Positions 1 to 21,833 of a DNA stretch of 21,833 nt are shown in pieces. Where the stretch lies: positions 1 to 21,833 of IMG/VR virus record IMGVR_UViG_3300009512_000097. One strand, written 5' to 3'. Source of the stretch: a virus. The notes below the pieces were generated by a model that made no database searches, had not been told where the DNA came from, and saw only the letters and a list, made by a program, of their open reading frames with translations. Each line of letters begins with the position of its first letter. The stretch's first letter is position 1. Both the position numbers and the translations under genes were made by a program.

Positions 1-5
1 TAAAA

Positions 6-257
6 ATGAAAAGTTTTAAAGAATTAAGAGAAAGCCAAATGATTTCTGAAAGAAATTATAAAGCTACATTAGATTTCGATATGGGCGATCCAAGAGAATA
101 CGCTGATGAATGGGAAGATGATAGAGTGTATATCGATACTTGGGACAAGAGAGAAAACGAACTTGTTGTTATGAGTAACGATAAACGAGGTTTAGAAAAA
201 TGGTTGGTTGACGTATATGGGTTATCTAAAAAAGATGTAAGAGGAATGGTAAAATGA
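6..257 (+). CDS. Small head-internal protein candidate with N-terminal capsid-targeting-like tag
   Basis: An 83-residue acidic protein that I do not recognise by function. It starts MKSFKELRE-S, and two gp21-type sites follow early: L-R-E at residue 9 and I-S-E at residue 15. This matches the arrangement in T4 internal head proteins, where a ten-residue leader directs the protein into the prohead core and is removed by gp21 after (L/I)-x-E. The remainder is rich in D, E, W and Y, with no membrane segment or metal site. The ATG follows a TAA at positions 1-3 that probably ends an upstream gene. The last codons overlap the next gene by ATGA. The tag is seen directly; packaging is inferred from shared N-termini in the neighbouring genes. 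Confidence 0.75.
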   Translation: MKSFKELRESQMISERNYKATLDFDMGDPREYADEWEDDRVYIDTWDKRENELVVMSNDKRGLEKWLVDVYGLSKKDVRGMVK

Positions 258-712
258 AAAATTTTAAAGAATTGAGAACTAACTATAACACTCATTCTGA
301 ATCGGTTAACGAAAATTGGATGGATGACGAGCCTTATAGTAAAAAGGCTGCATCTGATTTAATCAAAACTGCAAAAAAATCTGTAAGTAAACTTAAAACG
401 GAAGATGATTTTAATGATTGGATGTCAGATACTGGATATACTATTATTAAAAAATATCACAAACCAGGCCCTTTTCATAAAGGCGTAAAGACAGATTTCT
501 TTAAAGATGCCGGTAGTGATTTATTTGCACGATACAAGAAAGAGTTATTAAAAGCATTAAGGCTTAAATTTGAAAACGTTGAAGAATCTTCAGCTTCATG
601 GGCAAAGTCACTAGAAGATATTGCCAAGAAAAAGCAATTAGATAAAATATCTGATAAAGACAAAAAGACGTTAATGAAGATAGCGGCTATGATGGCCAAG
701 GAAAAAAAGTAA
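254..712 (+). CDS. Tagged lysine-rich protein, probable head-internal protein
   Basis: A 152-residue, strongly basic protein of unknown function. It opens with MKNFKELR, almost the same as the preceding gene, followed by a polar linker to VNE at residue 20. That site is only a loose version of the gp21 signal, because V replaces L or I. The body is mostly predicted helix with many K and D/E residues. The last 45 residues form an amphipathic, charged segment (SLEDIAKKKQLDKISDKD, then methionine- and alanine-rich). No cysteine pairs, P-loop or membrane segment are visible. Its ATG overlaps the stop of the gene before (ATGA), and the next gene starts one base after its own stop, so translation is probably coupled. 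Confidence 0.75.
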   Translation: MKNFKELRTNYNTHSESVNENWMDDEPYSKKAASDLIKTAKKSVSKLKTEDDFNDWMSDTGYTIIKKYHKPGPFHKGVKTDFFKDAGSDLFARYKKELLKALRLKFENVEESSASWAKSLEDIAKKKQLDKISDKDKKTLMKIAAMMAKEKK

Positions 713-713
713 G

Positions 714-938
714 ATGAAAACATTTAAAGAAATAAGAGAAGGTGTATACACTAAGAATGACGGTGGTGCCTTTGACGGATTAAGAATAGCCAAATGGCTT
801 GCGAATGAAGATGGCAAATCTTGGAGAAAACTTAAGTATGGAGATACTGATTCGTATTTACGCGCTGCAGCTGATTTACTAAAGCAAGATAAAGCAAAGG
901 CCAAGAGTATTTTATCAAAGCCGACACCACGGGATTAA
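714..938 (+). CDS. Small tagged protein (MKTFKEIRE-G)
   Basis: A 74-residue basic protein of unknown function. The first nine residues, MKTFKEIRE, are nearly identical to the T4 internal-protein leader in spacing (M-K-T-aromatic-x-E-x-x-x-E). They end in I-R-E followed by G, a good gp21-type cleavage site. If cut there, a 65-residue product would remain, containing a short helical region (AAADLLKQDKAKAKSIL). It is one of a run of small genes with this tag between 6 and 3882. No enzyme motif is present. Confidence in the gene is good because of the tag and the tight packing; its role is inferred. Confidence 0.72.
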   Translation: MKTFKEIREGVYTKNDGGAFDGLRIAKWLANEDGKSWRKLKYGDTDSYLRAAADLLKQDKAKAKSILSKPTPRD

Positions 939-939
939 T

Positions 940-1227
940 ATGAATACTTTCCATGAAATTTTAAGAAGACAAAAGGCTGCTACAGCGTCTCTTCAGAATG
1001 CCAAGGATAAAAAGCTTTCAGAATCTGCTATGAGCGAAGGTCCATTAGTAATGTCTGATTCAGATATATTAGATACTATCTGGAAGAAAGTAAAACCAGA
1101 ATTACAAAAGGATATGTCTAAAGGTAAATTAGAAGTAGTTAACAACCTAGCTCGTATTGCTAAGTTTAAAATTACAAAGGACGGCCAAGCAAAAGGTAAA
1201 ACATACAGGTACGACTTAAAGAAATGA
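940..1227 (+). CDS. Tagged small basic protein with LSE-S site
   Basis: A 95-residue protein starting MNTFHEILRRQ. The aromatic at position 4 and the charged positions fit the tag family, but the linker is longer. The first gp21-type site is L-S-E at residue 28, followed by S. The mature part after that site would be about 67 residues, basic, ending in a lysine- and tyrosine-rich strand-like tail. I see no catalytic or binding motif. The ATG lies one base after the stop of the previous gene, and its own stop overlaps the following ATG (ATGA). Probably a packaged small protein, by analogy with its neighbours. Confidence 0.7.
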   Translation: MNTFHEILRRQKAATASLQNAKDKKLSESAMSEGPLVMSDSDILDTIWKKVKPELQKDMSKGKLEVVNNLARIAKFKITKDGQAKGKTYRYDLKK

Positions 1228-1913
1228 AAACCTTTGCGGAACATTCTTTATATGAACAAGACCTAGATGAGGCTTATAACTTTATTTTACCTGTCGCTTT
1301 AAAGATTGGTAAGGAAATAGTAAAACTAGCCGTACCTCCGCTAAGCTTAAAAGCTGCTGTAAAAGGAACAGTAATTTATAGTGTTGCAAAAAAATATGAT
1401 TTAACCGCAATAATTGAAATACAAAAGTTTGGTGTTGGGTTAATAGTGAGTGTTGGTAAATGGTTAGGCGTTGAAATATCAGCCAAGCTAGCAGCTGCAA
1501 TATTTACTAAGGCTGCGGCCATAGGAACTGTAACATTAGGTACTATACTGATAAGTGTTTTAGCGGTTAAGAATAAGTCTAAAGCAAAAGAAATTTATGC
1601 TAAAGCTATGAAAATTAGTAATGGTAAAAAATCAGAATTAAAATCTCTAGATGTAAAGTCTATAGATAAAAAACTAAAAACTAAAACGAAAGATTTAGAA
1701 GAAGGTACAGGTAAGAGTGAACCTTGGGAAGATGGATTTAAGCGTAGAGTAGTAAAGACTACAAAGCCAGAACATTTAGATAAAGGTTATAAGTGGAGAA
1801 TTAAGGGTAAAGATAGAGATGAGATCTCAATTAAGCTTTACAAAAGTAAACCAGATTTTGCTGAGTTTAAACAGCAAATGAAGAGAGTCGCAGGACATGA
1901 ATTCGGTGGATAA
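1224..1913 (+). CDS. Tagged protein with long hydrophobic, membrane-active-looking region
   Basis: A 229-residue protein in three parts. Residues 1-16 are the tag MKTFAEH plus two consecutive gp21-type sites, L-Y-E at 11 and L-D-E at 16 (the second followed by A). Residues about 17-115 are hydrophobic and alanine/valine/isoleucine-rich, with at least two stretches that could cross or lie in a membrane (about 48-80 and 88-115). Residues about 116-229 are highly charged and lysine-rich, with a tryptophan-containing basic tail. A hydrophobic domain on a protein predicted to be carried inside the head suggests it may act on the host membrane when DNA enters, but this is inference. Its end overlaps the next gene. 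No known family is recognised. Confidence 0.72.
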   Translation: MKTFAEHSLYEQDLDEAYNFILPVALKIGKEIVKLAVPPLSLKAAVKGTVIYSVAKKYDLTAIIEIQKFGVGLIVSVGKWLGVEISAKLAAAIFTKAAAIGTVTLGTILISVLAVKNKSKAKEIYAKAMKISNGKKSELKSLDVKSIDKKLKTKTKDLEEGTGKSEPWEDGFKRRVVKTTKPEHLDKGYKWRIKGKDRDEISIKLYKSKPDFAEFKQQMKRVAGHEFGG

Positions 1914-2571
1914 CTTTAAACAACATTTTAATATTATGGAAGGTGTAAATGATCCTTCTATTTTTAAAGCAGTATTCCTAGCGGGTGGACCAGGTTCTGG
2001 TAAATCATTTGTTGTAGGTAAGACTGCACTAAAAGCTCTTGGATTTAGATTGATAAATTCAGATGATGCTTTTGAGAAAGGATTAAAAAAAGCTGGTTTA
2101 ACTACTGATCCTGATGATATTGCGTCTGCTCAAGGCCAAGCGGCAAGAGCCAAGGCCAAAGCTATTACTGGTAAAATTATGACTAGAGCTTTAGAAGGCA
2201 GAATGGGTATTGTTATTGACGGTACTGGTAAAGACTATGCTAAAATTAAAAAGCAAGTTGACATGTTAAGAACTATTGGATATGCTGTACATATGATATT
2301 TGTTAATACTGATTTAGATACGGCATTAGAAAGAAATACAATGAGGCCACGTTCGTTGCCAGATGATATGGTAACTAAAATGTGGAAAGATGTACAAAAG
2401 AACATTGGTAAATTTCAAGGACTTTTTAGAAAACGCATGATTGTTATAGACAATTCTAAAGGGTCTGATATTGAACAATCTTCTTTAGAAGCATATAAAG
2501 ATATTAAAACCTGGGCGGCTAAAGCTCCAGAAAACGCCATTGCAATAAAATGGATAAAGGGACAAAAATGA
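1906..2571 (+). CDS. Tagged P-loop kinase / zeta-toxin-like ATPase
   Basis: A predicted P-loop phosphotransferase of the zeta-toxin/polynucleotide-kinase type. Numbering from the GTG start, it has Walker A GGPGSGKS at residues 27-34, NSDD at 51-54, a second strand IDGTG at 104-108, and a basic lid-like ERNTMRPR at 142-149. Substrate is unknown: RNA ends, nucleotides, sugar-nucleotides and proteins are all possible. I place the start at the GTG rather than the in-frame ATG at 1897. The GTG yields MDNFKQHFNIME-G, which restores the M-x-x-F tag and a gp21-type site I-M-E at residue 12, and it puts an AGGA about ten bases upstream. The stop overlaps the next ATG. The tag implies that an active enzyme may be packaged in the head and delivered to the host. 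The kinase fold is a confident call; packaging is inferred. Confidence 0.8.
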   Translation: MDNFKQHFNIMEGVNDPSIFKAVFLAGGPGSGKSFVVGKTALKALGFRLINSDDAFEKGLKKAGLTTDPDDIASAQGQAARAKAKAITGKIMTRALEGRMGIVIDGTGKDYAKIKKQVDMLRTIGYAVHMIFVNTDLDTALERNTMRPRSLPDDMVTKMWKDVQKNIGKFQGLFRKRMIVIDNSKGSDIEQSSLEAYKDIKTWAAKAPENAIAIKWIKGQK

Positions 2572-3062
2572 GAACATTTGCTGAACACATAGAACCAAAA
2601 ACCTTAGACGAAATTCTAGACATGCCTTTGCATGAAGCTACTATGCAGTTGGATATGAACGAAGGAGCTGCTGAAGCTGCTTTGATCGTCGTAATTGACC
2701 AAGGCGTAAAAGCTGTTTCGGGCTTACTTAAATACGGTACAATGGCCGCAAAGTTTGGTGGAAAGCAAGGCGTAAAAGCCGCTAAAAAACTTAAGAGCCG
2801 ATATTCTAAGCAGAACGTTGCAAATAGAAAAAGAGATAAAGCTCAAAGTAAAGCTGATAAATTGACTGATCTTAGACGAGCCAAAGAAGATTTGTTCGCA
2901 GCAAAGGAAACCATAGAATTCGAAAAAAATCGTTTATCAAACATTGCTGCAGATGAAAAAGCAATGAAGAAAGCCCAGATAGCCAAAGCTACAAAGGAAT
3001 TGGATAAAGCTTATAAAGAAGTTTTAAAGGGCTTAAAGAAATTAAAAGGAGTAAAGTTATGA
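2568..3062 (+). CDS. Tagged coiled-coil protein with short hydrophobic segment
   Basis: A 164-residue protein. I choose the ATG at 2568, not the in-frame ATG at 2550, because it gives MRTFAEH (the same tag as the gene at 1224), overlaps the previous stop as ATGA and has AAAGGGA just upstream. The leader contains two gp21-type sites, L-D-E at 15 and L-H-E at 23 (followed by A), and a weaker M-N-E at 32 (followed by G). A mildly hydrophobic segment spans about 34-62. From about 68 to the end the protein is a lysine/alanine-rich long helix or coiled coil. It resembles the gene at 1224 in layout (tag, hydrophobic part, basic part), although the bodies do not align clearly. No catalytic motif is visible. 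Confidence 0.72.
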   Translation: MRTFAEHIEPKTLDEILDMPLHEATMQLDMNEGAAEAALIVVIDQGVKAVSGLLKYGTMAAKFGGKQGVKAAKKLKSRYSKQNVANRKRDKAQSKADKLTDLRRAKEDLFAAKETIEFEKNRLSNIAADEKAMKKAQIAKATKELDKAYKEVLKGLKKLKGVKL

Positions 3063-3511
3063 ATAAAGAAGAATTAAAAGCAAGGGATAAAGTAGTATCC
3101 TCGTTTACTAGTAAGTGGAAGTATAAAACCGATAAAGAACAATTCGGTGCTGCTGATTCTTGGAAGATTATATACTCAGCAGATGCTGAAGGTAAGTTTG
3201 TCGGTGATTGCGAAGACTATTCACTATCGATTCTGTATAGACTATGTGGCGAAAGTCATCTAAAAATGTGGTGGATGCTATTAACCCATCAGGCTGGCAT
3301 TTGCTGTGTTGGTCCAAGTAAGTGGAAAGTATCTCATGCGGTGTTAAGATACAAAGGTGAATACGTTGATAACTGGACTAAGAAGTTTGGCGGTAAAGAT
3401 AAGATTGAAAAGAACCATACGTTCCATATATTTTACGGTTTTGGATGGGCATATTTTACTGCTATTAAAATGATTATTAGCAAAGCCGTAAGGACTATTA
3501 AGGGAAATTAA
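3059..3511 (+). CDS. Transglutaminase-like cysteine peptidase
   Basis: A 150-residue protein that fits the bacterial transglutaminase-like cysteine proteinase (BTLCP) group. It has GDCEDYSLS at 49-57 with the probable nucleophile Cys51, SHAVLRY at 92-98 with His93, and YVDNW at 102-106 with Asp104. The order and spacing Cys, His, Asp match a papain/transglutaminase triad. It lacks the M-x-x-F tag of its neighbours and has no signal peptide. The C-terminal 25 residues are aromatic and hydrophobic (FYGFGWAYF region) and may associate with a membrane. In this position it could be a peptidase or amidase acting on a phage or host protein during assembly or entry. ATGA overlap with the gene before and TAATG overlap with the next suggest coupled translation. 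Confidence 0.75.
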   Translation: MNKEELKARDKVVSSFTSKWKYKTDKEQFGAADSWKIIYSADAEGKFVGDCEDYSLSILYRLCGESHLKMWWMLLTHQAGICCVGPSKWKVSHAVLRYKGEYVDNWTKKFGGKDKIEKNHTFHIFYGFGWAYFTAIKMIISKAVRTIKGN

Positions 3512-3882
3512 TGCACAGCTTTTTAGAGCACATTGAAGAAAGGTTTGGTTTATACGAAGGACAACATGTTCCTTTAGATCAACCAATGATTGAAATAAAT
3601 GAAGAACCTGAACTTAATAAGCCGAAAAGATCAAGCGGCAAAAAGAAGTATGTGGTTTACGTTAACAATCCTAAGACAGGAAATGTTAAGAAGATTGAAT
3701 TTGGTGACGAAAAAGGTGGTTTAACGTCAAAGATAAATGACAAAGATGCAGCAAGAAGCTTTGCGGCTCGTCATAAGTGTGAGACTAAAACTGATAAAAC
3801 TAAACCAGGCTATTGGGCATGTAGATTGCCTAAATACGCCAAAGACTTGGGGCTTAAAGGTGGTGGATCTTACTTTTGGTAA
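3511..3882 (+). CDS. Tagged conserved marine-phage protein with C-terminal ARHKC / GYWACRLP motif
   Basis: A 123-residue protein starting MHSFLEHIEERFGLYE-G, a tag with the gp21-type site L-Y-E at residue 16. After an acidic linker the C-terminal 80 residues form a compact domain. It has a KKYVVYVNNPKTGNVKKIEF strand pair, then SFAARHKC, KTKPGYWACRLP and a final GGGSYFW. From memory, this domain (one Cys in each of two short motifs, ending in aromatic residues) recurs in many T4-like marine phage proteins without known function. The two cysteines about 16 residues apart could bind metal or form a pair, but there are too few for a classical zinc finger. It overlaps the following gene by about 23 bases in another frame. 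Confidence 0.75.
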   Translation: MHSFLEHIEERFGLYEGQHVPLDQPMIEINEEPELNKPKRSSGKKKYVVYVNNPKTGNVKKIEFGDEKGGLTSKINDKDAARSFAARHKCETKTDKTKPGYWACRLPKYAKDLGLKGGGSYFW

Positions 3883-4138
3883 ACCGTATTGGGAAGACGC
3901 GGATATAAGGGAATTTGACCCTTCTCGCGATGATGCAGAATTTGTGTGGCATCAGGATTTCGAAGATAGAGAAATAGAAATCCTTGATGGCGAAGGATGG
4001 CAATTTCAAATGCAGAAATGTTTGCCATGGCTTTTAAAGAAAGGTATGGTATTCGATGTTAAGAAGGAAGAATACCACAGAATAATAAAAGGTGTTACAC
4101 CTTTAAAGATTAGGATATTTAAATATGACAACAGCTAA
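3860..4138 (+). CDS. Small cupin-like conserved phage protein
   Basis: A protein of about 92 residues with the pattern TFGKPYWEDADIREFDP near the N-terminus, EGWQFQ at 45-50, and GMVFDVKKEEYHRIIKG at 62-78. The alternating strands and the late His73 look like a single small cupin barrel, though the full metal-binding motif is not clear (His31 and His73 are the candidates). The reading frame is open back to 3737, but upstream of 3860 it is only the shadow of the previous gene. GTG at 3860 or 3863 is the best start, with TTGGGG upstream. An overlap of about 23 bases with the previous gene results. It lacks the tag. Start certainty is low; the frame itself is convincing because its aromatic-rich, motif-like composition differs from the shadow. 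Confidence 0.62.
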   Translation: MVDLTFGKPYWEDADIREFDPSRDDAEFVWHQDFEDREIEILDGEGWQFQMQKCLPWLLKKGMVFDVKKEEYHRIIKGVTPLKIRIFKYDNS

Positions 4139-4421
4139 TGCACAAAGGGCAGAACAATCTGCCAGGCTGGATAGAATCGAAGAAAAAATCGATCGTATGT
4201 CTGACGCGATCATTTCTTTAGCGAGAGCTGAAGAAAAAATAGCCACTATGGCTGAGTTTGGCAGACAACAGGGAGAACAAATATTAGCTCTTATAAATAG
4301 AACTGATAGATTGGAAATAGCGGTACGCGAGAATGCGACCACTGTTAATGTAATAAATAAAATTTTCTGGATAGTACTAGTAGCCGCGGCTTCGACTATT
4401 ACAGGAATGTTCATACTATAG
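4125..4421 (+). CDS. XhlA/holin-associated-like protein: coiled coil plus C-terminal membrane anchor
   Basis: A 98-residue protein. Residues about 8-72 form a regular charged coiled coil (ARLDRIEEKIDRMSDAI and following). Residues about 78-97 are one strongly hydrophobic transmembrane helix ending at the C-terminus. This layout matches haemolysin XhlA-type proteins found near phage lysis genes, where the coiled coil sits in the cytoplasm and the tail anchors in the inner membrane. The spanin genes lie 4.5 kb downstream, so a role in lysis is possible but not shown; a virion or membrane-tether role is equally possible here. The ATG overlaps the preceding gene by 14 bases. Confident as a gene, moderate for the family. 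Confidence 0.65.
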   Translation: MTTANAQRAEQSARLDRIEEKIDRMSDAIISLARAEEKIATMAEFGRQQGEQILALINRTDRLEIAVRENATTVNVINKIFWIVLVAAASTITGMFIL

Positions 4422-4431
4422 GAGAACTAAT

Positions 4432-6423
4432 ATGAAACTTAACGATGATATTACTTTGAGCATTGCTGCAGCTGTTAGCGACGTACTCGAAGGTAAAGTA
4501 AAAGAGGAAGGAAAATATCCACACGATATGTTCCATCCCGAAACTGGCGAAAAGAAAGTAGCCAAAGACGAAGCAGAGCATAAAGCTCTTGCTGATAAGG
4601 GTTATACCCATGACAAACCAGAAGTTGACGAAGTAGCCGAGCCAAAAGCTAAAGGCGAAAAAGACTTTAAAGGTGCTCACAAGACTAAAAAATCTGGTGC
4701 TAAAGAAGACGGTACGGTTGTTAAAGAAGCCGAAGAAAGTGATGAAGAAGATGAAGAAGATCTAGATGAAGCTAAACTAAAAGCTGGTAAGGGCAAAGTT
4801 AAAGTTGATATTGATCACACTGGCGACGGTATTCCAGCAGCTGAAAAGCAGTTTAAGCTTAAGTTTAAGAAGCACTCAAGAAATGGTTATGATGTATCTG
4901 GAGAGAAAAAGAATATCTTAGCATTTTTACAATCTAAGTTGTACTCTATGGATACTGATGATATTGAAGAGTTATTTCCTGAGCTTTTAGAAGCTAAGTC
5001 TAAATTTCAAAAGCCACAAGTTAAAAAGGCGGTTGCGCTTGCTTTAAAAATGGGCGGTAATATGACTGGTGCTATTAAAAAGATTGAGCAAATGGTTAAA
5101 GGTTTATCTAAGGATGCCGAAGTAGCTGCTGCTTTGCAACTAGCAAACGAATCTGTTACTGAAGAAGTTCTTGATGAAGCTCATGCTATAAACAAAACTA
5201 AGACTAAGATGCAAGAAGATAAAGAAAGATATCAGAAATTCTTTAAGTCTGCTCTTAAGAAGTTTGGTGTTACTTCACCTGGTGACTTAGAAGGCGAGAA
5301 GAAGAAAGAATTCTTTAACTACGTTGATAAGAACTATGAAGCTGATAACGAAACTGATAAAGATGAAGGAACTTTACCTCCTGCTCTTCAGAAAGCAATC
5401 GATAAAAAGAATGGCAAAAAGACTGATGATGACGAAGTTGAAGAAAATAAAATGAATGAAGCTAAGAAAATTCAAGACATAGCTCGTAAGTATAAAAGAG
5501 AACTTCAGAAAATACAAAAAAGTGGTAACCTAGAGCTATCTAAGAAAGCAGAAGACGAATTATATCAATGGGCATCGAGCAATGGCGAAATCCGCGGAGA
5601 CGAAGAAGACGAATTTTGGAATTGGATAGATAAGAACGTTGATGATTTAATTAAAGGTAAAATCAAAGAAGAAACTATTGCTGAAGCATCGATTACAACT
5701 TTTACAGACTTTGATGACTACCCTATAGAAAAACAAGCTAAAGCGTTGAAGCTTAAAGTCAAAGCGATGAAAGGTAAAGGCAATAATAGCCAGGGCCATG
5801 ATAAAATGACACTTACTGGTAGCGAAAGTGATTTAATCAAATACTTTATTAAGTATATGGGAGCAGATAGGAACGCTAAATTTAGTGATATAAAAAGCGA
5901 ATTTAACGAATCGCTGGATGAAGGAACCTATCACAATGATTACTTGTGGGACGGTTCATCGAGTAGCGACATTAAAGCCGACATAAAGAACTGGACAAAA
6001 AAATACCCAGGCCTAAAGTTTAAACATACTGGCAGAAGTGGTGGCGAGGTTATTGGTGATACTAAGAAAATTGAAAAGTTTTTATTGGATGATCCAAGTA
6101 TGACAAAAGCTGAAGTTAAAACACTTTTATCAAAAGGTAGCCTTGGGCCATACTTTGGTGGTGTTTCTTTTGATGAAGGTACTATTGCAGAAGCTCAAAT
6201 CAGAACATCTTTTGAATCGGACGAAATGAAAAATGTTGGTGGTGACAAAGCTGCTAAGAAGCTGAAGATTAAAATCTCGTTTAAAAAAGGTAAAGGCGAT
6301 GGTATGATGGGTTCAGATGCTGGTATATTTACTGGTGATGAAAAGAACCTAGTTAAGTATTTCCAAGACTTTATGGGATTTGAAGGTAAAACTTTTAAAG
6401 AGTTGCAAAAAGAATATAGCTAA
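4432..6423 (+). CDS. Modular polyprotein with repeated gp21-type cleavage sites, probable head-internal protein
   Basis: A 663-residue, very charged protein with a good ribosome site (AGGAG) before the ATG. It reads as modules separated by (L/I)-x-E followed by A or G: LDE113-A, LLE187-A, LDE249-A, IAE418-A, LDE497-G and IAE587-A, with a weaker MNE343-A. IAE-A is the exact site used in the T4 internal-protein leader. Between sites lie an acidic N-terminal part (1-113), then segments of about 74, 62, 94, 75, 79, 90 and 76 residues. Segment 188-249 has VKKAVALALKMGGNMTGAIK. Segment 250-343 has YQKFFKSALKKFGVTSPGDL and FFNYVDKNY. Segments 419-497 and 588-663 are repeats of one fold, and 114-187 and 498-587 share its core pattern. 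Segment 344-418 matches the gene at 8106-8588. The simplest reading is a precursor cut into several small internal head proteins by the prohead protease. Confidence 0.8.
   Translation: MKLNDDITLSIAAAVSDVLEGKVKEEGKYPHDMFHPETGEKKVAKDEAEHKALADKGYTHDKPEVDEVAEPKAKGEKDFKGAHKTKKSGAKEDGTVVKEAEESDEEDEEDLDEAKLKAGKGKVKVDIDHTGDGIPAAEKQFKLKFKKHSRNGYDVSGEKKNILAFLQSKLYSMDTDDIEELFPELLEAKSKFQKPQVKKAVALALKMGGNMTGAIKKIEQMVKGLSKDAEVAAALQLANESVTEEVLDEAHAINKTKTKMQEDKERYQKFFKSALKKFGVTSPGDLEGEKKKEFFNYVDKNYEADNETDKDEGTLPPALQKAIDKKNGKKTDDDEVEENKMNEAKKIQDIARKYKRELQKIQKSGNLELSKKAEDELYQWASSNGEIRGDEEDEFWNWIDKNVDDLIKGKIKEETIAEASITTFTDFDDYPIEKQAKALKLKVKAMKGKGNNSQGHDKMTLTGSESDLIKYFIKYMGADRNAKFSDIKSEFNESLDEGTYHNDYLWDGSSSSDIKADIKNWTKKYPGLKFKHTGRSGGEVIGDTKKIEKFLLDDPSMTKAEVKTLLSKGSLGPYFGGVSFDEGTIAEAQIRTSFESDEMKNVGGDKAAKKLKIKISFKKGKGDGMMGSDAGIFTGDEKNLVKYFQDFMGFEGKTFKELQKEYS
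5686..5922 (+). repeat. Polyprotein module repeat, copy A (residues 419-497)
   Basis: Encodes one copy of a module whose partner is at 6193-6420. Shared protein pattern: K-x-A-K-x-LK-(L/I)-K, then K-G-K-G, then (L/F)-T-G-x-E, (D/N)-L-(I/V)-K-Y-F, a (Y/F)-M-G turn, and a final F-x-(D/E)-(I/L)-x-x-E-(F/Y). The similarity is at protein level; the DNA has diverged. A gp21-type site lies at each end (IAE418 before, LDE497 at the end). Confidence 0.75.
6193..6420 (+). repeat. Polyprotein module repeat, copy B (residues 588-663)
   Basis: Second copy of the module at 5686-5922, at the C-terminus of the polyprotein, preceded by IAE587-A. Conserved elements are KAAKKLKIK, KKGKGDG, FTGDEKNLVKYF, FMG and FKELQKEY. 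The modules at 4771-4992 and 5923-6192 keep only the strand-turn-helix core (K-x-K-F, then G followed by a helix ending in a hydrophobic-aromatic pair) and may be more distant copies. Confidence 0.7.
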
Positions 6424-6445
6424 AATTATCTAGTATAGATATTAT

Positions 6446-6817
6446 ATGATGAAAATATTTGATACACTGACAAGTAGGAACTTTGAGCTCTTCGCCTCAC
6501 ACCATTACAATAATCCGGAATGTATTGAGGTCGAAGAGTTTAAAGAAGATTTAACTAGGTTTAAGTATCTTAAAAGATTACTTAGACGTTATGAACAATC
6601 TGGTGATTTACAGGAAAGGCTTATACTAAATCACATTATAGTATTATATAATGTGTTTGGTATTTCTGCCGCCGATAAAATGATGTGGTTTAAAGTTGAA
6701 CCAGAGCATTACTCGGTACTGAAAACATTTTTAGTGTTCTTAAATTATATAGAAGAAGACTATAAGGTAGAAATACCTTTAGACAAAAACGTAATCGAAA
6801 GATTAAGGAAATTTTAA
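6446..6817 (+). CDS. Conserved T4-like marine phage protein, function unknown
   Basis: A 123-residue, mainly helical acidic/basic protein containing FASHHYNNPECIEVEEFKED, RFKYLKRLLRRYEQSGDLQER and LILNHIIVLYNVFGISAA. I recognise this pattern from proteins of similar length found in many marine T4-like phages, usually near virion genes, with no assigned function. There is no tag, membrane segment or metal site. Two in-frame ATGs (6446 and 6449) precede the conserved region and neither has a clear ribosome site. The 22-base gap before it is one of the few gaps in this region. The stop overlaps the next ATG (TAATG). Confidence 0.78.
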   Translation: MMKIFDTLTSRNFELFASHHYNNPECIEVEEFKEDLTRFKYLKRLLRRYEQSGDLQERLILNHIIVLYNVFGISAADKMMWFKVEPEHYSVLKTFLVFLNYIEEDYKVEIPLDKNVIERLRKF

Positions 6818-7413
6818 TGGGGATAATCTCAAGAACTGGTGACTTATTCTATGCCTTTAGGTTTCTAAAGTTATTAGTTACATCATGGGAAAATATGGAA
6901 GCTTATAGATTAGGTATTATCGATAATAACGGTAAAATACTTAAGAAAAAAGCAGACAGAAAAACGCCTCAAGAAAAGTCAGCGTATACTATTTTTCACA
7001 GATTAGTATTTAACATTAAAAGATTACTTAATAAAGTTCCAGGATCACTTGGAACCAAACTAGCAACATATGCTTCTGCATTGTTCCTGGTAAAAGAAGA
7101 AACTGGTCTAGACGATGATCAGTTACAAAAAGTTTTAAACGATATATTTGGAGACTTTGATGGATCCATTGATATATCAGAAAGTGCATCTTGGTTTGAT
7201 AAAAATAACCAACTTGCTCCTGGTGAATACATATTAGTACAAGAAATTGCCTCACCAAACACCGCTGAAATAATAGCAAATATAAATACAAAGGTAAACG
7301 TTTCAGAATTTACAGAACCTACTGGTTCTATTTTTGGTTTAAACGTCTATCAGGTTGAACACGTTTTAACTAAACAACAAATACTCATTACGAGTGCGGA
7401 TATAAAAAGATGA
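6817..7413 (+). CDS. Conserved phage virion-region protein, function unknown
   Basis: A 198-residue protein starting MGIISRTGDLFYAFRFLKLL. The N-terminal 90 residues are helical and basic, with a conserved-looking stretch around KSAYTIFHRLVFNIKRLLNK (residues about 50-70), followed by ATYASALFLVKEETG. The C-terminal half is more acidic and strand-rich. I believe homologues occur in marine T4-like phages next to the gene at 6446, but I cannot name a function. It has no (L/I)-x-E tag at the N-terminus, so I do not place it with the packaged set. The start overlaps the previous stop and its own stop overlaps the next ATG, suggesting one translational unit. Confidence 0.75.
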   Translation: MGIISRTGDLFYAFRFLKLLVTSWENMEAYRLGIIDNNGKILKKKADRKTPQEKSAYTIFHRLVFNIKRLLNKVPGSLGTKLATYASALFLVKEETGLDDDQLQKVLNDIFGDFDGSIDISESASWFDKNNQLAPGEYILVQEIASPNTAEIIANINTKVNVSEFTEPTGSIFGLNVYQVEHVLTKQQILITSADIKR

Positions 7414-7823
7414 AAACATTTAGAGACGTATGGGAAGACGCAGCAGCCAACTCTGTTGGGGGCGGTGGTGTAAACATGCCATCAGACGCAGTTCACGACA
7501 AGAAAAAGAAAAAGAAAGATATTTATGACGGCCGAACCAAAGCCGGCCGTAGATTTGTCGAAAGGATTTTAACTAGAAGAAAAGCTGCTGAGTCCAAAAA
7601 AGAAGTTAAAGAAAATGTAAACTCTGATGTAAAAAAGATTATGCCTTCTCTTGAAAAAGCTCTTAAGAAAGACAGACCTAAAAGTCTAAGAGATATTGAA
7701 AGGTTCTTTGATTACGGTGGCGGCGATATCGTCTTTGATAAAATAAAAAATGTAGATGCTGCAAATATGGCGATGCATCAAGCTAAAGAAATACTTATTA
7801 AAAAGTATAAGATAAAGGATTAG
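7410..7823 (+). CDS. Tagged basic protein with glycine-rich linker
   Basis: A 137-residue protein beginning MKTFRDVWEDAAANSVGGGG. The tag is present, but no clean (L/I)-x-E follows within 30 residues, so processing there is uncertain. Residues about 31-62 are extremely basic: a run of six lysines, then DGRTKAGRRFVERILTRRK. This could bind DNA or the packaged genome. The C-terminal part (about 70-137) is a separate small helical domain (IMPSLEKALKKDRPKSLRDI, then a GGGD turn). Structural or internal head protein is the likeliest role. ATGA overlap with the previous gene. Confidence 0.72.
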   Translation: MKTFRDVWEDAAANSVGGGGVNMPSDAVHDKKKKKKDIYDGRTKAGRRFVERILTRRKAAESKKEVKENVNSDVKKIMPSLEKALKKDRPKSLRDIERFFDYGGGDIVFDKIKNVDAANMAMHQAKEILIKKYKIKD

Positions 7824-7825
7824 AC

Positions 7826-8095
7826 ATGAAAACATTCGAGCAATTAAAAGAAGAACTGTCTAAGTATGATTTTAGATACTGGAGAGGAACTGAACTCGAG
7901 CTTAAAAACCGAGCATACGGACGTGACGTAGAAGCTGCATTTAAAAAAGCTGGATACGATGTATCAGGCCGTGATGTTAATGTGTCAGGAACCACAGTAA
8001 AGTTTAATAATATGAGCAAGCATTGGGGAACAGACGAGAAGAAACTCAAAGCGGCTATCAAAAAAGTATTAGGAATCGACGTCGATAAACTATAA
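7826..8095 (+). CDS. Small tagged protein (MKTFEQLKE)
   Basis: An 89-residue basic protein starting MKTFEQLKE-E. L-K-E at residue 9 is a gp21-type site at the same distance from the start as in the genes at 6 and 714. The body has a GRDVEAAFKKAGYDVSGRDV stretch followed by two short strands (VNVSGTTVKF) and a C-terminal lysine-rich helix, suggesting a small alpha/beta fold of about 75 residues after removal of the tag. GYDVSG also occurs in the polyprotein at residues 152-157, which may be chance. AAGGA upstream of the ATG supports the start. Confidence 0.72.
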   Translation: MKTFEQLKEELSKYDFRYWRGTELELKNRAYGRDVEAAFKKAGYDVSGRDVNVSGTTVKFNNMSKHWGTDEKKLKAAIKKVLGIDVDKL

Positions 8096-8105
8096 GGGAA
8101 ACACC

Positions 8106-8588
8106 ATGAAAGATTTTAAAGATTTTAGACCATCAAAAGAAGTTAAAGAAGACTATCGCGACATCATGAGGTTACACGACGATGATCCTGAATGGGTAAA
8201 AATAGTAAAAAAACACAAGCGAGCATTTGATGCTGTACGCAAGGGCAAAAAACTCCCTTTAAAGGTTGAAGATGAAATTCTCATATGGGCGGATCTTCGC
8301 GGTAGTGACAAAGACGACAAGAGGTTTATTGACAACCTTATATCTGTTTTAAAAGAAGGAACTACACCATTAAAAGAAGCTGATTCGTTTGATAAGTCTA
8401 AAGACAAAAACGTAGATCAAATACTTAAAAAAGCAGCAAGTCTTAAAGGACATCTGGCTAACCTAGAAAAGCTTGATAAGAAAGGCGAAGGAGCTGGCGA
8501 ACTATCTAAAGATCTTAAAAAAGTACAAAAGGCATACGCTGATTTTAATTACGCAATGAGTCAATTAGAAAACAGACTAGCATACTAA
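8106..8588 (+). CDS. Tagged two-module protein related to a polyprotein module
   Basis: A 160-residue protein starting MKDFKDF, with AAGGGA upstream. Residues about 31-84 resemble polyprotein residues 344-410: K-(H/Y)-KR, a short basic helix, L-x-L, then E-D-E-(I/L)-x-x-W-A, RG and an acidic run, then a hydrophobic helix. Two gp21-type sites follow directly, L-K-E84-G and L-K-E91-A. After them comes a second module (about 92-160), a pure charged coiled coil (SLKGHLANLEKLDKKGEGAG region). So it has the same construction rule as the polyprotein at 4432: modules joined by (L/I)-x-E-(A/G). Likely a packaged precursor yielding two small products. Confidence 0.75.
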   Translation: MKDFKDFRPSKEVKEDYRDIMRLHDDDPEWVKIVKKHKRAFDAVRKGKKLPLKVEDEILIWADLRGSDKDDKRFIDNLISVLKEGTTPLKEADSFDKSKDKNVDQILKKAASLKGHLANLEKLDKKGEGAGELSKDLKKVQKAYADFNYAMSQLENRLAY

Positions 8589-8589
8589 T

Positions 8590-8856
8590 ATGAATAAAGT
8601 GAAGAAACTATTGATTGGCATAAAAAATGCATTACGCAGATTTTGGATATGGATTAAATCATGGTTTCAAACCTTCCATACAGTTACGGTATCTTATAAT
8701 GCTGTATATGGCGACGGAGACGACCAAGTCTTTAAAAACGTCCCAAAAATAATAACTGAGAAAGAGAAAATTTTAGTCTTCATAGATGAAGAAGGCCGAA
8801 GAGTGAAGTTCGCGGGCGCGGATGGATTGAACTATAAGATAGAGGAACAAGATTAA
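8590..8856 (+). CDS. Small basic, amphipathic-headed protein, function unknown
   Basis: An 88-residue protein. The first 30 residues are basic and aromatic (NALRRFWIWIKSWFQTFH), likely an amphipathic helix lying on a membrane. The rest is a strand-rich domain of about 55 residues (TVTVSYNAVYGDGDDQVF, then ILVFIDEEGRRVKF). It stands between the tagged gene at 8106 and the spanin pair, and its stop overlaps the i-spanin ATG. The context hints at an envelope or lysis role, but I do not recognise the family. It lacks the head-protein tag. Confidence 0.68.
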   Translation: MNKVKKLLIGIKNALRRFWIWIKSWFQTFHTVTVSYNAVYGDGDDQVFKNVPKIITEKEKILVFIDEEGRRVKFAGADGLNYKIEEQD

Positions 8857-9239
8857 TGAATCAATTATTGATAGGAATAATATTGATACTAGGCCTAGGT
8901 GGTTACTGGTTACACCAGGAAAACCAAACACTAGTATCTAATAATGCAGCACTTGAAAGTGCGGTAGCTGAACAACAAGCTGCTTTCGAGGCGATGAAAG
9001 AATCCTTTGAAAAACAAGGACAGGCTTTACTTAATATGGGTAGAGTAAACGCAGCGATTGAAGCTGAAAAGGCGGAATATTTATCGATATTCGCAAGACA
9101 CAATTTAGATATGCTGGCAATTAAAAAGCCAGGACTGATGGAAAGTAGATTTAATAAAGGCAGTCAAGACGTGATGGAGGGATTAGAAGATGATACTAAG
9201 AAATTATACAGTATTACCGATACTACTAGCACTAACTAG
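8856..9239 (+). CDS. Probable inner-membrane spanin (Rz-like)
   Basis: A 127-residue protein. Residues 4-18 are a strongly hydrophobic N-terminal anchor (LLIGIILILGLGGYW), followed by about 60 residues of alanine/glutamate-rich coiled coil (ESAVAEQQAAFEAMKESFEK), then a polar C-terminus. This is the layout of i-spanins such as lambda Rz: one N-terminal transmembrane helix with a periplasmic coiled coil. The lipoprotein gene at 9190 starts inside its 3' end in another frame, as in overlapping Rz/Rz1 pairs. Together they would join inner and outer membranes and disrupt the outer membrane in the last step of lysis. The homology is structural rather than by sequence, so this is a strong inference, not proof. 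Confidence 0.7.
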   Translation: MNQLLIGIILILGLGGYWLHQENQTLVSNNAALESAVAEQQAAFEAMKESFEKQGQALLNMGRVNAAIEAEKAEYLSIFARHNLDMLAIKKPGLMESRFNKGSQDVMEGLEDDTKKLYSITDTTSTN

Positions 9240-9741
9240 TGGTTGTTCTTTACTAGGAACTAAGGAAATAGAGATTATCTCTAAGCCGGTTGAAATAGAA
9301 ATTATGCAACCAGATCTTCCAAGGCCTGTGGACTTAACTGCTCCTAATTGGTATGTTGTATCCGAAGCAAAGATTGCTAACCCTTGCGCAAAGCAGATGA
9401 AACTAAATGAGAAGGGTGAACACATTGTAAAAGACGATGGCACTCATGAGACATTTAGACCTAAAGCATGCGCTAAAGAAGATACAGAGAATCCTGAATG
9501 GCCTATTGGTTATACCTATTTAGATAGGTTCATGGATGAGATGAAAGAACAAAATAACGGAGAGATTGTTTTCGTTGCCACAACTATAGGTGATTATAAA
9601 GTAATGGCAGAAGATATGCAAGAACTAAAAAGGTATATCAAGCAATTAGGAGAAGTAGTAATATACTATAGAAATGTAACAATAAAAGATAAGCCTGCAG
9701 TAGGTGCAGCAATTGAGGTGAAAAAAGATGGCGACAAGTAG
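9190..9741 (+). CDS. Probable outer-membrane spanin lipoprotein (Rz1-like)
   Basis: A 183-residue lipoprotein. The signal peptide covers residues 1-18, ending in the lipobox-like T-S-G-Cys19. Ser at the +2 position predicts sorting to the outer membrane. A proline-rich stretch follows (QPDLPRPVDLTAPNWYVV). The C-terminal half holds a helix typical of phage spanin-associated proteins (DYKVMAEDMQELKRYIKQLG), then VVIYYRNVTI. The start overlaps the i-spanin gene by 50 bases in a different frame, with GGAGGG upstream of the ATG. It is much longer than classical Rz1 (about 60 residues), so it may be a two-component spanin partner with an added domain. Confidence 0.72.
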   Translation: MILRNYTVLPILLALTSGCSLLGTKEIEIISKPVEIEIMQPDLPRPVDLTAPNWYVVSEAKIANPCAKQMKLNEKGEHIVKDDGTHETFRPKACAKEDTENPEWPIGYTYLDRFMDEMKEQNNGEIVFVATTIGDYKVMAEDMQELKRYIKQLGEVVIYYRNVTIKDKPAVGAAIEVKKDGDK

Positions 9742-10486
9742 AATGAAAGAAACAATGACTGTATGGGAGAGGGCACAAGTAGCTGCCAAACTTTCGGCTA
9801 TCGCATATATGAATCCAAAACCAGCAGATACCGCATGTAAAAAACTAGGGTTTGCTTCAGGTAAAATTATTAGTAGGGATGGTGCAGAAGTACTCATTGC
9901 AAAAGATAGAAATGATCTATGGTTTGCTTTTAGAGGAACCGAACCTTCCAAGCTGAATGACGTACTTGCAGATTTGAAGGTTGTTAAAAATACAGCCAAA
10001 GCAGGTGGTAAAGTCCACGGCGGTTTCCAACAAGAAGTAGATGATGTCTGGATGGACATTGTAAAAGAACTAGAACATAATGACCAACTAAAGGTTCGCA
10101 AAGATGTATATTTCACTGGGCATAGTCTCGGTGCTGCGATGGCTACAATTAGTGCCACGCGATATCCGCCTACTGAGCTCTTCACATTTGGATCTCCAAG
10201 AGTTGGTGGAAAACACTTCATCAAAAATATCAAATGCGATCACTACAGATTTATGAATAACAATGATATCGTATGTAGAATCCCACCAGCTTGGTTAGGA
10301 TTTAGACATCACGGTACTATGATTTACTTTGACAGATTTGGTTTAAAGGCACTTAAGCCTACATGGGCTGATACATTTTATGGTATCGTTAACTCATGGA
10401 AAAGATTTAAATTCTTTGATGGAGTTGTAGATCACGGTATGCCAAATTATGTTCAAGCGTTAAAGACCCTATCTAAGGAGAAGTAA
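9728..10486 (+). CDS. Class 3 lipase (alpha/beta hydrolase)
   Basis: A 252-residue protein with the class 3 lipase landmarks in order: FAFRGTE at 66-72 (oxyanion region), VHGGF at 96-100, the nucleophile elbow GHSLGAAMA at 131-139 with Ser133, FTFGSPRVGG at 152-161, NNNDIVCRIPP at 177-187 with Asp180, and FRHHG at 192-196 with the probable catalytic His. All three catalytic residues appear intact. No signal peptide is visible. It would hydrolyse acylglycerols or phospholipids. Its position right after the spanin pair, overlapping the o-spanin stop by 14 bases and with GAGGTG upstream, suggests membrane breakdown at lysis; use during entry or host lipid turnover is also possible. Confidence 0.87.
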   Translation: MATSRMKETMTVWERAQVAAKLSAIAYMNPKPADTACKKLGFASGKIISRDGAEVLIAKDRNDLWFAFRGTEPSKLNDVLADLKVVKNTAKAGGKVHGGFQQEVDDVWMDIVKELEHNDQLKVRKDVYFTGHSLGAAMATISATRYPPTELFTFGSPRVGGKHFIKNIKCDHYRFMNNNDIVCRIPPAWLGFRHHGTMIYFDRFGLKALKPTWADTFYGIVNSWKRFKFFDGVVDHGMPNYVQALKTLSKEK

Positions 10487-10487
10487 T

Positions 10488-10859
10488 GTGAATTGGCTAA
10501 TAATCCTCGCGCTTAAATCGATTTTATCTTCGATCATTGGTAGTTCATTCTACAAATGGTTTGAAGGTACTACTGTGGGTATCTGGTTTCAAAAGAAAGT
10601 AGATACGTTTATGCAATATCTTGCTGTAAAGTACGATTTAGAGTTAGCCAAAAAAGATGCTAAATTTAGAAAGCAATATCCTATTGTTGCCGAAAGAATT
10701 GATATACTAGAAAGCATGGCACATAATAAGTGTGGATTAGAAGGCTTTGATGGATATGAAGATCTTATAGATAGAATAGATGCTATGGAAGAAGATGTAA
10801 ATACTCTATTCGAAGTCCATGCACGACAAATTGCAAAACACTTAAGCAAAACGAAATAA
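10488..10859 (+). CDS. Small membrane-anchored helical protein, end of lysis region
   Basis: A 123-residue protein beginning at GTG, with AAGGAG seven bases upstream. The first 25 residues are hydrophobic (LIILALKSILSSIIG), a single N-terminal anchor. The rest is a charged helical domain (KKVDTFMQYLAVKYDLELAK, then RIDAMEEDVNTLFEVHARQI) that looks like a coiled coil. It is the last gene before the first strong promoter, and it follows the lipase by one base. It could be a holin-like or lysis regulator, but there are no diagnostic residues. Function unknown. Confidence 0.7.
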   Translation: MNWLIILALKSILSSIIGSSFYKWFEGTTVGIWFQKKVDTFMQYLAVKYDLELAKKDAKFRKQYPIVAERIDILESMAHNKCGLEGFDGYEDLIDRIDAMEEDVNTLFEVHARQIAKHLSKTK

Positions 10860-10872
10860 GCTAAAATAAACG

Positions 10873-10901
10873 TTTACAAACCTTGAGTTTTGTGTTATAA
10901 T
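10873..10901 (+). promoter_or_regulatory. Sigma70-type promoter PA upstream of nrdA
   Basis: TTTACA at 10873-10878, a 17-base spacer and TATAAT at 10896-10901 preceded by TGT (extended -10). Predicted start of transcription is near 10908, giving a leader of about 22 bases before the nrdA ATG at 10930. The upstream AAAATAAACGTTTACA matches the block before promoters PB and PD at most positions. The shared GTGTTATAATATA core marks it as one of a set of four. Confidence 0.85.
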
Positions 10902-10929
10902 ATATACATTATTAATTAATTAACTGACT

Positions 10930-13248
10930 ATGAATGACGGACAACCACTTATGACGATGCACGTAACCAAACGCAATGGTACATCACAAGACTTTGACTT
11001 AGAAAAAGTACACAAGGTTTTAGAATGGGCCACGGAAAATATTTCCGGTGTTTCTATTTCTGAAATAGAAATAAAAGCGAATATCCAACTGTACGACAAA
11101 ATCCCCGCTTATGATATTCATGAGCTACTTATAAAATCTGCTGCTGAGTTGATCTCAGATCATACTCCGAATTATCAATTTGTTGCGGCTAGATTAGTAT
11201 CCTATAAGCTTCGTAAAGAAGTCTATGGTCAATATACCCCACATTCATTAGTTGAAGTTGTTATCGATAATATAGATCGCGACGTGTATGATCCGGCTAT
11301 TATGCAAGATTACACCCGCGAAGAATTATTAGAGCTCGATGCTTATATTAAGCATGAAAGAGACGATTCATTTACTTATGCAGGTATGGAACAGTTCAGG
11401 GGTAAATATTTGGTTCAAGACCGAAGAACCAAACAGCATTACGAAACCCCGCAAATATTGTATATGATGATTTCAGCTACATTGTTTGCTAAATACTCTG
11501 AAAAAATTAGGATGAAATATGTCAAAGATTATTATGATGCTATCTCGCAATTCTATATATCGCTACCTACGCCAATCATGGCTGGTGTGCGCACACCAAC
11601 CCGTCAGTTTTCAAGTTGTGTGCTTATCGAATCTGGCGATAGTCTCGATTCTATTAATGCTACTGCCACTTCAATAGTAAAATATATATCTAAGAAAGCT
11701 GGTATTGGTATTGGCGCAGGCTCTATAAGAGCCGAAGGTTCTAAAGTCGGTGATGGTTCAGTAGTTCATACTGGACTTATTCCATTCCTTAAATACTTCC
11801 AGGCTGCAGTAAAATCTTGTAGTCAGGGTGGTGTTCGTGGAGGAGCCGCTACTGTTTATCTACCTATGTGGCATTACGAATTCGAAGATCTTGTAGTACT
11901 TAAAAACAATAAAGGTATCGAAGAAAATCGTGTAAGGCATATGGATTATGCATTCCAAGTTAACAAACTGATGTATGAAAGATTACTTAGTGGTGGCAAT
12001 ATAACCTTCTTTGATCCAAATGATGTTCCTGGTTTATACGAAGCATTCTTTGACGATCAAGCAAAGTTTAAAGAACTATATGAGAAATATGAAAAAGCTC
12101 GTTCTGTTCGTAAAAAGACATTGCCTGCAACTGAAGTATTTTCAACATTAATACAGCAAAGAAAAGATACCGGTAGAATCTATATAATGAATGTAGATCA
12201 TGCAAATGAGCATGGATCATTTGATCCTAAACTTGCTCCTATTCGTATGAGTAACCTGTGTTGCGAAATAGATTTACCTACAAGTCCACTATCAGATAAT
12301 CCAGAAGATGGAGAGATTTCGCTATGTACTTTATCAGCAATCAATTGGGGCCTTATCAATCATCCCAATGAGTTCGAAAAGTATTGTGATCTTGCAGTCC
12401 GAGCTCTTGACGAGTTACTTGATTATCAATCATATCCAGTATTAGCAGCAGAAAAAGGAACTATGAATCGTAGACCGCTAGGTATTGGTATTATCAACCT
12501 AGCATACTTCTTGGCAAAACGTGGACTTAAATACGATGAAGGTGCATTTGAAACCGTAGATGAATACGCGGAAGCATGGTCATATTATCTAATTAAGGCA
12601 TCTCAACAATTAGCTGAAGAAAAAGGTGAAATAAAGTTAAAAAATCACACAAAATATGCCGGTGGAGTTCTCCCAATTGATACATATAAAAGAGAGCTAG
12701 ATAATTTAATAGAGCATAAAGAAAGACTACCGTGGAACGAGCTTAGAGAAAAGCTCAAAGAAACGGGACCTCGCAACTCTACTCTAATGGCACTTATGCC
12801 AGCTGAAACAAGCGCTCAAATATCTAATAGTACGAATGGTATTGAACCACCCCGTGCATTAGTTAGTTACAAACAGAGTAAGGATGGAGTCATGGCCCAG
12901 GTAGTTCCTGGTTACCACCATCTCAAAAATAAGTATGACTTATTGTGGGATCAAAAGTCTCCTGATGGTTATCTTAAGATCTGTGCTATACTTCAAAAAT
13001 ATATAGATCAAGGTATTAGTGTAAATACCTCCTATAATCCAGAGCATTTTGAAGATCATAAGATCCCAATGTCAGTTATGTTAACTGATTTAGTAACAGC
13101 GTACAAATACGGGTTAAAGCAGCTTTATTACTTCAACACTTTTGATGGTGCTGGCGAAATGACTGACGGCGAGACACATCATGCGTATGACGGAGAAGCT
13201 GAAACTCCATACGAAGATGATGAAGACTGCGAAAGCTGTAAGATTTGA
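10930..13248 (+). CDS. nrdA: Ribonucleoside-diphosphate reductase class I alpha subunit (NrdA)
   Basis: A 772-residue large subunit that reduces NDPs to dNDPs for phage DNA synthesis, working with NrdB. An N-terminal ATP-cone is visible (HVTKRNGTSQDFDLEKVHKV). Active-site motifs: FSSCVLIE carries the first redox cysteine, NLCCEIDLP carries the thiyl-radical cysteine with flanking Asn and Glu, SLCTLSAIN carries the second redox cysteine, and ALMPAETSAQISNSTNGIEP is the signature loop. The C-terminus ends CESCKI, the flexible CxxC that takes electrons from glutaredoxin or thioredoxin. Length is normal for the family. It leads unit A, about 22 bases after promoter PA. No clear ribosome site precedes ATG 10930, and a start at 10951 or 10957 is possible. 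Its stop overlaps a TTG start of a small ORF. Confidence 0.97.
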   Translation: MNDGQPLMTMHVTKRNGTSQDFDLEKVHKVLEWATENISGVSISEIEIKANIQLYDKIPAYDIHELLIKSAAELISDHTPNYQFVAARLVSYKLRKEVYGQYTPHSLVEVVIDNIDRDVYDPAIMQDYTREELLELDAYIKHERDDSFTYAGMEQFRGKYLVQDRRTKQHYETPQILYMMISATLFAKYSEKIRMKYVKDYYDAISQFYISLPTPIMAGVRTPTRQFSSCVLIESGDSLDSINATATSIVKYISKKAGIGIGAGSIRAEGSKVGDGSVVHTGLIPFLKYFQAAVKSCSQGGVRGGAATVYLPMWHYEFEDLVVLKNNKGIEENRVRHMDYAFQVNKLMYERLLSGGNITFFDPNDVPGLYEAFFDDQAKFKELYEKYEKARSVRKKTLPATEVFSTLIQQRKDTGRIYIMNVDHANEHGSFDPKLAPIRMSNLCCEIDLPTSPLSDNPEDGEISLCTLSAINWGLINHPNEFEKYCDLAVRALDELLDYQSYPVLAAEKGTMNRRPLGIGIINLAYFLAKRGLKYDEGAFETVDEYAEAWSYYLIKASQQLAEEKGEIKLKNHTKYAGGVLPIDTYKRELDNLIEHKERLPWNELREKLKETGPRNSTLMALMPAETSAQISNSTNGIEPPRALVSYKQSKDGVMAQVVPGYHHLKNKYDLLWDQKSPDGYLKICAILQKYIDQGISVNTSYNPEHFEDHKIPMSVMLTDLVTAYKYGLKQLYYFNTFDGAGEMTDGETHHAYDGEAETPYEDDEDCESCKI

Positions 13249-13421
13249 AAAAGGAACGTATACCTCTAAAAGGCGGGTCAGAGTATGATGCTCTAACACC
13301 TGCTCGTAAATGGTATAAGTATTTAACTAGTCCTGGAGTTACCAAGAGTATAAAGCAGGGCTACAACAAACGATTTAGAAAAAAAGGAAAGATAGATAAT
13401 GGCAGTATTGAAGAAGAATAA
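13245..13421 (+). CDS. Small basic ORF between nrdA and nrdB (TTG start)
   Basis: A 58-residue ORF filling the 150-base gap between the reductase genes. TTG at 13245 overlaps the nrdA stop (TTGA), and the stop TAA at 13419-13421 lies 23 bases inside nrdB. The product begins (M)KKERIPLKGGSEYDALTPA, then WYKYLTSPGVTKSIKQGYNK and RFRKKGK. I recognise this ERIPLKGG-EYDAL pattern with a basic arginine/lysine tail from small proteins beside nrd genes in marine T4-like phages. It is very basic, so nucleic acid binding or reductase regulation is possible. The ribosome site is weak; translation would rely on coupling with nrdA. Confidence 0.75.
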   Translation: MKKERIPLKGGSEYDALTPARKWYKYLTSPGVTKSIKQGYNKRFRKKGKIDNGSIEEE

Positions 13422-14472
13422 AAAGTCTCACTTAACAAAAAAAATGTTCCTTGACGAGGCGGTTGATATTCAAAGATATGATGAAGTAAAATATCCACAG
13501 ATAGACAAAATTACCGATAAGCAATTAGGTTTCTTTTGGAGACCTGAAGAAATCGACGTATCTAAAGACAAAAAAGATTTCAACGCTCTTACTGAAAACG
13601 AGCAACATATTTTCACGAGCAATTTAAAAAGACAAATAGTACTTGATAGTGTTCAAGGCCGAGCACCGAACCTGGCATTCTTACCTATTGTGTCATTACC
13701 TGAAGTTGAAAACTGGATTGAAACCTGGTCGTTCTCAGAAACAATCCATAGTAGATCATACACGCATATCATTCGCAATGTGTATCCGGATCCATCTATG
13801 GTATTTGATGACTTACTAAATCAAAAACAAATCATGGACTGTGGTAAATCAATCGCAAAGTATTACGACGATTTAATTACGTGTAACGCTGGACCTACAA
13901 ATACAATGGATCACAAAAGAGCTATATGGATGGCAATGATGAGTGCCAATGCTCTTGAAGGTGTTAGGTTCTATGTATCATTTGCTTGTTCCTGGGCTTT
14001 TGCCGAATTAAAAAAGATGGAAGGTAACGCAAAGATTATTAAACTCATCGCACGTGATGAAAACCTTCACCTAGCTTCTACTACAGTTATGTTAAAGCTT
14101 CTTAAGAAAGAAGATAAAGACTTTGCTAAAATTGCCAAAGAGATGGAAGGCGACTGCATTAAGCTTTATGAAGAAGTTATTGATCAAGAAAAATCCTGGG
14201 CAAAATACCTATTTAAAAATGGTTCAATGATTGGACTCAATGAAAAGATATTAGCAGATTATATTGAATGGATCGGTTGTAAAAGAATGAGAGCGATTGG
14301 ATTACCATGTCCTTATGTGGTTCCACAAGCAAATCCATTACCATGGACTCAAAAATGGATCGGTGGTGGTGATGTCCAAGTTGCACCCCAAGAAACAGAA
14401 ATTACTTCGTATGTAACAGGTGGAGTAAAGCAGGATATTGATGGAGATGCATTATCCGGATTAAGTTTATGA
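13399..14472 (+). CDS. nrdB: Ribonucleoside-diphosphate reductase class I beta subunit (NrdB)
   Basis: A 357-residue small subunit carrying the di-iron tyrosyl-radical cofactor for NrdA. The ligands align with E. coli NrdB: Asp83, Glu114, His117, then Glu187, Glu221 and His224. The radical tyrosine is Tyr121 in ETIHSRSYTHII, at the canonical spacing, so this is a standard Fe-Tyr type (class Ia-like) subunit. The C-terminal tail (ending DALSGLSL) would contact NrdA. AAAGGAAAG upstream of ATG 13399 is a strong ribosome site. Its stop overlaps the ATG of a small membrane ORF. Confidence 0.96.
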   Translation: MAVLKKNKKSHLTKKMFLDEAVDIQRYDEVKYPQIDKITDKQLGFFWRPEEIDVSKDKKDFNALTENEQHIFTSNLKRQIVLDSVQGRAPNLAFLPIVSLPEVENWIETWSFSETIHSRSYTHIIRNVYPDPSMVFDDLLNQKQIMDCGKSIAKYYDDLITCNAGPTNTMDHKRAIWMAMMSANALEGVRFYVSFACSWAFAELKKMEGNAKIIKLIARDENLHLASTTVMLKLLKKEDKDFAKIAKEMEGDCIKLYEEVIDQEKSWAKYLFKNGSMIGLNEKILADYIEWIGCKRMRAIGLPCPYVVPQANPLPWTQKWIGGGDVQVAPQETEITSYVTGGVKQDIDGDALSGLSL

Positions 14473-14636
14473 AGAAAGTATTACAAGTAGTAAACTTGTC
14501 ACCTAGCGAAGATTTAATAGAAAAATTAACAGAAATACACCCAATGCGACAGATATTTTGGGCATCTATAGTTCAAGTATCAGTATTTGGATTTATGCTT
14601 TTAGCATTTTGGGCAATCAATGGAGTAGTGAATTGA
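14469..14636 (+). CDS. Small single-pass membrane protein between nrdB and glutaredoxin
   Basis: A 55-residue ORF that starts with ATG overlapping the nrdB stop (ATGA) and ends in TGA overlapping the TTG of glutaredoxin. Residues 1-27 are polar (KKVLQVVNLSPSEDLIEKL). Residues about 29-51 form one transmembrane helix (IFWASIVQVSVFGFMLLAFW). It fills the gap exactly, with overlaps on both sides, which argues that it is real. Role unknown. Confidence 0.65.
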   Translation: MKKVLQVVNLSPSEDLIEKLTEIHPMRQIFWASIVQVSVFGFMLLAFWAINGVVN

Positions 14637-14860
14637 AAATAGAAATTTGGGGAAAGCCGCAATGTCCATACTGTGACATGGCAAAGCAATTAGTTGAACA
14701 CAGAGAATTAAGATACACATATAGACAGCTTGGAATCGATTTTAATAGAGATCAGATGTTAGAAACTTTTCCACAAGCACGGACGTTTCCACAAGTTACT
14801 GTTGACGGAGTAAAAATTGGTGGATACGATAAACTAAAATCAATGATGGAACACATATGA
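14633..14860 (+). CDS. Glutaredoxin (TTG start)
   Basis: A 75-residue glutaredoxin with the dithiol active site GKPQCPYCDMA (Cys11, Cys14), the cis-proline TFPQV loop and the GGYDKL glutathione-binding end. It would reduce the C-terminal CxxC of NrdA, or protein disulfides generally, which fits its place in the nrd unit. The frame is open further upstream to 14558, but the extra 25 residues are hydrophobic shadow of the membrane ORF. TTG at 14633 gives the normal glutaredoxin N-terminus (strand KIEIWGK) and has TGGAG seven bases upstream. The TTG overlaps the previous stop. Confidence 0.92.
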   Translation: MKIEIWGKPQCPYCDMAKQLVEHRELRYTYRQLGIDFNRDQMLETFPQARTFPQVTVDGVKIGGYDKLKSMMEHI

Positions 14861-14997
14861 AACGATCAATAGTAAATTGCGAATATTGTCATAACAGAAC
14901 TATAATAGGTCATGACGAAGACGAGCTCGTTTTATTCTGTCCACATTGCGGTGAAGAACAGGATGAAGCTCTAGAAGAACTAGACTTTAACGAGTAA
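14857..14997 (+). CDS. Small zinc-ribbon protein
   Basis: A 46-residue ORF filling the gap between glutaredoxin and the GIY-YIG gene; its ATG overlaps the glutaredoxin stop. It contains CEYCHN and CPHCGEE, two CxxC pairs about 17 residues apart, the pattern of a zinc ribbon, followed by an acidic tail (EALEELDFNE). Such tiny zinc ribbons are common in phage early regions and may contact nucleic acid or RNA polymerase; here the role is unknown. The regular metal-binding pattern and ATGA coupling support it as a true gene. Confidence 0.75.
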   Translation: MKRSIVNCEYCHNRTIIGHDEDELVLFCPHCGEEQDEALEELDFNE

Positions 14998-14998
14998 T

Positions 14999-15424
14999 AT
15001 GACATGGCATTATCAAGGCATCGCATGGCAACCGCCAGAACAATTTCTTCCAGAAGACGTGTACGGTTTTGTCTATATGATAACCAACCGTGGCTCAGGA
15101 AAGAAATACGTTGGCAAGAAATTTTTTTGGAGCCAAAAAACATTACCGGTAACAAAGACGAGAAAGCGTCGTAAAAAGTTATTAGTAGAATCTGATTGGA
15201 AAGACTATTGGGGTTCCAATAAACATTTAGTAGAAGATGTGAACACTATGGGGGAAGAATGTTTTTATAGAGAAATTCTTTATTTGTGTAAAACTAAATC
15301 TGAATGTGCTTATATGGAAACTAAAGAACAATTTGACAGAGAGGTATTATTAACAGATGATTATTATAATGGTATTATCAATTGCAGAATTGGCGGCAAT
15401 GCAGTTAAAAACTTTTCAAAATAA
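14999..15424 (+). CDS. GIY-YIG-like putative endonuclease
   Basis: A 141-residue protein with GFVYMITNRGSGKKYVGKKFF at about residues 23-43, a GIY-YIG-type motif in which FVY and YVG are the two core strands. It continues with a lysine/arginine-rich loop, SDWKDYWGSN, YREILYLCKTKSECAYMETK (a helix with a probable catalytic Glu) and a final NCRIGGN. From memory, this protein type recurs in marine T4-like phages as a free-standing nuclease-like gene. It lacks a DNA-binding extension, so homing activity is doubtful; repair or host DNA breakdown is possible. It is the last gene of unit A. Confidence 0.78.
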   Translation: MTWHYQGIAWQPPEQFLPEDVYGFVYMITNRGSGKKYVGKKFFWSQKTLPVTKTRKRRKKLLVESDWKDYWGSNKHLVEDVNTMGEECFYREILYLCKTKSECAYMETKEQFDREVLLTDDYYNGIINCRIGGNAVKNFSK

Positions 15425-15427
15425 GTG

Positions 15428-15456
15428 TGTACATTGCATTAGAAGCGTGTTATAAT
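15428..15456 (+). promoter_or_regulatory. Sigma70-type promoter PB
   Basis: TGTACA at 15428-15433, a 17-base spacer and TATAAT at 15451-15456 with TGT before it. Seven bases separate the hexamer from ATG 15464, so transcription should start at or next to the A of the ATG. The 18 bases AAAATAAGTGTGTACATT at 15418-15435 are identical to those at promoter PD (20238-20255). Confidence 0.85.
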
Positions 15457-15463
15457 ATACACT

Positions 15464-15796
15464 ATGAAAGACAATATTATACAATTTCCAATTAAGGAAC
15501 GTCAGCGACAGATTGCTGATGAGGAAGATGATATTTTAAGTGAGTACGAAGAATTCACTGATGAATGTCGTGATACCGCACAATTGGTATATTTAATGAT
15601 TGAAGAATTACTGCTTAATGAAAGCAGTCACTTCGATGATATAGATTTTAGAGATAACAACTTTCCTGAAGCAAAGGATATGTTTGTGATTATAAATCTA
15701 ATATCGTCGATGCTAATGAGATACGGAGGAGTTAGTCATTTTCTACATGATTACTTTGACGTTATACATGAACAAATAATGGAAACTAAAGAATGA
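15464..15796 (+). CDS. Conserved acidic phage protein, function unknown
   Basis: A 110-residue acidic protein starting MKDNIIQFPIKERQRQI, then a long D/E-rich segment and a C-terminal hydrophobic helix region (FVIINLISSMLMRYGGVSHF). I recall similar proteins in marine T4-like phages just upstream of rnh, with no assigned function. There is no ribosome site upstream because the ATG sits at the predicted transcription start of PB, and no alternative in-frame start lies nearby. Leaderless translation is therefore likely. The stop overlaps the rnh ATG region by ATGA. Confidence 0.78.
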   Translation: MKDNIIQFPIKERQRQIADEEDDILSEYEEFTDECRDTAQLVYLMIEELLLNESSHFDDIDFRDNNFPEAKDMFVIINLISSMLMRYGGVSHFLHDYFDVIHEQIMETKE

Positions 15797-16647
15797 TTTT
15801 ACTTGATTATAGCCAGATCGCACTATCGAATATCATAGTGCAAAAACTAAATGATGAAAATATGATACGTCACATGATACTTAATAGTATACGCATGTAC
15901 AATAAAAAGTATCGTAACGAATATGGACAGATGGTAATATGTGTTGATGGAATGAATACTTGGAGAAAAGAGTATTTCCCATTATACAAAGCACATCGTA
16001 AAAAGAATAGAGCTGAATCGGGCCAAGACTGGAACGAGATCTTTAGGATTTTAAATTTGATTAGAGAAGAGATTAGCCAAAACCTACCGTACAAAGTTAT
16101 TCATTTAGAAGGTTGTGAAGCCGACGACGTGATTGGCACACTCGCAATGCAAACTCAAGAATTTGGTCAGCACGAACCAGTCATGATCATATCTTCGGAT
16201 AAAGATTTTATCCAACTCCACAAATACAACAACGTAAAACAATATTCACCTATTCAAAAGAAAATGGTCACTGACAGCAATCCTAGAACTTATTGCTTTG
16301 AACATATATGCCGTGGTGATAAAGGTGATGGTATACCGAACGTATTATCTCCAGACAATGCTATCATGGACGAGATACGTCAGACTCCAATGACTAAGAA
16401 AAAAATACAATACTGGGCTGAAAACTCTGATAATCTAAAAGATGTTATGACGCACGATGAATATAGAAACTATCAAAGAAATACTACTCTGATTGATCTA
16501 GCTAAAATCCCAGAAACTATTCAGGAAAATGTTATAAATACTTTTAACGGACAAAAAGTCCCAATGAAAATGAAAGTATTAAACTATTTAATTAAAAAAA
16601 GATGCAATCTATTGATTGAAAGTGTGGAGGAATTTTATAATGGATAA
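15793..16647 (+). CDS. rnh: RNase H / 5'-3' flap exonuclease (T4 Rnh type)
   Basis: A 284-residue FEN-family nuclease that removes RNA primers and short flaps during lagging-strand synthesis. Metal-binding acids are visible in the expected order: Asp5 (LLDYSQ), Asp52 (ICVDG), Glu109/Asp111/Asp112 (GCEADDVIG), Asp136 and Asp138 (SSDKDFIQL), and Asp176/Asp179 (RGDKGDGIPN, the start of the helix-hairpin element). YKAHRKK at 65-71 is the arch-region basic motif. Length is close to T4 Rnh (about 305). It starts by ATGA overlap with the previous gene and its end overlaps the next gene by 8 bases. Confidence 0.93.
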   Translation: MILLDYSQIALSNIIVQKLNDENMIRHMILNSIRMYNKKYRNEYGQMVICVDGMNTWRKEYFPLYKAHRKKNRAESGQDWNEIFRILNLIREEISQNLPYKVIHLEGCEADDVIGTLAMQTQEFGQHEPVMIISSDKDFIQLHKYNNVKQYSPIQKKMVTDSNPRTYCFEHICRGDKGDGIPNVLSPDNAIMDEIRQTPMTKKKIQYWAENSDNLKDVMTHDEYRNYQRNTTLIDLAKIPETIQENVINTFNGQKVPMKMKVLNYLIKKRCNLLIESVEEFYNG

Positions 16648-17065
16648 ACCATTAATATCAGAAATATTAGCAGCAGCTAACAAACTAGGATCCAAAGGAA
16701 AAAGGGTCGCTTATTTGCAGGAGCACGATTGTACTGCTCTTAAAGACATATTACGTATAGGATTTGATGAAGTAATTCAACTATCTTTACCGGAAGGAGA
16801 TCCTCCTTTTAAAAAGTTTAACGTTGAAGGCAAATCAAAGGCTCGAGAACTTAGGTTTGAATATCCAAAATTCAGAAACTTTGTTAAAGCAGCTTCGCCA
16901 AATCTAAACCAATTTAAAAGAGAAACGAAATTCGTAGAGTTGCTCGAATCAATTCACCCGGATGATGCACAACTTTTTTGTGATGCCAAAGATAAAAATC
17001 TTAAATACAAATATATTACTAAGACATTAATCAAAGACGCATTTCCAAATTTAATACAGAAATAG
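16640..17065 (+). CDS. Conserved T4-like phage protein (DUF6433-like), function unknown
   Basis: A 141-residue protein. I place the start at ATG 16640, with GTGGAGG ten bases upstream, rather than the TTG at 16616, which lies inside rnh. Features are an N-terminal helix pair (LISEILAAANKLGSKGKRVA), the conserved loop LPEGDPPFKKF, FVKAASPNLNQFKRETKFVE, and a final LIKDAFPNL. This pattern matches, from memory, a family common in marine T4-like phages and labelled DUF6433; I have not verified the number. It usually lies near replication genes. No catalytic site is evident. Confidence 0.8.
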   Translation: MDKPLISEILAAANKLGSKGKRVAYLQEHDCTALKDILRIGFDEVIQLSLPEGDPPFKKFNVEGKSKARELRFEYPKFRNFVKAASPNLNQFKRETKFVELLESIHPDDAQLFCDAKDKNLKYKYITKTLIKDAFPNLIQK

Positions 17066-17131
17066 GAGACATATAACGATACAATCTATATCATGATAGT
17101 TTTTCAATTAACTTTAACCTGGAGATTGCTT

Positions 17132-17302
17132 ATGAGTTATATTCAAATTGAACGCCTCAAACGTGACAGAAATGAGGCACTATACTATCAACGAAAATTA
17201 ATTAAGAAAGGAAAAGATGTGTTAGCGTACAAGATGGAAAAAAAGATCGCGCATTTAAATCATTTCCTGGATGATATGGAGGCAATAAGCAAGGCACAAT
17301 AA
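17132..17302 (+). CDS. Small basic coiled-coil protein
   Basis: A 56-residue helical protein (MSYIQIERLKRDRNEALYYQ, then KLIKKGKDVLAYKMEKKIAH). ATG 17132 is chosen because CTGGAG lies seven bases upstream; the 13 residues that the frame would add from 17093 have no ribosome site. A 66-base gap separates it from the preceding gene. It is the last gene of unit B, directly before the terminator. Function unknown; its small size and charge are typical of early phage proteins. Confidence 0.65.
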   Translation: MSYIQIERLKRDRNEALYYQRKLIKKGKDVLAYKMEKKIAHLNHFLDDMEAISKAQ

Positions 17303-17306
17303 AAGT

Positions 17307-17340
17307 AACCCCTCAGTGAAAAAAACTTCATTGAGGGGTT
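17307..17340 (+). terminator. Strong hairpin terminator ending unit B
   Basis: A 14-bp inverted repeat: AACCCCTCAGTGAA at 17307-17320 pairs with TTCATTGAGGGGTT at 17327-17340, with one G-T wobble and a six-base A-rich loop. It begins five bases after the stop of the previous gene. The following tract (TTACATTTGATT) is only moderately T-rich. The hairpin would also work in the opposite direction. Its last two bases are part of the -35 box of promoter PC. Confidence 0.85.
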
Positions 17341-17367
17341 TACATTTGATTGGAATTGTGTTATAAT
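17339..17367 (+). promoter_or_regulatory. Sigma70-type promoter PC
   Basis: TTTACA at 17339-17344, a 17-base spacer and TATAAT at 17362-17367 preceded by TGT. As at PB, exactly seven bases separate the hexamer from the ATG (17375), so the mRNA is predicted to start at the start codon. The core GTGTTATAATATACA is identical to PB. The -35 box overlaps the terminator stem. Confidence 0.87.
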
Positions 17368-17374
17368 ATACATT

Positions 17375-17929
17375 ATGAATATATTTATTTTAGACAATGA
17401 CCCGATACAAGCAGCTCAATTACAATGCGACAAACATGTCGTAAAAATGATTGTAGAATCTGCTCAAATGCTATCTACTGTTCATAGAATGGTTGATGGT
17501 ATTATGGAACGTAGACCTTCTAAATCAGGATCTATGTTACAGTATTTTAAGCTAGACGATGATCGAGAAGACATTCTTTATAAGGCATGTCACTATAATC
17601 ATCCTTCTACAGTATGGACCCGTGAATGTTGTAAAAACTATGACTGGCATTATCGTCATTTCGTAGCACTATGTGAAGAATACACATACAGATATGGAAA
17701 GACACATGCAACTGATTTAAAGCTACGTAGCATTCTACGCAATCCTCCACACGGAATTACGCGTACCGATAATAAAACTCCATTTAAATTAGCAATGAGT
17801 TCAAATCCAGAATGTATATTCGAAGATGCTGTTAAGTCTTACAGAGCTTTCTATCGCACAAAACAAGAGAGGTTCAAAATGGTTTGGACCAAAAGACAAC
17901 AACCGGAGTGGTTTTATGCCCTTATATGA
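17375..17929 (+). CDS. Conserved phage protein with CDKHVVKM motif, function unknown
   Basis: A 184-residue protein starting MNIFILDNDPIQAAQLQCDK, followed by HVVKMIVESAQMLSTVHRM. Later motifs are NHPSTVWTREC and a C-terminal KRQQPEWF. Conserved-looking Cys18, Asp19, His21 and the NHP-W-R element suggest an enzyme or nucleic-acid-binding site. I recall homologues in marine T4-like phages and some bacteria; occasional labels as a pyrimidine-dimer glycosylase would be loose, since I see no clear resemblance to T4 DenV. It is the first gene of unit C, lacks a ribosome site and probably uses a leaderless mRNA. It overlaps the next gene by 14 bases. Confidence 0.8.
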   Translation: MNIFILDNDPIQAAQLQCDKHVVKMIVESAQMLSTVHRMVDGIMERRPSKSGSMLQYFKLDDDREDILYKACHYNHPSTVWTRECCKNYDWHYRHFVALCEEYTYRYGKTHATDLKLRSILRNPPHGITRTDNKTPFKLAMSSNPECIFEDAVKSYRAFYRTKQERFKMVWTKRQQPEWFYALI

Positions 17930-18158
17930 TTTTAAAGATCTTACTTCTGGCGAAGTATATACTAAGATGATGTCCATAGCTGATATGGAAGAATATGTTA
18001 AAGACAAAAATATTCAGCAAGTTATTTCTGCGCCTATGGTTATTGGAGAAATATCCGGATCTGTCGGCCGCAAAGCTGGAGACGGATGGAAAGAAGTACA
18101 ATCAAGAATTAAAAGTGGTTTACCACCAGCACTAAAAGGGAATATTGATATAAAATGA
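17916..18158 (+). CDS. FmdB-like small protein lacking zinc cysteines
   Basis: An 80-residue protein starting MPLYDFKDLTSGEVYTKMMS. The opening resembles FmdB-type zinc-ribbon proteins (MP-x-Y-x-(F/Y)), but the two CxxC pairs that bind zinc in that family are absent; no cysteine occurs at all. The C-terminal part has a glycine-rich VIGEISGSVGRKAGDGWKEV, a pattern seen in marine phage FmdB-like proteins. ATG 17916 has CCGGAG eight bases upstream and is preferred over the longer frame from 17826, which lies inside the previous gene. Role unknown, possibly regulatory. Confidence 0.78.
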   Translation: MPLYDFKDLTSGEVYTKMMSIADMEEYVKDKNIQQVISAPMVIGEISGSVGRKAGDGWKEVQSRIKSGLPPALKGNIDIK

Positions 18159-18838
18159 ATAAGAAACCATCACGCTTGAGACTAGAGCACCTAAATAAAT
18201 TAGAACCTCTTACGCAAAATCAAAACCTTGCATTTACTGCATTTGCTAATGGCAGTCACATGTGCCTAGATGGTTCTGCAGGTACTGGTAAAACCTTCAT
18301 ATCTTTGTATCTAGCTTTAGAAGCTGTGTTAAAGAAAGAATATGAAAAAGTTATTATTGTACGTTCTGCAGTTCCTACTAGAGATATGGGATTTCTTCCT
18401 GGCACTCAAGAAGAAAAAGAAGACGCTTACACTGCTCCATATAAAGCAATCGTTAATGATCTATTTGCTGATACAGATGGATGGAGTAAGATGGTTTCAT
18501 CAAGGCAAATTGAATTTCTTACTACTTCTTTTATTAGAGGATTGACTATTAAGAACGCAGTTGTTATAGTTGATGAATCACAGAACTGTAACTATCACGA
18601 GCTTTGCTCTGTTATAACAAGGTTAGGTGAAGATTGTAGATTTATTATGTCTGGTGATTATTACCAATCAGACTTTACACGCGCCGGAGATAAAGACGGC
18701 ATTAAAGATTTTATACAAATTATTAAACACATGAAATATTTTGAGCACATCGAATTTAAATGGGAAGACATTGTTCGAAGTGGTTTTGTGAGAGATTTTA
18801 TTATGACGAAGGAATTATACGAAAATGGGAAACTTTAA
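18155..18838 (+). CDS. phoH: PhoH-like P-loop ATPase
   Basis: A 227-residue PhoH-family ATPase. Walker A GSAGTGKT lies at 40-47, the switch-like RSAVPTRDMGFLPGT at 70-84, Walker B VVIVDESQN at 136-144, and sensor-type MSGDYYQSDF near 185-194. PhoH is widespread in marine T4-like phages; its exact role (RNA metabolism or phosphate stress) is unsettled. It has the short single-domain phage form. The ATG overlaps the previous stop, and its end overlaps the exonuclease gene by 14 bases. The + frame inside it at 18342 is a shadow. Confidence 0.95.
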   Translation: MNKKPSRLRLEHLNKLEPLTQNQNLAFTAFANGSHMCLDGSAGTGKTFISLYLALEAVLKKEYEKVIIVRSAVPTRDMGFLPGTQEEKEDAYTAPYKAIVNDLFADTDGWSKMVSSRQIEFLTTSFIRGLTIKNAVVIVDESQNCNYHELCSVITRLGEDCRFIMSGDYYQSDFTRAGDKDGIKDFIQIIKHMKYFEHIEFKWEDIVRSGFVRDFIMTKELYENGKL

Positions 18839-19502
18839 ACATGAACCAATTGACCTCGGTTATACTGACATGGTGGCAAACACTACTAGTACTGGCAGAA
18901 AATATGCCGCCCCTAATGGTGTTAGGTATCCTTCTATTACAACAGTACTTTCGATCCTAAGCGAAGAAGCAATTCAAAGATGGCGAGCAAGAGTTGGTGA
19001 TGAAGAAGCCAACCGAATATCGCATAGAGCATCAACGCGGGGTACGGCAGTTCACGAAGTATTAGAAAGATATGTCGATAACGAAGAGGATTATTTTCTA
19101 GACGCAAATCTAGTTGTTAAATCTAATTTTATGGAAGTAAAAGATATAATTGATTATAACCTTTCTAAAGTGTATGCTCAAGAAGCACCGCTTTATTCAG
19201 AGCACTTAGGTGTTGCCGGTCGAGTAGATTGTGTTGGTGTATGGAATGGCAAAAATTCTATTATAGATTACAAAACCTCAGCGAAACCTAAAAAGAAATC
19301 GTATTGCGAAGGGTATTTTACACAAGAAACTGCATACGCGATTATGTGGGAAGAAAGAACAGGTATGCCTATTACACAATTGGTAACCTTAATCGCAGGA
19401 GATCAGGGAGCTCAAGTTTTTATTGAGCATCGTGATAACTGGACTGAAAAGCTATTAAGTACTATAGCTGAATATAAACGAAGAAAATTATTTGGGAGAT
19501 AA
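18825..19502 (+). CDS. PD-(D/E)XK (RecB-like) exonuclease
   Basis: A 225-residue nuclease. RGTAVHEVLERY at 72-83 carries the first acidic helix, GVAGRVDCVGVWNG at 129-142 holds the Asp135 metal ligand, and IIDYKTSAKPK at 147-156 is the D-x-K core with Asp148 and Lys150. The later QETAYAIMWEE helix supplies the Gln/Tyr of the RecB/Cas4-type motif. It lacks the four-cysteine cluster of Cas4. Likely roles are DNA end processing in recombination, repair or host genome degradation. Common in marine T4-like phages beside phoH. Good family call, exact substrate unknown. Confidence 0.88.
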   Translation: MGNFKHEPIDLGYTDMVANTTSTGRKYAAPNGVRYPSITTVLSILSEEAIQRWRARVGDEEANRISHRASTRGTAVHEVLERYVDNEEDYFLDANLVVKSNFMEVKDIIDYNLSKVYAQEAPLYSEHLGVAGRVDCVGVWNGKNSIIDYKTSAKPKKKSYCEGYFTQETAYAIMWEERTGMPITQLVTLIAGDQGAQVFIEHRDNWTEKLLSTIAEYKRRKLFGR

Positions 19503-19505
19503 TAT

Positions 19506-20027
19506 ATGTTAAGTGTAGGAGAACAGTTTCCGCCATTTGTTTTAAATGGTGTAAACGAAGAAAATGAATTTGTGCAAGTAAGTGTTGATGAACCTTACAT
19601 GCCATTAAAAAAAGACTGGAGTGTGATTTACTTTTATCCAAAAGATTTTACATTCATATGTCCAACGGAAATTGCTGGTATGGATATGCTAGTAGATGAA
19701 GCTAATGTGATTGGTATTAGTGGTGATAATGAATTCTGTAAGTTGGCTTGGAAAAAAGATAATGAGATGATTGGTAATATCAGACATTCTTTAGCGGCTG
19801 ACTGCGGATTAGGATTATCTCACGAGCTAGGCATTGTCGATGACGAAAACGGAGTTTGCTATAGAGCAACATTTATCATTGATAAAAATAGAGTAATTCA
19901 ACATGCATCAATTAATGCATTAGATACTGGTAGAAATGCTAATGAAGTGTTAAGAACATTGCAGGCATTACAAGCTGGTGGTCTTACTGGTTGTCAATGG
20001 AATCCAGGAGAGGAGTTCGTAGCATGA
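19506..20027 (+). CDS. Typical 2-Cys peroxiredoxin (AhpC/TSA)
   Basis: A 173-residue thiol peroxidase that reduces H2O2 and organic peroxides. The peroxidatic Cys52 lies in FYPKDFTFICPTEI, with Thr49 completing the T-x-x-C motif. The conserved Arg is in CYRATFIID. The resolving Cys163 lies in GGLTGCQWNPGEEF. Both cysteines are present, so it is a complete 2-Cys type that needs an electron donor such as thioredoxin, AhpF-like protein or possibly the phage glutaredoxin. As a phage-carried metabolic gene it would protect infected cells from oxidative stress. GGAG upstream of ATG 19506 is a strong ribosome site. Confidence 0.93.
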   Translation: MLSVGEQFPPFVLNGVNEENEFVQVSVDEPYMPLKKDWSVIYFYPKDFTFICPTEIAGMDMLVDEANVIGISGDNEFCKLAWKKDNEMIGNIRHSLAADCGLGLSHELGIVDDENGVCYRATFIIDKNRVIQHASINALDTGRNANEVLRTLQALQAGGLTGCQWNPGEEFVA

Positions 20028-20233
20028 AAAATTTAAGAGATAGAATGATAGAAGTATCAATGAAGTATATGGAAGCTCAGGCTGAAAAGCATAAGTTGAA
20101 TGCTGATATTATATTGAGCAACCACGTCTCAGTGGGTGAACACTCTGATCAAATGGAAACATTGGAAAAAGAGCTTCAACATATGGCAGAATATCACGAT
20201 AAGCTTGAAATGTTAATAAAATATTTTAAATAA
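20024..20233 (+). CDS. Small coiled-coil protein, conserved in marine phages
   Basis: A 69-residue helical protein (MKNLRDRMIEVSMKYMEAQA and onward). ATG 20024 overlaps the peroxiredoxin stop (ATGA) and has AGGAGAGGAG eight bases upstream; the longer frame from 19991 lies in peroxiredoxin. It is histidine-containing and amphipathic along its whole length, probably a two-helix coiled coil. MKNLRD resembles the head-protein tag, but Leu replaces Phe at position 4 and the gene is in the early region, so I do not count it as tagged. Function unknown. Last gene of unit C. Confidence 0.72.
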   Translation: MKNLRDRMIEVSMKYMEAQAEKHKLNADIILSNHVSVGEHSDQMETLEKELQHMAEYHDKLEMLIKYFK

Positions 20234-20247
20234 AGTGAAAATAAGTG

Positions 20248-20276
20248 TGTACATTCCTCGCAAAGTATGGTATAAT
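20248..20276 (+). promoter_or_regulatory. Sigma70-type promoter PD
   Basis: TGTACA at 20248-20253, a 17-base spacer and TATAAT at 20271-20276 preceded by TGG. Predicted transcription start is near 20283, leaving a short leader with GAGGAAAG before ATG 20299. The upstream 18-base block is identical to that of PB. No hairpin terminator separates it from the gene before. Confidence 0.82.
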
Positions 20277-20298
20277 ATACTTATAAATGAGGAAAGAA

Positions 20299-20520
20299 AT
20301 GAGTAAAAATATTATAAAAGGAAGACTTGTCGTCAATGAAGATGTACTAGTCGAAGTGCCATTGTACACTGAAAAGATGGTAGATTTAGCGGTCTCTAAA
20401 GAAGATGGAGCTTGGGATCAACTTTGTGAGTTGATTATTAGCCAAGGATTCATTGACTTGAGAGGTAATATTCACGTCGACCAGTTAGTGATTGACGGAA
20501 AGGAAAGAGTGTTTCATTGA
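20299..20520 (+). CDS. Small conserved phage protein, function unknown
   Basis: A 73-residue protein (MSKNIIKGRLVVNEDVLVEV). I use ATG 20299, with GAGGAAAG a few bases upstream, instead of ATG 20287, which lies almost at the promoter start. It has a strand-rich first half, then DGAWDQLCELIISQGFIDLR and a final strand. There are no catalytic motifs. The stop codon overlaps a possible TTG start of the next gene (TTGA). Confidence 0.7.
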   Translation: MSKNIIKGRLVVNEDVLVEVPLYTEKMVDLAVSKEDGAWDQLCELIISQGFIDLRGNIHVDQLVIDGKERVFH

Positions 20521-21110
20521 GAGATAATATGAAAGAGAACATAATTTTAGTAGATTGTGATGGAGTTTTGTGTGATTGGGAATACTCATTTACACAGTGG
20601 ATGAACCACAGAGGGTATCCTACAGAAGATGCCATGCAATATAATGTTGGCCAAAGATTTGCTATTTCGAAAGAACTAGGCAGTTCAATGGTTGCAGAAT
20701 TTAATGAATCAGCGGTGATTGCATTTTTGCCACCTTTGAGAGATGCAGTTTATTACATGAAAAGACTTAATATGTTACATGGATATAAATTCCATTGCAT
20801 AACGTCTTTAAGCGAAAATAAATATGCACAAAGATTAAGAACCCAAAACCTTGAATTATTGTTCGGTAAAGAAGTATGGGATGATTTCGTATACTTACCA
20901 TGCGGAGCTGATAAAGACAAAGCTTTGAGCGAATACAAAGGAACAGGATGTTTCTGGGTAGAAGATAAGCCGGAAAATGCAGAGGTTGGAAAAGCTTTAG
21001 GGTTAGATTCAATATTAGTCGCTCATGATCATAATGCATATTATGATGGAGATATTCCAAGATATTGGAAGTGGAAAGATATATATAAATATATCACTGG
21101 AGAATTTTAA
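20517..21110 (+). CDS. HAD-superfamily 5'(3')-deoxyribonucleotidase-like phosphatase
   Basis: A protein of 197 residues from TTG 20517, or 193 from ATG 20529. Motif I is LVDCDGVLCDWEYSF, with the nucleophile and acid/base Asp pair. Motif II is the Thr or Ser of CITSLSE. Lys in motif III is in the GADKDKALSEYKG region, and motif IV is FWVEDKPENAEVG with an Asp. The cap between motifs I and II is helical, as in NT5C/dNT-type enzymes that remove phosphate from dNMPs. It fits nucleotide pool control in the same unit as other metabolic genes. TTG overlaps the previous stop and has AAGGAAAGAG upstream; the ATG has only GAGAG, so the start is unsettled. Confidence 0.83.
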   Translation: MRDNMKENIILVDCDGVLCDWEYSFTQWMNHRGYPTEDAMQYNVGQRFAISKELGSSMVAEFNESAVIAFLPPLRDAVYYMKRLNMLHGYKFHCITSLSENKYAQRLRTQNLELLFGKEVWDDFVYLPCGADKDKALSEYKGTGCFWVEDKPENAEVGKALGLDSILVAHDHNAYYDGDIPRYWKWKDIYKYITGEF

Positions 21111-21111
21111 A

Positions 21112-21300
21112 ATGCCCACAAAATTAAAACCTTCTGCTACAATAGTAGACAGAAAGACAAACAAAAAAACCGTAACTCATACGTATGCTAAGAGTACATC
21201 AATTGACGAAATGAGAAAGATGTATGAGTCAGGCGGTACTACACCTAAGTTAAAACAGAAAATCCGTAACGAATTTGTTCGTAGAGGTCAGACGATCTAA
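21112..21300 (+). CDS. Small basic phage protein, function unknown
   Basis: A 62-residue, lysine-rich protein (MPTKLKPSATIVDRKTNKKT, then YAKSTSIDEMRKMYESGGTT and a basic end KQKIRNEFVRRG). I recall close relatives in many marine T4-like phages, always tiny and unassigned. ATG 21112 has TGGAGA about nine bases upstream; the longer frame from 21025 lies in the HAD gene. It is likely to bind nucleic acid or protein through its charge, but this is inference. Confidence 0.75.
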   Translation: MPTKLKPSATIVDRKTNKKTVTHTYAKSTSIDEMRKMYESGGTTPKLKQKIRNEFVRRGQTI

Positions 21301-21301
21301 A

Positions 21302-21475
21302 GTGAATAAGCTCTGGACCATCTGGAAACACGCACTAGGATCTTTTGACGAAGAGGATGGTTATGACGTACAAAATGAAAACAGAATATCAGCGATAAGA
21401 ACATTTATAGTTATGTCAAATTTGTTATGTGTTTATCTTATAATGTTTAACATAATAATAGGATGGATACAATGA
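21302..21475 (+). CDS. Small membrane protein, first of a tandem pair (GTG start)
   Basis: A 57-residue protein read from GTG 21302, one base after the previous stop. It begins (M)NKLWTIWKHALGSFDEEDGY, has NRISAIRTF, and ends with one transmembrane helix (VMSNLLCVYLIMFNIIIGW). It aligns with the next gene: M-(N/K)-K-(L/W)-W-x-IW, (A/S)-LG, an N/D-rich loop, I-(S/A)-(A/G)-IRT, then the membrane helix. The ribosome site (AGAGGT, 13 bases away) is distant. Predicted topology is a cytoplasmic N-terminus. Function unknown. Confidence 0.7.
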   Translation: MNKLWTIWKHALGSFDEEDGYDVQNENRISAIRTFIVMSNLLCVYLIMFNIIIGWIQ

Positions 21476-21651
21476 AGAAATGGTGGAGAATCTGGGCCAA
21501 GAGTCTGGGTGAAAAAGTTGGTGAGACGGATAAACAAGCAAATACAATTGCGGGAATTAGAACCGTATGGTGGTTTACTCACATGACAACTTGTATTGCA
21601 ATTATACTTAACGCTATAGCAAATCATGGTTGGGGCTTATTTGGCCTATGA
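21472..21651 (+). CDS. Small membrane protein, second of a tandem pair
   Basis: A 59-residue paralogue of the gene at 21302, starting MKKWWRIWAKSLGEKVGETD. It has NTIAGIRTVWW and a C-terminal transmembrane stretch (TTCIAIILNAIANHGWGL). ATG 21472 overlaps the previous stop (ATGA) and has AGGATGG upstream, which makes it preferable to ATG 21463. From memory, proteins with this W-rich start and IRT motif occur in marine T4-like phages, usually once. Function unknown; the membrane location is clear. Confidence 0.75.
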   Translation: MKKWWRIWAKSLGEKVGETDKQANTIAGIRTVWWFTHMTTCIAIILNAIANHGWGLFGL

Positions 21652-21833
21652 TCACAGTATCCGAGTCAGCAGAACTTCGATTAAGATCAGTAGTATTTCC
21701 TGAGAAAACCGTTGGTGTCAGAATGGGTGTTCGCTCAAGCGGGTGCAGCGGATTGGCATATGTATTAGAATTTTGTTATAAGGCAAATGACGACGATAAT
21801 GTTGTTCTTTGCTGTGATGATACAGTATCAATA
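21648..21833 (+). CDS. A-type iron-sulfur carrier (IscA/SufA/ErpA-like), partial at window end
   Basis: The first 62 residues of an A-type Fe-S cluster carrier. ITVSESAELRLRSVV is the N-terminal helix-strand, and GVRMGVRSSGCSGLAYVLEF is the family signature with the first conserved cluster Cys in GCSG. The C-terminal C-G-C, which completes the cluster site, lies beyond the window. Such proteins deliver Fe-S clusters to apo-enzymes. The ATG overlaps the previous stop. The gene is cut only by the end of the sequence; nothing suggests a broken gene. Confidence 0.9.
   Translation, partial: MITVSESAELRLRSVVFPEKTVGVRMGVRSSGCSGLAYVLEFCYKANDDDNVVLCCDDTVSI

Follow-up and report, generated by a model that had tools for sequence, protein, structure and literature searches.

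How a single viral gene can carry a series of apparent prohead-protease sites is the question raised by the open reading frame at 4432-6423 on the forward strand of IMG/VR virus record IMGVR_UViG_3300009512_000097. The 21,833 nucleotides analysed here (positions 1 to 21,833 of that record) are called the window. The reading frame was confirmed as real and encodes 663 aa. Our first-pass annotation had proposed that seven sites divide the protein into modules, that two of these sites are identical to the T4 leader cleavage, and that the chain is matured inside the prohead into several internal proteins. All seven sites (E113, E187, E249, E343, E418, E497 and E587) were present with the residues listed below, and the likeness to T4 was confirmed, as T4 ipII and ipIII (NC_000866) start with MKTYQEFIAE↓A (an arrow marks the bond after the Glu of a site). 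Two extra sites are probable: E20 (VLE↓G), directly after helix 6-19, and E99 (VKE↓A), beyond which the segments differ among relatives. The remaining [LIV]xE positions are 25, 67, 70, 180, 244, 338 and 413, and the segments after E113 have lengths of 74, 62, 94, 75, 79, 90 and 76 aa. The predicted layout is as follows.

4432..6423, forward strand: open reading frame of the predicted modular polyprotein, 663 aa, with a ribosome site (AGGAGA) upstream and six bases between its end and the ATG
4432..4491, forward strand: N-terminal leader, predicted cut VLE20↓G; motif conserved, unlike the MKTF type
4492..4770, forward strand: M0 segment (KYPHDMFHPETGEK...), ending at E113; E99 is a further likely site, and the segment is not site-free (V-x-E inside)
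4771..4992, forward strand: M1, aa 114-187, behind LDE113↓A; [LIV]xE near the start in 17 of 20 distinct upstream contexts
4993..5178, forward strand: M2, aa 188-249, behind LLE187↓A; site in 25 of 33 contexts; leader-led versions, e.g. MKTFKELRE↓K in L046
5179..5460, forward strand: M3, aa 250-343, behind LDE249↓A; core start near a site in 24 of 46 contexts; leader-led copy in Vibrio phage Va1
5461..5685, forward strand: M4, aa 344-418, behind MNE343↓A (weak P3); site in 38 of 42 contexts; leader-led copies in L115, L014, L122, L127 and L153
5686..5922, forward strand: M5, aa 419-497, behind IAE418↓A; related to M7
5923..6192, forward strand: M6, aa 498-587, behind LDE497↓G; no independent relative found; weak profile match to M1
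6193..6423, forward strand: M7, aa 588-663, behind IAE587↓A; predicted b-a-a-b-b-a-a

Strict sites of the form [LI]xE[AG] were more numerous in the 663-aa protein than in its shuffles (6 vs 1.24, P=0.0004), and the same comparison gave 1 vs 1.20 for the RNR large subunit of the window. The looser [LIV]xE was not significantly enriched (15 vs 10.9 in shuffles, P=0.11). Because the control baseline was itself slightly above one (134 vs 104.6 in 291 other ORFs from three relatives' contigs, some of these ORFs surely being spurious), the site count alone is modest evidence. The leader is a conserved N-terminal helix ending in VLE↓G, and the neighbours in the window carry T4-type MK-x-(F/Y) leaders. 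[LIV][LIV]EG stood at the leader end in 46 of 47 unique family members, a count that excludes the fragment L013 and three ORFs of another gene, and V18, E20 and G21 were invariant across the 17-sequence alignment used for folding. At those three loci (L028, L037 and L047) the ORF taken belongs to that other gene, which has M2 and M4 in common with this one. A Pfam search with the whole protein, in which remote domains could be missed, found no family over the cut-off, and a PHROGs search gave a single hit, on the M3 core (3.8e-5), to a PHROG of unassigned function.

Scanning IMG/VR yielded 56 loci, whose proteins had the N-terminal part in common and differed in their downstream content, the complete ones ranging from 178 to 655 aa. 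At L002, where the DNA around the gene is ~90% identical, M3 is followed directly by M7, with no M4, M5 or M6. Many shorter relatives lacked any [LIM]xE[AGS]; thus, not every family member is a chain. A scan with M4 gave at least 80 loci, and the product of window ORF 714-938, used in the same way, gave 13. Short proteins (79-161 aa) carry M4 after a leader, either MKSFNEYLLNE↓A, MKTFKELRE↓A, MKTFKEIRE↓R or MKRFKQLFE↓R; in other chains it follows VSE↓G, VEE↓A, ISE↓G or LSE↓G, and here it stands behind MNE↓A. The 714-938 unit (MKTFKEIRE↓GVYTKND) likewise recurs within chains, as SVNE↓GVYTKND and KLRE↓GRYTAND, and the start of the window kinase, IME↓GVNDPS, has the fused forms IKE↓GVYDQG (L107) and ITE↓GVYDPG (L082). 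For M3, E↓A with an aliphatic P3 occurred in 13 of the 22 contexts listed; L050, where M2 is likewise in front, is without it. The search for M6 relatives found one near-identical fragment only, and neither M4 nor the DLKNYQ module matched anything in the phage collection. Because profile comparison linked M1 to M5/M7 (P 2e-5 for a single pair, probability 77%) and to M6 (P 3e-5, probability 72%), M1, M5, M6 and M7 may all derive from one alpha-beta type by ancient duplication; M6 and M5/M7 gave no match to each other.

Across 16 families, [LIV]xE lay near the unit start in 171 of 241 distinct upstream contexts (50.5 expected). The association was weak for the M3 core (24 contexts, 11.6 expected) and not seen for the EGNAFT module (2 of 13 contexts, 3.0 expected), and the M5 and M7 families each scored 1 of 7 (against 1.3 and 1.5 expected), as their models leave out the start of the unit, the site standing further up in the sequences. 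At the fixed anchors of seven families, P1 was E in 60 of 69 contexts, and P3 was L, I or V in 51 of the 60 E-anchored contexts, as against 21.9% before any E in the same proteins; P2 varied while P1 and P3 were kept, and P1' was N, G, D, S, E or A. In ten families, the site was present both in leader-led contexts, where it falls within the first 26 residues (20 of 24), and in fused contexts (111 of 139), with M1, M2 and M4 scored for any [LIV]xE from -8 to +3. Since the module seeds for the 16-family count had been hand-chosen after the sequences were read, some of them starting at a site, an unpicked similarity-onset test was run. From 7971 candidate protein pairs with a mid-chain onset of similarity, 2658 distinct ones were kept, and a motif was scored when it occupied the same offset in both proteins, either at the onset (-6 to +8) or in the interior (+20 to +34 and +30 to +44). 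A shared [LIV]xE was found at 711 of the 2658 onsets vs 43 and 44 in the interior windows, counts that are not independent, since shared ancestry links the contexts, the pairs and the members of each family. For xE with another P3 the corresponding numbers were 680 vs 1095 and 1055, for [LIV]xD 66 vs 108 and 121, and for [LIV]xK 198 vs 660 and 409. The commonest offset of [LIV]xE was +3, meaning that the similarity begins with the P3 residue. An earlier all-against-all test without a low-complexity filter gave a blurred, ~threefold peak and was repeated with filters.

Inside the units, [LIV]xE was depleted fivefold (31 seen vs 155.9 expected). It was below expectation in all 15 families with an expectation of at least 1 (M5 and M7 overlap), and the M4 interior had none in 43 sequences, where 42.4 were expected. 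[LIV]xD was close to expectation inside the units (263 vs 272.8), [LIV]xK exceeded it (562 vs 405.1), and [LIV]xE itself reached 854 vs 749.9 in 109 control ORFs of at least 300 aa. In the 663-aa protein, the M2-M7 cores contained no [LIV]xE (p=0.006, with bounds set by us) and the M1 core contained one. In T4, the mature internal proteins IPI, IPII and IPIII likewise had none (1.49, 0.91 and 1.44 expected; together 0 vs 3.8), and the scaffold proteins had 20 vs 10.1 (gp22), 6 vs 2.6 (gp68) and 3 vs 2.7 (gp67); in the gp22-like ORFs of six relatives, which were named by position, we counted 149 vs 93.9. The surviving T4 proteins gp23* and gp24* showed no depletion (5 vs 4.1 and 8 vs 7.2), and the eleven other leader-led proteins of the window showed a mild one (8 after the leader vs ~14.6, some of these being inner joints). 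On balance, the units behave like internal proteins that must survive, unlike scaffold.

A protease of the gp21 family (PF03420) was found in 6 of 14 relatives' records, with no match in the other 8 or in the window record, which is a 21.8-kb fragment. In all six protease-bearing records, I(S/G)E, with A, V or D as the next residue, is conserved in the N-terminal part of the major capsid protein (gp23). Its agreement with the L/I-X-E rule of T4 gp21, as given in the available text of PMC9026906, led us to treat this motif as a putative cleavage site. The capsid-targeting sequence of T4 and its propeptides of 10-20 residues are described in the portions available of PMC9026906, PMC3012670 and PMC5694885.

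The first-pass annotation had also placed the sites in linkers between folded-looking modules. An AlphaFold model of the 663-aa protein was built from the 17-sequence alignment (mean pLDDT 62, pTM 0.25); a separate alignment with loose module pieces was misaligned and left out of the folding. E343 speaks against the linker placement, as it lies inside a predicted helix (332-364), though in a part of the model without homologues in the alignment. E113, E249, E497 and, as the last residue, E587 fell in stretches with pLDDT <50, E249 being within a low-confidence helix (244-251); coil was predicted at E187 and E418, with strands starting at 419 and 588. A fold search with M7 (model pLDDT 74) returned KH-like and ferredoxin-like matches, many of them KH, and a KH domain is not claimed, the best Foldseek E being 0.044 (none <=0.001) and the VIA Z at most 5.8, under the Z 8 guide.

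In the window, region 6-8588 contains eleven further ORFs whose leaders are of the T4 type or resemble it and have a gp21-type site at their end, and by these leaders it looks like a head-cargo cluster.

6..257, forward strand: small leader-led protein, MKSFKELRE↓S
254..712, forward strand: two-module leader-led protein, sites VNE↓N and VEE↓S
714..938, forward strand: single-module leader-led protein, MKTFKEIRE↓G; module fused in L159, L066 and L111
940..1227, forward strand: leader-like protein, MNTFHEIL..., possible MSE33↓G
1224..1913, forward strand: leader-led protein, MKTFAEHSLYEQDLDE↓A
1897..2571, forward strand: leader-led P-loop kinase, IME↓G; kinase fused in L107 and L082
2550..3062, forward strand: leader-like protein, MRTFAEHIE..., possible LHE29↓A
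3511..3882, forward strand: leader-led protein, LYE↓G; Melnitz gene 18 ends with the same module
7410..7823, forward strand: leader-led protein, MKTFRDVWE↓D
7826..8095, forward strand: leader-led protein, MKTFEQLKE↓E
8106..8588, forward strand: leader-led protein, MKDFKDF...VKE↓D; two inner sites, LKE↓G and LKE↓A

The kinase at 1897-2571 matches Pfam AAA_33/Zeta_toxin and is predicted head cargo. In relatives, it is fused behind another domain with a site at the joint; in L107 (1389-2726) that domain is cytidylyltransferase-like. The ORF at 3059-3511, within the cluster, has no obvious leader and a weak Peptidase_C93 (transglutaminase-like) match below the cut-off.

Related units were also found in cultured phages. 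Gene 18 of the Methylophilales phage Melnitz (650 aa) starts with MKKFSEIIE↓A followed by a cytidylyltransferase-like domain, and its C-terminal unit corresponds to the stand-alone unit of window 3511-3882 (52.6% identity); Melnitz genes 20 and 21 carry M0-like and M2 units. The terms proteome and mass spectrometry are absent from the main text of the Melnitz paper (PMC9004378). Vibrio phage Va1 encodes a 61-aa protein made of a leader and M3, MKQTFREFLNE↓K (L179 3962-4147), which is matched over at least 80% by eight records, phage pT24 accounting for two of them. This protein and its relatives are annotated as DNA ligase 1, probably a misannotation. In Pseudomonas phage SKa-4 (L178 5261-6688), the M3 core lies in a 475-aa protein between the portal and the head maturation protease, and T4 gp67 and gp68 occupy the stretch matching that position.

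Most of the testable sequence-level predictions held, namely the recurrence behind T4-type leaders, the onset at [LIV]xE, the inner depletion, the gp21 protease and the gp23 IxE, and they support the reading of a prohead-cleaved polyprotein. We consider it probable, on the sequence evidence, that the 663-aa protein is a polyprotein of head-cargo units resembling the T4 internal proteins, cut apart in the prohead. What the sequences show is the sites, the recurrence of the modules, similarity that begins at the site, depletion within the units, and the protease and capsid motif in relatives; from these we infer cleavage, packaging, ejection and roles of the units in the host. The N-terminal helix (MKLNDDITLSIAAAVSDVLE) would bring the chain into the prohead core, where a gp21-type prohead protease would cut after the Glu of (L/I/V)-x-E, at the leader and in the linkers, freeing seven or eight units of 7-11 kDa that would stay in the head, as T4 IPI-III do, and probably be ejected with the DNA. 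The site would then be a joint: a unit starting just after one could ride alone behind a leader or within a chain, and units would be selected to lack an inner site. According to the available text of PMC3012670, the internal proteins of T4-type phages are a diverse set of defence proteins in which the leader alone is conserved, so that host takeover or counter-defence would be the likeliest use of the units. For marine T4-like phages more generally, it is likely that the prohead-protease site serves generally as the joint in a shuffled library of cargo modules for the head, enzymes included, in which one leader loads a whole set that is separated only inside the prohead; tailed phages would then have a cargo system based on polyproteins.

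Another explanation is that the protein belongs to the scaffold or core, in the manner of T4 gp22, gp67 and gp68, and that its many sites reflect its destruction inside the prohead. The protein is indeed highly charged, E/K-rich and full of sites, and the location of the M3 core in SKa-4 fits this explanation. However, its modules are without inner sites, whereas gp22 of T4 and of the six relatives is enriched in them; the sites lie at unit borders and the units are depleted, rather than sites being spread through the chain as in a scaffold. Moreover, the modules are found behind IP-type leaders, and six relatives have a gp22-like ORF of its own, located between gp21 and gp23. The T4 scaffold position beside the portal, gp21 and gp23 was not found in the six records with both genes, in all of which the homologue of the 663-aa gene lies, by coordinates, 38-41 kb from gp23. 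We consider a scaffold role unlikely.

It is also quite improbable, in our judgement, that a multi-domain protein is delivered whole, the protease removing only the leader and [LIV]xE reflecting a habit of recombination or of linkers. Domain shuffling alone could explain the recurrence, and packaging has been proposed for polyvalent phage proteins with multiple domains (PMC5512222, in the text available), but the retention of P3 and P1 with a variable P2 argues against it, and a depletion of [LIV]xE but not of [LIV]xD has no obvious reason absent proteolysis. Chance occurrence of the motif in an E-rich protein that is neither packaged nor cut would agree with the non-significant [LIV]xE count of the protein taken alone, but it is strongly disfavoured, to the point of being very improbable, by the P1 and P3 conservation at the anchors, the onset test (711 vs 43) and the inner depletion.

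The predicted polyprotein can be compared with several known systems. T4 IPI, IPII and IPIII carry a capsid-targeting sequence cut by gp21 at L/I-X-E (PMC9026906 and PMC3012670, in the text available), and the 663-aa protein shares with them (L/I/V)xE↓ at the end of the leader, mature units that, M0 aside, are largely free of the site, and the small size of the predicted products; the MKTF leaders of its neighbours resemble MKTFKEF of T4 ipI. However, T4 internal proteins have one protein per leader, whereas this chain has seven or more units that are shared between genes, and P3 at the joints is mostly V (26 of 60), unlike in T4. The chain of units and their exchange between genes would be what is new relative to the T4 system. 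Like the scaffold core of gp22, gp67 and gp68, the chain has many gp21-type sites, but these lie at unit borders and the units are site-depleted. With polyvalent proteins (Iyer et al. 2017, PMC5512222, as far as its available text goes) it shares many domains in one, likely packaged, phage polypeptide; a Pfam search that could miss remote domains found no family over the cut-off in it, and, unlike them, it would be released by a separate prohead protease rather than a fused peptidase. In phiKZ and SPN3US, head and ejection proteins are likewise cut after Glu by gp21 relatives, some at several sites, but there the extra cuts remove a propeptide and leave one mature protein (PMC10052503, PMC5694885 and PMC9026906, in the parts available). 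No described phage head polyprotein was found in the literature searched, most subscription journals being outside its scope. If our reading is correct, tailed phages use polyproteins for proteins carried in the head, which suggests how several proteins could be loaded into a T4-type capsid by one leader and how T4-like phages could quickly gain and lose injected factors. It would also provide a sequence rule, that units start after [LIV]xE and have none inside, for finding head cargo among marine phage proteins of unassigned function.

Elsewhere in the window, a class 3 lipase gene (9728-10486) adjoins overlapping membrane-protein-like and lipoprotein-like ORFs at 8856-9741, a pair that, we presume, resembles a spanin pair.
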